Below are positions 1 through 44,747 of a stretch of DNA of 44,747 bases, piece by piece. Under the pieces are notes generated by a model. The model saw nothing but the letters and a program-made list of their open reading frames with translations, was not told where the DNA came from and searched no databases. How positions within the stretch are numbered: the stretch's first letter is position 1; each line of letters starts with the position of its first letter. The DNA is from a bacterium (GTDB taxonomy: Bacteria; Patescibacteriota; Minisyncoccia; Phycocordibacterales; GCA-002787175), in NCBI GenBank assembly GCA_030699905.1, contig JAUYKQ010000024.1, forward strand, positions 1 to 44,747, given 5' to 3'. The translations under genes and the position numbers were made by a program.

Positions 1-780
1 GCGGGACTTGTGAAAGGCGCCTCGGAAGGACAAGGTCTCGGCAACAAGTTTTTAACCCATATCAGAGAAGTGGATGCCATAGCCGAAGTCGTGCGCGCTT
101 TTGAGGATAAAGACATCATTCATGTATCCGGCAAAGTCAACCCTTTAGATGATATTTCAGTTATAAATTTGGAACTTGTTTTGGCCGATTTGGAAACAGT
201 AACAAAACGGCTCGCGTCAGTTGAAAAGGACGTCAAGAGTCAAGTAAAAGAGGCCGTAGCCGAGAAAGCCGTTCTTGAAAAAATAAAGCCGATTTTGGAA
301 GAGGGAAGGATTGCAACCGAAGCAGACCTGTCAAAAGAAGACAAGCTCCTCGTAAAACAATTAAACTTACTTACATTAAAACCGATTTTGTATGTTTTGA
401 ACTTTTCGGAGGCGGGGGAGAACGAAGAGGAAATTGTCTCTAAAATACCGGGGCCGTATGTAAAAATTGACCCTGTTTTTGAAAAGGGATTAGATGACCT
501 TATAAAAGAGGGGTACAAAATGCTGAACCTAATCACGTATTTCACTACCGGCGAAGATGAGACGCGCGCTTGGACTATACCAAACGGCTGGACAGCCCCT
601 TTGGCCGGAACGGCGATTCACACCGACTTTAAAGACAAATTTGTGCGAGCGGAAGTCATTGAATGTGAAAAACTTCTTGAAGCCGGCTCATACGCTTCTG
701 CTCGTGAAAATGGGTGGGTGAGGACGGAAGGCAAGGAGTATGTGGTAAAAGACGGAGATGTGATTGAGTTTAAAATTTAG
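1..780 (+). CDS. ychF: YchF/Obg-family ATPase, C-terminal part (5' end outside window)
   Basis: YchF is a cytosolic P-loop NTPase of the Obg class that prefers ATP and is linked to ribosomes and stress responses. The frame is open from base 1 and begins inside the G3 region: the first residues read [17 protein letters not shown], which follows the DxxG aspartate in full-length homologues. A coiled-coil stretch, the LNFSE region and the C-terminal TGS-like domain ([23 protein letters not shown], ending [10 protein letters not shown]) are all visible. About 259 codons remain of a family length near 365, so the P-loop lies upstream of the window. The internal GTG at base 10 is not a real start. 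The identification is secure. Confidence 0.95.
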
Positions 781-834
781 TAATGTCGGAATATAGAATT
801 CGGAATTGACACGGCGGTGTTAAAGCAATTTATT

Positions 835-1464
835 ATGAATTTTAAATATTCTGAAATTTTGCTTGCAAGCAACAATAAAAGCAAGAAGGCGAGATTTGAG
901 AAAATCGCCAAGGTTAACAACTGGCCCATTGTTTTTAAAACACCAGAAGAGCTGAAAATAGCGACAGTTGAAGTTCCGGAGGAAGGAAACCTTGTGGAAA
1001 ACGCGAGGGATAAGGTTTTGGCTTACAAAGGCAAAACCACTTTGGCGGTTCTTGGCGGTGATACGGGATTTTTCGTTGACGGGAAAGAGTTGGACGGTGT
1101 CAGGGCAAGGAGAAACGCCTTAAGCGGACAAGATGAAAAAAGTTTGTCGCAAGAGCGGATAGTGGAACTCATGGTTGATTTTTACTCAAACATTGCTCAA
1201 AAAAACGGCGGTGAAATCCCTGCCTATTTTTTGGATGCGTGGGCTCTGCTTTTGCCTACAGGAGACGGTATAAAAGTGGAATTTTCAAGACGTGATGTCA
1301 TTTTAACCGACAAAGTCCGCGAGCCGGTTGATATATATTTTCCCATTCGTTCTCTCTATCGCACCGAGGCGACGGGTAAACGTCCGACAGAACAAACTGC
1401 TGAAGAAGAGATAAAAAAAGAGTTTAAACCTATCGGGGATGCGCTTATTAAATTACTTTCTTGA
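835..1464 (+). CDS. RdgB/HAM1-like non-canonical purine NTP pyrophosphatase (divergent)
   Basis: The likely role is hydrolysis of dITP, XTP and similar nucleotides to monophosphates, which keeps damaged purines out of nucleic acids. The family N-terminus ILLASNNKSKKARFEKI is present, then NLVENARDKVLAY and the GGDTGFFVDG segment that corresponds to the acidic catalytic loop. The protein is 209 residues, near the usual length, but the second half matches poorly from memory and substrate preference may differ. The ATG at 835 is chosen because ILLASNN should lie close to the N-terminus; a GTG at 817 would add six residues. No clear SD is seen. A TTGACA at 806 has no well-placed -10 box. Confidence 0.75.
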   Translation: MNFKYSEILLASNNKSKKARFEKIAKVNNWPIVFKTPEELKIATVEVPEEGNLVENARDKVLAYKGKTTLAVLGGDTGFFVDGKELDGVRARRNALSGQDEKSLSQERIVELMVDFYSNIAQKNGGEIPAYFLDAWALLLPTGDGIKVEFSRRDVILTDKVREPVDIYFPIRSLYRTEATGKRPTEQTAEEEIKKEFKPIGDALIKLLS

Positions 1465-1501
1465 ATTAAGGAATAAAATGGAGAGACATTTTGCGTTTTG
1501 C

Positions 1502-1529
1502 TTGAAAAAGCGCGGACTTGTTGTATTAT
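1502..1529 (+). promoter_or_regulatory. sigma70-type promoter upstream of leuS
   Basis: TTGAAA (1502-1507) is separated by 16 bp from TATTAT (1524-1529). The predicted start is near 1536, leaving a short leader before the leuS ATG at 1554. The leader contains ATGAG-N6-CTCAT, a small inverted repeat reaching the start codon, and a three-codon ORF (ATG AGC TGA at 1540). Confidence 0.6.
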
Positions 1530-1553
1530 TAACCCACTAATGAGCTGATTCTC

Positions 1554-4007
1554 ATGAGGACCTATGACCATAAAAAAATAGAGAAGAAGTGGCAGAAGGA
1601 ATGGGAAAAAGCCGGCCTTTATAAAATTTCCGACCAGAAAAAAGGAAAGAAAAACTTTTGTCTTTTGGTTGAATATCCTTACCCATCGGGCAATCTGCAT
1701 ATTGGACATTGGTACGCTTTTGCGGTACCCGACATTTTCGCGCGCAAAAAAAGAATGGAAGGTTACAATGTTCTTTTTCCCATCGGTTTTGACTCTTTTG
1801 GTCTTCCCGCTGAAAATGCCGCCATTAAACACAATTTAAATCCAAAGGAATGGACTTCCGGAAACATTGACTACATGACGAACCAGCTAAAAAGCATGGG
1901 AAACTCTTTTGACTGGTCAAGAACCTTGGCGGCTTCCGACCCTAAATACTACAAATGGACACAGTGGCTTTTTACGGAACTTTTTAAAAAAGGACTGGCT
2001 TATCGTAAAAAGGCGGAGGTAAATTGGTGTCCTTCGTGCAATACGGTTCTCGCAAACGAGCAGGTAGCGGACGGAAGATGCGATAGGTGCGAGAGCGAAG
2101 TGGTGAAGAAACAGCTAAAGCAGTGGTTTTTCAAAATAACGGACTACGCCGAACGCCTGTTAAAAGACCTTGACTCTCTGGAATGGCCGGAAGAAATAAA
2201 AGAATCGCAGAAAAACTGGATAGGCAGAAGCGAGGGAGTAAACATCAAAAATAAGGTTAAAGGAATGGATATGGAATTTGAAGTTTATGATTCAATACCT
2301 CAAACCCAAGCTGCCCAAACATTCACAATTATGGCACCCGAGCATCCCCTCGTGGACGAGCTGGTGAGAGGAACGGAACATGAAAAGTCGGTAAAGGATT
2401 TTGTAACGAAGATAAAGAAAAAAAAGGCGACAAAAAAGTTTAATGTTGATGAAGACATGGAAGGCGTATTTACCGGTAGGTATGTGGATAATTATTTAAA
2501 CACAGGCAGAGATTTGCCGATTTGGGTCGCGAGTTACGCCGTCTACGAATATGGAACCGGAATAGTGAACTGTAGTGCCCACGATGAACGTGATTTCAAA
2601 TTCGCAAAAAAATACGGCATCCCTCTGCATCCCGTGCTTTTTCCAAGCGACCCGACATTGGCTCGTAAGATTAAAATGTGTGAAGTTTTTTACAGAGAAC
2701 CTGACGGGATTTTGGAAGAGCCCACGGAATTTAAAGGAAGACGTTGGGACGAGGCGCGAGAGGACATAATTGATTTTTTAGTAAAAAAGGGATTTGCGAC
2801 AAGAAAAGTGAATTACAAACTCCGTGACTGGCTTTTGTCGCGACAAAGATACTGGGGAACGCCTATACCGATAGTTTATGACCCGGAGGGGAAGCCACAC
2901 CCGGTGCCAAATGAACATCTACCGTGGCTTTTGCCTGAAGACGTTGATTTTAAGCCGACAGGCGTTTCACCGCTTGCTCGTTCAAAGGAGCTTAAGGAAA
3001 GAACTGAGAAAATTTTTGGCGAGGGCTGGAAGCCGGAAGTGGACACAATGGACACTTTCGTGGACTCCTCTTGGTATTTTCTGCGATATTTTGATTCCGA
3101 AAACGAAAAAGAATTTTGCGCGTTGGAAAAACAAAAGAAGTGGATGCCGATAAACCAATATTTGGGCGGAGCGGAACATACCACAATGCATCTCCTATAC
3201 TCACGATTTTTTTATAAAGCTCTCCGAGACATAGGACTTGTAACAGCAAACGAGCCGTATAAAAAAAGAATGAATAGGGGATTGGTTCTCGGGCCGGACG
3301 GGCGGAAAATGAGCAAATCCAAAGGCAACGTGGTTGACCCCGACCGAAACGTGCAGTTTGCCGGAGCCGATAGCGTCAAAATGTGTCTTGCTTTTATCGG
3401 TCCGTACAATGAAGTCGGTGCCTACCCTTGGAGTATGGGAGGAATTGCCGGCATGAGAAGGTTTTTGGAAAGAGTGTGGCGTCTCAAAGAAAAGGTCTCA
3501 AATTTAAAACCCAAAATCGCGGACAAAATCCAAACCGAAAATACCAAATTGCAAACTCTACTGCATCGGACTATTAAGAAAGTCGGGGAAGATATAGAGG
3601 CCTTCAAGTTCAACACAGCCATAAGCCAAATGATGATTTGTGTAAACGAATTGGAAAAACAAGATAAAGTGTCTTTGGAGGTTTATGAGACATTACTTAA
3701 ACTCGTCGCGCCCTTCGCTCCGCATATAACAGAAGAACTCTGGCATGAACTCGGCCGAAAAAAATCAATACACCTTGAAAAGTGGCCTGAATTTGACGAG
3801 AAAAAAACCAAGGAACCGACCGTCACGATAGTTTTCCAAGTCAACGGAAAAATAAGGTCAACGGCAAACTTGGCTCGCGATTCTAAAGAGGAAGAGGTGA
3901 AAGAAAAGGCATTTTCAGACGAGACGTTAAAAAAGTGGATAAATGGCAAGAATATAAAAAAGGTCGTTTATGTTCCCGGCAAGCTCCTGAATATCGTTGT
4001 GGGTTAG
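1554..4007 (+). CDS. leuS: Leucyl-tRNA synthetase
   Basis: LeuRS charges tRNA-Leu with leucine in the cytosol. It is a class I synthetase of 817 residues, the expected bacterial size. The HIGH motif appears in GNLHIGHW near residue 50, a zinc-type knot in NWCPSCNTVLANEQV with a later CDRC, and KMSKS in GRKMSKSKGNVVDP near residue 585. The C-terminal anticodon-binding region and the C-terminal extension (IVFQVNGKIRSTANL) are complete. The CP1 editing domain is present, and HDERDFKFA keeps the aspartate-bearing motif, but the usual Thr-rich TTRPDT loop is replaced by DSIPQTQAAQTF. A promoter lies just upstream, so the gene probably starts its own transcript. Confidence 0.98.
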   Translation: MRTYDHKKIEKKWQKEWEKAGLYKISDQKKGKKNFCLLVEYPYPSGNLHIGHWYAFAVPDIFARKKRMEGYNVLFPIGFDSFGLPAENAAIKHNLNPKEWTSGNIDYMTNQLKSMGNSFDWSRTLAASDPKYYKWTQWLFTELFKKGLAYRKKAEVNWCPSCNTVLANEQVADGRCDRCESEVVKKQLKQWFFKITDYAERLLKDLDSLEWPEEIKESQKNWIGRSEGVNIKNKVKGMDMEFEVYDSIPQTQAAQTFTIMAPEHPLVDELVRGTEHEKSVKDFVTKIKKKKATKKFNVDEDMEGVFTGRYVDNYLNTGRDLPIWVASYAVYEYGTGIVNCSAHDERDFKFAKKYGIPLHPVLFPSDPTLARKIKMCEVFYREPDGILEEPTEFKGRRWDEAREDIIDFLVKKGFATRKVNYKLRDWLLSRQRYWGTPIPIVYDPEGKPHPVPNEHLPWLLPEDVDFKPTGVSPLARSKELKERTEKIFGEGWKPEVDTMDTFVDSSWYFLRYFDSENEKEFCALEKQKKWMPINQYLGGAEHTTMHLLYSRFFYKALRDIGLVTANEPYKKRMNRGLVLGPDGRKMSKSKGNVVDPDRNVQFAGADSVKMCLAFIGPYNEVGAYPWSMGGIAGMRRFLERVWRLKEKVSNLKPKIADKIQTENTKLQTLLHRTIKKVGEDIEAFKFNTAISQMMICVNELEKQDKVSLEVYETLLKLVAPFAPHITEELWHELGRKKSIHLEKWPEFDEKKTKEPTVTIVFQVNGKIRSTANLARDSKEEEVKEKAFSDETLKKWINGKNIKKVVYVPGKLLNIVVG

Positions 4008-4033
4008 ATACTTTCCCCTCTGAACACCCTTTA

Positions 4034-4079
4034 TTGACAATGTACTTGACTTTTGGGCCATATATGATAGAAATATAAA
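4034..4079 (+). promoter_or_regulatory. Promoter-like region upstream of the sigma4-HARE gene
   Basis: Two -35-like boxes, TTGACA (4034-4039) and TTGACT (4046-4051), precede TATGAT (4063-4068), TAGAAA (4068-4073) and TATAAA (4074-4079). Only TTGACT-N16-TAGAAA has normal spacing, so the exact promoter is uncertain. Confidence 0.35.
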
Positions 4080-4108
4080 CACATATTTAATCAAAATATC
4101 TCAAAGAT

Positions 4109-5143
4109 ATGAATAAACTTGAAACAAAACCAAAACAGGTCGTAAAAAAATTTCTTTCCGTCTTGCCCGAACGGGCTCGCGACGTCTTGACTGGTAGGTT
4201 CGGTTTAGGCAAAGAAACAGACAGGCATACCCTTGAAAAGATAGGCCAAAAATACGGCATTACAAGGGAGCGTGTTCGGCAGATAGAGAACTACGCGGTG
4301 GCCAGCATCAAAAAGTCAGACGTATTCCAAAAAGAGCGACCTGTGTTTAACGAACTGCGTGCTTTAATTGACCAGCTTGGGGGCGTTATCGCCGAGGAGG
4401 ACCTCCTGGAGCACGTTTCTCCAAAAGATAAGGGACTTCAGAACCATATTCATTTCCTTATGGTTTTAGGCGATGAATTTGTAAAAGAAAAAGAGGACGA
4501 AAATTTCAAGCACCGATGGCATATTGACGAGGGATTGTCCAAAAGGGTTCATGAGGCATTGAGCAAACTTTACAAAAATCTTACAAGCAAAGACCTTGTT
4601 TCGGAATTGGATATTATCGCTACGTTTCTGGGACACGTGGAAGAAGTTGCCGTCCATCATAAAGATCCTGAAGTGGTGAAAAGATGGCTGAACATATCAA
4701 AGGTCATTGGAAAGAATCAACTCGGAGAATGGGGACTGTCCACCTCTCCCAATGTAAAAGCCAAGGGCATGCGTGATTACGCCTTTCTGGTCATAAGAAA
4801 GCACGGTTCCCCCATACATTTTCGAGAAGTGGCGAAAGCCATTGAGAAAATTTTTGGACGAAAAGCCCATGTGGCCACGACTCACAACGAACTCATCAAA
4901 GACCCGAGGTTTGTCTTGGTGGGACGAGGACTTTACGCTCTTACAGAATGGGGTTACGCGAGTGGCGTAGTCAAAGACGTTATCAAATCAATACTTCAGA
5001 AAAACGGCCCTTTGACAAAGGACAAAATCGTGGAGAAAGTGTTAAAGGAACGCTACGTTAAAGAAAACACCATCATTGTAAATCTGCAAAACCCCTCTCA
5101 TTTCAAGAAAAATTCAGACGGTACTTACTCTGTTAAAAAATAA
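4109..5143 (+). CDS. Sigma-70 region 4 / HARE-HTH fusion protein (putative transcription regulator)
   Basis: The N-terminal part (about residues 22-70) reads as sigma-70 region 4: LTGRFGLGKETDRHTLEKIG followed by YGITRERVRQIE, the helix-turn-helix that contacts the -35 element. No region 2 or 3 is present. The last third (about 208-285) resembles the HARE-HTH winged-helix domain of RNA polymerase delta-like proteins (MRDYAFLVIRKHGSPIHFREV, ending VLVGRGLYALTEWGY), and a further winged-helix-like segment closes the protein. A protein with region 4 but no region 2 cannot melt a promoter alone. It may act as an accessory factor or as a DNA-binding regulator. It stands alone between leuS and a membrane gene. 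The domain calls are good; the role is inferred. Confidence 0.8.
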   Translation: MNKLETKPKQVVKKFLSVLPERARDVLTGRFGLGKETDRHTLEKIGQKYGITRERVRQIENYAVASIKKSDVFQKERPVFNELRALIDQLGGVIAEEDLLEHVSPKDKGLQNHIHFLMVLGDEFVKEKEDENFKHRWHIDEGLSKRVHEALSKLYKNLTSKDLVSELDIIATFLGHVEEVAVHHKDPEVVKRWLNISKVIGKNQLGEWGLSTSPNVKAKGMRDYAFLVIRKHGSPIHFREVAKAIEKIFGRKAHVATTHNELIKDPRFVLVGRGLYALTEWGYASGVVKDVIKSILQKNGPLTKDKIVEKVLKERYVKENTIIVNLQNPSHFKKNSDGTYSVKK

Positions 5144-5172
5144 CTCTTTTCTTTGAAAGATAAAGTTGTTGG

Positions 5173-5201
5173 TTGAAGGTTTGCTCTTGTTGGCATATCA
5201 T
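5173..5201 (+). promoter_or_regulatory. Promoter for the 5208 gene (leaderless arrangement)
   Basis: TTGAAG (5173-5178), 17 bp spacer, TATCAT (5196-5201). Six bases separate the -10 box from the ATG at 5208, so transcription should begin at or next to the start codon. Confidence 0.55.
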
Positions 5202-5207
5202 ATAGGC

Positions 5208-6473
5208 ATGTTTAAGGAACTGCTCGGGCAATTTTACGCAACGTTCAGATTAGAGCTTTACGCCGATATCTTGGAGGTACTGTATCTCTTGGCGCCCATC
5301 TGGTTGCCTCTTCTTCTCCTTGTTCTTTTCTGGCAGTTGTGGATGGTCTACATAAGGTCCGACTATATTCTGAAGCAGGGTTTTTCGGTTTTGGAGATAA
5401 AATTGCCGAAAGAAATTCTGAAATCGCCCCGTGGCATGGAAATATTTTTCGCTCAACTATGGCAGACCGGAGCGGCTACGGAACTTGAAACGTACTGGGG
5501 AGGAAAAGTCAGGCCTTGGTACTCTTTTGAATTGGCATCCCTCGAGGGCCAAGTCAAATTTTTTATATGGACACCGGTAAAATGGAAGGACTTTATTGAA
5601 GCCCAGCTGTACGCTCAATATCCGAACATTGAAATATACGAGGTTCCTGACTACACGACCATGATTCACCACGACCTTAACATTTGGTCCATGTGGCTGA
5701 CCTATTTTATGCTGGAAAAGCCCGACCCGTATCCTATTAAAACATATGTTGACTACGGGCTTGATAAAGACCCAAAAGAAGAACATAAAATAGAACCCAT
5801 GACTGCTGTTCTTGAATATTTGGGCTCACTTCGGAAGGGTGAATATGCTTGGATACAGATAATAATTCAGGCCCATAAAAAAGAGGGTTTCAAAGATGGT
5901 CGCATTTTGTCTAAAGGCGACTGGAAAGAAGGCGCCTTAACGGAGATTAAAAACATTCAGCAATCGGGAGTGGAGGAAATAAAAAATGCCGAAGGACAAA
6001 CCATAGGCAAGTTTCCGAATTTGACACCCGGGCAAACCGACGCGATAAAAGCCATAGAAAGAAGCATTGATAAATATCCTTTTGAGACCATCATCCGCGG
6101 TGGATATTTTGCAAAAAACGAAGCGTTTAGGCCGATAAGCATAAACGGTCTTATAGCCACTTTCAGGCAATACAGTTCGCCGAACTTGAACGGTTTTAAA
6201 TTGGGTTCGTTTACCGACTTTGATTATCCTTGGGAGGACTATAAAAGAAAACGCCGAACAAGAAGAGAAAAACTTATGCTGGAAGCGTACAAGAGACGTT
6301 CCTTTTTCTACCCTCCTTTTAAAAACTATTTGCCAAAACCCGGCAAACCTTTTATCTTGACCACTGAAGAGCTTGCTACCATATACCATCTTCCGGGTGG
6401 AGTGGCGGCCACGCCGACGTTTACTCGAATAGCATCAAAGAAATCCGAAGCCCCGGCAAATCTTCCCATATAA
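5208..6473 (+). CDS. Conserved-looking membrane-anchored protein of unknown function
   Basis: The protein has 421 residues. A hydrophobic stretch near residues 22-47 (LAPIWLPLLLLVLFWQLWMV) is the only clear membrane segment. A large soluble part follows with WTPVKWKDFIEAQLYAQYP and later EAFRPISINGLIATFRQYSS. From memory, similar proteins in CPR genomes sit beside type-IV-secretion-like ATPase genes, but no such ATPase is found in this window and I cannot confirm the family. The ATG at 5208 is preferred over the TTG at 5166 because a good promoter (-10 at 5196-5201) lies between them. It ends 2 bp before mltG, so the two are probably co-transcribed. Confidence 0.75.
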   Translation: MFKELLGQFYATFRLELYADILEVLYLLAPIWLPLLLLVLFWQLWMVYIRSDYILKQGFSVLEIKLPKEILKSPRGMEIFFAQLWQTGAATELETYWGGKVRPWYSFELASLEGQVKFFIWTPVKWKDFIEAQLYAQYPNIEIYEVPDYTTMIHHDLNIWSMWLTYFMLEKPDPYPIKTYVDYGLDKDPKEEHKIEPMTAVLEYLGSLRKGEYAWIQIIIQAHKKEGFKDGRILSKGDWKEGALTEIKNIQQSGVEEIKNAEGQTIGKFPNLTPGQTDAIKAIERSIDKYPFETIIRGGYFAKNEAFRPISINGLIATFRQYSSPNLNGFKLGSFTDFDYPWEDYKRKRRTRREKLMLEAYKRRSFFYPPFKNYLPKPGKPFILTTEELATIYHLPGGVAATPTFTRIASKKSEAPANLPI

Positions 6474-6475
6474 AG

Positions 6476-7423
6476 ATGAAAAACCGCTTCATAAAAACAT
6501 TAGGGTTGCTTTTGTTTCTGCCGGCCGTTTTTCACGGCTTTTTTTTGCAACCGCCACCTGATTTCGCTGAAGGCAAGATTATACGCATAAAAAGCGGAGC
6601 GACACTTAAGGACATTTCCGAAATTCTGCGCGACGAGCGCGTCATAATCTCTCCTACTTGGTTTAGAAATTTCATAATAATAAAAGGTGGCGAGAAAAAA
6701 GCGGCGGCGGGGGACTATTATTTTGCTTCTCCCCAATCACTTTTAGAGGTGGCCTCCAGAATATACTCGGGAGATTACGGCGTGGAACAAGTGCAGATAA
6801 CCATTCCTGAAGGCACGAATACTTTTGAGCTGGCCGCTCTCTTGCAAAAGCATCTTCGGGACTTTGACTCAGTGGAATTTATAAAAAAAGCCCAACCCAA
6901 GGAGGGATATCTTTTCCCCGATACCTACAAGTTGCCCGTAAACGCGAGCCCCGACTTTGTTATAGGCGTTTTGGAGGGAAATTTTCAAAAAAGAGTCGGG
7001 CCTCTTTTGCCGGACATTGAAAATTTCGGAAAAACACTACAGGAAGTCGTAACCATGGCTTCGCTTTTGGAAAAAGAGGCGAGGACCGAAGAGTCGCGCA
7101 GAACAATAGCCGGAATTTTATGGAAAAGGTTGGACATCGGCATGCCACTGCAGATTGACGCCATTTTTCCTTACATTTTAAACAGGAATACTTACGAGGT
7201 AACTTTGGAGGATTTGAAATTTGACTCACCATATAATACCTACAGATATTCCGGACTGCCGAAAGGCCCGATAACAAACCCCGGTCTCGCCTCAATAAAA
7301 GCATCCATAACGCCGATTGAGTCATCGTTTCTGTATTATCTTTCGGACAGGGCCGGAAGAATGTACTATGCCTCCAACTTTGACCAGCATAAGGAAAACA
7401 GAAAGTATTTGGATAAAAATTAA
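6476..7423 (+). CDS. mltG: Endolytic murein transglycosylase MltG (YceG-like)
   Basis: MltG cuts nascent peptidoglycan glycan strands at the outer face of the cytoplasmic membrane and helps end strand growth. The N-terminus has a basic start and a hydrophobic anchor (TLGLLLFLPAVFHGFFL). A LysM-like region follows (GATLKDISEILRDERVI). The catalytic YceG domain contains EGYLFPDTYKLP, ASLLEKEA near residues 195-202 with the proposed catalytic glutamate, and the conserved tail YNTYRYSGLPKGPITNPG. At 315 residues it is close to family length. It follows the 5208 gene by 2 bp. Confidence 0.95.
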   Translation: MKNRFIKTLGLLLFLPAVFHGFFLQPPPDFAEGKIIRIKSGATLKDISEILRDERVIISPTWFRNFIIIKGGEKKAAAGDYYFASPQSLLEVASRIYSGDYGVEQVQITIPEGTNTFELAALLQKHLRDFDSVEFIKKAQPKEGYLFPDTYKLPVNASPDFVIGVLEGNFQKRVGPLLPDIENFGKTLQEVVTMASLLEKEARTEESRRTIAGILWKRLDIGMPLQIDAIFPYILNRNTYEVTLEDLKFDSPYNTYRYSGLPKGPITNPGLASIKASITPIESSFLYYLSDRAGRMYYASNFDQHKENRKYLDKN

Positions 7424-7449
7424 AAACGTTCCGAAAATTCGGAACGTTT
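7424..7449 (-). terminator. Intrinsic terminator for the minus-strand 7471 gene
   Basis: An 11-bp stem (AACGTTCCGAA with TTCGGAACGTT) has a two-base loop. Read on the minus strand it runs into a T-rich stretch (TTTTTAATTTTT). It begins at the mltG stop codon, so it may stop both convergent transcripts. Confidence 0.75.
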
Positions 7450-7470
7450 GGCTTTGGCATGTGGTAAAAA

Positions 7471-7938
7471 TCAGGCGTTTCTACTCACTGCCACGAAACG
7501 GGGGACGAACATAGGATGGTCTTCTTCCGCTCGGTTCTCCAGAATCATGGAAAATGTCATGGCAGAGACCCAAACTCTGCGCCGAAGCAGCGCCTTTTGA
7601 TTTTCTCTGGTCGCCACACCTTTCGGAGCCGTGCTTGTTTCGCAAACCCCTTGGAACCCTTCGGAAAAACGGTAGGAGTGAACCCCCGCGTCGGCAAGCA
7701 GTGTCAGAAGTGATTTTTCACCTGAAGTGAACGCATGGCTGTCCACGCACGCTCTCCAGTAGATGCCTGCCTCCTCCAAAGTTCTGACGGCCATGCAGAC
7801 CTCGTCCACGACCGTTTCCTTCATCTGCGGGCTGTAATTTTCAGTGTCCGCCGTCCTATATTCGGTCGGGACAGGAATACTTTTCCTGTCCCGATCTGTA
7901 AGAAGAACTTTCAGCCGTTTCATATTTGTTTTTTTCAT
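7471..7938 (-). CDS. Hypothetical protein in the purD/pyrF island
   Basis: The protein has 155 residues and I do not recognise it. It begins MKKTNMKRLKVLLTDRDRK and contains a central segment VDEVCMAVRTLEEAGIYWRA. The C-terminus VSAMTFSMILENRAEEDHPM is helical in appearance. There is no signal peptide or membrane segment. The start at 7938 is supported by GGAGAGG eight bases upstream and by a promoter whose -10 box covers the longer alternative start at 7959. It is monocistronic, with its own promoter and terminator, downstream of the PyrE-like gene on the same strand. Confidence 0.65.
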   Translation of the reverse strand: MKKTNMKRLKVLLTDRDRKSIPVPTEYRTADTENYSPQMKETVVDEVCMAVRTLEEAGIYWRACVDSHAFTSGEKSLLTLLADAGVHSYRFSEGFQGVCETSTAPKGVATRENQKALLRRRVWVSAMTFSMILENRAEEDHPMFVPRFVAVSRNA

Positions 7939-7957
7939 TGGCAACCTCTCCAGAGAC

Positions 7958-7985
7958 ATGGTACAGCTGGTCAGATAAAAGTCAA
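7958..7985 (-). promoter_or_regulatory. Minus-strand promoter for the 7471 gene
   Basis: On the minus strand TTGACT (7985-7980) is followed after 16 bp by TACCAT (7963-7958). The strong SD GGAGAGG and the ATG at 7938 lie downstream. Confidence 0.6.
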
Positions 7986-7995
7986 GGATGAGAGA

Positions 7996-8095
7996 ATTTT
8001 CAATTTTTAATTTTGCAATCCCAGTACCAAAGAAATATTAATTTCTTGCTACTGGACAAGTTTTCAATCAATTTTTAATGAATCAATTTCCAAAC
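7996..8095. repeat. AT-rich word repeat in a 271-bp spacer
   Basis: The words TTTTCAATTTTTAATTTT and TTTTCAATCAATTTTTAAT recur with small changes. The spacer between the 7471 gene and the PyrE-like gene otherwise holds only a promoter and a terminator, and no coding signal is seen. Confidence 0.4.
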
Positions 8096-8163
8096 AAAGA
8101 GCAGGCAAGGCGGGACGAATATTGGCTACGAATTTGATTAGTGGATAGTTACGATGAATAAAA

Positions 8164-8190
8164 AAACAACGCGCTGTCACCGCGTTGTTT
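8164..8190 (-). terminator. Intrinsic terminator after the PyrE-like gene
   Basis: A perfect 10-bp stem (AAACAACGCG with CGCGTTGTTT) has a seven-base loop and is followed on the minus strand by a run of seven T. It lies about 20 bp past the stop at 8210. Confidence 0.85.
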
Positions 8191-8209
8191 GCTACCTTTC
8201 TAACCTGCT

Positions 8210-9031
8210 TCATTTGTAAGCGGTTAGCCGGTTATCCTCATGAAGGAGCCACTCCAATTTGATTACGCCTCTTTCAAGAGGACGACCGATATTCATTACC
8301 GCCATCAGCCGTCCCCAGTTTTTCTTTACCTCCCATTCAATGTTTCCGCAGGCGATGTCCGACGCAACCTCCGGGTCGTCCTGTTCGTATTCCGGATATG
8401 GCTCGCGGATAGCCGCCACGATCGGGAGAACCTGTCCCTCATACGGCCCACTTTTCGGTGTGTATGATTTGTCGGCAAACGGAGAACGGTTGAGAGCCGT
8501 TCCCAAAAGAACAACTTGCGCCCCTGTTTTAGCTATTTGCTCCAGTGTGTTGTCGGTGTTTTGGAGGTTGTTTAGAAGATCATCCACGACAAGTAGACGT
8601 TCACCGGCTTTGAAGCTAAACTGGGACAAGTCCCAGTCGTACTCCTGTTTTTTGCTCGCCTCCGCGGGCTTCGCTTTCTTGTCCGCGTACACGAACCGGC
8701 GGTTGGTGAGCCAAGCGACTTCTTGAGCAAGGGTCCTTCCACCCTGCGGTATGCCACAGACAGTGTCAAAACTGTCCATCAAACCGTTCTCTACAAGCGC
8801 GTCTCTTATGGCTTTAGCAAAGTCAATCACCGCTCCCACGTTTTCTTCAATCCGTCTGAAGTTGAAGTAGCAGTCGCCGACTAAGTTTCTTCCCTTAGCG
8901 TCTTTTCCGGCGTACGGAACGAGGGTTCCTGTCCGTTTGCCTTCCGCGTTTTTAGGGCAAATGTAGAGGGCGTTGCATTGTTTCGCGAGTGATTTGAGGT
9001 ATGTGTTTTCTCGTGGTGTAATATTTTTCAT
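8210..9031 (-). CDS. PyrE-like type I phosphoribosyltransferase (orotate PRTase candidate)
   Basis: The likely reaction is transfer of a ribosyl phosphate from PRPP, probably to orotate given its place next to pyrF. The Rossmann-like core is visible: DTVCGIPQGGRTLAQEVAWL near residues 88-107, then the PRPP-loop region RLLVVDDLLNNLQNTDNTL near 145-163. The two aspartates are kept, but the usual TG(G/S)T loop is replaced by NTDNT, so activity or specificity may be altered. At 273 residues it is longer than common PyrE (about 210), with extra N- and C-terminal segments. The start has a strong SD (AGGAAAGG). It is 48 bp downstream of pyrF in one transcription unit. Confidence 0.7.
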   Translation of the reverse strand: MKNITPRENTYLKSLAKQCNALYICPKNAEGKRTGTLVPYAGKDAKGRNLVGDCYFNFRRIEENVGAVIDFAKAIRDALVENGLMDSFDTVCGIPQGGRTLAQEVAWLTNRRFVYADKKAKPAEASKKQEYDWDLSQFSFKAGERLLVVDDLLNNLQNTDNTLEQIAKTGAQVVLLGTALNRSPFADKSYTPKSGPYEGQVLPIVAAIREPYPEYEQDDPEVASDIACGNIEWEVKKNWGRLMAVMNIGRPLERGVIKLEWLLHEDNRLTAYK

Positions 9032-9079
9032 TTCGCTACCTTTCCTTTCAGTCGATTCCTTTGAACTTGTTGAACCGCT

Positions 9080-9919
9080 TCATGGTATTTCCTTTTTTAG
9101 AGATTCCCATGTTGATGTGAACTTATTCAGTTGGTCGATTTCCGCCTTCTTTGCAAGCGAATCCTCAATGTCTTGGAGAATCCATTCTGCCGCCTGTCGG
9201 TGACTTTGCGGCTTGCTTCTGTCTTCCGTTAGTTTGGCGTTGAGAATCGGCCTGCCGACAATCACGCAGGTTACACCGTGGGTGACGGCGAATCCTGCAC
9301 TCGCGGCACGAAGTTTGTCCTGGTCGTCTTTCTTATCCTCCGCCCAGTCGTAGCGGATATTTGGCGTGCAGAGATTGAGTCCCTGAAGTTCACGCCGCGT
9401 GCTTAAAAACTCCGCTTCCATCGGCGCGCATACGAGTCCCCATAATCCCGCAGATTTCGCATTACGCGCGAATCCGAGCACTCCTGATTTGACCGGGGTT
9501 TTGTACACCTGTCGGCAGAGGTCCTCTTTCAAGGACGTAAGGACGGTAACACCCAGGATTTTTGTATCGGGATGCACTGCGTCTTTGAGCGCGAACATAC
9601 CGTCAATCTCGGCGTTACACATCATAGTAACGAAGTCAGGACGCGATTCGCGGAGAAACTCTCCGTCAAGCTTCAGTGTCTGCGGTATGTCCACGAGCTT
9701 AAGGTCTGCGCAGACGCGAACACCGCGGTCGCGCAATTCGTCAATGAGTTCATACCCCCACGCGCGAAGCACGGAGTTGACCTTAATAACTACCCCAAGC
9801 TCGCCAAGTTCGTTGGCAAGTTGGACTACTTCGGATCTGACACCCACGCGACCTCCTGGCACCGGTGAGAAGTCCGCGGCAACGATGAGTCGTTCCGAGA
9901 CGCTTATTGAGTCATTCAT
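9080..9919 (-). CDS. pyrF: Orotidine 5'-phosphate decarboxylase
   Basis: This enzyme decarboxylates OMP to UMP, the last step of pyrimidine synthesis. The TIM-barrel active-site motif DLKLVDIPQTL (DxKxxDI) is present near residues 80-90, with the N-terminal strand LIVAADFSP, a GVTVLTSL segment and the phosphate-binding end VTCVIVGRPI near 230. The length of 279 residues fits the longer form of the family. The ATG at 9919 is chosen; a TTG at 9940 would add seven residues. There is no SD at this start, unlike the other genes of the island. It leads the pyrF/PyrE-like pair, and the UMP pathway is otherwise not seen in the window. Confidence 0.93.
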   Translation of the reverse strand: MNDSISVSERLIVAADFSPVPGGRVGVRSEVVQLANELGELGVVIKVNSVLRAWGYELIDELRDRGVRVCADLKLVDIPQTLKLDGEFLRESRPDFVTMMCNAEIDGMFALKDAVHPDTKILGVTVLTSLKEDLCRQVYKTPVKSGVLGFARNAKSAGLWGLVCAPMEAEFLSTRRELQGLNLCTPNIRYDWAEDKKDDQDKLRAASAGFAVTHGVTCVIVGRPILNAKLTEDRSKPQSHRQAAEWILQDIEDSLAKKAEIDQLNKFTSTWESLKKEIP

Positions 9920-9966
9920 ATCGGTTATTGAATTGTGCAATGTGCGAAATCGCCATATTTCAGGCG

Positions 9967-9996
9967 AAGATAACCCACACGGGTTTCCAGAGTCAA
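9967..9996 (-). promoter_or_regulatory. Minus-strand promoter for pyrF
   Basis: On the minus strand TTGACT (9996-9991) is followed after 18 bp by TATCTT (9972-9967). The leader to the ATG at 9919 is about 40 nt. Confidence 0.45.
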
Positions 9997-10030
9997 GGTT
10001 ACTACCTTCACGGAAAAATGCAAATAAATC

Positions 10031-10056
10031 GGCCTGCGTTTTTTGGAACGCAGGCC
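10031..10056 (-). terminator. Hairpin terminator after purD
   Basis: A perfect 10-bp GC-rich stem (GGCCTGCGTT with AACGCAGGCC) lies 26 bp past the purD stop. On the minus strand it is followed by GATTTATTTGCATTTTT; the plus strand also has a short T-run, so it may work both ways. Confidence 0.75.
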
Positions 10057-10081
10057 TTGATTTTTAGAAATGAGCACATCT

Positions 10082-11371
10082 TCACAGACCGAGAGATTTC
10101 GACCCAATATCCTTCCTGTAATGGGCTCCTTTAAAGTGGATACGTTTGACACCTTCGTAGGCGAGGTCAATCGCTCCTTGAAGCGTCTCGCCGATACCCG
10201 TAACAGCAAGGACGCGTCCGCCGGATGTGACAAGATGACCGCCAACCTGTTTTGTCCCCGCGTGGAACACGACGACTCCGGGTAGCTTTTCGGCTTCGTC
10301 TATGCCGGTTACCGGAAACCCACTCTTGTAATCAGGTGACGGGTAGCCACCCGAAGCCATCACGATGCAGGCGGCGAAGCCCGGATTCCACTCAATATTG
10401 ATTTCGTTGAGCCGTCCCTCCACGCAGGCCTCCAAAATGCCAAGCAGGTCTGTATTCAAAAGACGCATATAGACCTGCGTCTCGGGGTCGCCAAACCGAG
10501 CGTTGAACTCCAAGACCTTCGTTCCTGTCTCCGGTATTTTGAGTCCGGGATATAGAATGCCGACAAGCGGCGAGTCGTCTTTCCGAAGTCCTTCAAGAAT
10601 CGGACCGACGATTTGCGCGCTCACTTCGCTGTAGCTGTCAAACCACGGCACCGGTGCAATGGCACCCATTCCTCCGGTGTTTAGTCCAATGTCGCCGTCA
10701 GAAACCTGCTTATGGTCTTGGGCTGACGGGAACAACTTGAACGACTTGCCATCGCAGAACGCATGGACAGACACTTCTGGGCCCCTGACGAAATCTTCAA
10801 TAATGACTTCATCGCCGGCGTTTCCATAACGACGCTCTATCATTATCTCGTCAAGCGCCCGCTCGGCGGTATTGAAATCGTGGCACACGTACGCTCCCTT
10901 TCCTCGAGCGAGTCCCGAGGCCTTTACGACAATAGGAGTTTCTTCATGATGATAGAAGTGTCCGCAAATTTTATCAAACGCCCGATCGTAATGGGTGTAA
11001 ACATAGAACGGCGATGTCGGCACTCCGCACCTTCTCATCATCCTTTTAGAGAAGGCCTTTGATGCCTCAATCTGCGCCGCCGCTTTGGTCGGCCCAAAAA
11101 TCTTCAGGCCATTCGCTTGGAACTCGTCAACGATGCCGAAGGCCAGTGGGTCGTCCTGCCCCACAACGGTTAATTCAACTTCCTTCTTGAGAGCGAAGGC
11201 CAAAAGGCCGCCAATGTCCATGGCCGCAATCGGAACGTTTTCCGCGACTTGTGCTGTCCCCACGTTTCCGGGGGCTACATAGAGTTGACCCAGTTCCGGT
11301 GACTGACAGAGTTTCCGCGCAATCGAATGTTCACGACCGCCACCGCCGACAAGTAACACTTTCTTTTTCAC
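10082..11371 (-). CDS. purD: Phosphoribosylamine-glycine ligase
   Basis: PurD makes glycinamide ribonucleotide from phosphoribosylamine, glycine and ATP in de novo purine synthesis. The N-terminal VLLVGGGGREHSIARKL (residues 4-20), the ATP-grasp core (TPIVVKASGLARGKGA, EVIIEDFVRGPEVSVHAF) and the metal/ATP region FNARFGDPETQVYMRLL are all present. The length of 429 residues is standard. The start is GTG with an AAGGAAC SD. No other de novo purine gene is visible here, so the product may feed a scavenging or partial pathway, or the rest of the pathway may lie elsewhere. Confidence 0.97.
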   Translation of the reverse strand: MKKKVLLVGGGGREHSIARKLCQSPELGQLYVAPGNVGTAQVAENVPIAAMDIGGLLAFALKKEVELTVVGQDDPLAFGIVDEFQANGLKIFGPTKAAAQIEASKAFSKRMMRRCGVPTSPFYVYTHYDRAFDKICGHFYHHEETPIVVKASGLARGKGAYVCHDFNTAERALDEIMIERRYGNAGDEVIIEDFVRGPEVSVHAFCDGKSFKLFPSAQDHKQVSDGDIGLNTGGMGAIAPVPWFDSYSEVSAQIVGPILEGLRKDDSPLVGILYPGLKIPETGTKVLEFNARFGDPETQVYMRLLNTDLLGILEACVEGRLNEINIEWNPGFAACIVMASGGYPSPDYKSGFPVTGIDEAEKLPGVVVFHAGTKQVGGHLVTSGGRVLAVTGIGETLQGAIDLAYEGVKRIHFKGAHYRKDIGSKSLGL

Positions 11372-11409
11372 TTTGTTCCTTTTTGCTCAATGTTCAGGTT
11401 CTGACGGAA

Positions 11410-11438
11410 ATATTACATAAAATCAGACAAAAAGTAAA
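11410..11438 (-). promoter_or_regulatory. Minus-strand promoter for purD
   Basis: On the minus strand TTTACT (11438-11433) is followed after 17 bp by TAATAT (11415-11410). The purD GTG lies about 38 nt downstream, with an SD. Confidence 0.5.
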
Positions 11439-11497
11439 AAAAACCGAAAGTGCCGAAAGGCGAGACACCGGATATTGAAACTTTTCTTCCAAAGAAA

Positions 11498-11528
11498 AAT
11501 GCGACAGGGATTTAATTCCTGTCGCATT
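11498..11528 (-). terminator. Intrinsic terminator closing the small-ORF transcript
   Basis: An 11-bp perfect stem (AATGCGACAGG with CCTGTCGCATT) is followed on the minus strand by TTTTTCTTT. It lies downstream of the 11656-11847 and 11545-11637 ORFs. Confidence 0.8.
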
Positions 11529-11544
11529 CAAAAGTTTGCGGGCT

Positions 11545-11637
11545 TCAATTTTGCGCCACCCGCCACTTCTGCTCTTTCATCATGCGGGCAATTTCGATCT
11601 GGAACTTATCTGCCAGCTCATTAATGCTCCCCGACAT
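11545..11637 (-). CDS. Possible 30-residue small protein
   Basis: The short frame (MSGSINELADKFQIEIARMM plus a basic tail) lies between the 11656 gene and the terminator. It has an amphipathic helical look but no convincing SD. It could be a real small protein, or a remnant of a longer C-terminus of the upstream ORF lost by frameshift. Support is weak. Confidence 0.3.
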   Translation of the reverse strand: MSGSINELADKFQIEIARMMKEQKWRVAQN

Positions 11638-11655
11638 GATGTTTAGGAACTCTCT

Positions 11656-11847
11656 TCACTCCGGTTCCGGTCGCCTAAAGGCGACCTCAAGAAGCGAGAT
11701 AAGAATGGAGACGAGTTCTCTCATCTCCGCTTCAACCGCCAAACCGTTGGGCGAGTGGTTTTCGCTTTCGGTAATCTCTCTTTCAACTTCTTTCGCAACT
11801 TCAACTGTGAAGGTCGTTCCCGAATCACACTTTCCGTTGATTTTCAT
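11656..11847 (-). CDS. Small hypothetical protein, 63 residues
   Basis: The protein begins MKINGKCDSGTTFTVEVAKE and is rich in glutamate, with a hydrophobic helical segment ELVSILISLLEVAF near the C-terminus. I do not recognise it. Support comes from its signals: SD AGAAAGGA seven bases upstream, a minus-strand promoter at 11905-11933 and a downstream terminator. The promoter interleaves with that of mnmA on the other strand. Confidence 0.6.
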   Translation of the reverse strand: MKINGKCDSGTTFTVEVAKEVEREITESENHSPNGLAVEAEMRELVSILISLLEVAFRRPEPE

Positions 11848-11899
11848 TTTGATTCCTTTCTGGGTACGTTGGTTTTTTCTCTTTCAGAGCAAAGAACTT

Positions 11900-11928
11900 T
11901 TGCAAAAATAGCACGTATAGGTTATTAT
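11900..11928 (+). promoter_or_regulatory. Promoter for mnmA (leaderless arrangement)
   Basis: TTGCAA (11900-11905), 17 bp, TATTAT (11923-11928), then seven bases to the ATG at 11936. The upstream ATG at 11927 lies inside the -10 box and cannot be the start if this promoter is used. Confidence 0.65.
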
Positions 11929-11933
11929 GTCAA
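11905..11933 (-). promoter_or_regulatory. Minus-strand promoter for the 11656-11847 gene, interleaved with the mnmA promoter
   Basis: On the minus strand TTGACA (11933-11928) is followed after 17 bp by TATTTT (11910-11905). Its -35 shares a base with the mnmA -10 box, and its -10 shares a base with the mnmA -35 box. Confidence 0.65.
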
Positions 11934-11935
11934 GT

Positions 11936-13111
11936 ATGAGAAAGAAAAAAGTTTTCGTCGGACTCTCCGGTGGAGTGGATTCGTCTGTTTCAGCGGCGCT
12001 TTTAAAGGAGGCCGGATACGACGTTATCGGCGTTTTTATAAAGGTCTGGCAACCTGACTGGATGAAATGCACGACGACGGAAGATCGCCGAGACGCGATG
12101 CGAGTTTGCGCTCATATTGAAATCCCGTTTTTGGAATTTAATGCCGAGAAGATTTACAAAAAAAGCGTGGTGGACTATATGGTTGACGAGTATGGCAAGG
12201 GCAGAACGCCGAATCCCGATGTTATGTGCAACGCTTATGTAAAGTTCGGCGTGTTTTATGAATGGGCTATTCAAAACGGCGCCGATTTCGTTGCCACTGG
12301 CCATTATGCGCGAATCATGGAACACGGAACACGCAACATGGAACAGAAGAAAACAGGAAATTTAGCGAATCAGATGTTACATGTTACAAGTTACACGTTA
12401 CATGAGAGTTCCGACTCTCAGAAGGACCAGAGCTACTTCCTATGGCAAATTAAAAAAGAACAATTGCCACATATCATGTTTCCGGTGGGTAATATGGAGA
12501 AAACCGAGGTGAGAAAACTCGCAAGGAAATTCGGCTTGCCTACAGCCCAAAAAAAAGATAGTCAGGGACTTTGCTTTATAGGTAAAGTGGACATGAAAGA
12601 GTTTCTCGGCCGGTACGCGAAAGCAAAGTCCGGAAAGGTTTTAAACGAAAAAGGCGAAGAGATAGGAATCCACGACGGAGCTATTTTTTTCACTTTGGGA
12701 CAAAGGCATGGGTTTAAAATAAACACCGGTAAAGCGCAGGCAAAACGAACGGAAGACAGCTCTCGAATGTACGTCGTGTCAAAGAACATGAAGAAAAATA
12801 CCATAACCGTTTCATCACGGACAAACGCGCATAAAGGTGAAATCTCAAACGCGGACAGACAAGAAGTTTTTCTTTCTTCAGTAAATTGGCTTTCGGAAAA
12901 ACTACCTCAAGAGGGAGAAACTTTCAAGACAAGATTTCGCTATAGAGAAGAGCTTTCGGACTGCGTCATAACGGCGTTCAACAGAAAACAAAAAACTCTC
13001 CGACTTAAACTTGAAGAAAACGGGCGGTATCCGACAGTCGGCCAATCGGCGGTCATTTACTCGGGCCGAAAACTTGAACTTATGGGTGGAGGCATTATTG
13101 ACATGCCTTAA
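11936..13111 (+). CDS. mnmA: tRNA-specific 2-thiouridylase
   Basis: MnmA adds sulfur to U34 of tRNAs for Lys, Glu and Gln. The PP-loop VFVGLSGGVDSSVSAALL is at the N-terminus. The first catalytic cysteine is in NPDVMCNAYVKF and the second in DSQGLCFIG, so both are kept. ATGHYAR and DQSYFLW flank an insertion of about 30 residues (roughly 128-157), which is encoded by a 91-bp palindromic repeat (12316-12406) and reads in frame. Relatives normally have a short variable loop there. The length of 391 residues is otherwise typical. The start at 11936 follows from the promoter geometry. Confidence 0.95.
   Translation: MRKKKVFVGLSGGVDSSVSAALLKEAGYDVIGVFIKVWQPDWMKCTTTEDRRDAMRVCAHIEIPFLEFNAEKIYKKSVVDYMVDEYGKGRTPNPDVMCNAYVKFGVFYEWAIQNGADFVATGHYARIMEHGTRNMEQKKTGNLANQMLHVTSYTLHESSDSQKDQSYFLWQIKKEQLPHIMFPVGNMEKTEVRKLARKFGLPTAQKKDSQGLCFIGKVDMKEFLGRYAKAKSGKVLNEKGEEIGIHDGAIFFTLGQRHGFKINTGKAQAKRTEDSSRMYVVSKNMKKNTITVSSRTNAHKGEISNADRQEVFLSSVNWLSEKLPQEGETFKTRFRYREELSDCVITAFNRKQKTLRLKLEENGRYPTVGQSAVIYSGRKLELMGGGIIDMP
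12316..12406. repeat. Heptad-arm palindrome inside mnmA
   Basis: The left arm (12316-12345) is tandem 7-mers of the type CATGGAA/CACGGAA; the right arm (12374-12406) is tandem ATGTTAC/ACGTTAC. The two arms are reverse complements over about 30 bp with scattered differences. The loop is about 28 bases. It reads in frame with mnmA. Confidence 0.85.
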
Positions 13112-13185
13112 AATCAGGCGCTGAAGACCACGTATTTGACACTTGAGAAAACATTCAGCATTTTTTTCTTTCAGTTCAACTTTGG

Positions 13186-13194
13186 TGATATACT
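13186..13194 (+). promoter_or_regulatory. Extended -10 promoter for the 13201 gene (leaderless arrangement)
   Basis: TG-A-TATACT ends six bases before the ATG at 13201. The -35 region is only T-rich. Confidence 0.5.
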
Positions 13195-13200
13195 ACAGAG

Positions 13201-14040
13201 ATGTCAGGCGTAATTTTAAATGTTATAAAAGCGGACGGCACCGAAGAGCAGTTTGACAGGGAGAAACTTTTTTCATCGCTTTCGCGCGCCGGAGCGGACT
13301 CTCAAACTACTGATACAATCGTAAGGCACATAGAGAACGAACTGGTAAATGGCATGGCGACCGAGGACATTTACAGACATGCTTTTGCTATTTTGGAAAA
13401 AACGCAAAAACCGATGGCCTCCAGATATTCGTTGAAACGCGCCGTCGCCGCTCTCGGCCCTTCCGGTTTTCCTTTTGAGAAATTTTTAGCCGAGCTTTTT
13501 AAAAGAAGCGGTTTTCGGGACGTAAAAACCGGAGTTATTTTAAAGGGCAAATGCGTGGAACACGAGGTGGACTTGGTCGCAAAAAAAGGAGACAAAATAA
13601 TAATGGCCGAGGCGAAATTTCACAAGGAGCACAGATTTAAAACCGACCTCAAAGTGGCTCTTTACGTAAAAGCCCGTTTTACTGATTTAGGCGAAGCGTC
13701 GGAGACGGACAGCTTTAAACCGACCGACGGTTGGCTTGTCACCAACACTAAATTTACTTCGCAAGCCATACAATACGGTGAGTGTTCCGGACTTACTCTT
13801 ATCGGCTGGAGCTATCCGCAGAGAGGAAATTTGCGGGAAATGATAGAAGAGGCGAAACTTCATCCCATTACCGCTTTGACTTCCATTACTGAACACGAAA
13901 AGACAGCTCTTTTAAACTCTGGTATGGTTCTTTGCAGTTCTCTCGTCGAGAAAAGCGGAGAACTCGGACAGTTGGGAATTAAAAAAGACAGAATTGACGA
14001 AATCGTAAAAGAGAGCCGGGAACTTTGTCACTCAAGCTAA
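13201..14040 (+). CDS. ATP-cone / PDDEXK nuclease-like protein
   Basis: The N-terminal 90 residues look like an ATP-cone (VIKADGTEEQFDREKLFSSL, then MATEDIYRHAFAIL), a nucleotide-sensing domain best known from ribonucleotide reductases and NrdR. The middle holds a restriction-endonuclease-like core, with D124 in HEVDLVAKKGDKIIMAEAKF and E137-x-K139 as the D...ExK triad. The C-terminal part has a helix-hairpin-like segment (LGIKKDRIDEIV). The combination suggests a nuclease gated by nucleotide levels. The following alkyltransferase-like gene starts 5 bp after the stop, so a DNA repair or defence link is possible. Domains are likely; function is inferred. Confidence 0.8.
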   Translation: MSGVILNVIKADGTEEQFDREKLFSSLSRAGADSQTTDTIVRHIENELVNGMATEDIYRHAFAILEKTQKPMASRYSLKRAVAALGPSGFPFEKFLAELFKRSGFRDVKTGVILKGKCVEHEVDLVAKKGDKIIMAEAKFHKEHRFKTDLKVALYVKARFTDLGEASETDSFKPTDGWLVTNTKFTSQAIQYGECSGLTLIGWSYPQRGNLREMIEEAKLHPITALTSITEHEKTALLNSGMVLCSSLVEKSGELGQLGIKKDRIDEIVKESRELCHSS

Positions 14041-14045
14041 GCGAC

Positions 14046-14321
14046 ATGAGAAAAGAGAACACAAAACAAAGTTTCCGTGAAAAAGTTTTGGCTACGGTAA
14101 AAGAAATACCCAAAGGAAAAACTTGCTCTTACAAAGAAGTCGCAATAAGGGCAGGCAGTCCGATGGCATTTCGAGCCGTTGGCAACATTTTAAACAGAAA
14201 CCACGACAAGAAAATACCTTGTCACAGGGTAATATGTTCAAACGGCAATGCCGGAGGATATAACAGGGGGAACAAAATGAAAAGGCGAATTTTAGCAGAG
14301 GAAGGAGTAGCATCTTTTTAA
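14046..14321 (+). CDS. O6-alkylguanine-DNA alkyltransferase-like protein (MGMT C-domain only)
   Basis: The protein has 91 residues and covers only the DNA-binding and active-site domain. REKVLATVKEIPKGKTCSYKE forms the helix-turn-helix region, GNILNRNH the asparagine hinge, and IPCHRVICSNG carries the acceptor cysteine at residue 59. Because the cysteine is intact it may repair O6-alkylguanine directly. Short forms like this also include alkyltransferase-like proteins, which lack that cysteine. The ATG at 14046 is chosen over a TTG at 14025 that overlaps the previous gene. Confidence 0.9.
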   Translation: MRKENTKQSFREKVLATVKEIPKGKTCSYKEVAIRAGSPMAFRAVGNILNRNHDKKIPCHRVICSNGNAGGYNRGNKMKRRILAEEGVASF

Positions 14322-14342
14322 ACGTAAAATTTATAAAAATGT

Positions 14343-14948
14343 ATGGCTTCTCCCGAAAAACACATTGCTGATTTCTTTTTTGAAGTCGGGACGTTGGCAA
14401 AAACCCCGCGAAGCGGTTTTCATTTTTTGGGTACCGGAGAGCAGAGCGTGGCGGAGCATACTTGTCGCGTGATATATATCGGGTACGCCCTTGCTTCTAT
14501 GGAAAAAGACGCGGATGTTCTTAAGGTTTTAAAAATGTGTCTTTTGCATGACCTGCCGGAAGCGCGAGTTTCTGATTTAAACTATGTTCATCAAAAGTAC
14601 GTGACCAAAGACGAGGGACAGGCGGTACAAGATTTGGCCGCCAACATTCCTTTCGGCAAGGATGTTTTGGACACGATAGGAGAGTATGAAGAACGCCAAA
14701 CCAAAGAAGCCCTCATTGCCAAAGACGCTGACAATTTGGAGTGGATTACCACTCTCAAGGAACAAGTTGATATCGGAAATGTCAGAGCAAAAGAGTGGAT
14801 AAAATCGGCGGTCAAGCGTCTGAAAACCGAAAGCGGAAAAAAGGTAGTAAAAGAAATACTCAAAACCGATTCCGACGATTGGTGGTTTTCAGACAAAAAA
14901 GACGACTGGTGGATAAATAGAAATCAAAGAAAACTTTTGGACAGATGA
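14343..14948 (+). CDS. HD-domain phosphohydrolase (YfbR/HDDC2-like 5'-deoxynucleotidase candidate)
   Basis: The likely role is removal of phosphate from deoxynucleoside monophosphates. The metal-binding set is visible in order: RSGFHFLG, SVAEHTCRVIYIGY, CLLHDLPEARVSDL with the HD pair, and AKDADNLEWI with the last aspartate. The length of 201 residues fits the family. The start has TATAAA five bases upstream and no SD. It is 21 bp after the alkyltransferase gene, suggesting a small nucleotide/DNA-maintenance cluster with the ATP-cone nuclease. Confidence 0.85.
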   Translation: MASPEKHIADFFFEVGTLAKTPRSGFHFLGTGEQSVAEHTCRVIYIGYALASMEKDADVLKVLKMCLLHDLPEARVSDLNYVHQKYVTKDEGQAVQDLAANIPFGKDVLDTIGEYEERQTKEALIAKDADNLEWITTLKEQVDIGNVRAKEWIKSAVKRLKTESGKKVVKEILKTDSDDWWFSDKKDDWWINRNQRKLLDR

Positions 14949-15013
14949 CCGCCAACTCTTTTGAAATCGGATCTATTGAAAGACGCGAAGATGTACCGCG
15001 AAACCGGAGTATA

Positions 15014-15022
15014 TGATAAAAT
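15014..15022 (+). promoter_or_regulatory. Extended -10 promoter for the 15029 gene (leaderless arrangement)
   Basis: TG-A-TAAAAT ends six bases before the ATG at 15029. TATGAT (15012-15017) is an alternative -10 reading. Confidence 0.4.
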
Positions 15023-15028
15023 AAAACG

Positions 15029-15250
15029 ATGCCCGACCTTTTCTTAATTGCCTCCACAATGAAAGTCGTGGGCGACGTCATGATCGCCCTTGTTGTTTTT
15101 TCAGTGCACATGCACATAATGAAAGAGAAAAGTATTGACGCGAATGTTGTACGATACATGAAAAGAGAGAGAATGTATGTTGTTATCGGTATCACATTGA
15201 TAGTCGGCGGTTATGTTTTGGAAATAATGGCGCGAACCGCGGGAGTTTGA
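15029..15250 (+). CDS. Small membrane protein with two transmembrane helices
   Basis: The 73-residue protein has two hydrophobic segments, VVGDVMIALVVFSVHMHIM near residues 13-31 and MYVVIGITLIVGGYVLEIM near 49-67, joined by a basic loop (MKRERM). No family is recognised. It is supported as a gene by its -10 box and by a strong terminator just downstream. Confidence 0.65.
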   Translation: MPDLFLIASTMKVVGDVMIALVVFSVHMHIMKEKSIDANVVRYMKRERMYVVIGITLIVGGYVLEIMARTAGV

Positions 15251-15273
15251 AAAATCGCAATTTAAAAGTGAGA

Positions 15274-15316
15274 GCCACGAGACAAAGGACTTGTCCTTCG
15301 TCTCGCGGCTTTTTTT
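15274..15316 (+). terminator. Intrinsic terminator after the small membrane gene
   Basis: A 17-bp stem (left arm begins GCCACGAGAC, right arm ends GTCTCGCGGC, with two G-U pairs) is followed by seven T. Confidence 0.9.
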
Positions 15317-15338
15317 ATGGCAGTAAAAATGCTATAAA

Positions 15339-15380
15339 TATACGAGGTAATTCCTATACGAGGTAATCCTTAATCCTTAA
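15339..15380. repeat. Direct repeat and TAATCCT word array before alaS
   Basis: TATACGAGGTAAT occurs twice (15339 and 15355), then the 7-mer TAATCCT twice and TAACGTG. The reverse complement of the same word (AAGGATT) recurs at 26570-26603. Confidence 0.6.
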
Positions 15381-15425
15381 CGTGGATACGGAACACAAAG
15401 AGTACGCGTAAAGATATTTAAAACT

Positions 15426-17285
15426 ATGACGTTAAACGAGGTAAGACAAAAATATATAGATTTTTTTAAAAAAAGAGGACATTCGGAAATCCCGTCTTCT
15501 TCTCTCGTGCCTGAAAACGACCCGACAACTCTTTTTACAAGTTCCGGAATGCAGCCACTTATTCCGTATCTTTTAGGTGAAAAACACCCGCAGGGCAATC
15601 GGCTCGTCAATTCGCAGAAATGTTTTCGGGCGGAGGATATAGACGAAATAGGCGACAACAGGCATACGACTTTTTTTGAAATGCTCGGCAACTGGTCTTT
15701 AGGCGACTATTTCAAAGAGGAGCAGATACCTTGGTTTTTTGAATTTTTGACTGCTGAAATAGGGCTTGACCCGCGGAGGATTTATGTGACAGTGTTTGCC
15801 GGCGATGAGAAGACCAAAATACCCAAAGACGACGAAGCTGTCTCTATCTGGAAACGACTTTTTTCCGAGAAGGGAATTGAGGCCAAGGATGTTTATGTCG
15901 GGTCAGAGGACGAAGGCGCAAGAGGCGGAATGAAAGAAGGCCGAATATTTTACTATGATACAAAGAAGAATTGGTGGAGTCGCTCGGGAGTGCCGGATAA
16001 AATGCCCGTCGGAGAGCCGGGCGGTCCGAGCTCGGAAGTTTTCTATGATTTTGGCACCGAGCATGACAGTAGATATGGTAAGCACTGCCATCCAAACTGC
16101 GATTGTGGCCGATTTATAGAGATAGGCAATTGCGTTTTCATGGTGTACGTAAAAAACGACACGGGCGGATTTGACACTTTGGCAAAACCGAACGTGGATT
16201 TCGGCGGTGGGTTAGAGCGCGTAGCGGCCGCGAAATCCGGCCAAGACGTGTTTCTGCTTGACGTATTTGAGAGTGTAATAAAAAAGACAGAGGAAATGTC
16301 GGGTAAGCGCTATGCGGACGCGGAATTTACAAGGTCATTTAGAATAATAGCAGACCATTTTCGAGCGGCTGTTTTTCTCCTTTTTGATGAAGTGTTGCCT
16401 TCCAATACGGAACATGGATATTTTGTCCGTCGCTTGATCCGTCGTATGGTACGACATTTGGACATTTTAGGAGCGCGGGAGGGGCTGTCCGCGCTCGTAC
16501 CTTCCATGGTTACCGCTTACGGCGAAACATATCCGACCCTTCAGGGAAAACAGGAATTCATACAAACCGAATTCAGAAAAGAAGAGGAGCGTTTTCGGAA
16601 GACTTTGGAAGCAGGACTCAAAGAGTTCAAAAAACTGGAAAGCCCCGTAATTTCCGGCACTGACGCCTTTACTCTTTTTTCCACATACGGTTTTCCCATA
16701 GACATGACGGTGGAGCTCGCGGGGGAAGAAGGTAAAAAGGTTGACAAGGAAGGTTTTCTCAAAGAATTTCAAAAGCATCAGGAAATTTCCCGAAAAGGCG
16801 CTGAAAAAAAGTTCAAGGGGGGACTGGCCGATACCAGTGAGATGTCGCTCAAGTATCATACCGCGACACATCTTTTAAACTGCGCCTTGAGGCAAGTTTT
16901 AGGCAAAGAAGTAGGCCAGAAGGGCAGTAACATAACCGCGGAACGTTTGCGGTTTGACTTTTCTTATCCTCAAAAAATGACCGCTGAACAAAAAGAAGAG
17001 GTGGAGAAAATAGTTAATCAAAAAATAAAAGAAAATTTGCCGGTAACTTTTTGTGAAATGTCCATTGAAGAAGCGAGAAAAAAAGAAGCAATCGGTGTTT
17101 TTACCGATAAATATTCCGACGTGGTAAAGGTTTACAGCATAGGCGATGAAAAAACCGGAGTTGTCAGCATGGAACTTTGTGGCGGACCGCATGTTACGGA
17201 AACCGGCATTTTAGGTAACTTTAAAATCGTAAAAGAGGAAGCCGTATCCGCCGGAATCAGAAGAATAAAAGCCGTTTTGGGGTAG
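15426..17285 (+). CDS. alaS: Alanyl-tRNA synthetase, short form without C-Ala domain
   Basis: AlaRS charges tRNA-Ala. The class II core is complete (VRQKYIDFFKKRGHSEIPSS, LFTSSGMQP, FFEMLGNWSLGDYF, VDFGGGLER). The editing domain carries the zinc ligands: HTATH at residues 478-482 and CGGPH at 585-589. The protein ends at 619 residues just after the editing domain (AGIRRIKAVLG), where a full bacterial AlaRS of about 870 residues continues with a coiled coil and C-Ala. Because it stops at a domain boundary, this is probably a natural short form. A large palindromic element lies 31 bp downstream. TATTTA ends five bases before the ATG. Confidence 0.97.
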   Translation: MTLNEVRQKYIDFFKKRGHSEIPSSSLVPENDPTTLFTSSGMQPLIPYLLGEKHPQGNRLVNSQKCFRAEDIDEIGDNRHTTFFEMLGNWSLGDYFKEEQIPWFFEFLTAEIGLDPRRIYVTVFAGDEKTKIPKDDEAVSIWKRLFSEKGIEAKDVYVGSEDEGARGGMKEGRIFYYDTKKNWWSRSGVPDKMPVGEPGGPSSEVFYDFGTEHDSRYGKHCHPNCDCGRFIEIGNCVFMVYVKNDTGGFDTLAKPNVDFGGGLERVAAAKSGQDVFLLDVFESVIKKTEEMSGKRYADAEFTRSFRIIADHFRAAVFLLFDEVLPSNTEHGYFVRRLIRRMVRHLDILGAREGLSALVPSMVTAYGETYPTLQGKQEFIQTEFRKEEERFRKTLEAGLKEFKKLESPVISGTDAFTLFSTYGFPIDMTVELAGEEGKKVDKEGFLKEFQKHQEISRKGAEKKFKGGLADTSEMSLKYHTATHLLNCALRQVLGKEVGQKGSNITAERLRFDFSYPQKMTAEQKEEVEKIVNQKIKENLPVTFCEMSIEEARKKEAIGVFTDKYSDVVKVYSIGDEKTGVVSMELCGGPHVTETGILGNFKIVKEEAVSAGIRRIKAVLG

Positions 17286-17316
17286 GACCGGAGGGGAAAG
17301 AGTCAGTGGCATTAAC

Positions 17317-17485
17317 TGTGAATTACTAAACACATGCTCCCCCCACTCGGAAAGCTCCCAAAAAAGTGACCCATCCTTCGCCAAGGCTACGGCATGGCGA
17401 AGCGCTCCAAGGGCGCTTGCCCGGTCTTAGTCACTTTTTTGTGACTTTCCTCGTGGGGGGCGCCTGCCGTATTTCGTAATTCAAG
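17317..17485. repeat. Large palindromic element A (MITE-like, copy 1)
   Basis: Arms of about 55 bp begin TGTGAATTACTAAACAC and end (reverse complement) CTTGAATTACGAAATAC. Nested pairs include CCCCCCAC with GTGGGGGG, GGAAAG with CTTTCC and AAAAAAGTGAC with GTCACTTTTTT. The centre holds CTTCGCCA...TGGCGAAG. No ORF is present. Its termini match the element at 29720-29860. It fills most of the alaS-pilin spacer. Confidence 0.8.
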
Positions 17486-17499
17486 AGTGTTAAACGAAA

Positions 17500-17531
17500 A
17501 AACGCCTAATACTGACCAGTATTAGGCGTTT
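17500..17531 (-). terminator. Intrinsic terminator after the pilin-like gene
   Basis: A 14-bp perfect stem (AAACGCCTAATACT with AGTATTAGGCGTTT) is followed on the minus strand by TTTTTTCGTTT. Confidence 0.9.
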
Positions 17532-17557
17532 ACACGCTACACGTTATACGCTTCACC
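17529..17557. repeat. Heptad array, single arm
   Basis: TTACACG, CTACACG, TTATACG and CTTCACC follow each other with a 7-bp period, the same words as in the ribosomal-protein spacers. No opposite arm is nearby, unless the terminator hairpin has replaced it. Confidence 0.5.
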
Positions 17558-17962
17558 CTACTTCGCCACCGGTGGCGCGACTTCGGTAAAAACGATTTTA
17601 CCGCCAGCGTTTTTGCCTGTCCGGTAGTAACTTCCACGGGACAGCTCTTTTGTAAGTTCCACGAGCCGGTTCGTACCGACGTGGAGGTACAAATCCGATG
17701 CCATGACTTTGATTTCCTGCAGAACCGCAAGGAAATTTGTTTTCGATGGGCGTTCCTCTACAATAGAGGCGTTTACCCGATAAACAGTACCGACTTGTAA
17801 CAACTCACTGCTCGCCGGGTATCCGCGGTGCGGGGAAATAAAATCCATCTGTAGCACCCTCCTATGGTTTTTAACAGCCACGACCGTTGTCACAATAAGT
17901 CCAAAGATAGCAACACACATCAACACGTCAATCAAAGCAAAGCCGTATTTCCAATTTCTCAT
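17558..17962 (-). CDS. Type IV pilin-like protein with atypical prepilin motif
   Basis: The N-terminus MRNWKYGFALIDVLMCVAIF resembles a class III signal: a short basic leader, cleavage after glycine, then Phe and a long hydrophobic helix. The usual Glu5 is replaced by Asp. The rest (134 residues in all) is a soluble domain with VLQEIKVMASDLYLHVGTNR and a Pro/Ala tail. It may be a minor pilin or pseudopilin. The start has AAAGGA five bases upstream. It is a single gene with its own promoter and terminator, divergent from the FtsA/PilM-like gene at 18153. Confidence 0.7.
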   Translation of the reverse strand: MRNWKYGFALIDVLMCVAIFGLIVTTVVAVKNHRRVLQMDFISPHRGYPASSELLQVGTVYRVNASIVEERPSKTNFLAVLQEIKVMASDLYLHVGTNRLVELTKELSRGSYYRTGKNAGGKIVFTEVAPPVAK

Positions 17963-18013
17963 AATTCCTTTGGTTGATTGCCGGACTTCATGTCAAGCAA
18001 CTTTTCTAAATAA

Positions 18014-18042
18014 AGTATGGCATAACTCTATACAGGTGTCAA
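18014..18042 (-). promoter_or_regulatory. Minus-strand promoter for the pilin-like gene
   Basis: On the minus strand TTGACA (18042-18037) is followed after 17 bp by CATACT (18019-18014). The leader to the start at 17962 is about 45 nt and carries the SD. Confidence 0.55.
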
Positions 18043-18116
18043 ATGCCTTTTGTGATTCATAATTCGTAAGTCATAAATCTTCTTTAAAATAAATCTTCTT
18101 CAAAACAGTTTATCAC

Positions 18117-18146
18117 TTGGCTTTGGCCACGGGCATATTGTATAAT
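18117..18146 (+). promoter_or_regulatory. Promoter for the FtsA/PilM-like gene (leaderless arrangement)
   Basis: TTGGCT (18117-18122), 18 bp, TATAAT (18141-18146), then six bases to the ATG at 18153. Confidence 0.65.
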
Positions 18147-18152
18147 ATTCCC

Positions 18153-19367
18153 ATGGCCAACAGCTTATTCTCTTCCGAGAAAAAAGAGGAAACGGTTTTT
18201 TTGTTTGACATTACAAGCAGTAGTGTGGGAGGTTCTGTCGTAAAGTTCTCCAAGAACCGCGAACCCGTTTTTATTGAAGTGGCGCGCGAGAAAATCATAG
18301 GAAATTCTCAATTGGAACCGGCCAAGTTTTTTTCCTCCATGGTCGCCACTTTGGATAAGGTGACGAGGGACGTGGCCGAAAGAGGCATGCTCAAGGTAAC
18401 GGCTTTGCGTTTAAAAAGGCCAAAAACCGCTTTCGTTGTCCTGTCATCTCCTTGGTGCGCCTCCGACGCCCGCGTTGTATTTGAAAAAAGAAAAAACCCT
18501 TTTACCGTTACCTCGGAATTTTTAAATCAAAAAATCCGCGCCGAAGAAGTCAGCTTTGAAAACAGCTTGTGGAGCGACGGACGAGCAAATGACCACAAGA
18601 AAGAAATTGAAGTGGTGGAAAGAAAGGTTTTAAATACCCGACTAAACGGGTACGAAACGCCGGAACCGTACGGCAAGGAGGCGCTGGAATTTTTCATGAC
18701 CTTGATAATAAGCGTGACTTCAAGAACCATTGCCGAAAAAATCCGAAAAGTGATTGAAGAGAATCTTGACATAGAGCAAATTGAACTGCACTCTTTTCTC
18801 ATGGCATCTTTTTTGTCTTTGCGCGAAGTGGCCGGAGATAAAAATGATTTTGTTTTCATAAATGTCGGTGGAGAGGACACGGAAGTCATGGCTATCAAAA
18901 AAGGCACGGTTACAAAAACCGCCAGTTTCTCTCAGGGAAGGGAAACTCTGCTTCGTAGAACGTCAGCCCAACTGGATAACGTGCCTCCGCATCTTGTAGT
19001 ATCACTGCTTAACGAATACGCTTCGGGCAAGGACTTTTCCGAAAAACTCAAGACAGCGGCGGAGGTGGCGACAGAAGCGTGGAGAATGGAACTTATGGCG
19101 ATTTTTGAAAAATTTTCAAAAGAAATATTTCTTCCGAAGGACGTTTTTATAACCACTGACCGTGACACGGTGTCCGTCTTTACTTTTATCCTGAAAAACA
19201 TGGACATGAAGGAGCTCATATTCAGCGACAATCCTTTAAACGTGAAAATTGTGGACGAATTGTTTTTAAAAAACCAAGAACAGTCCGACAAAGAAAATCA
19301 CAACGACCACTTTTTAGCCATGGAGGCGGTTTTTCTAAACAGTTTATGGCAAAGAAGATCAGTGTGA
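18153..19367 (+). CDS. FtsA/PilM-like actin-fold ATPase (putative)
   Basis: The protein has 404 residues. The phosphate-1-like segment ETVFLFDITSSSVGGSVVKF near residue 14 and the phosphate-2-like segment DFVFINVGGEDTEVMAIKKG near residue 235 suggest the actin/Hsp70 fold used by FtsA and PilM. The KTAFVVLSSPWCASDARVV region fits an SHS2-like insert. It is followed 43 bp later by a single-pass membrane protein with a baseplate-J-like domain, a partner that could be anchored or ordered by an FtsA/PilM-like ATPase at the membrane. The TTG at 18117 is part of the promoter and is not used as start. Confidence 0.6.
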   Translation: MANSLFSSEKKEETVFLFDITSSSVGGSVVKFSKNREPVFIEVAREKIIGNSQLEPAKFFSSMVATLDKVTRDVAERGMLKVTALRLKRPKTAFVVLSSPWCASDARVVFEKRKNPFTVTSEFLNQKIRAEEVSFENSLWSDGRANDHKKEIEVVERKVLNTRLNGYETPEPYGKEALEFFMTLIISVTSRTIAEKIRKVIEENLDIEQIELHSFLMASFLSLREVAGDKNDFVFINVGGEDTEVMAIKKGTVTKTASFSQGRETLLRRTSAQLDNVPPHLVVSLLNEYASGKDFSEKLKTAAEVATEAWRMELMAIFEKFSKEIFLPKDVFITTDRDTVSVFTFILKNMDMKELIFSDNPLNVKIVDELFLKNQEQSDKENHNDHFLAMEAVFLNSLWQRRSV

Positions 19368-19375
19368 GTTTTAGA

Positions 19376-19404
19376 TTGCGTAATATTCGACTATTTAGTA
19401 AAAT
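19376..19404 (+). promoter_or_regulatory. Promoter for the 19411 gene (leaderless arrangement)
   Basis: TTGCGT (19376-19381), 17 bp, TAAAAT (19399-19404), then six bases to the ATG at 19411. Confidence 0.55.
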
Positions 19405-19410
19405 TAAACA

Positions 19411-20703
19411 ATGAACAGAAATATTGTAACCGACGTCGTTCCTCCGCATGAAAAGCGGACCATAAGAAACATCTCCATTGAAAGAGGCGCGCGCCGTCCT
19501 CTACCCAAAGAAGACGAGCCGATTTTAGGCGAGCGAACGTCGCGAAGCGGAAGACAAAGACAAAGAGGAAGAGGTTTCCCAAAGATATTTATATGGATAC
19601 TCGGTATCGTCTGCGTTCTTCTTCTGATTTTCGCGCTTTCCGCCTTGTTTACCGGAGCAACAATAACTATCGCGCCGAAAACCGACCGCTTAAGCATTGA
19701 CAAAACTTTCAGCGTAAAAAGAGGCATAAGTTCTTCGGCGCTTGGATACGAAATAATTCCGCTTGAAAAAACGCTTTCGGAAAAAGTGGACGCGAGCGGG
19801 GAGGAAATGATAGAGGAAAAAGCTTCCGGAAACATAGTCGTTTACAACAACTACTCAACCTCTCCCCAGCGTCTTATAAAAAACACGAGATTTGAGGCGC
19901 CGAACGGTCTTGTGTACCGATTAGACCAGTCCGTAACCATTCCCGGCCGAGAGAGCAAAGGAGGCGAGACCATCCCCGGAAGTTTGGAGGTTACCGTCTA
20001 CGCGGATTTTCCGGGACAGGAGTACAACATAGGGAAGGTCAATTTTACGATTCCGGGCTTCAAGAGCGATGCGGAAAGGTTTAAAGGATTTTACGCAAAC
20101 TCTTTGACGGAAATGACGGGCGGTTTTTCAGGCATCAGGAAGAAAGTACCCGAGGAAGTGAGAGAGTCCACTAAAAATTCTCTACAGAATCGGCTTAAAG
20201 ATGACATCCTTAGAGAAGCGCGTTCTCAAATACCCGAAGGTTTTGTTTTTTACGAGAAAGCGGCCAATTTGCGCTTTGAGACATTGCCGGAGAAAGTTGA
20301 GGGTAACTCCGTGGTATTGTCAGAAAAGGTGGTGTTTACAGGATACATTTTCAAGGAAAGCGACTTGAGCAAAGAAGTAACAGTCGGTTCAGGCAGTGAA
20401 CTTGAGTCCGTAAATACCTATATAAAAGACATTGAGAACTTAAGTTTCCGAATGAGAAGCGTCCCGTCGGGTTCGGACGGCTCTATGTCATTTACTCTGT
20501 CGGGAAATCCGCTTGTGGTGGCATGGGTGGATGAAAATGCTCTGAAAGCCGACCTGGTCGGGTCGTCAAAGGCCCGCGTCTCTTCCATTATAAGCGCTTA
20601 TCCTGCCATAGAAAATGTAGACAGTGTGGCAATAAAACCTTTTTGGAGAAACACTTTTCCATCCGACCCTGAATCTATAAATGTAAAACTTCTGCTGAAA
20701 TGA
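19411..20703 (+). CDS. Single-pass membrane protein with baseplate-J-like domain
   Basis: A basic, disordered N-terminus (about 55 residues) precedes one transmembrane helix (FIWILGIVCVLLLIFALSAL), which places the remaining 350 residues outside the membrane. The extracellular part includes KASGNIVVYNNYSTSPQRLI, TRFEAPNGLVYRL and SVTIPG, a pattern I associate with baseplate-J/gp47-like domains in CPR membrane proteins. That assignment is from memory. Later segments are beta-rich. Together with the FtsA/PilM-like gene upstream it may form a cell-envelope assembly. It has its own promoter. Confidence 0.65.
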   Translation: MNRNIVTDVVPPHEKRTIRNISIERGARRPLPKEDEPILGERTSRSGRQRQRGRGFPKIFIWILGIVCVLLLIFALSALFTGATITIAPKTDRLSIDKTFSVKRGISSSALGYEIIPLEKTLSEKVDASGEEMIEEKASGNIVVYNNYSTSPQRLIKNTRFEAPNGLVYRLDQSVTIPGRESKGGETIPGSLEVTVYADFPGQEYNIGKVNFTIPGFKSDAERFKGFYANSLTEMTGGFSGIRKKVPEEVRESTKNSLQNRLKDDILREARSQIPEGFVFYEKAANLRFETLPEKVEGNSVVLSEKVVFTGYIFKESDLSKEVTVGSGSELESVNTYIKDIENLSFRMRSVPSGSDGSMSFTLSGNPLVVAWVDENALKADLVGSSKARVSSIISAYPAIENVDSVAIKPFWRNTFPSDPESINVKLLLK

Positions 20704-20720
20704 AAAAGGTCTCCCGACCC

Positions 20721-20748
20721 TTGACTTTCAGTGGTTTTCTGATAACAT
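20721..20748 (+). promoter_or_regulatory. Promoter of the infA ribosomal operon
   Basis: TTGACT (20721-20726), 16 bp, TAACAT (20743-20748) with an extended TG (20740-20741). The predicted leader before infA is about 32 nt, in contrast to the leaderless genes nearby. Confidence 0.6.
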
Positions 20749-20786
20749 TCTCTCATTCTGTGTGAATAGAGATGTGAGCTTAATAA

Positions 20787-21008
20787 ATGTCAAACAATTC
20801 CAAAAAACCGGAAGAAGTGTCCGGGGTCGTGAGCGAAGCTCTCCCCAATACCCTTTTTAGGGTGAAAATAGACGGGACTGAAGAAAGCATGCTCGCGTAT
20901 CTCGCCGGAAAACTTAGAATTCACAGGATTCGTGTCCTTGTCGGAGACAAGGTCAGGATTCAAACCGACCCTTATGGCGGAAAGGGCAGGATAACCCGCA
21001 GATTATAA
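20787..21008 (+). CDS. infA: Translation initiation factor IF-1
   Basis: IF-1 binds the ribosomal A site during initiation. The 73-residue OB-fold protein shows [36 protein letters not shown] and a basic C-terminus GRITRRL. It opens the usual bacterial order infA-rpmJ-rpsM-rpsK-rpsD-rpoA-rplQ. A short N-terminal extension ([10 protein letters not shown]) replaces the usual few residues. Confidence 0.97.
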
Positions 21009-21018
21009 GAGTAAAAAA

Positions 21019-21135
21019 ATGAAAGTTAAGGCCTCTGTTAAAAAATTGTGTCCGAAATGCAAGGTAATCCGAAGAAAGGGTTACTTGTATGTTATTTGTC
21101 CTAACGACCCAAGACACAAGCAAAGACAGGGATAA
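21019..21135 (+). CDS. rpmJ: Ribosomal protein L36
   Basis: The 38-residue protein starts [20 protein letters not shown] and ends DPRHKQRQG. It carries the zinc-ribbon ligands C-x2-C, then Cys and His, so it is the zinc-binding form. It lies 10 bp after infA in the standard order. The frame was read directly from the sequence. Confidence 0.96.
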
Positions 21136-21140
21136 TACTA

Positions 21141-21225
21141 AACGCATAACCTGTAACGTGTAACGCGAGAAAGAAGTAAAGTATAAATACTCTTTCGCTA
21201 CACGTTGCACGCTATACGCTACACG
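21141..21225. repeat. Heptad-arm palindrome between rpmJ and rpsM
   Basis: The left arm is built from CTGTAAC/GTGTAAC words, the right arm from CTACACG/CTATACG words, each with a 7-bp period. The arms pair imperfectly. The right arm ends two bases before the rpsM start codon. Confidence 0.8.
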
Positions 21226-21227
21226 AA

Positions 21228-21608
21228 ATGAGATTATTTGGTATCACAATTCCGGAAGAAAAAAAGCTTAAAGTGGGGCTCACGACCCTTTACGGCATCG
21301 GGCTTCCAATGGCAGAGAAAATTTTAGCCAAAGCCAAGGTTTCGCCGGAAAAGAAGCCAAAAGAGCTAAATGCCGACGAAGAAAGTTCTATCCGCAAAGT
21401 TGTAGAGGATTTAAACTTGGAAGGGGATTTAAAGCGCGAAGTTTCCGGAAACATCAAACGGCTCAAAGATATCAAAGCGTACAGAGGGATACGTCATGCC
21501 AGAGGTCTTCCGTCCAAAGGACAAAGGACAAAAACGAACTCAAGGACCCGAAGAGGCAACGTGCGAAAGACCATGGGTACGGGAAGAAGGGCTGCCGAAA
21601 AGAAGTAA
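21228..21608 (+). CDS. rpsM: Ribosomal protein S13
   Basis: S13 sits in the head of the small subunit and contacts tRNA and L5. TTLYGIGLPMAEKILAKA, then AYRGIRHARGLPSKGQRTK and TRTRRGNVRKT-type basic tail identify it. At 126 residues it has normal length. There is no SD; the start follows directly on a hairpin arm. Confidence 0.97.
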   Translation: MRLFGITIPEEKKLKVGLTTLYGIGLPMAEKILAKAKVSPEKKPKELNADEESSIRKVVEDLNLEGDLKREVSGNIKRLKDIKAYRGIRHARGLPSKGQRTKTNSRTRRGNVRKTMGTGRRAAEKK

Positions 21609-21687
21609 CCGGCAATTAGCGACTAACGACCGACAAAGAGGAAGAGAAAAATGGGTTATGGGCAGTGAGTTATAATAAGTTTAAAAT

Positions 21688-22113
21688 ATGGGTAAAAAAA
21701 GAATTGCGACAAAAGGGGATAGTGAATCCGGACAAGTGAAATCATCCGGAAAATCAACAAGAAAACGCTCGGAAAGCGGTATTTTATACGTGCAATCAAC
21801 ATACAACAACACTCTTCTTCTTTTAACCGACCCCAAGGGCAATGCTTTGGCCGCTTCTTCAAGTGGCGCCTTGGGCTTTAAAGGCGCGAAAAAAGGTACT
21901 CCTTTTGCGGCCGCTAAGGTCGGCGAAGTTCTTGCCGAAAAAGCCAATGCGGTCGGCATGAAGGAGGTGGCGGTTATCGTAAAAGGTGTCGGTTCGGGCA
22001 GAGAGTCATCCATAAGAAGCTTTGCTTCCAAAGGATTCACCCTAACCTCAATAAAAGACGCGACTCCCGTGCCTTTTAATGGACCTAAACCGCCGAAGCC
22101 CCGAAGAGTCTAA
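21688..22113 (+). CDS. rpsK: Ribosomal protein S11
   Basis: S11 lies on the platform of the small subunit near the P/E-site mRNA path. GILYVQSTYNNTLLLLTDPK, AASSSGALGFKGAKKGTPFA and the C-terminal GPKPPKPRRV are diagnostic. The length is 141 residues with a charged N-terminal extension. TATAAT lies at 21671-21676, 11 bases before the ATG, so an internal promoter is possible. Confidence 0.97.
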   Translation: MGKKRIATKGDSESGQVKSSGKSTRKRSESGILYVQSTYNNTLLLLTDPKGNALAASSSGALGFKGAKKGTPFAAAKVGEVLAEKANAVGMKEVAVIVKGVGSGRESSIRSFASKGFTLTSIKDATPVPFNGPKPPKPRRV

Positions 22114-22119
22114 TCGAAA

Positions 22120-22187
22120 AACGTTTAACTTGTAACGTGTAACGCCGGAAAAATTGAATTCTGATGCTACACGTTATACGCTTTATG
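22120..22187. repeat. Heptad-arm palindrome covering the rpsD start
   Basis: The left arm is CTTGTAAC/GTGTAAC words (22124-22144), the right arm CTACACG/TTATACG words (22167-22184). The rpsD ATG (22185) follows the right arm directly. An upstream in-frame ATG at 22164 lies at the edge of the right arm. Confidence 0.75.
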
Positions 22188-22796
22188 CAAATCAAATCAA
22201 AATATAAAATAGCGCGTCGTCTCGGTTCTTTCATTTTTGATAAGACGCAGACCTCTAAATTCGCCTTGCGAAGCGAGCGCAAGGGAAGGAAAGCATCGAG
22301 ACCCAGACCGAAAAGCGATTTCGGAATTCAGGTTCTTGAGAAACAGCGAGCGCGTTTTCTATACGGAGTAGGTGAGCGACAGTTTGCAAAATACGTCCAT
22401 TTCGTGCTTGCAAAAAGCGGCCAGAATCAGGACGAGCTTTTGTACGACAAATTGGAAAGACGTCTTGATAACGTAATATATCGTTTAGGATTTGCTCCCA
22501 CCAGACAAGCGTCAAGACAAATGGTAAACCATGGGCATATTACGGTCGGAGGCAAAAAAGTAACAATCCCTTCTTACGAGGTTTCGGTGGGTGATGTTTT
22601 GTCTATAAAAGAGGGAAGCAGGAAAAAGCCGCTTTTTGATGGTTTAGATGAACGCCTGAAGGAGGCGCCGGCTACTCCCGCATGGATCGGATTGGATATT
22701 GGCAAAAAGGAAGCGAAAATTCAAGGTAGGCCAAAGCTCGTACCGTCCGAATTTCCCGTTGATTTATCCATGATTTTGGAATTTTACAAGAGGTAA
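22185..22796 (+). CDS. rpsD: Ribosomal protein S4
   Basis: S4 is an early-assembly protein of the small subunit. The S4 RNA-binding domain is clear: YDKLERRLDNVIYRLGFAPT, ASRQMVNHGHITVGGKKV. The protein has 203 residues and no N-terminal zinc knot; it begins MQIKSKYKIARRLGSFIF. The start at 22185 is preferred since the seven residues encoded from 22164 come from the repeat arm. Confidence 0.97.
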   Translation: MQIKSKYKIARRLGSFIFDKTQTSKFALRSERKGRKASRPRPKSDFGIQVLEKQRARFLYGVGERQFAKYVHFVLAKSGQNQDELLYDKLERRLDNVIYRLGFAPTRQASRQMVNHGHITVGGKKVTIPSYEVSVGDVLSIKEGSRKKPLFDGLDERLKEAPATPAWIGLDIGKKEAKIQGRPKLVPSEFPVDLSMILEFYKR

Positions 22797-22797
22797 C

Positions 22798-22830
22798 TCT
22801 TGTAACATGTAAAACGAAACATGTAACATC
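22798..22830. repeat. Heptad array, single arm, before rpoA
   Basis: TGTAACA, TGTAAAA, CGAAACA and TGTAACA follow in a 7-bp period directly after the rpsD stop. No opposite arm is visible. Confidence 0.6.
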
Positions 22831-22836
22831 AAAAGG

Positions 22837-22874
22837 TTGCCAATTTTGACAGGATAAGATATAATATTTATACA
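22837..22874 (+). promoter_or_regulatory. Two overlapping promoters upstream of rpoA
   Basis: TTGCCA (22837-22842)-N17-TATAAT (22860-22865) and TTGACA (22846-22851)-N17-TATACA (22869-22874) are offset by nine bases. An AAAAGG SD-like site precedes the ATG at 22906. Confidence 0.65.
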
Positions 22875-22905
22875 AATTTATAAATAACCGTAATTCACAA
22901 AAGGT

Positions 22906-23877
22906 ATGCATGAACAAAAAATAGCTCTTCCTTCCAAGCCGAAAATAGTAAAGGAAGAAGAATTCAAGGGAACATATGAAATAGACGGTCTTTATCCGGG
23001 GTATGGGCATACCCTTGGTAATTCTTTGAGAAGAATAGTACTGTCTTCACTTCCGGGCGCGGCTATTACAAATATAAAAATAGAAGGAGCCGAACACGAG
23101 TTTTCAACACTGTCCGGAATAAAGGAAGACGTAATAACAATTATTCTGAATCTGAAAAAGGTCAGGATTCTTCTTTTGACAGACGAACCGCAAACTCTTT
23201 CTTTGAAAATCAAAGGGACGAAGGAAGTTACAGCCGGCGACATAGAGGTGCCCGGCCAAGCAAAGATTTTAAATCCGGAAATGCACATTGCCTCTTTGAC
23301 TGACAAGTCCGCTTCTTTGGAAATTGAAATGACAGTGGAAAAAGGTCTTGGATATGTTGCCAAAGAGCTCATACAAAGGGAAAGAGTTCCTATTGGCTCT
23401 ATCACGCTGGATGCCATTTTCACGCCGATACGCAGAGTCAACTATGAAGTTGAAAACATGCGCGTGGGAAACAGAACTGATTTTAACCGTTTGAAGTTTT
23501 TTATTGAAACAGATGGCACCATAACGCCAAAGGAGGCCCTGGAAAAGTCCATAAACATAATGATCGCCCAGCTCAAAGCAATCGTTGGTTTTGTAGAGGA
23601 AAAAGAGGAACCGGCTGTAGAAAAAGAGGAAAAAGACACACCGGAGGACGGCGAGAGTGACAAAAAAGAGATTGACCCGGATATATTAAAGACAAGAATT
23701 GAAACAGTGGGATTCTCACAGAGAACCGCAAACGCCCTGTCAAACGCCAACATAAGAACAGTCGGGGGTCTCGCCAGGAAAAAAGAAGAGGACATTTTGG
23801 ATATTGACGGACTTGGCAGTAAAGGTGTTCAGGAAATAAAGAAGAAACTGCAGGAATATGGGATAACACTGAAGTAG
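22906..23877 (+). CDS. rpoA: RNA polymerase alpha subunit
   Basis: Alpha nucleates RNA polymerase assembly, and its C-terminal domain contacts UP elements and regulators. The N-terminal domain has GYGHTLGNSLRRIVLSSLPG and the YVAKELIQRERVPIGSITLD segment. An acidic linker (EKEEKDTPEDGESDKKE) leads to the alpha-CTD with IETVGFSQRTANALSNANIR and GLGSKGVQEIKKKLQEYGI. The length is 323 residues. It has its own double promoter within the ribosomal operon. Confidence 0.98.
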   Translation: MHEQKIALPSKPKIVKEEEFKGTYEIDGLYPGYGHTLGNSLRRIVLSSLPGAAITNIKIEGAEHEFSTLSGIKEDVITIILNLKKVRILLLTDEPQTLSLKIKGTKEVTAGDIEVPGQAKILNPEMHIASLTDKSASLEIEMTVEKGLGYVAKELIQRERVPIGSITLDAIFTPIRRVNYEVENMRVGNRTDFNRLKFFIETDGTITPKEALEKSINIMIAQLKAIVGFVEEKEEPAVEKEEKDTPEDGESDKKEIDPDILKTRIETVGFSQRTANALSNANIRTVGGLARKKEEDILDIDGLGSKGVQEIKKKLQEYGITLK

Positions 23878-23964
23878 AAAGTCCATCAAGTTTGTAAAGT
23901 CCATCAAGTAGGACAGGAAGAGGAATACTTTATAAACTTTTAGCTTGATAAACTTTATGAACTG
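23878..23964. repeat. Palindrome with roughly 9-bp word arms between rpoA and rplQ
   Basis: The left arm repeats AAGTCCATC and AAGTTTGTA; the right arm has ACTTTATAA, ACTTTTAGC and TTGATAA words that pair with it imperfectly. It has the same architecture as the 7-bp family but a longer word. Confidence 0.65.
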
Positions 23965-23969
23965 ACATC

Positions 23970-24320
23970 ATGCGACATTCAAACCAAAACAGAAAATTCG
24001 GCCGAGAAGAGGGACAAAGAAAGGCCCTTTTAAAGTCGCTTATAGCGAACTTAATCCGTGATGAAAAAATAACGACTACTGAAGCCAAAGCAAAGGAAAT
24101 GCGGTCTTTTGTTGAGAAGTTGGTTACCAGAGCCAAAGTTGATTCTTTGGCTTCACGACGTTTGCTGAAGGGACGTTTAGGAACGGACTTTTCAGTCAGC
24201 CGATTGATTAATGAAATAGCGCCTAAATACAAGACAAGAGCCGGCGGTTACACGAGAATAGTCAAATTGCCGACAAGAAAAAGCGACGGAGCAAGAATGG
24301 CCATAATAGAATTTGTTTAA
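23970..24320 (+). CDS. rplQ: Ribosomal protein L17
   Basis: L17 lines the peptide exit region of the large subunit. MRHSNQNRKFGREEGQRKAL and LIRDEKITTTEAKAKEMRSF are diagnostic, and GGYTRIVKLPTRKSDGARMA closes the protein. The length of 116 residues is normal. Confidence 0.97.
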   Translation: MRHSNQNRKFGREEGQRKALLKSLIANLIRDEKITTTEAKAKEMRSFVEKLVTRAKVDSLASRRLLKGRLGTDFSVSRLINEIAPKYKTRAGGYTRIVKLPTRKSDGARMAIIEFV

Positions 24321-24407
24321 AACGCAAAGCGTATAACGCGTAACGTATAACGTCAGAAAAGATAAATTTGGACGCTACATGCTACACGCCACACGCTACA
24401 CGCTATG
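24321..24407. repeat. Heptad-arm palindrome ending on the rplM start codon
   Basis: The left arm has GTATAAC/GCGTAAC words and the right arm CGCTACA/CGCCACA words, all at 7-bp period over about 35 bp each. The right arm runs into the ATG of rplM (24405-24407). Confidence 0.85.
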
Positions 24408-24749
24408 AAACACACAATTGACGCACAAGACAAAAAAATAGGCAGGGTCGCGAGCGAGGCGGCCTCCATACTTATGGGAAAAAATTCTCCGTCTTTCAGG
24501 AAAAATATTTCGGGAGAAAGCGAAGTTCTCATACTGAACGCTTCAAAAGCCGACGTTACTTTAAAAAGAAAAAAAGAAACCGAATATGTGAGATATAGCG
24601 GATATCCGGGCGGACTCAAAATTGAAAACATGAGTTCATACATGAAAAGGCACGGCTTTGCCGGTGTGATAAGAAAAGCTGTACAGGGGATGATGCCTAA
24701 AAATAAACTGCATAAAGGGAGAATGAAACGACTTGTAATTAATGAATAA
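24405..24749 (+). CDS. rplM: Ribosomal protein L13
   Basis: L13 is an early-assembly protein of the large subunit. QDKKIGRVASEAASILMGKN, SGYPGGLKIENMSSYMKRHG and GMMPKNKLHKGRMKRL identify it. At 114 residues it is shorter than the E. coli protein (142), mainly at the N-terminus, where the WYVIDA-type lead is cut to MKHTIDA. Confidence 0.96.
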   Translation: MKHTIDAQDKKIGRVASEAASILMGKNSPSFRKNISGESEVLILNASKADVTLKRKKETEYVRYSGYPGGLKIENMSSYMKRHGFAGVIRKAVQGMMPKNKLHKGRMKRLVINE

Positions 24750-24757
24750 TAAAATAA

Positions 24758-25162
24758 ATGAAAGAACAGCCAATAAAATACATTGAAGCAGTTGGGAGAA
24801 GGAAAACAGCCATCGCGCGCGTGCGTCTTTTTCCATCAAGCAAACAGTCGCTTACGATAAATGAACGCGAACTTGACTCGTATTTTAAAGACGAGGAATT
24901 GCAAAGAATAGCCCTTGAGGCCTTTACAAAAACAAAGCTACCAACCAAATTTAAGGTAACAGCTAAAATATTAGGGGGAGGGAGCCATGGTCAAGCGGAA
25001 GCCCTTAGGCACGCGATTGCTCGAGCTTTAGTGTTGCAAAACGCGGAGCTTCGCAAAAAAGTCAAAAAACTCGGGTTTTTGAAAAGAGACCCGAGAGCCA
25101 AAGAACGACGCAAGTTCGGATTGAAAAAAGCTCGAAAAGCTCCGCAGTGGTCTAAGAGGTAA
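24758..25162 (+). CDS. rpsI: Ribosomal protein S9
   Basis: S9 reaches the P-site tRNA with its basic C-terminal tail. YIEAVGRRKTAIARVRLFPS, GGGSHGQAEALRHAIARALV and the tail KARKAPQWSKR (ending Ser-Lys-Arg) are diagnostic. It follows rplM by 8 bp, the standard L13-S9 pair. Confidence 0.97.
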   Translation: MKEQPIKYIEAVGRRKTAIARVRLFPSSKQSLTINERELDSYFKDEELQRIALEAFTKTKLPTKFKVTAKILGGGSHGQAEALRHAIARALVLQNAELRKKVKKLGFLKRDPRAKERRKFGLKKARKAPQWSKR

Positions 25163-25189
25163 ACAACCACCGCTAATTCAACTAAAAAA

Positions 25190-25780
25190 ATGCCCGATGA
25201 ACATAATCCTAAACAACAAGACAACGAGGATGATATAAAAATTGAATCTGATGACACACTAGACGACTCCGTTGTTGCCGAAGAGTCATTTCAGGAAACG
25301 GTAAAAAAACTGCGAGGAAAATTGAAGGAATGTGAGAAGGAAAGGCAAGAATATCTGACCGGCTGGCAGAAATCCCAGGCGGATTTTGTGAACTTGCGCA
25401 AAAGAGACGAGGAGGATAAGAAGAATTTCATCAAATTCGCTACGGGAAATGTTCTCGCCGACATCATTCCGGTACTTGACAGTTTTGATATGGCCATGGG
25501 AAACAAGGAAGTATGGGAAAAGGCGGACAAAAATTGGAGAATGGGCGTGGAATATATCTACAATCAGCTCGTTTCCTCGCTTCAGACACACGGACTCTCA
25601 ATTATTTCTCCCAAAGCAGGTGATGTATTTAGTCCCGCAGAGCATGATGCCGTGAGTTCAGAGAAGACCGAGGATAAGGAAAGTGATCACAAGATTGCAT
25701 CAGTATCCCAAAAAGGTTACCGGTTAGGTGACAAGGTGCTTCGTCCGGCAAAAGTCATTATTTACGACCTATCCGAATAA
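25190..25780 (+). CDS. grpE: Nucleotide exchange factor GrpE
   Basis: GrpE releases ADP from DnaK. The acidic N-terminus (first 35 residues) is followed by a long coiled coil (LRGKLKECEKERQEYLTGWQ, QADFVNLRKRDEEDKKNFIK) and the beta domain with KGYRLGDKVLRPAKVIIYDL. The length is 196 residues. It is 27 bp after rpsI. dnaK is found 2 kb downstream, separated by a toxin-antitoxin pair, a DUF559 unit and a minus-strand gene. Confidence 0.95.
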   Translation: MPDEHNPKQQDNEDDIKIESDDTLDDSVVAEESFQETVKKLRGKLKECEKERQEYLTGWQKSQADFVNLRKRDEEDKKNFIKFATGNVLADIIPVLDSFDMAMGNKEVWEKADKNWRMGVEYIYNQLVSSLQTHGLSIISPKAGDVFSPAEHDAVSSEKTEDKESDHKIASVSQKGYRLGDKVLRPAKVIIYDLSE

Positions 25781-25781
25781 A

Positions 25782-25790
25782 TGCTATAAT
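25782..25790 (+). promoter_or_regulatory. Extended -10 promoter for the toxin-antitoxin pair (leaderless arrangement)
   Basis: TG-C-TATAAT (25782-25790) ends six bases before the ATG at 25797. A weak -35 (TTTACG, 25761-25766) lies 18 bp upstream. Confidence 0.6.
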
Positions 25791-25796
25791 CTCTAA

Positions 25797-25955
25797 ATGG
25801 ACAAAAAACTGAAAAAATACATAGCATATCCTAAGTCCTCTAAGGAAAAAAAAGCGGGGTCCTTTTTTGAGCTTGCGCTAAAACATGCCGTAAGCGGAGG
25901 CAGAAAAAACCGGAATCTGTCTAAAGAGATAGATAGAGTTTTATATGGAGCATAG
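25797..25955 (+). CDS. Small basic protein, putative antitoxin of a PIN toxin
   Basis: The 52-residue protein (starting MDKKLKKYIAYPKSSKEKKA, ending EIDRVLYGA) was read directly from the sequence. It is lysine-rich, with a central helix FFELALKHAVSG. It overlaps the PIN-domain gene by 11 bp, the arrangement expected for an antitoxin-toxin operon, and it has a good promoter with a leaderless start. No standard VapB DNA-binding motif is evident, so the antitoxin role is inferred from position. Confidence 0.65.
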   Translation: MDKKLKKYIAYPKSSKEKKAGSFFELALKHAVSGGRKNRNLSKEIDRVLYGA

Positions 25956-26340
25956 ATCCATAATAATAGACAGCAGTTTTTTGGTTGCCCTGTATCTGAC
26001 AAACGATTCACAGCACGGTCAGGCTAAGATCATAGCAAATAAACTGGCGAGCATGCCAAAAACCATAGTTATTCATCCGTATGTTGTGGAGGAAGTAGCT
26101 ACGATTTTGGCATACCGCGTCGGAACAGCACTTTCGCAAAGATTCTTGATTGACCTCACAGCGTCCACCGAATCAACCCTTTTCGCCCCGGTAGTTATAA
26201 AGCGCGATATAGAATTCTTTCAAGCATTGAACAAGAAAATTTCCTTTGCAGATGCCACGATAATATATTTGGCAAAACAAATGAATTCTCCGATTTTGAC
26301 TTTTGACAAGCAAATGCTTTCAATATTAAAAAATTTGTAA
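25945..26340 (+). CDS. PIN-domain ribonuclease, putative VapC-like toxin
   Basis: The 131-residue PIN fold carries the expected acidic residues: D9 in SIIIDSSFLVALYL, E49/E50 in HPYVVEEVATIL, D103 in ISFADATIIYLAK and D121 in ILTFDKQM. Such enzymes cut tRNA or rRNA when freed from their antitoxin. The gene overlaps the 25797 gene and would be translated by coupling. It could be a domesticated PIN ribonuclease, but the overlap favours a toxin-antitoxin pair. Confidence 0.85.
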   Translation: MEHRSIIIDSSFLVALYLTNDSQHGQAKIIANKLASMPKTIVIHPYVVEEVATILAYRVGTALSQRFLIDLTASTESTLFAPVVIKRDIEFFQALNKKISFADATIIYLAKQMNSPILTFDKQMLSILKNL

Positions 26341-26342
26341 CC

Positions 26343-26753
26343 ATGCTTACGTCATCATATTTCAACCAGCAAATACATGAAAAAATGATCCGCGCGGAGG
26401 ATGGCCGCTCTTTTCGTGTGCTTTTTGCTACTGCGTTAATTGACGGGGAACTCTGCTGGCGAGTCATTTCCGCGACGGAAATATGCAGACTTGACGCAGA
26501 CTTGACGCAGAATCCACGCAGAAAAGAAAGTTCTACGCTTTACTTACCGTCGGATATTTCTTATTCTGACGTTAAGGATAAAGGATTAAGGATTAAGGAT
26601 TCCTACCGCTCTCCATATTTTGATAACCTAAAATTTTTTGTGTCACAAATGACAAGGGCCCCTTCCTCCCATCAGATGAGGGGAGGTGCCGAGTCTGCGA
26701 GGCGGAGGGGTGTTGAAGTACCATATTATGCGAACAATTCACAACCTATCTGA
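26343..26753 (+). CDS. Hypothetical protein partly built from repeat DNA
   Basis: The frame starts 3 bp after the PIN gene. The first 60 residues (MLTSSYFNQQIHEKMIRAED, then FRVLFATALIDGELCWRVIS) look like a real folded region but are not recognised. The rest runs through a duplicated ACTTGACGCAG (26487 onward), the AAGGATT array (26570-26603, encoding KDKGLRIKDS) and the GC-rich repeat at 26667. The C-terminus is therefore probably an extension over repeats, and the original gene may have been shorter. It overlaps the DUF559 start. Confidence 0.35.
   Translation: MLTSSYFNQQIHEKMIRAEDGRSFRVLFATALIDGELCWRVISATEICRLDADLTQNPRRKESSTLYLPSDISYSDVKDKGLRIKDSYRSPYFDNLKFFVSQMTRAPSSHQMRGGAESARRRGVEVPYYANNSQPI
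26570..26603. repeat. AAGGATT heptad array
   Basis: TTAAGGA, TAAAGGA, TTAAGGA and TTAAGGA are tandem with a 7-bp period, inside the 26343 ORF. It is the reverse complement of the word before alaS. Confidence 0.7.
26667..26722. repeat. GC-rich repeat, left flank of the DUF559 gene
   Basis: The segment contains GAGGGGAGGTGCC and GGCGGAGGGGTGTTGAAG with an imperfect palindrome at its left edge. It matches 27167-27218 in direct orientation, and it ends six bases before the DUF559 ATG. Confidence 0.8.
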
Positions 26754-27072
26754 AAACAAATCATTGAGAAAGAAGTTAAGAAATAACGCCACACCGCAGG
26801 AAATTATTATGTGGTCTCGCTTGAAAGGTAACCAACTCGGGCACAAGTTTCGCCGCCAACACGGAATAGGGAAGTATATAGTGGATTTTTATTGTCCGGA
26901 AAAGAAACTCATCATTGAACTGGATGGCTCACAACATATTGACTCTGGCTACGATAAGATGAGGTCGGAATATCTTGAGAGTGTTGGATGCAAGATAATA
27001 AGATTCTGGGATAGTGAAGTGAATACAAACATTGATGGGGTGTTAATGAAGATACAAAGTGCGTTAGAATAG
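26728..27072 (+). CDS. DUF559 / Vsr-like endonuclease-domain protein
   Basis: The 114-residue protein has the DUF559 pattern: LRNNATPQEIIMWSRLKGNQ, KFRRQHGIGKYIVDFYCPEK and LIIELDGSQH, with D and E-x-D as the PDDEXK-like metal site, then IRFWDSEVNTNIDGVL. Its in vivo role is not known to me; related very-short-patch nucleases nick DNA. The ATG at 26728 is chosen since upstream codons lie in the repeat. It is bracketed by GC-rich repeats in both orientations, which suggests a one-gene mobile unit between grpE and dnaK. Confidence 0.9.
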   Translation: MRTIHNLSENKSLRKKLRNNATPQEIIMWSRLKGNQLGHKFRRQHGIGKYIVDFYCPEKKLIIELDGSQHIDSGYDKMRSEYLESVGCKIIRFWDSEVNTNIDGVLMKIQSALE

Positions 27073-27073
27073 A

Positions 27074-27137
27074 AAGCACACCACCCCGTCGCATCAGAAT
27101 GCGTCACCCCTCCTCGGATGAGGAGGGGAGGAAGAAA
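27074..27137. repeat. GC-rich repeat, right flank, inverted orientation
   Basis: CACCACCCCGTC, a small GCATCAGAATGC hairpin, CACCCCTCCTC and a GAGGAGGGGAGG end begin 2 bp after the DUF559 stop. Read on the minus strand it resembles the left flank. Confidence 0.7.
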
Positions 27138-27159
27138 GAATGTATAGATATTTCTTTTG

Positions 27160-27218
27160 ACCCCACCTCCCCTCAGACGAGGGGAGGTGCCCAGAGGGCG
27201 GAGGGGTGTTGAAGAACT
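27160..27218. repeat. GC-rich repeat, second right copy, direct orientation
   Basis: ACCTCCCCTC, GAGGGGAGGTGCC, GGCGGAGGGGTGTTGAAG: near-identical to the left flank at 26667-26722 apart from a short deletion in the middle. Confidence 0.8.
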
Positions 27219-27236
27219 GAAATCAAGGAATAAAAA

Positions 27237-27260
27237 AACACCCCAATCGCTTGAGGTGTT
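27237..27260 (-). terminator. Second terminator after the minus-strand 27337 gene
   Basis: A stem AACACC with GGTGTT, extended past one mismatch, is followed on the minus strand by seven T. It backs up the terminator at 27271-27310. Confidence 0.75.
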
Positions 27261-27270
27261 CGTAAACAAA

Positions 27271-27310
27271 AAACGGCCCGTTCGCGAGTTGAAACTCTTG
27301 AACAGGCCGT
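27271..27310 (-). terminator. Intrinsic terminator after the minus-strand 27337 gene
   Basis: A long stem (ACGGCC with GGCCGT, then GTTC with GAAC and GAGT with ACTC) is followed on the minus strand by TTTTTTGTTT. Confidence 0.85.
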
Positions 27311-27336
27311 GATGAGAGGGGCGATGGCACCCTAAT

Positions 27337-27552
27337 TCAAGGCGACAGTAAGTACATAGCGGCAAAAACCGTAAAGATTATGCCGAATGCCAAGAACCCC
27401 CGTCTGATGAACTTCAATGTCTTGAGCTGCTGTGCGACGATATCTTCGGGGTACTCACACTTCACAATCCTCTTCTGCAATCTCTTGTTGTAGTATGCTA
27501 AAATGAAGCATCCTACCGCGAGTATCATACAGGCAACTATGGGAGTAATCAT
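27337..27552 (-). CDS. Small membrane protein with two transmembrane helices
   Basis: The 71-residue protein has helices TPIVACMILAVGCFILAYY (residues 3-21) and FLAFGIIFTVFAAMYLLS (53-70) around a basic, charged loop (LQKRIVKCEYPEDIVAQQLK). No family is recognised. The expression signals are unusually strong: a consensus promoter (27592-27620), SD AGGAAGGAG five bases before the ATG, and two tandem terminators. It lies between the DUF559 unit and dnaK on the opposite strand. Confidence 0.75.
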   Translation of the reverse strand: MITPIVACMILAVGCFILAYYNKRLQKRIVKCEYPEDIVAQQLKTLKFIRRGFLAFGIIFTVFAAMYLLSP

Positions 27553-27586
27553 TTTCTCCTTCCTATTTGAATTGTTCGGCTACCTC

Positions 27587-27615
27587 TTGACATTATATAC
27601 TATTACCAGTATATT
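27587..27615 (+). promoter_or_regulatory. Plus-strand promoter toward dnaK, interleaved with the opposite promoter
   Basis: TTGACA (27587-27592), 17 bp, TATATT (27610-27615). Its -35 shares a base with the minus-strand -10, and its -10 shares a base with the minus-strand -35. The block 27587-27620 is a near-palindrome. The dnaK leader from here would be about 140 nt. Confidence 0.65.
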
Positions 27616-27620
27616 GTCAA
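27592..27620 (-). promoter_or_regulatory. Perfect-consensus sigma70 promoter for the 27337 gene
   Basis: On the minus strand TTGACA (27620-27615), 17 bp, TATAAT (27597-27592). All 12 consensus bases and the optimal spacer are present. It interleaves with a plus-strand promoter. Confidence 0.85.
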
Positions 27621-27626
27621 CTGCCC

Positions 27627-27701
27627 CATGGAACACGAAACATGGAGCATGTAGCACCAGAATTTCCGGATTTCTTATGTTCCATGTTACATGTTCCATA
27701 C
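27627..27701. repeat. Heptad-arm palindrome in the dnaK leader
   Basis: The left arm is CATGGAA/CATGGAG words and the right arm ATGTTCC/ATGTTAC words at 7-bp period, pairing over about 27 bp. It is the same word family as the insertion in mnmA. Confidence 0.85.
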
Positions 27702-27759
27702 TCATTCACGGTCATTTGTTGAATTTGTATCATTAGCAGATTAGTAATCAAATAAAACT

Positions 27760-29697
27760 ATGTCAAAAATACTCGGAATCGACCTCGGCACCACCTTTTC
27801 CGCAATCGCGGTTATGGAAGGAGGAACGCCGAAGATAATTGAAAACGCCGAAGGCGCGCGTACAACGCCTTCAATAGTTGCCGAATCAAAAACCGGCGAA
27901 CGGCTTGTGGGTCTTCTCGCCAAACGTCAGGCCGTTACCAATCCCAAAAACACCGTCTACCAAATCAAACGCTTTATCGGTCACACTTACGACGAGGCGG
28001 GCGTTCAGAAGGATATTAAAAACGTACCCTTTGAAACGCGTAAATCCGACAAGGGAAGCATTGAAGTAAAAATGGCCGACAAATGGCTTCGTCCTGAAGA
28101 AATTTCAGCCATGATTTTAGGCAAGCTCAAGGCGGACGCGGAAGCGCGGTTCGGCGAAAAAATTACCGAAGCAGTCATCACCGTTCCGGCATATTTCAAC
28201 GACAGCCAAAGGCAGGCCACAAAGGACGCGGGCAAAATTGCGGGTCTTGACGTAAAACGAATTATAAACGAGCCGACCGCCGCCGCGCTCGCGTACGGCT
28301 TTAACAAAAAGAAAGAGGAAAAAATCGCCGTCTTTGACTTTGGAGGTGGTACTTTTGACGTTTCTATTTTGGAAGTCGGCGACGATGTCATTGAAGTCAA
28401 ATCCACGGACGGCGACTCGCATTTGGGCGGTAGAGACATTGACGCAAAAGTAGTCGCCTGGCTCGCTGACGAGTTTAAAAAAGAAAACGTTATTGATCTA
28501 CGCAAAGACCCTCTGGCTCTCCAGCGACTGGACGAAGCGGCCGAAAAAGCGAAAATTGAACTTTCAACGGCAACCCAGACAGAGATAAATATTCCATTTA
28601 TCACTTCAGGAGTGGACGGACCAAAGCACCTTCTTGTAACAATGACCCGCGCCAAACTTGAAGAGTTGGCGGGAGAATTTGTGGAGCGAGCCATGGATAT
28701 TACAAAACGGGCCATGGAGGCCTCGCCTTTTAAAGTGGGAGAAATAAACGAAGTCATACTCGTCGGCGGTCAAACCAGAATGCCCGCCCTTCAAAAGGCG
28801 GTAAAAGAATTTTTTGGCAAAGAACCGCATATGGGCGTAAACCCCGACGAAGTGGTGGCAATAGGAGCGGCAATTCAAGGGGGAATACTCGGTGGCGACG
28901 TGAAGGACATTTTGCTTTTGGATGTTATTCCGCTTTCTTTGGGAATTGAAACAATGGGCGGAGTGGCTACAAAACTTATTGAGAAAAACACTACCGTACC
29001 GACCTCGCGCTCGCAGACCTTTTCAACGGCCGCCGACAACCAGACTCAGGTGGAAATACATATTACTCAAGGCGAGAGACCTATGGCTCCTGACAACAAA
29101 TCCCTCGGAAAATTTATTCTGGATGGAATCCCTCCGGCGCCTCGCGGGATGCCACAGGTAGAAGTAACCTTTGACATAGACGCAAACGGTATTTTAAATG
29201 TCAAAGCCAAGGACAAAACATCGGGTAAAGAACAGTCAATCCGTATTGAAGCGTCTTCGGGGCTTTCGCAAGATGAAATAGAAAAAATGAAGAAAGAGGC
29301 GGAAGCTCACAGCGCGGAAGACCAAAAGAAAAAAGAGTTGGTGGAAGCCAAAAATCTGGCCGAACAGCTATCCTACACGGCGGAGAAGTCCCTCAAAGAC
29401 GCGGGCGAAAAAGTGCCGGCGGATTTAAAGAAAACCATTGAAGAAAAAATCGCCGCGCTTAAAACCGCGCAAAACGGACAAGACGTGGGCGCTATAAAAT
29501 CGGCAAGCGAAGCGCTGTCCGTGGAAATGCAAAAAATTGGCCCGCATATGAATGCGAGCAATAACCAAGATACAAGAAACAATAACCAAACGGAGGAGAA
29601 GAAGGACGGGAATGTGAGAGATGCCGAAGTGAAGGAGGAAAATCCCTCTAATTCCTCGGGACAGGGAAAAGACGAGGGGGAAGAGAAGAAGGGATAA
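27760..29697 (+). CDS. dnaK: Chaperone DnaK (Hsp70)
   Basis: DnaK binds unfolded polypeptides in an ATP cycle driven by DnaJ and GrpE. The ATPase domain has [47 protein letters not shown] and [16 protein letters not shown]. The substrate domain (residues about 390-505) has [20 protein letters not shown]. The lid and a charged tail rich in Asn, Glu and Lys follow. The length of 645 residues is normal. No CIRCE operator is seen upstream. The leader carries a heptad palindrome, and the gene is followed by palindromic element A copy 2 and a terminator. Confidence 0.99.
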
Positions 29698-29719
29698 AGA
29701 GGTGTAGATGTTGTAAATC

Positions 29720-29860
29720 TGTGAATTACGAAATGTCTTTTTCGCCGAGGTTTTCGCGGCGCACGAAGATTTTTTACTAAAAATCTTCTCTCTCCGGCGC
29801 CGGCCGCGCCTCCGAAGGCGCCTCTCAAACCTCGCCTCAACACCATTTCGTAATTCAAGG
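29720..29860. repeat. Large palindromic element A (MITE-like, copy 2)
   Basis: Arms begin TGTGAATTACGAAATG and end (reverse complement) CTTGAATTACGAAATG, continuing through CGAGGTTT and GGCGC blocks for about 45 bp. Inner hairpins include GAAGATTTTT with AAAAATCTTC and CCGGCGCCGG. It is non-coding and lies between dnaK and dnaJ. Confidence 0.8.
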
Positions 29861-29872
29861 TAAATGGAAAAA

Positions 29873-29909
29873 AACCGGTCGGGTTCCGAAAGGGACCGGC
29901 CGGTTTTTG
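29873..29909 (+). terminator. Intrinsic terminator after dnaK
   Basis: A GC-rich stem (AACCGG...CCGGTT with inner GG/CC pairs around a GAAA loop) is followed by TTTTTGATT. Confidence 0.8.
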
Positions 29910-29960
29910 ATTGACTCTGTGTTTTTTTCTCGGTTTTTCCCCACATTTCATGAATTCCAC

Positions 29961-29988
29961 TTGAAATATCCAAAAAGGAGAGTATAAT
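29961..29988 (+). promoter_or_regulatory. Promoter for dnaJ (leaderless arrangement)
   Basis: TTGAAA (29961-29966), 16 bp, TATAAT (29983-29988), then six bases to the ATG at 29995. Confidence 0.7.
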
Positions 29989-29994
29989 CTAAAT

Positions 29995-31086
29995 ATGTCA
30001 AAAAACTATTATGAAGTTCTGGGAGTGGACAAGTCCGCCTCAAAAGACGAAATAAAAAAAGCCTTCAGAAAAATGGCGCATAAATACCATCCGGACAAGG
30101 GTGGGGGAGACGAGACGAGATTTAAAGAAGCAAGCGAAGCATACTCGATACTTTCAGACGACAAAAAACGCGCCGAATACGACGCTTACGGACGTGTATT
30201 TTCCGATACTTCAGCAGGCGGTAGTCAGGGGGGCGGTTTCGGCGGTTTTGACTTTTCCGATTTCGTGCGTCAGAGCGGATTTGGCGGGGGAGAAGGCGTG
30301 GAATTTGATATTGGCGACCTTTTTGGCGAATTTTTCGGAGGCGGAGGCAGAAGCAGGACAAAACGGGGCCGAGATATTTCAATGGACGTTGAACTTTCTT
30401 TTGAAGAAGCGATTTTCGGCGTTACGAGGAAAATTCTTTTAAATAAAGTGTCGGCTTGTGATATTTGTGGCGGTAGTGGCGCCAAGAACCCTCAAGACAT
30501 GAAGACATGCTCTCTTTGCAACGGAAAGGGTAAAATTCACGAAACACGTCGCTCCATAATGGGCTCTTTTTCCACTGTTAAACCCTGCGAAACATGCATG
30601 GGTCGTGGAAAAGTACCAAAGGACATCTGCGGAAATTGCGCAGGCAGAGGCGTCCTGCGAAAGCAAGAAGAGGTCTCTATAAAAATCCCCGTGGGAATTG
30701 ACACGGGAGAGATGATACGTCTTTCCGGCGCGGGCGAAGCCGTAGCTGGCGGGGTCTCGGGAGACCTTTACGTTAAAATACATGTCGGCAAACACCCTCT
30801 CTACCGCAAAGAAGGCAACAACATCGTAACCGACCTTAACGTGAAATTAACAAGCGCCATTTTAGGCGACGAGTACACTCTTAAGACCCTTGAAGAAAAC
30901 ACCATTACCATAAAAATACCGGCAGGTATAGGTTTTGGCGAGATATTAAGAGTAAAAGGAAAAGGGGTGCCGACCGACAGCGGTCGCCGAGGCGATTTGC
31001 TTATCCGAGTAAACATTGACCTTCCAAAAAAGCTTTCAAAAGAGGCAAGGAAAACCATTGAAACCCTTAAGAGAGAAGGCATATAA
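29995..31086 (+). CDS. dnaJ: Chaperone DnaJ (Hsp40)
   Basis: DnaJ delivers substrates to DnaK and stimulates its ATPase. The J domain has [20 protein letters not shown] and [10 protein letters not shown] with the HPD motif near residue 31. A Gly/Phe-rich linker follows. The zinc-finger region has four CxxCxGxG-type repeats ([32 protein letters not shown]). The C-terminal substrate domains are complete (363 residues). It has its own promoter and probably a leaderless transcript. Confidence 0.98.
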
Positions 31087-31119
31087 CTGAAACATACCCT
31101 GTCAGAACACATTTTAATA

Positions 31120-31128
31120 TGTTATAAT
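31120..31128 (+). promoter_or_regulatory. Extended -10 promoter of the 31135 operon (leaderless GTG)
   Basis: TG-T-TATAAT (31120-31128) ends six bases before the GTG at 31135. No good -35 box is seen, as is common for extended -10 promoters. Confidence 0.65.
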
Positions 31129-31134
31129 AAAAAA

Positions 31135-32178
31135 GTGTTCGTCCCTATAATTTGCAAAGACGAAGAGAGTTATAGAAAACTGAAAGTTGAAAATCCCGGA
31201 CTGCGGAATTTGGATGTTTTTGAATTGCAACTGAAAGAGCTCTTCAATATCAGAAATCCCAACGTGGCTAACAAAATCAGGTTTCCTGATGGGGAAAGCA
31301 AATTTTTAAAATCTCCGCCGGTAGAGTCCGTTTGGATTTATTTTCCATGGAAAGAGCTGATTGTGAAGATGGTGAGCAGTGATGCATATTTTGAACTGCG
31401 GACGGCAAGGAACAAGAACATAATAAGCAAAGAGGAGCAACAATCATACAGAAATCTCCGCATCGGCATAGCGGGACTTTCGGTCGGCTCGGCTATATTG
31501 GAAAACCTAAACATAAGTGGCGGTCCTCAAAGTGTTAAAATTGCCGACTTTGACCGATTGGAAACAACTAATCTAAATCGTATAAGAGGCACTTTGCTTG
31601 ACATTGGGCAATTAAAAACGGAAGTGGCGGCTTGGCGCGCCTATGAACTTGACCCGTTTTTGCATTTAGAAACTTATGACAGTGGCTTGGACGAGAAAAA
31701 CATTGAGAAATTTATGATGGAGCCGAAACTTGACGCGTTTATTGACGAGATGGATTCCCTTGAGATGAAGTACCGGGCAAGGGAAATTTGCAAGAAAAAC
31801 GGAATCCCTGTTTTAATGGCCACAGAAGTGGGGGACAAAGCCGTTTTGGACGTGGAACGGTATGACTTAGAGCCGGAGACAGAGCCGTTCCTCGGTGCCT
31901 TAGACGGATGGGATTTTGAGTCCTTAAAAAAAGTTGACAGAGAGAAATGGTTTGAACTGACATCAAAAATAATAGACCGGAGGCATCTTTCAGAGAGAAT
32001 GACACAGTCGGTTGGTGAAATAGGTCGAACGCTCGCGGGAGTTCCACAGCTCGGGACTGCCGCTTCGGTTGCCGGCGCGTCAATATCTCTGGCTTTGCGC
32101 AAAATAAGCAGCGGGAAAAAACTGCCATCAGGAAAATACGTTACGGATTTAGAGCGTGCTCTTGAAAATAGAGTATAA
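31135..32178 (+). CDS. ThiF/E1-like adenylyltransferase (resembles the N-terminal half of Rv1355c-type proteins)
   Basis: ThiF/E1 enzymes adenylate a carboxyl group. About 90 N-terminal residues (with ESVWIYFPWKELIVKMVSSD) precede the Rossmann core: IGIAGLSVGSAILENL for the nucleotide loop and ADFDRLETTNLNRIRGTLLD for the acidic/Arg pocket, then DAFIDEMDSLEMKYRAREIC. No CxxC zinc knots or obvious catalytic cysteine are visible. From memory, Rv1355c/MoeY-type proteins join a similar module to a nitroreductase domain; here the nitroreductase is a separate gene at 35206. The 347-residue protein starts at GTG. It is the first gene of a six-gene operon; the next starts 4 bp after it. Confidence 0.75.
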   Translation: MFVPIICKDEESYRKLKVENPGLRNLDVFELQLKELFNIRNPNVANKIRFPDGESKFLKSPPVESVWIYFPWKELIVKMVSSDAYFELRTARNKNIISKEEQQSYRNLRIGIAGLSVGSAILENLNISGGPQSVKIADFDRLETTNLNRIRGTLLDIGQLKTEVAAWRAYELDPFLHLETYDSGLDEKNIEKFMMEPKLDAFIDEMDSLEMKYRAREICKKNGIPVLMATEVGDKAVLDVERYDLEPETEPFLGALDGWDFESLKKVDREKWFELTSKIIDRRHLSERMTQSVGEIGRTLAGVPQLGTAASVAGASISLALRKISSGKKLPSGKYVTDLERALENRV

Positions 32179-32182
32179 TTTT

Positions 32183-33616
32183 ATGCTTCTTCCCTTAAAG
32201 AATCTGGATTTTTTAGCATTGGCGCGTCAAACAGCCAAAAACGTCCCGGCATACCGCGAGTTTTTAAAGCTAAAAGGAGCTAAAGTGCCGAATTTCGACA
32301 AAGATTTTCTTGCTTTGCCTGAAACCGATAAAAACAGTTATTTCCGAGCTTTTCAATTGAAGAAACTTTTTCCCAAAGAAGTTTTGCCTCCTTTTGCATA
32401 CGCCAGTTCAGGGTCTTCTGGAAAGCCGACCTTTTGGTTTAGGGGAAGTGAGCAGGAAAGAATCGGAGTGGAAAGCCACGAAGTTATCTTTCGGGACATC
32501 TGGAATATAGGCAAGAGTGACGAAACACTGGTAATAATCTGTTTTTCTATGGGGCTGTGGGTGGCAGGCAGTTATACTCTGGCCTCTTGTCGTGGCCTTT
32601 CCCAAAAGGGATACAAAATCACGGCTGTCACTCCAAGCATTGACAAAGCAGATACAGTGTACGTTTTCAAAAAGCTATGTCCTCAATTTAAAAACGTTGT
32701 AATTGCGGGTTACCCCCCTTTTGTAGCCGATGTTTTACTGGAAGTAAAAAAGCGCAAAATTGATATTCCGAAAAACCTCTACATACTAACGGCCGGCGAC
32801 TCTTTCACTGAAAAGTGGCGAGACGATATAGGGGCGCTTGCCAATATTAAAAAACCGCATCATATCGTAAGCGTTTATGGTTCTGCTGATACCGGCATCT
32901 TGGCATTCGAAACGCCGTTAACCATAGCCCTACGCCGAAAAGCACAGAAAGATCGGGCTTTGGCCTGTTCATTGTTTGGCGAAGTGAAAGAAATACCTCC
33001 CATACTGCAGTATGACCCGCGAATGCTTTTCATTGAGGAATCAAAAGGGGGAGAGCTCCTCATAACAGCGCCTACCGCGTCGCCTCTTATACGGTACAAT
33101 ATTCACGACAGGGGAAAAATCATTGACTTGAACAAACTGCAAGAGAAGTGGAAACTGCCGGATGTTGGCCGAAAGTTTAACGGCTGGAATAAAATGCCAG
33201 TCATTTCTACCTTTGGACGCACTGACGTCGCAGTAACGCTCTACGCCCTGAATATTTATCCTGAACATATAATCTCCTGTATTAAAAGGGCTCCATTCAA
33301 AAACCTTTTGTCGGGAAGTTTTTTGGTTTATAATAAAACAACACACGGAAGCAAAAGACAAACTTTACACATACGCCTTGAAATGTTGCCGAGGGCCGAA
33401 AAGCAGGCGGCCAGGTTTGGAAATGCTTCAGATGTTTTTGCCGAATATCTGTCACAAGTAAACATTGAATACAAGAAGCTGAAATCAGCCATAGGGAGAA
33501 AGGCCTTGCCGAAAATTCACTTCATGCAAAACGGCGACTCGCTACTTTGGAAAAACAAGGGGCCGGGACTTGTTTTCACTAAGGGCAAAAAGTCTAGAAT
33601 TACAAACAATGATTGA
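32183..33616 (+). CDS. PaaK-like adenylate-forming enzyme
   Basis: The likely reaction is ATP-dependent activation of a carboxylic acid, perhaps an aryl acid or amino acid made by the neighbouring lyase. The phosphate-binding loop YASSGSSGKPTFWFR (near residue 75), the A5-like YGSADTGI and the A7-like PLIRYNIHDRGKI support the ANL/PaaK fold. The length is 477 residues. CoA-ligase, ligase or transferase activity cannot be told apart by eye. The start at 32183 follows TATAAT (32174-32179) by only three bases; the ORF also has an upstream in-frame start at 32156 inside the previous gene. It overlaps the next gene by 8 bp. Confidence 0.75.
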   Translation: MLLPLKNLDFLALARQTAKNVPAYREFLKLKGAKVPNFDKDFLALPETDKNSYFRAFQLKKLFPKEVLPPFAYASSGSSGKPTFWFRGSEQERIGVESHEVIFRDIWNIGKSDETLVIICFSMGLWVAGSYTLASCRGLSQKGYKITAVTPSIDKADTVYVFKKLCPQFKNVVIAGYPPFVADVLLEVKKRKIDIPKNLYILTAGDSFTEKWRDDIGALANIKKPHHIVSVYGSADTGILAFETPLTIALRRKAQKDRALACSLFGEVKEIPPILQYDPRMLFIEESKGGELLITAPTASPLIRYNIHDRGKIIDLNKLQEKWKLPDVGRKFNGWNKMPVISTFGRTDVAVTLYALNIYPEHIISCIKRAPFKNLLSGSFLVYNKTTHGSKRQTLHIRLEMLPRAEKQAARFGNASDVFAEYLSQVNIEYKKLKSAIGRKALPKIHFMQNGDSLLWKNKGPGLVFTKGKKSRITNND

Positions 33617-35201
33617 ACAAATTAAGAAAGCGGTTGAAATAGGGAAAGGGAAGACCCTTAAAATTGAGGATTGCAAAGCCGTGGCGCGGGAGGGCACGCA
33701 GGTAAAGATAAGTTCGCAGGGGAAGAAAGCGCTAAATGAATCAAACGACTTCCTTCAGCAACTGCATGAAAAGCGGCTTTTAATCTACGGAATAAATACT
33801 CAATTTGGAGGCCAAGTTAACTATATTGAACCAGCGCTTACCGCCAGTCAAAAGGACTACGACTCCTCGGTAAGACAAAGGCAAATTAACCTTATACGTT
33901 CGCACAATTGCGGCATCGGCCCGGAAGTGTCAGAAGATATCGTAAGGGCCGCCATGTTATTGCGAGCACATTGCCTTTCTCTCGGATTTTCAGGAGTGAG
34001 AGTCGAAGTCGTTGAGAAGCTACTTGCGCTTCTTGAAAATTCCATTCACCCGGTTGTAAAGCGGTACGGTTCTATTGGCGCAAGTGGCGACCTTGTGCCC
34101 TTATCTGCAATCGCTTGCGCCATTGTCGGTGAAAATACGCCGGTAAATTTGAGGGATGGAAAGTTGCCCGCCAGCGAGGCGTTGGACAAGTTTAAAATAA
34201 TTCCTCTGCGCCCCGAGCTTCGCGAGGGACTTGCGCTTATAAACGGCACCTCCTTTATGACAGCCGCCGCATCTTTGGCATTTTACGATTTGGAAAGGCT
34301 GTTTGGACAGATGCTTAAGGCAGTGGCTTTGTCGTTAGAAGGCCTTTTAGTCATTGATAGCGGATATGATGCGCTGATTCACAAAGTTAAACTGCACACG
34401 GGGTCACAAGAAGTCAACGCCATCATGAACGACTTTTGGAGAGGGAGTTCGCTTGTGCGAAAATTGGACCAATTGAGAAAAGACAAAGGCGCGCAAAAAA
34501 GAAACGCTTCGGACCCACAGGAGATTTTCTTACAGGATTGCTATTCGGTACGCTCAATACCGCAAGGATTCGGTACCTTCAAGGAAAATATGGGACGTGT
34601 CAGGCAGTGGATTGAATCGGAAATGAATTCCGTAAATGACAACCCCGTTGTTGACACCAAAAGCAAGAGAGCTCTGCAGGGATCGAATTTCATGGGTTAT
34701 TATATAAGTCAAGGCTCCGATATCTTGAAAATGGAGATAGCCCAGGCATCAGCATGGCTTCACGCAATTCTCGCCAATATGGTAAACGAGCGCAGAAGCA
34801 GAGGATTACCCGCAAATCTCGTAAGGGAACCGGGGCTCTATAGCGGTTTTAGACCTATCCAAATTGCCGCCGCCTCATTGGTTGTGCAAAACAGAAAGCT
34901 CGCCGTGGCTCATCAGAATTTTATGATCCCAACCGAGGGGGATAATCAAGATGTAAACAGTTTGGGCACGCACGCGGCTCTCGATCTTGGAGACGCTGTT
35001 TCAAATCTGCGGTATCTAACGGCTATTCTTTTGCTTGCCGGCGCGCAAGCGGTTGAGCTTCGCGGTTTAGACAAAGCCGGAAAGGAAGCGAGATCATTGG
35101 TGAAAAAGATCCGCCAGCGGGCAGCAGTCATTGATAAAGACGAAAATCCCGCTTCTTCAGTTGACGCGGTGGTACAACTACTAAAGAACGAAGAAGTGTA
35201 G
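33609..35201 (+). CDS. Aromatic amino-acid ammonia-lyase or aminomutase (MIO family)
   Basis: MIO enzymes (HAL, PAL, TAL and the aminomutases) remove or shift the alpha-amino group of His, Phe or Tyr. The Ala-Ser-Gly triad that forms the MIO cofactor is intact at residues 158-160 (YGSIGASGDLVPLSA). The catalytic tyrosine is Y60 in LIYGINTQFGG. FKENMGRVRQWIESEMNSVN and ENPASSVDAVV further identify the fold. The selectivity loop reads RSHNCGIGP, with the Ser-His pair typical of HAL and some bacterial aminomutases, while IPTEGDNQDVNSLG differs from classic HutH. Substrate and lyase/mutase choice are therefore open. No other histidine-degradation gene is nearby. The length is 530 residues. Confidence 0.9.
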   Translation: MIEQIKKAVEIGKGKTLKIEDCKAVAREGTQVKISSQGKKALNESNDFLQQLHEKRLLIYGINTQFGGQVNYIEPALTASQKDYDSSVRQRQINLIRSHNCGIGPEVSEDIVRAAMLLRAHCLSLGFSGVRVEVVEKLLALLENSIHPVVKRYGSIGASGDLVPLSAIACAIVGENTPVNLRDGKLPASEALDKFKIIPLRPELREGLALINGTSFMTAAASLAFYDLERLFGQMLKAVALSLEGLLVIDSGYDALIHKVKLHTGSQEVNAIMNDFWRGSSLVRKLDQLRKDKGAQKRNASDPQEIFLQDCYSVRSIPQGFGTFKENMGRVRQWIESEMNSVNDNPVVDTKSKRALQGSNFMGYYISQGSDILKMEIAQASAWLHAILANMVNERRSRGLPANLVREPGLYSGFRPIQIAAASLVVQNRKLAVAHQNFMIPTEGDNQDVNSLGTHAALDLGDAVSNLRYLTAILLLAGAQAVELRGLDKAGKEARSLVKKIRQRAAVIDKDENPASSVDAVVQLLKNEEV

Positions 35202-35205
35202 AACT

Positions 35206-36279
35206 ATGACACAGGAAACTCTAAAAGTCATTTTAAGCGAAGCAGTTTACGCGCCGTCCGGCGACAATTTGCAACCGTGGCATTTTGAATTTAGTAGACA
35301 GTCAGGAGTCCTCAAAGTTTTTGCTGACTTGAAAAAAGACAACTTTGTTCTGAATTTCCGCTGGAGAGGAACTTACATAGCCGTTGGCGCACTGTTGGAA
35401 AATATATCAATCACTTCAAAAAAAAATGGTTTTACAGCGAGAATCAAACTGTTTCCTGACGGCCAAAGCCAACCCAACTTTATTGCTGAAATTCTGTTTG
35501 AGAAAAATGATCCTGACGAGGACGAGCTTTATGAATTCATCAGATCCAGCCGAACTAACCGCAGGCCTTATGAGAAAGATCCGATATCGGAGGAAAAAAA
35601 GGCAGCATTGCTAAGCGGTGCGAGAAATCAGTTCTGCAGATTAATTCTTTTAAGTGGCAGGCGAGAGATTTCCGGTCTGGCACCGGCCTTTAGTGTCATG
35701 GAAAGAGTGGCTCTTGAAAACGAAACCCTGCACAGGTTGTTTTTTAAAGATATTGTCTGGAGTGAAACTGAAGAGAAAGAAAAAAAAAGCGGACTTTACT
35801 TAAAAACTCTTGAACTGCCTTCGCCGGCAGGCATGGTCTTTCGTCTTATTAAATATTGGCCTATAATGAAAGTGTTTAACGCTTTGGGATTTTCAAGATT
35901 TGCGGCATTTGGAAATGCTTCCGTTTACAGCTCGTCAGGCGCGCTGGGAGCGATTATTATGAGCGAAACGACTGCAAAGGCCTTTGTAGAAGCGGGGCGT
36001 ATGCTTCAGAGAACTTGGCTTTTGTGCACAAAACTTGGACTAAGCTTTCAAATTGTAACCGGTATTGTATTTTTGGCTGAAAAGTTTACTTCCGGAGAGC
36101 GAAAGGGGTTTACGGGGAAGCATATCGCATTGGTTGAAAACTCCAACCAGACAATTAGAAAACACTTTGACGCGAGAGGAGAGGAGGTTATCGGACTAAC
36201 TTTTCGCATCGGCGTCGCCAAACCGCCCTCAGCCACTTCTTCACGAAAGGAGCCAGTTATAAAAATAGTACAAAAATGA
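35206..36279 (+). CDS. Nitroreductase-family FMN protein
   Basis: The N-terminal EAVYAPSGDNLQPWHFEF matches the flavin-binding start of nitroreductases, followed by RWRGTYIAVGALLENISITS and SRTNRRPYEKDPIS. The C-terminal half has SSSGALGAIIMSETTAKAFV and EVIGLTFRIGVAKPPSATSS. At 357 residues it is longer than simple nitroreductases and closer to the Acg-like or Rv1355c C-terminal type (family memory, not checked). It could oxidise or reduce a pathway intermediate. It starts 4 bp after the MIO gene and overlaps the methyltransferase by 4 bp (ATGA). Confidence 0.75.
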   Translation: MTQETLKVILSEAVYAPSGDNLQPWHFEFSRQSGVLKVFADLKKDNFVLNFRWRGTYIAVGALLENISITSKKNGFTARIKLFPDGQSQPNFIAEILFEKNDPDEDELYEFIRSSRTNRRPYEKDPISEEKKAALLSGARNQFCRLILLSGRREISGLAPAFSVMERVALENETLHRLFFKDIVWSETEEKEKKSGLYLKTLELPSPAGMVFRLIKYWPIMKVFNALGFSRFAAFGNASVYSSSGALGAIIMSETTAKAFVEAGRMLQRTWLLCTKLGLSFQIVTGIVFLAEKFTSGERKGFTGKHIALVENSNQTIRKHFDARGEEVIGLTFRIGVAKPPSATSSRKEPVIKIVQK

Positions 36280-37211
36280 ATCGCACCACTTCTAACAAAA
36301 GGCAAGAAGAAATAGAAGAAATAATCGGCAACCTTAAAGAACTGAAGCGAGACGAGGATAAAAATAAAGAATACGCTATTGACGCGAATATCGCTTTTTT
36401 TACAGCGCTACTTTCTTACCGTTCGTTCTTGAGATGGTTTATTTTTCACTGTTCACAAGTTGATGGAGTAAAACTTCTGGAGCTGACGGACTTCAATAAT
36501 GCAAGCTGGAAAGCGGAATTCTATAAACAGATGATACTTTTTGAAAAGGACAGATTTCCCTATTTTATTCGACCATTGGTCAATCGACTTGTCCAGTTTA
36601 TCAAAAGCCAAAGTAGAGACGTTGTTGTGGCCAGTTTTGGATGTGGTCCAATGGAGATAGAAAGGCAAGTACTGAAAAGGTTAGAGAGCGATAAATTTCC
36701 CCACAGCGTTACTTTTGTGGGGTTTGATACGGAGCGTGTGGCTATTGATTTTGCAAAACGAAACTTAAGTAGCTTGGAAACACTGCATATAAATGTTGAC
36801 GAATTCGTTGGGGCAAATAATCTTAAAGGTAAAATTCAGGGACAAAAAAAAGCGAAATACTCTGTACTTCTGACCTCTGTTGATGTATTTGACTTACCGG
36901 TACTCTTGGGGGACTATAAATTTGACATACTTTTTCACTCTCTTTTTCGCCATCATGTAAAGCATTTATCACATAATTTGGAAAACCTGACTCGCCGCAT
37001 CAGTCAATCATCCATTGAATATGATGGGTACAGAAGTTTTTGGAGAATACTACCGCCTTCTATAGAGTTTTGGAACTCTCCGGTTTTTTTGAACTCTGCG
37101 GTATTTTCCAACTTGCGATACGACCAAAAGAGCGAAGTAATGTTAAGAAAGAGGGAGGGTTTTAAACTTTCCTTCTTTCCACAAGGGACTTATCTGTTAG
37201 AATATAGCTAA
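36276..37211 (+). CDS. Putative class I SAM-dependent methyltransferase
   Basis: The central segment VVVASFGCGPMEIERQVLKR is a SAM-binding motif I, followed by HSVTFVGFDTERVAIDFAKR as the acidic post-I strand. A later DILFHSLFRHHVKHL fits the motif IV/active-site region. The first 110 residues are helical and not recognised. The length of 311 residues is compatible with a small-molecule methyltransferase. It overlaps the nitroreductase gene by 4 bp and ends 1 bp before the kinase gene, so it is clearly part of the operon. Confidence 0.6.
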   Translation: MNRTTSNKRQEEIEEIIGNLKELKRDEDKNKEYAIDANIAFFTALLSYRSFLRWFIFHCSQVDGVKLLELTDFNNASWKAEFYKQMILFEKDRFPYFIRPLVNRLVQFIKSQSRDVVVASFGCGPMEIERQVLKRLESDKFPHSVTFVGFDTERVAIDFAKRNLSSLETLHINVDEFVGANNLKGKIQGQKKAKYSVLLTSVDVFDLPVLLGDYKFDILFHSLFRHHVKHLSHNLENLTRRISQSSIEYDGYRSFWRILPPSIEFWNSPVFLNSAVFSNLRYDQKSEVMLRKREGFKLSFFPQGTYLLEYS

Positions 37212-37212
37212 C

Positions 37213-38811
37213 ATGAAAATACTGGAAACCCTGTTACCAAACACAGATCTCTTATTACTCGGAGTGACCGTGGCCGCAATAGGCATACTTGGTTTTGTTG
37301 TGTACATCAACAATCCCCACAGTATAACCCACCAGTCCTTTCTGCCACTTTCAATTTTCGCTGTCTTGTGGGGAATTTTTAATTATTTAACTTATCAATT
37401 TGACAAACCAGAGGTGGTTATATGGGTTCTACGAATATCAGTTTTCTTTGCTGTTTGGTACGCTCTTGCTTTGTTTAACATGCTTTATGTTGTTCCAAAA
37501 GAAAAAGTTAAGTTTCCGAAAATATATTGGGTTGTGTTCCTGCCGATAGTTGTCCTGACATCATTTTTTACTTTGACACCGCTTGTCTTTAAGGAAGTAA
37601 CTGGGTTTGTTGACGGACGCGTGACCAGCGTTCAAAACGCACCTGGTGTTATCGCATTTGCAATAATTTCAATTAGTTTAGTGATTGGGGGTATGTATGT
37701 TTTATTTAGTCGTATAATTAGTTCAAAATCAACCGAAAGAACCAAATTAGTATACGTTCTTATTGGAGTTATCATAACTTATTCGCTTATAATAGTATTT
37801 AATCTGATACTTCCCGCTTTTTTTGACAATACTTACTTTATTCCCTTTGCCGCTTTATTCACTTTGCCATTTATAGCGTTAACAGCTTATGCCGTGATTA
37901 AGCACCGCCTGTTTGATTTGAAGGTGGTTGCGGTTTCAATACTGACCTTTGTGTTGGCCGTGGTAACTTTGATTGAAGTCATTTTTGCTGACTCTTGGGA
38001 AGCAATCTCCTTCCAATTAAGCGTCTTTATTTTGGTGCTCCTTTTTGGTTTTTTGTTGATAAGGAACGTGTTAAGAGAAGTCCGGCAACGGGAGAGGATA
38101 GAACGACTTGCTAAGGACCTGGAAGAGGCGAACGAACAGCAAACAACCCTTATTCACTTCATCACCCACCAAATTAAGGGATTCTTTACAAAGTCAAGGA
38201 ATATTTTCGCCACTTTGCTTGAGGGCGATCTGGGAAAAATACCTACGGAAGCCAAACCTTATCTGGAAGAGGGATTTCGTTCCGACACAAAAGCCGTTAA
38301 CATCGTTCAGGATATATTGAAAGCGGCAAATATTCGCAAGGGGACTCTGCAATATGAAAAGAAGGACTTTGACTTGCGACCCATATTTGAAGATGTCGTC
38401 CAAAAGGGCAGAGCGGAGGCGGAAGATAAAAACCTGACCATTAAAACGAAAGTTGAAGACGGCGACTTTGTTATAAATGGCGATAAATCCCAAATTGAAC
38501 ACGCGATGAGAAATTTGTTAGACAATGCCATAAAGTATACGCCCGCGGGTGAAATCACTTTGTCTCTTTTCAAAAAGGCAGGAAAAACCGTATTTTCGGT
38601 CTCTGACATGGGTATTGGAATAGACAAAGACGAACTGCCTCTTTTATTTAGAGAGGGTGGACGAGGCAAGGACGCTTTAAAGACGAACACCGAAAGCAGT
38701 GGCTACGGACTCTATATTGTGAAAAGTATTGTTGAGGCGCACGGAGGACGCGTCTGGGCCGAATCAAAAGGTAAAAATCAAGGTTCTGTCTTTTCTTTTG
38801 AACTGCCTTAA
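37213..38811 (+). CDS. Sensor histidine kinase with multi-pass membrane N-terminus
   Basis: About seven hydrophobic segments cover residues 10-290 (for example LGVTVAAIGILGFVVYI and SVFILVLLFGFLLI), like HisKA_7TM-type sensors. A coiled coil leads to the phosphoacceptor region LIHFITHQIKGFF with H319. The ATPase domain has the N box NLLDNAIKYTPAG, G1 DMGIGIDKDELPLLF and G2 SSGYGLYIVKSIV. It has no receiver domain, and no response-regulator gene lies in the window. Only 1 bp separates it from the methyltransferase, and an extended -10 (TGTTAGAAT, 37195-37203) lies just upstream of the ATG. It may sense a product or substrate of the operon. Confidence 0.92.
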   Translation: MKILETLLPNTDLLLLGVTVAAIGILGFVVYINNPHSITHQSFLPLSIFAVLWGIFNYLTYQFDKPEVVIWVLRISVFFAVWYALALFNMLYVVPKEKVKFPKIYWVVFLPIVVLTSFFTLTPLVFKEVTGFVDGRVTSVQNAPGVIAFAIISISLVIGGMYVLFSRIISSKSTERTKLVYVLIGVIITYSLIIVFNLILPAFFDNTYFIPFAALFTLPFIALTAYAVIKHRLFDLKVVAVSILTFVLAVVTLIEVIFADSWEAISFQLSVFILVLLFGFLLIRNVLREVRQRERIERLAKDLEEANEQQTTLIHFITHQIKGFFTKSRNIFATLLEGDLGKIPTEAKPYLEEGFRSDTKAVNIVQDILKAANIRKGTLQYEKKDFDLRPIFEDVVQKGRAEAEDKNLTIKTKVEDGDFVINGDKSQIEHAMRNLLDNAIKYTPAGEITLSLFKKAGKTVFSVSDMGIGIDKDELPLLFREGGRGKDALKTNTESSGYGLYIVKSIVEAHGGRVWAESKGKNQGSVFSFELP

Positions 38812-38860
38812 ACTTATAACACCTCAAACCTTTTACAAAAATCCCTAATCGGTTGCGGTA

Positions 38861-39757
38861 TTAAAAAGAAGCTAAGATGTATTTCGGTTTCTCTTTCTCG
38901 TAAAGAGCTTTTGCTTGTGAACTGCTCAAAGCATCGGCGTAAACACGAACATTGTCCATCATTCCCTCAAAGTTAGCGTAGGACTCCGTAAGTTTATATC
39001 CCAGTCGGGAAGGGCCTCCGTAATCAATTATCACTACTTGAGGAACCGATTCGGCGCGGTCTAATTTGCCGTCAATATAAAAACGCCAGCCAACTCCGGG
39101 CTCAAGCACGAAAATAACATGGGTCCATTTGTCTCTCGGTATCACGGCGTAAGAACGGGGCCAGTGGTTTCCTCCGGAATGACAAGGAGGATTTGCGGGG
39201 TTGCACCGAACCATAATCTGCAGACGCCTATCCACATCGCTCGAATATTCCAGATAATGAAGGCCTCCTATCCTGCGGAGAATCGTCTCGCCGTCAACTC
39301 CGACTTCGCGCGTCGGGTATATCCACAGCGAAATGCTGGATTTACCATTAAATGTGCCGCCAAAAGTGTTAGGGTCCCTCAAGGACTGATTAAGCTCCAC
39401 GTAGTCGTCAACGCCATCAAAGCGCAAACAGCTACCGCTTAAAAGTCCGCATTGACTTTCAGTTTGCTAAATCGCGCCTACTATTGTCCCTCCGTTATTG
39501 CCCGCGTTATCTGCTACAGAGGAACCGGAGCCCTCGTCAAAAGCCAAGCTCATCACCGTTTCGTATCCTAAGGCATGGTCTGCCTGAGCCATAAGCGATT
39601 TGCCTCCGGCCATGCGCGCCTTCTCGCGACCATCGCTTAAGCTTGCAAAAACGACCCCTGACAAAAGCGAGATTATTGACATAACGACCAGAAGTTCAAC
39701 AAGAGTGAACCCGCGTCTCCCGCTTGAAAGATAAAATTTTTTATGGCGACAAGTCAT
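38861..39757 (-). pseudogene. Prepilin / LamG-domain fusion interrupted by an in-frame amber codon
   Basis: The N-terminal part (39757-39470) has a classic prepilin start, GRRGFTLVELLVVMSIISLL, with Glu5 after the cleavage site. It then enters the beginning of a concanavalin/LamG domain (MSLAFDEGSGSSVADNAGNN). A TAG at 39467-39469 stops it. The same frame continues without shift into SCLRFDGVDDYVELN and a full LamG-type domain (SISLWIYPT, GWRFYIDGKLDRAE, FEGMMDNVRVYADALS) to 38861. Joined, it is about 298 residues with one stop, possibly a former TGG or another single-base change. It could be a recent pseudogene, a strain polymorphism, a sequencing error, or readthrough. It overlaps the upstream membrane gene by 17 bp. 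Confidence 0.8.
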
Positions 39758-40010
39758 AAGGATTTAAATTGTTGTCAATAGGAACTTCGTATTGTGGCGC
39801 CGTGGGCTCAAGAAAAGAGAAAGCTCCGCCTCTCGCCATAAGGTAGATTCCCAAAACCAAGAAAATCACCGAAACCAAAACCGAAACTTCAACCGCTTTT
39901 TTTTCGGACGACACGATTTTTTTCTCCACAAGCCAACCCGTAAGACCGCGCCTGACAGGGAGGACTCTTGCCGGCAGAAGTTCCGGCTGATTGAATTGCA
40001 CTTGAACCAT
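39741..40010 (-). CDS. Small membrane protein upstream of the prepilin gene
   Basis: The 89-residue protein begins MVQVQFNQPELLPARVLPVR. It has one transmembrane helix (VEVSVLVSVIFLVLGIYLMA) in the middle and a Pro/Asn-rich tail ending NLNPYDLSP. No family is recognised. Its overlap with the prepilin/LamG gene suggests co-translation and a role in envelope or pilus assembly. The ATG at 40010 is three bases after TATATA, with TTGACG 16 bp further upstream on the minus strand, another near-leaderless start. Confidence 0.6.
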   Translation of the reverse strand: MVQVQFNQPELLPARVLPVRRGLTGWLVEKKIVSSEKKAVEVSVLVSVIFLVLGIYLMARGGAFSFLEPTAPQYEVPIDNNLNPYDLSP

Positions 40011-40028
40011 TTGTATATAATATAACAC

Positions 40029-40337
40029 AGATGAGCGTCAACTTTCTACACTCCCGAAGAGGGGATACAGGGGTGGAATTTGCGTAAAAAACATAACAAT
40101 GTTATAATGCAAATGCAATGAATAAAAATCTAAACATTACTGAACATATTGAAACAGCGAGCGCCTTTGGCGTTGGCGTTTCCACTTCCAAGCATGGAAG
40201 AAAAATAAGGTTAGATATTTAAAGTATTTAAGTTCCAACATTTCTTTACTTGAATCCTTCTCATATCTTGCCTTAAAAAAGCAGGATATTTTTTTGGTCT
40301 TTGACAAAAACACAAAAACAAACATAGAAAGGAAGTT
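40029..40337. other. 309-bp spacer before the ABC exporter, with a 34-codon micro-ORF
   Basis: Apart from the promoter at 40100-40108, the only coding sign is a 34-residue ORF at 40118-40222 (+) (starting MNKNLNITEHIETASAFGVG), nine bases after the -10 box. It may be a leader peptide or chance. A second -35-like TTGACA lies at 40301-40306 without a convincing -10. Confidence 0.3.
40099..40108 (+). promoter_or_regulatory. Extended -10 promoter upstream of the ABC exporter leader
   Basis: TG-T-TATAAT (40100-40108) is preceded by an ACATAAC/GTTATAAT inverted repeat. It would give a leader of about 220 nt before the ABC gene. Confidence 0.45.
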
Positions 40338-42224
40338 ATGTCAGATATAGCTGATAGCAGGGTGGCGCCAGAGACGCTAAAGGACTATTTCAAGTCCTTA
40401 AAACAAACAGGCGCGGTATTCTCGTGGTTATGGAAGGAAATGACTGATGAAGTTGCGCGGCGTTATGCTCGCAGGGTCTTAGGATGGGCTGTCTTTTTAT
40501 CCACGACCGCCATGCTAAAACCCGCGGCAATAAGCGCCATATTTAGCGGTTTGCAGACGATGAATATGCCGTTTGTTTACATGGGACTTGCGGTCTTCGC
40601 ATTTCTTTTTCTGGCAAGAAGAATGGCTGGGTTTCTACACGGCAGGGCATTGGAATACTTTCAGGCGCTTGCCATAGGAAAACTGGACGACAGAATCACG
40701 GAACTTTTCTTTGAAAAGTCCATAGGACAGCACGTGCAAGACGGTTCGCATTTAACGGCGGGCAATGTTGAGAAAGCCAGAGGACGTATATTTACGGTTT
40801 TTGGCATTGTTCTTTTTGATGCCATTCCGACCGTTTTGTCCATACTGGCGGCCTTTGTCGCTCTGTCCATAGTTAGCCCGATCTGCGGAGCAGTAATGAC
40901 CGTGGTAATGGCCGGCTATTTGCTTATAGCCGCCTTATTGAACAAAGAGGTCATGCGCGTTTGCGTGCCTTTGGACAGAAGGTATAGACGTCTAAATAGG
41001 CGACGCTTCTCCAGATGGGACAATGTCGGATGGGTCCAAATAAACACCCGAGAAAAAACCGAGCTTCAAGAGATGGACGGCGAATTCAGGAGCATTGCCG
41101 GCGAAGATCGCGATTTCTGGGTGGAGTACATCAAGAAAGCGATAAGGAGGGACGACTTCTCCAGTATTGCTCTTTTCGGAATCATTCTTTACGGCATTCA
41201 CGAAGTGCTTGTCGGGAACTGGCTCATAGGGACTCTCTATGCGACAGTAACGTGGAGTACTTTTCTCTCTGAAAATCTGCGGAGGGTAGGGATGCTTGAG
41301 AGAAACGTGAGCTATCATATCCCTTCTATCAAGGCCATGATAGACACACTCACACTAAAACCAAAGGTTGTGGTAAAGGAGAATGCGATACGGTTGAATG
41401 GTGAACCATCTGTTTCCGTAGAGTTTCAGAACGTGGGTTTTTCTTACGAACCTTCAGTCATGGAAGCGAGAGAAACCGGCGAGACGGAAAAACTGGCTCA
41501 CGTTTTGCGGGGCATAAGTTTCCGCGTAAACCCGGGAGAAAAAGTCGCGCTTATCGGGCCATCCGGCTCGGGCAAATCCACGATTATGAACCTGCTTCTT
41601 AGGAGCATGGACCCGCAAACAGGCACAATAAGAGTTTCCGGCCACGACCTTAGAGACATTGACCTTTGGGAATGGCGAAAGAAGCTCGGATACATTCCGC
41701 AAAATAGCATTATTTTTGACGGAACAATCCGCGACAACCTGACGTACGGCTTAAACAGCGAAGAGCTGTCGGTCATCAACTCGGAAAATCTCTGGAAGTT
41801 TGCCGAAAAGATGAGGGTGAACTTTGAAGGACGCCTTCACAACGGCCTTCTTACGAAAGTCGGCCGAGACGGCATCAAGCTCTCCGGCGGAGAAGCCCAG
41901 AGAATAATGATAGCCGGGGCAATACTCAAAAAACCAAGGTTTATGATAATTGACGAACCAACGTCAAGTCTTGATTCAATAACCGAAAAAGAGGTTCAAG
42001 AGGGGATTTCGGCCGCCCTTCAAGGAGGCGTCGGCGCCATCATCATAGCTCACCGTCTAAGCACGGTGAGAAGTTTGTGCAACAAATTCATCATCCTTCG
42101 TCGCGCGGGAACTTTAAAAGCCGGCGAAGGGCAAATAGAGGCGATAGGAAACTCCTTTGAAGAGCTCCATGAAAAATCGCCGACATTCAGGAAGCTTCTG
42201 GATTGTCAGAATGTAGCCCTTTAG
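40338..42224 (+). CDS. ABC exporter half-transporter (membrane + ATPase domains)
   Basis: The protein has 628 residues. The N-terminal 330 residues carry about five to six transmembrane helices (AVFLSTTAMLKPAAISAIF, FVYMGLAVFAFLFLA, ILAAFVALSIVSPICGAVMT and others). The ATPase domain has Walker A GPSGSGKST near residue 407, Q-loop YIPQNSIIF, signature LSGGEAQRI, Walker B FMIIDEPTSSLD and H-loop IIAHRLSTVRS. It is an exporter of the ABCB/MsbA type that works as a dimer; the partial ABC gene at 44169 could be its partner. The start has SD GAAAGGAAG five bases upstream. The substrate cannot be read from sequence. Confidence 0.95.
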   Translation: MSDIADSRVAPETLKDYFKSLKQTGAVFSWLWKEMTDEVARRYARRVLGWAVFLSTTAMLKPAAISAIFSGLQTMNMPFVYMGLAVFAFLFLARRMAGFLHGRALEYFQALAIGKLDDRITELFFEKSIGQHVQDGSHLTAGNVEKARGRIFTVFGIVLFDAIPTVLSILAAFVALSIVSPICGAVMTVVMAGYLLIAALLNKEVMRVCVPLDRRYRRLNRRRFSRWDNVGWVQINTREKTELQEMDGEFRSIAGEDRDFWVEYIKKAIRRDDFSSIALFGIILYGIHEVLVGNWLIGTLYATVTWSTFLSENLRRVGMLERNVSYHIPSIKAMIDTLTLKPKVVVKENAIRLNGEPSVSVEFQNVGFSYEPSVMEARETGETEKLAHVLRGISFRVNPGEKVALIGPSGSGKSTIMNLLLRSMDPQTGTIRVSGHDLRDIDLWEWRKKLGYIPQNSIIFDGTIRDNLTYGLNSEELSVINSENLWKFAEKMRVNFEGRLHNGLLTKVGRDGIKLSGGEAQRIMIAGAILKKPRFMIIDEPTSSLDSITEKEVQEGISAALQGGVGAIIIAHRLSTVRSLCNKFIILRRAGTLKAGEGQIEAIGNSFEELHEKSPTFRKLLDCQNVAL

Positions 42225-42246
42225 CTTCCCCGCGTTTGTAACACAC

Positions 42247-42277
42247 AAACACTCCGGCCAAATCGGAGTGTTTTTTT
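42247..42277 (+). terminator. Intrinsic terminator after the ABC exporter gene
   Basis: A 10-bp perfect stem (AAACACTCCG with CGGAGTGTTT) is followed by a run of T to 42277. Confidence 0.9.
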
Positions 42278-42373
42278 GCGAAAACATTGCCTTATTTGAA
42301 AACAATAATAACTTGCGGGGTTTCTTTCTTTGTTACCGCTTGCAACTGACCGCATTTGAGATTTGCGACAGGT

Positions 42374-42391
42374 CTTATTCGTACGAATAAG
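42374..42391. promoter_or_regulatory. Perfect 18-bp palindrome, possible operator
   Basis: CTTATTCG-TA-CGAATAAG is its own reverse complement over 18 bp. It lies 70 bp upstream of the trpS -10 box and 97 bp downstream of the ABC terminator. Confidence 0.4.
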
Positions 42392-42457
42392 CGAATAGTT
42401 TGGGATGGAAAAGGTAGAAGTGAGTAGAGTCAAAGGTCTGGTAATACGGCGTATGTT

Positions 42458-42466
42458 TGTTATTAT
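42458..42466 (+). promoter_or_regulatory. Extended -10 promoter for trpS (leaderless arrangement)
   Basis: TG-T-TATTAT (42458-42466) ends six bases before the ATG at 42473. The -35 region is weak. Confidence 0.55.
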
Positions 42467-42472
42467 TAACGT

Positions 42473-43450
42473 ATGACCAAAAAGACACTTCTTTCAGGCG
42501 TAAAACCCTCCGGAAGACCTCATATCGGGAACTTTTTCGGAGCCATGAAGCAATTTGCTGATCTGCAGGAAAGCCACCACTGCATGATTTTTATCCCTGA
42601 TTATCACGCCTTGACTACGACGCAAAACCGCGATGAGATGCGACAAAATATTTTGGACGTGGCCATTGACTATCTCGCCATCGGACTTGATCCGAAAAAG
42701 GTCTTGATTTACAAACAATCCGACATTCCCGAGCATACGGAATTGGCATGGATATTTGAAACCATCACCACAATGCCTTATCTTATGCGTGCGCACGCGT
42801 TTAAAGACGCAGAGGCGAGAAGCAAAGAGATAAATGCCGGGGTCTTTAACTATCCGCTTCTTATGGCGGCGGATATTTTGCTTTACGACGCTGATTTAGT
42901 ACCGGTAGGGCATGACCAGAAGCAGCATATTGAGATCGCGCGGGATACAGCGGAAAAATTCAATCACATATTTGGTGAAACCTTTAAATTGCCAGAAGGT
43001 TTGATACTTGATAATGTCAAAACCGTACCAGGCATTGACGGACAAAAGATGAGCAAAAGCTACGGCAACACTATCCCGCTTTTTGCCAGTGATGAGGAAA
43101 TCAAAAAAGCTGTTATGAGCATTGTAACAGACTCCGCTTCGCCCGCCGAAGCTTCAGCGAAGGAGGGGGGTGGAGTGCCGAAAAATGTATATGCCATTCA
43201 CGAGCTTGTACGAGACAAAACGTCTCTGGAGGCGCTATACGAAGAAAAGAAAGGGAAGTACAAGGACCTTAAGGAGGCGCTTATTGAAGACCTGATTGCG
43301 TTTATAAAACCCATGAGAGAAAAGAGGGAATCGATTGCCTCTGATATTGAATCCGTCAAAAACATCCTCCGCGAAGGCGGAGCAAAAGCCCGCGCCAAGG
43401 CCCAATCCAAAATGGAAATCGTCCGAGAAAAAATTGGTGTAAAGTTGTGA
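42473..43450 (+). CDS. trpS: Tryptophanyl-tRNA synthetase
   Basis: TrpRS charges tRNA-Trp; it is a small class I synthetase. LLSGVKPSGRPHIGNFFGAM holds the HIGH-type motif and GQKMSKSYGN the KMSKS loop near residue 190. ADILLYDADLVPVGHDQKQH is the Trp-pocket region. The length of 325 residues is normal. An insertion of about 15 residues (roughly 220-234, SASPAEASAKEGGGVP) follows MSIVTD and is encoded by a palindromic repeat (43131-43176). It replaces a short variable loop before the helical C-terminus and reads in frame. Confidence 0.97.
   Translation: MTKKTLLSGVKPSGRPHIGNFFGAMKQFADLQESHHCMIFIPDYHALTTTQNRDEMRQNILDVAIDYLAIGLDPKKVLIYKQSDIPEHTELAWIFETITTMPYLMRAHAFKDAEARSKEINAGVFNYPLLMAADILLYDADLVPVGHDQKQHIEIARDTAEKFNHIFGETFKLPEGLILDNVKTVPGIDGQKMSKSYGNTIPLFASDEEIKKAVMSIVTDSASPAEASAKEGGGVPKNVYAIHELVRDKTSLEALYEEKKGKYKDLKEALIEDLIAFIKPMREKRESIASDIESVKNILREGGAKARAKAQSKMEIVREKIGVKL
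43131..43176. repeat. GC-rich palindrome inside trpS
   Basis: ACTCC...GGAGT ends enclose CTTCGC...GCGAAG and a GGAGGGGGGTGG block, the last resembling the DUF559-flanking repeats. It is read in frame by trpS. Confidence 0.7.
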
Positions 43451-43495
43451 TGTTCTTACGTAACTCAAAGCGCGAGATAAATGGAGGAGTATGAA

Positions 43496-43532
43496 AAAAC
43501 CGACTATAGTCCGAAGGGAAGAGGTCGGTTTT
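43496..43532 (-). terminator. Intrinsic terminator after the alpha-CTD-like gene
   Basis: Stem AAAACCGAC with GTCGGTTTT; on the minus strand a run of T follows. It may also end the trpS transcript from the other side. Confidence 0.75.
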
Positions 43533-43543
43533 GACTTTGGGAA

Positions 43544-43960
43544 CTAATCGCTTCTAACTATATCCAAGACACGACGAACCGTTTCGTCGTCATGCTGTCT
43601 GCCTAATCCCCGCAAAATGTCTTGTAATACCCTGTGAGCGAGACCGTCGGGAATAACTAAGCTGACCTCCCCGACACTGGACTTAATACACCCGACCTTG
43701 CTGTCGTAAAGCTTGACAACTTGTCGCGATGAATCTAAAGAGGGGAGACCAAATTCTTGTAACCCTCTTTCCACCTCATTCAAACTCTTCACTCCAAAAT
43801 TGCGATACTTCAACAGGCCACCTCGTGTTGTGGCACTAATCCTGTATACATCAATGAATCTCTCGGCGTTACACGCATGTTCAAGTACACCTTTGACTCG
43901 CACGCTCCAGCGATACTCCCACAAACTGGTATCCAGCTTTTTGATTATGATCTCGTCCAT
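43544..43960 (-). CDS. Stand-alone RNA polymerase alpha-CTD-like protein
   Basis: The 138-residue protein contains a stretch (about residues 17-75) that follows the alpha-CTD pattern: WSVRVKGVLEHACNAERFID, then ISATTRGGLLKYRNFGVKSL and NEVERGLQEFGL, the helix-hairpin-helix. No alpha N-terminal domain is present. The C-terminal half (VIPDGLAHRVLQDILRGLGR) is helical and unknown. It may bind DNA or act as a small regulator; a general helix-hairpin-helix protein is the alternative. The promoter is at 44004-44032, giving a leader of about 37 nt, and there is no close SD. Confidence 0.65.
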   Translation of the reverse strand: MDEIIIKKLDTSLWEYRWSVRVKGVLEHACNAERFIDVYRISATTRGGLLKYRNFGVKSLNEVERGLQEFGLPSLDSSRQVVKLYDSKVGCIKSSVGEVSLVIPDGLAHRVLQDILRGLGRQHDDETVRRVLDIVRSD

Positions 43961-44003
43961 ATGCAGTTACTTTTTCTTAGGTGGTTTTGGGCTTCTACAT
44001 CAA

Positions 44004-44032
44004 GACATATCACTATAACACGAACATGTCAA
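44004..44032 (-). promoter_or_regulatory. Minus-strand promoter for the alpha-CTD-like gene
   Basis: On the minus strand TTGACA (44032-44027), 17 bp, TATGTC (44009-44004), with an extended TG before the -10 box. Confidence 0.6.
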
Positions 44033-44168
44033 CTTTTTTGCCTCTAAATTTTGGAAGTGAGTTCCAAAAATCTCTCAAAACGATTTAAAAAAAACGCGGT
44101 GGTCGCGATTTACTATTTTATGTTATCCTTACTGCATAACCGAAAAAAGCTCACTAAAGTGAACAAAC

Positions 44169-44747
44169 ATGGAAGAAAAAACTAAAAACACAAAAGAAGG
44201 GCTGTGGGCCAGTTTGGGGGTGCTGAAGAAGTATTTGAAAAAATATAGAAGGGAAACCGTTGTTTTATCGGCCCTTGGCATAGTTTCTGCTTTTGGAAAC
44301 GGCACAATCCCGCTTGTCGCTGGACGGTTTTTTGACGCCATTATCACACCCAGTTCATTTTCGTTTTTGGATGTCGTTTTGCCTCTTTTTGCTTGGCTTC
44401 TCATCATCTGGACAGCGGTTCAGATAATCACATATTCGGTGGACTGGCAGATTAATATAAAGAGTGAGAACTTTTCAAACAAGGTCTGGGTGGATTATTG
44501 GGCCGCCGGAGTCGGATACATTTTAACTTTGCCGATGTCGTATCATAAATCTCGCAAAGTAGGCGAGATGGGTGAGAAAATAAACCGCGCGGCGTTTTCG
44601 CTGGAGACCATAATCGGCCGTATTGTCATAGACCTCGCGCCCCAGTTTCTTTCAATACTTATCGCCCTCGGAGTAACTTTTTACCTAAAGCCGATTTTGG
44701 CGGTGGCGCTTATCGTGGGAATTGTCTCTTACACCGTAATCCTTGCT
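44169..44747 (+). CDS. ABC exporter membrane domain, N-terminal part (3' end outside window)
   Basis: The frame is open from the ATG at 44169 to the last base (193 codons). It begins MEEKTKNTKEGLWASLGVLK, a soluble lead-in, then has hydrophobic helices TVVLSALGIVSAFGNGTIPL, VVLPLFAWLLIIWTAVQII and FLSILIALGVTFYL. LTLPMSYHKSRKVGEMGEKI is the intracellular coupling-loop pattern of ABC exporters. The ATPase domain must lie downstream. It is probably a half-transporter like the 40338 gene, possibly its heterodimer partner although trpS lies between them. There is no SD; a hairpin-like CACT/AGTG lies just upstream. Confidence 0.85.
   Translation, partial: MEEKTKNTKEGLWASLGVLKKYLKKYRRETVVLSALGIVSAFGNGTIPLVAGRFFDAIITPSSFSFLDVVLPLFAWLLIIWTAVQIITYSVDWQINIKSENFSNKVWVDYWAAGVGYILTLPMSYHKSRKVGEMGEKINRAAFSLETIIGRIVIDLAPQFLSILIALGVTFYLKPILAVALIVGIVSYTVILA

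Follow-up and report, generated by a model that had tools for sequence, protein, structure and literature searches.

A six-gene operon (P0001 to P0006) of a CPR bacterium, located in a 44,747-nucleotide stretch of contig JAUYKQ010000024.1 (referred to as the window, meaning the whole stretch of DNA that was analysed), was found to belong to a cassette that recurs across CPR genomes and almost certainly acts as a functional unit. Around a PaaK-family ligase, this cassette assembles a ThiF/E1-like enzyme, a flavin oxidase, one of several exchangeable deaminases and a 7TM histidine kinase. We propose that the operon couples a small-molecule synthase to its receptor and that the product is an oxazolone-type compound built from amino acids, a scheme to which we give, as a whole, about even chances. 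The genomes of CPR bacteria are reduced, most of these organisms are uncultured, and they are believed to live on other cells; to our knowledge, their ways of coordinating with kin or hosts are largely unknown. In the literature searched, we came across no account of a CPR cassette that combines ThiF, PaaK-like and kinase genes.

Layout and genomic setting of the operon

Recomputing the open reading frames of the window returned the same six co-directional plus-strand genes, with junctions of +4, –8, +4, –4 and +1 bp, that an earlier sequence-only reading of this DNA had listed (Table 1). The key motifs likewise lay where that reading had placed them, namely ASG at 158–160 of P0003, SSGSSGKP at 75 of P0002, GLSVG at 114 of P0001 and His319 in P0006. 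Pfam gathering scores were exceeded for ThiF (PF00899), Lyase_aromatic (PF00221), Nitroreductase (PF00881), and HATPase_c together with HisKA_7TM. Of the leaderless extended –10 promoter proposed in the same reading, the TG and TATAAT box is indeed present and its end at 31128 lies 6 bp upstream of the GTG start of P0001, so that a transcript starting from it would be nearly leaderless. Of the promoter-like matches in the region, this box scores best (10/12), but with 13 found against 12.2 expected, their number is at chance level.

Table 1. Features of the operon and their positions in the window.
Feature	Position	Strand	Evidence
Candidate promoter	31099..31128	+	CTGTCA, 18 nt, TG + TATAAT; consensus match only
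P0001, ThiF/E1-like cyclase, 347 aa, GTG start	31135..32178	+	PF00899 4.5e-21; NF005901 293 bits
P0002, PaaK-family acyl-adenylating ligase, 477 aa	32183..33616	+	TIGR02155 1.8e-8 (weak), AlphaFold/Foldseek
P0003, MIO aromatic amino acid ammonia-lyase or aminomutase, 530 aa	33609..35201	+	PF00221 2.1e-135
P0004, nitroreductase-fold flavin oxidase, FDO-A/Acg type	35206..36279	+	PF00881 4.1e-10; NF005901 167 bits
P0005, putative SAM-dependent methyltransferase, unnamed family (MTx)	36276..37211	+	sub-threshold Pfam methyltransferase matches only
P0006, 7TM sensor histidine kinase, proposed receptor	37213..38811	+	HisKA_7TM 4.8e-9, HATPase_c 9.4e-25

The source genome measures 816 kb and is nearly complete (98.9%, with 0.06% contamination). 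It contains one MIO enzyme and eight response-regulator matches, none of the latter adjacent to the operon, and neither a ketoacyl synthase nor a urocanase was found in it. The operon is flanked by dnaK-dnaJ on one side and by a tyrosyl/tryptophanyl-tRNA synthetase gene on the other. These flanks, together with a G+C content of 43% in the operon versus 45% in the rest of the window, give no sign of a contaminant contig. Directly downstream, on the minus strand (38861–39757), a Laminin-G/ConA-like domain protein and a type IV pilin-like N-methylation protein are encoded.

Protein families of the five enzymes

The first and fourth genes had been taken by the sequence-only reading for a split version of the Rv1355c fusion, and the family model NF005901 (Rv1355c family) bears this out: its N-terminal half matches P0001 and its C-terminal half (positions 373–713) matches P0004, each half scoring below the full-length cut-off of 476, while in CPR locus L067 the ThiF and oxidase halves are fused into a protein of 738 aa. 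Both proteins can also be aligned over their lengths with a family member from Rhodococcus. In P0001, R92, N148 and R149 are invariant among 42 relatives. D207, in the DxxD motif FIDEMDS, is conserved in at least 90% of these relatives and aligns with EECDS of the Rhodococcus protein; judged by this motif, it would be the counterpart of D217, the adenylation-motif Asp of TrzS from M. smegmatis. The APSGDNxQPW motif at position 16 of P0004 is invariant or near-invariant among 23 relatives, over which R177, a candidate counterpart of R540, the flavin-oxidase Arg of TrzS, in a numbering that has no anchor, is not conserved. A PDB sequence search with P0004 gave no match.

Rv1355c is TrzS, for which ATP-dependent cyclisation and O2-dependent desaturation of N-acyl-Trp to an oxazolone have been demonstrated (PMC12856293), and the tyz pathway divides the two steps between a ThiF protein (TyzB) and a flavin oxidase (TyzC) (PMC10404671). 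Since the chemistry of TrzS is known, the matches of P0001 and P0004 to the two halves of Rv1355c not only uphold the idea of a split fusion but also attach a chemistry to it. By this homology, P0001 and P0004 probably act on N-acyl amino acids. ThiF-family enzymes classically adenylate the C termini of proteins or peptides, and the E1-like enzyme could accordingly have a peptide or a carrier protein as its substrate, in RiPP-like or ubiquitin-like chemistry, and yield a modified peptide signal. We hold this to be very improbable, because the junctions of +4 to –8 bp leave no small carrier or precursor gene among the operon genes, the nearest characterised family acts on N-acyl amino acids (PMC12856293), and the class II loci described below have FeeM partners.

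Action on N-acyl amino acids would place the operon beside the TrzAS, TyzACB and OxzAB systems of Mycobacterium, Rhodococcus and Pseudoalteromonas, which contain a homologous ThiF cyclase and flavin oxidase, the CPR pair being split in the manner of TyzB and TyzC (PMC12856293, PMC10404671). The CPR operon differs from them in having a PaaK-like ligase and a deaminase in place of the acyl-CoA N-acyltransferase, no gene of the TrzA/OxzA/TyzA type being found here or in any of the ligase loci, and in including a 7TM kinase. This replacement of the acyltransferase, the co-encoded proposed receptor and the wide CPR distribution are what is new relative to the three known systems.

Searches of Pfam and of PDB sequences with the ligase P0002 gave no match. 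Its AlphaFold model (pLDDT 87.7), however, was closest to PaaK1 and PaaK2 in Foldseek (best match PaaK2, 2y4o, E 5e-19), with AjiA1, NatL2 and ClxA also among the best matches, and both the PaaK-type fold and the adenylation motifs are present. P0002 thus shares its fold, adenylation loop and C-terminal lysine (K470, invariant in 48 relatives) with these aryl-adenylating enzymes, some of which belong to natural-product pathways; it differs from them in its identity of only 15–19% and in its tight linkage to a ThiF gene and a kinase gene.

The MIO enzyme P0003 displays Y60, S97-H98, the ASG triad and NQDV at 446. Its HutH score is 364 bits against an NCBIfam cut-off of 539, NQDV replaces the Glu of the ED-VSM motif, and the genome lacks a detectable urocanase; the possibility of a plain histidine ammonia-lyase with hut genes elsewhere, which the sequence-only reading had named as fatal to its proposal, was rejected on these grounds. 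The MIO enzymes in or beside ligase operons carry an NQD(V/I) motif, and the operon enzymes are not histidine ammonia-lyases. P0003 is too divergent for its substrate to be named beyond a likely class, the aromatic amino acids. Three free-standing MIO proteins of other CPR genomes (L016, L018 and L019), which are not accompanied by the cassette, carry ED(H/L)VSM instead. The two of them that were tested, L018 and L019, reach HutH scores of 618 and 640 bits and so rate as genuine histidine ammonia-lyases, an unexpected finding for reduced genomes.

Among solved structures, P0003 matches the tyrosine aminomutase SgTAM and AdmH best, a result that would suit a 2,3-aminomutase giving rise to a beta-amino-acid compound, for instance a six-membered cyclic one, rather than a five-membered oxazolone. 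This reading seems rather improbable to us: the other operon MIO enzyme tested scored highest with FlxA, a tyrosine ammonia-lyase (610 bits, cut-off 700), and the enzymes that replace the MIO protein in sister loci make deaminated acids and are not expected to make beta-amino acids. P0003 shares with both FlxA and SgTAM the MIO fold, the motifs and the Gln that stands for the Glu of histidine ammonia-lyase, but it is divergent from them and falls below every NCBIfam equivalog cut-off.

The fifth gene, P0005, exceeded the threshold of no family in Pfam or NCBIfam. Its low-confidence model (pLDDT 67) is Rossmann-like and comes nearest to SAM methyltransferases, with CmoA-type enzymes as best PDB matches (E about 1e-3), but points to no particular substrate.

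Recurrence of the cassette in CPR genomes

In a sample of 287 genomes of the same phylum, strong relatives of P0001 (at least 118 bits) occur in 35 and relatives of P0002 (E ≤0.001) in 43. Scanning contigs with an alignment of a closer subset of the ligases yielded 341 relatives. The 80 that were listed come almost entirely from CPR bacteria or unnamed bacterial MAGs and span many candidate groups, a bias which, with a query built from CPR proteins, is no proof of absence elsewhere; one of the 80 is labelled Pseudomonadota and may be misbinned. Among plasmid-collection records, isolated ligase relatives without the cassette were seen in Nonomuraea and Gemmatirosa.

After removal of duplicates, at least 120 ligase loci were available, 82 of which were complete in the sense of having at least 3 kb of sequence upstream and at least 5 kb downstream. 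Counting as partners those genes that lie on the same strand within 6 kb of the ligase, ThiF was present in 77 of the complete loci, the 7TM kinase in 70 and a flavin oxidase (of two sub-types) in 64, leaving 18 without a recognised oxidase. Ligase, ThiF and kinase occurred together in 68 of the 82. The enzymes therefore co-occur in many CPR genomes, and what the sequence-only reading had regarded as a surprising pathway for a reduced CPR genome turns out to be no isolated oddity but a widespread cassette, patchy even within a genus. Recurrence of the same families together in distant CPR genomes also speaks against a chance gene cluster or an artefact.

The deaminase position proved variable. 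A recognised deaminase is present in 45 complete loci, comprising an ELFV dehydrogenase in 28, an aminotransferase in 12 and an MIO enzyme in 6 (one locus has two), and is missing from about half. The ELFV enzyme has as its best named relative the tryptophan dehydrogenase ScyB (295 bits, below cut-off), and the aminotransferase is HisC-like. The MIO lyase, the tryptophan-dehydrogenase-like enzyme and the aminotransferase are thus interchangeable in the cassette; common to all three is that they remove an amino group and leave a carboxylic acid, the kind of compound that PaaK-family ligases activate. The MTx protein was present in 7 and an alpha/beta hydrolase in 4 of the complete loci. Three loci (L144, L150 and L151) consist of only a PaaK-like ligase and a 7TM kinase, without ThiF, and in L150 a 356-aa protein without a Pfam match lies between the two.

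P0001 is absent from two genomes of the same genus. In one of these (G358, locus L258), dnaJ is directly followed by gltX, without any cassette. In the other (G417, locus L257, 1445–5412), the genes downstream of dnaJ encode a PF01553 acyltransferase, an uncharacterised protein of 550 aa and a 7TM kinase other than that of the operon. The site behind dnaJ thus differs among close relatives in the enzyme–kinase cassette that it holds.

The kinase and a proposed oxazolone pathway

After ThiF, the kinase is the most persistent partner of the ligase. Outside the scored intervals, 252 kb of sequence contained two kinase fragments, corresponding to approximately 0.05 per interval, so that about 4 of the 82 complete loci would be expected to contain one by chance, compared to the 70 observed. 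P0006 contains H319, an N box at 434, and G1 and G2 boxes at 465 and 497, and none of the 29 operon kinases aligned has lost the phosphoacceptor His. When its sensor domain (residues 1–305) was compared with the 287 genomes, the 14 best non-self matches (204–265 bits) were all operon kinases, and the next match, at 125 bits, also adjoins a ligase. Distances between ligases, ThiF proteins and sensor domains correlate (r 0.44–0.53, above all 1000 permutations), but a common history of the species produces a correlation of that sign as well, which makes this evidence weak. The linkage fits a cognate receptor, and although adjacency is no proof of ligand binding, we think it likely that the kinase senses the product of the cassette.

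Alternatively, the product might be a secondary metabolite serving as pigment, as antioxidant or in host manipulation, with a kinase that responds to another cue and serves only to regulate the operon. For the oxazolones of mycobacteria no signalling role is known (PMC12856293), and the nearest relative of the dehydrogenase variant, ScyB, belongs to the biosynthesis of the pigment scytonemin. Against this stand the linkage of the kinase to the ligase across lineages, its retention where ThiF, oxidase or deaminase is missing (L144, L150 and L151), and a sensor domain that forms a group tied to the operon. Regulatory genes moreover usually turn over faster, in our judgement, than this kinase does, and we consider the alternative unlikely, if still the most serious of those discussed here.

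Taking the kinase as receptor, the following route can be drawn. The MIO enzyme would strip ammonia from an aromatic amino acid to give an aryl-acrylate, while in sister loci the tryptophan-dehydrogenase-like enzyme or the aminotransferase would give an alpha-keto acid. The PaaK-family ligase would then adenylate the acid at the expense of ATP and join it to a second amino acid at the amino group, this direct amide formation yielding an N-acyl amino acid and substituting for the acyl-CoA dependent acyltransferase of the known oxazolone pathways. Because the source genome has no detectable ketosynthase, it is plausible that a deaminated amino acid takes the place of a fatty acyl-CoA. By homology with TrzS, the ThiF enzyme would adenylate the carboxylate and close the oxazolone ring, and the flavin oxidase would desaturate the alpha-beta bond; in some lineages the methyltransferase might tailor the product. 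Once exported, the product would be sensed by the co-encoded 7TM kinase, which would pass the signal to a response regulator encoded away from the operon. Two points sit uneasily with this route, in that the alpha-keto acid expected from ELFV and aminotransferase loci means that one product may not fit all loci, and that an O2-dependent desaturation is awkward for an anaerobic CPR bacterium.

The oxazolone model predicts that a non-orthologous enzyme can take over the acylation step while cyclase and kinase stay, a pattern seen in a second group of loci. Many weaker kinase matches adjoin a second, shorter ThiF family of about 270 aa. The 15 loci examined (referred to as class II) were chosen for nearby weak ThiF and kinase matches; without that choice, the figure is 16 of 25 weak ThiF matches. 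Six of the loci (L154, L155, L158, L165, L167 and L170) encode a protein that passes the Pfam gathering score for FeeM, an N-acyl amino acid synthase of LuxI fold, which in L167 is fused to ThiF and in L170 occurs without ThiF; weak FeeM matches were seen in L159, L164 and L168. A search of the ligase loci turned up no FeeM-like gene. In some class II loci, the 7TM kinase is followed by a single-domain response regulator.

Small-molecule synthases adjoining a sensor kinase have likewise been predicted by homology in CPR genomes for CqsA-, LuxI- and PpyS-like enzymes (PMC7567580). In that survey, which covered 26 signal types already known, ThiF is not mentioned in the text, and the signals discussed do not include oxazolone-type synthases. 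It includes 18 LuxI–kinase pairs, read as acyl-homoserine lactone systems (PMC7567580), among which some class II loci may be found.

Tentatively, and with somewhat less confidence than in the scheme itself, the cassette might represent a new and widespread class of CPR communication, in which oxazolone-type autoinducers are made from two amino acids, interchangeable deaminases supply acyl precursors that differ between lineages, each autoinducer is read by a co-encoded 7TM kinase of its own, and the modular cassette is exchanged between genomes. A biosynthetic operon kept with its own receptor in a genome without a detectable ketosynthase would point to a communication trait that repays its cost to the genome, and would offer a role for oxazolone chemistry, whose physiological purpose in mycobacteria stays open. 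With about six genes, the cassette is open to study in E. coli, for which the organism need not be cultured. Other CPR 7TM kinases adjoin unrelated genes, encoding a UbiA prenyltransferase and a protein without a Pfam match (L171, 6440–7294; L173, 6706–7329), and these neighbours hint at further enzyme–kinase pairs in CPR bacteria.
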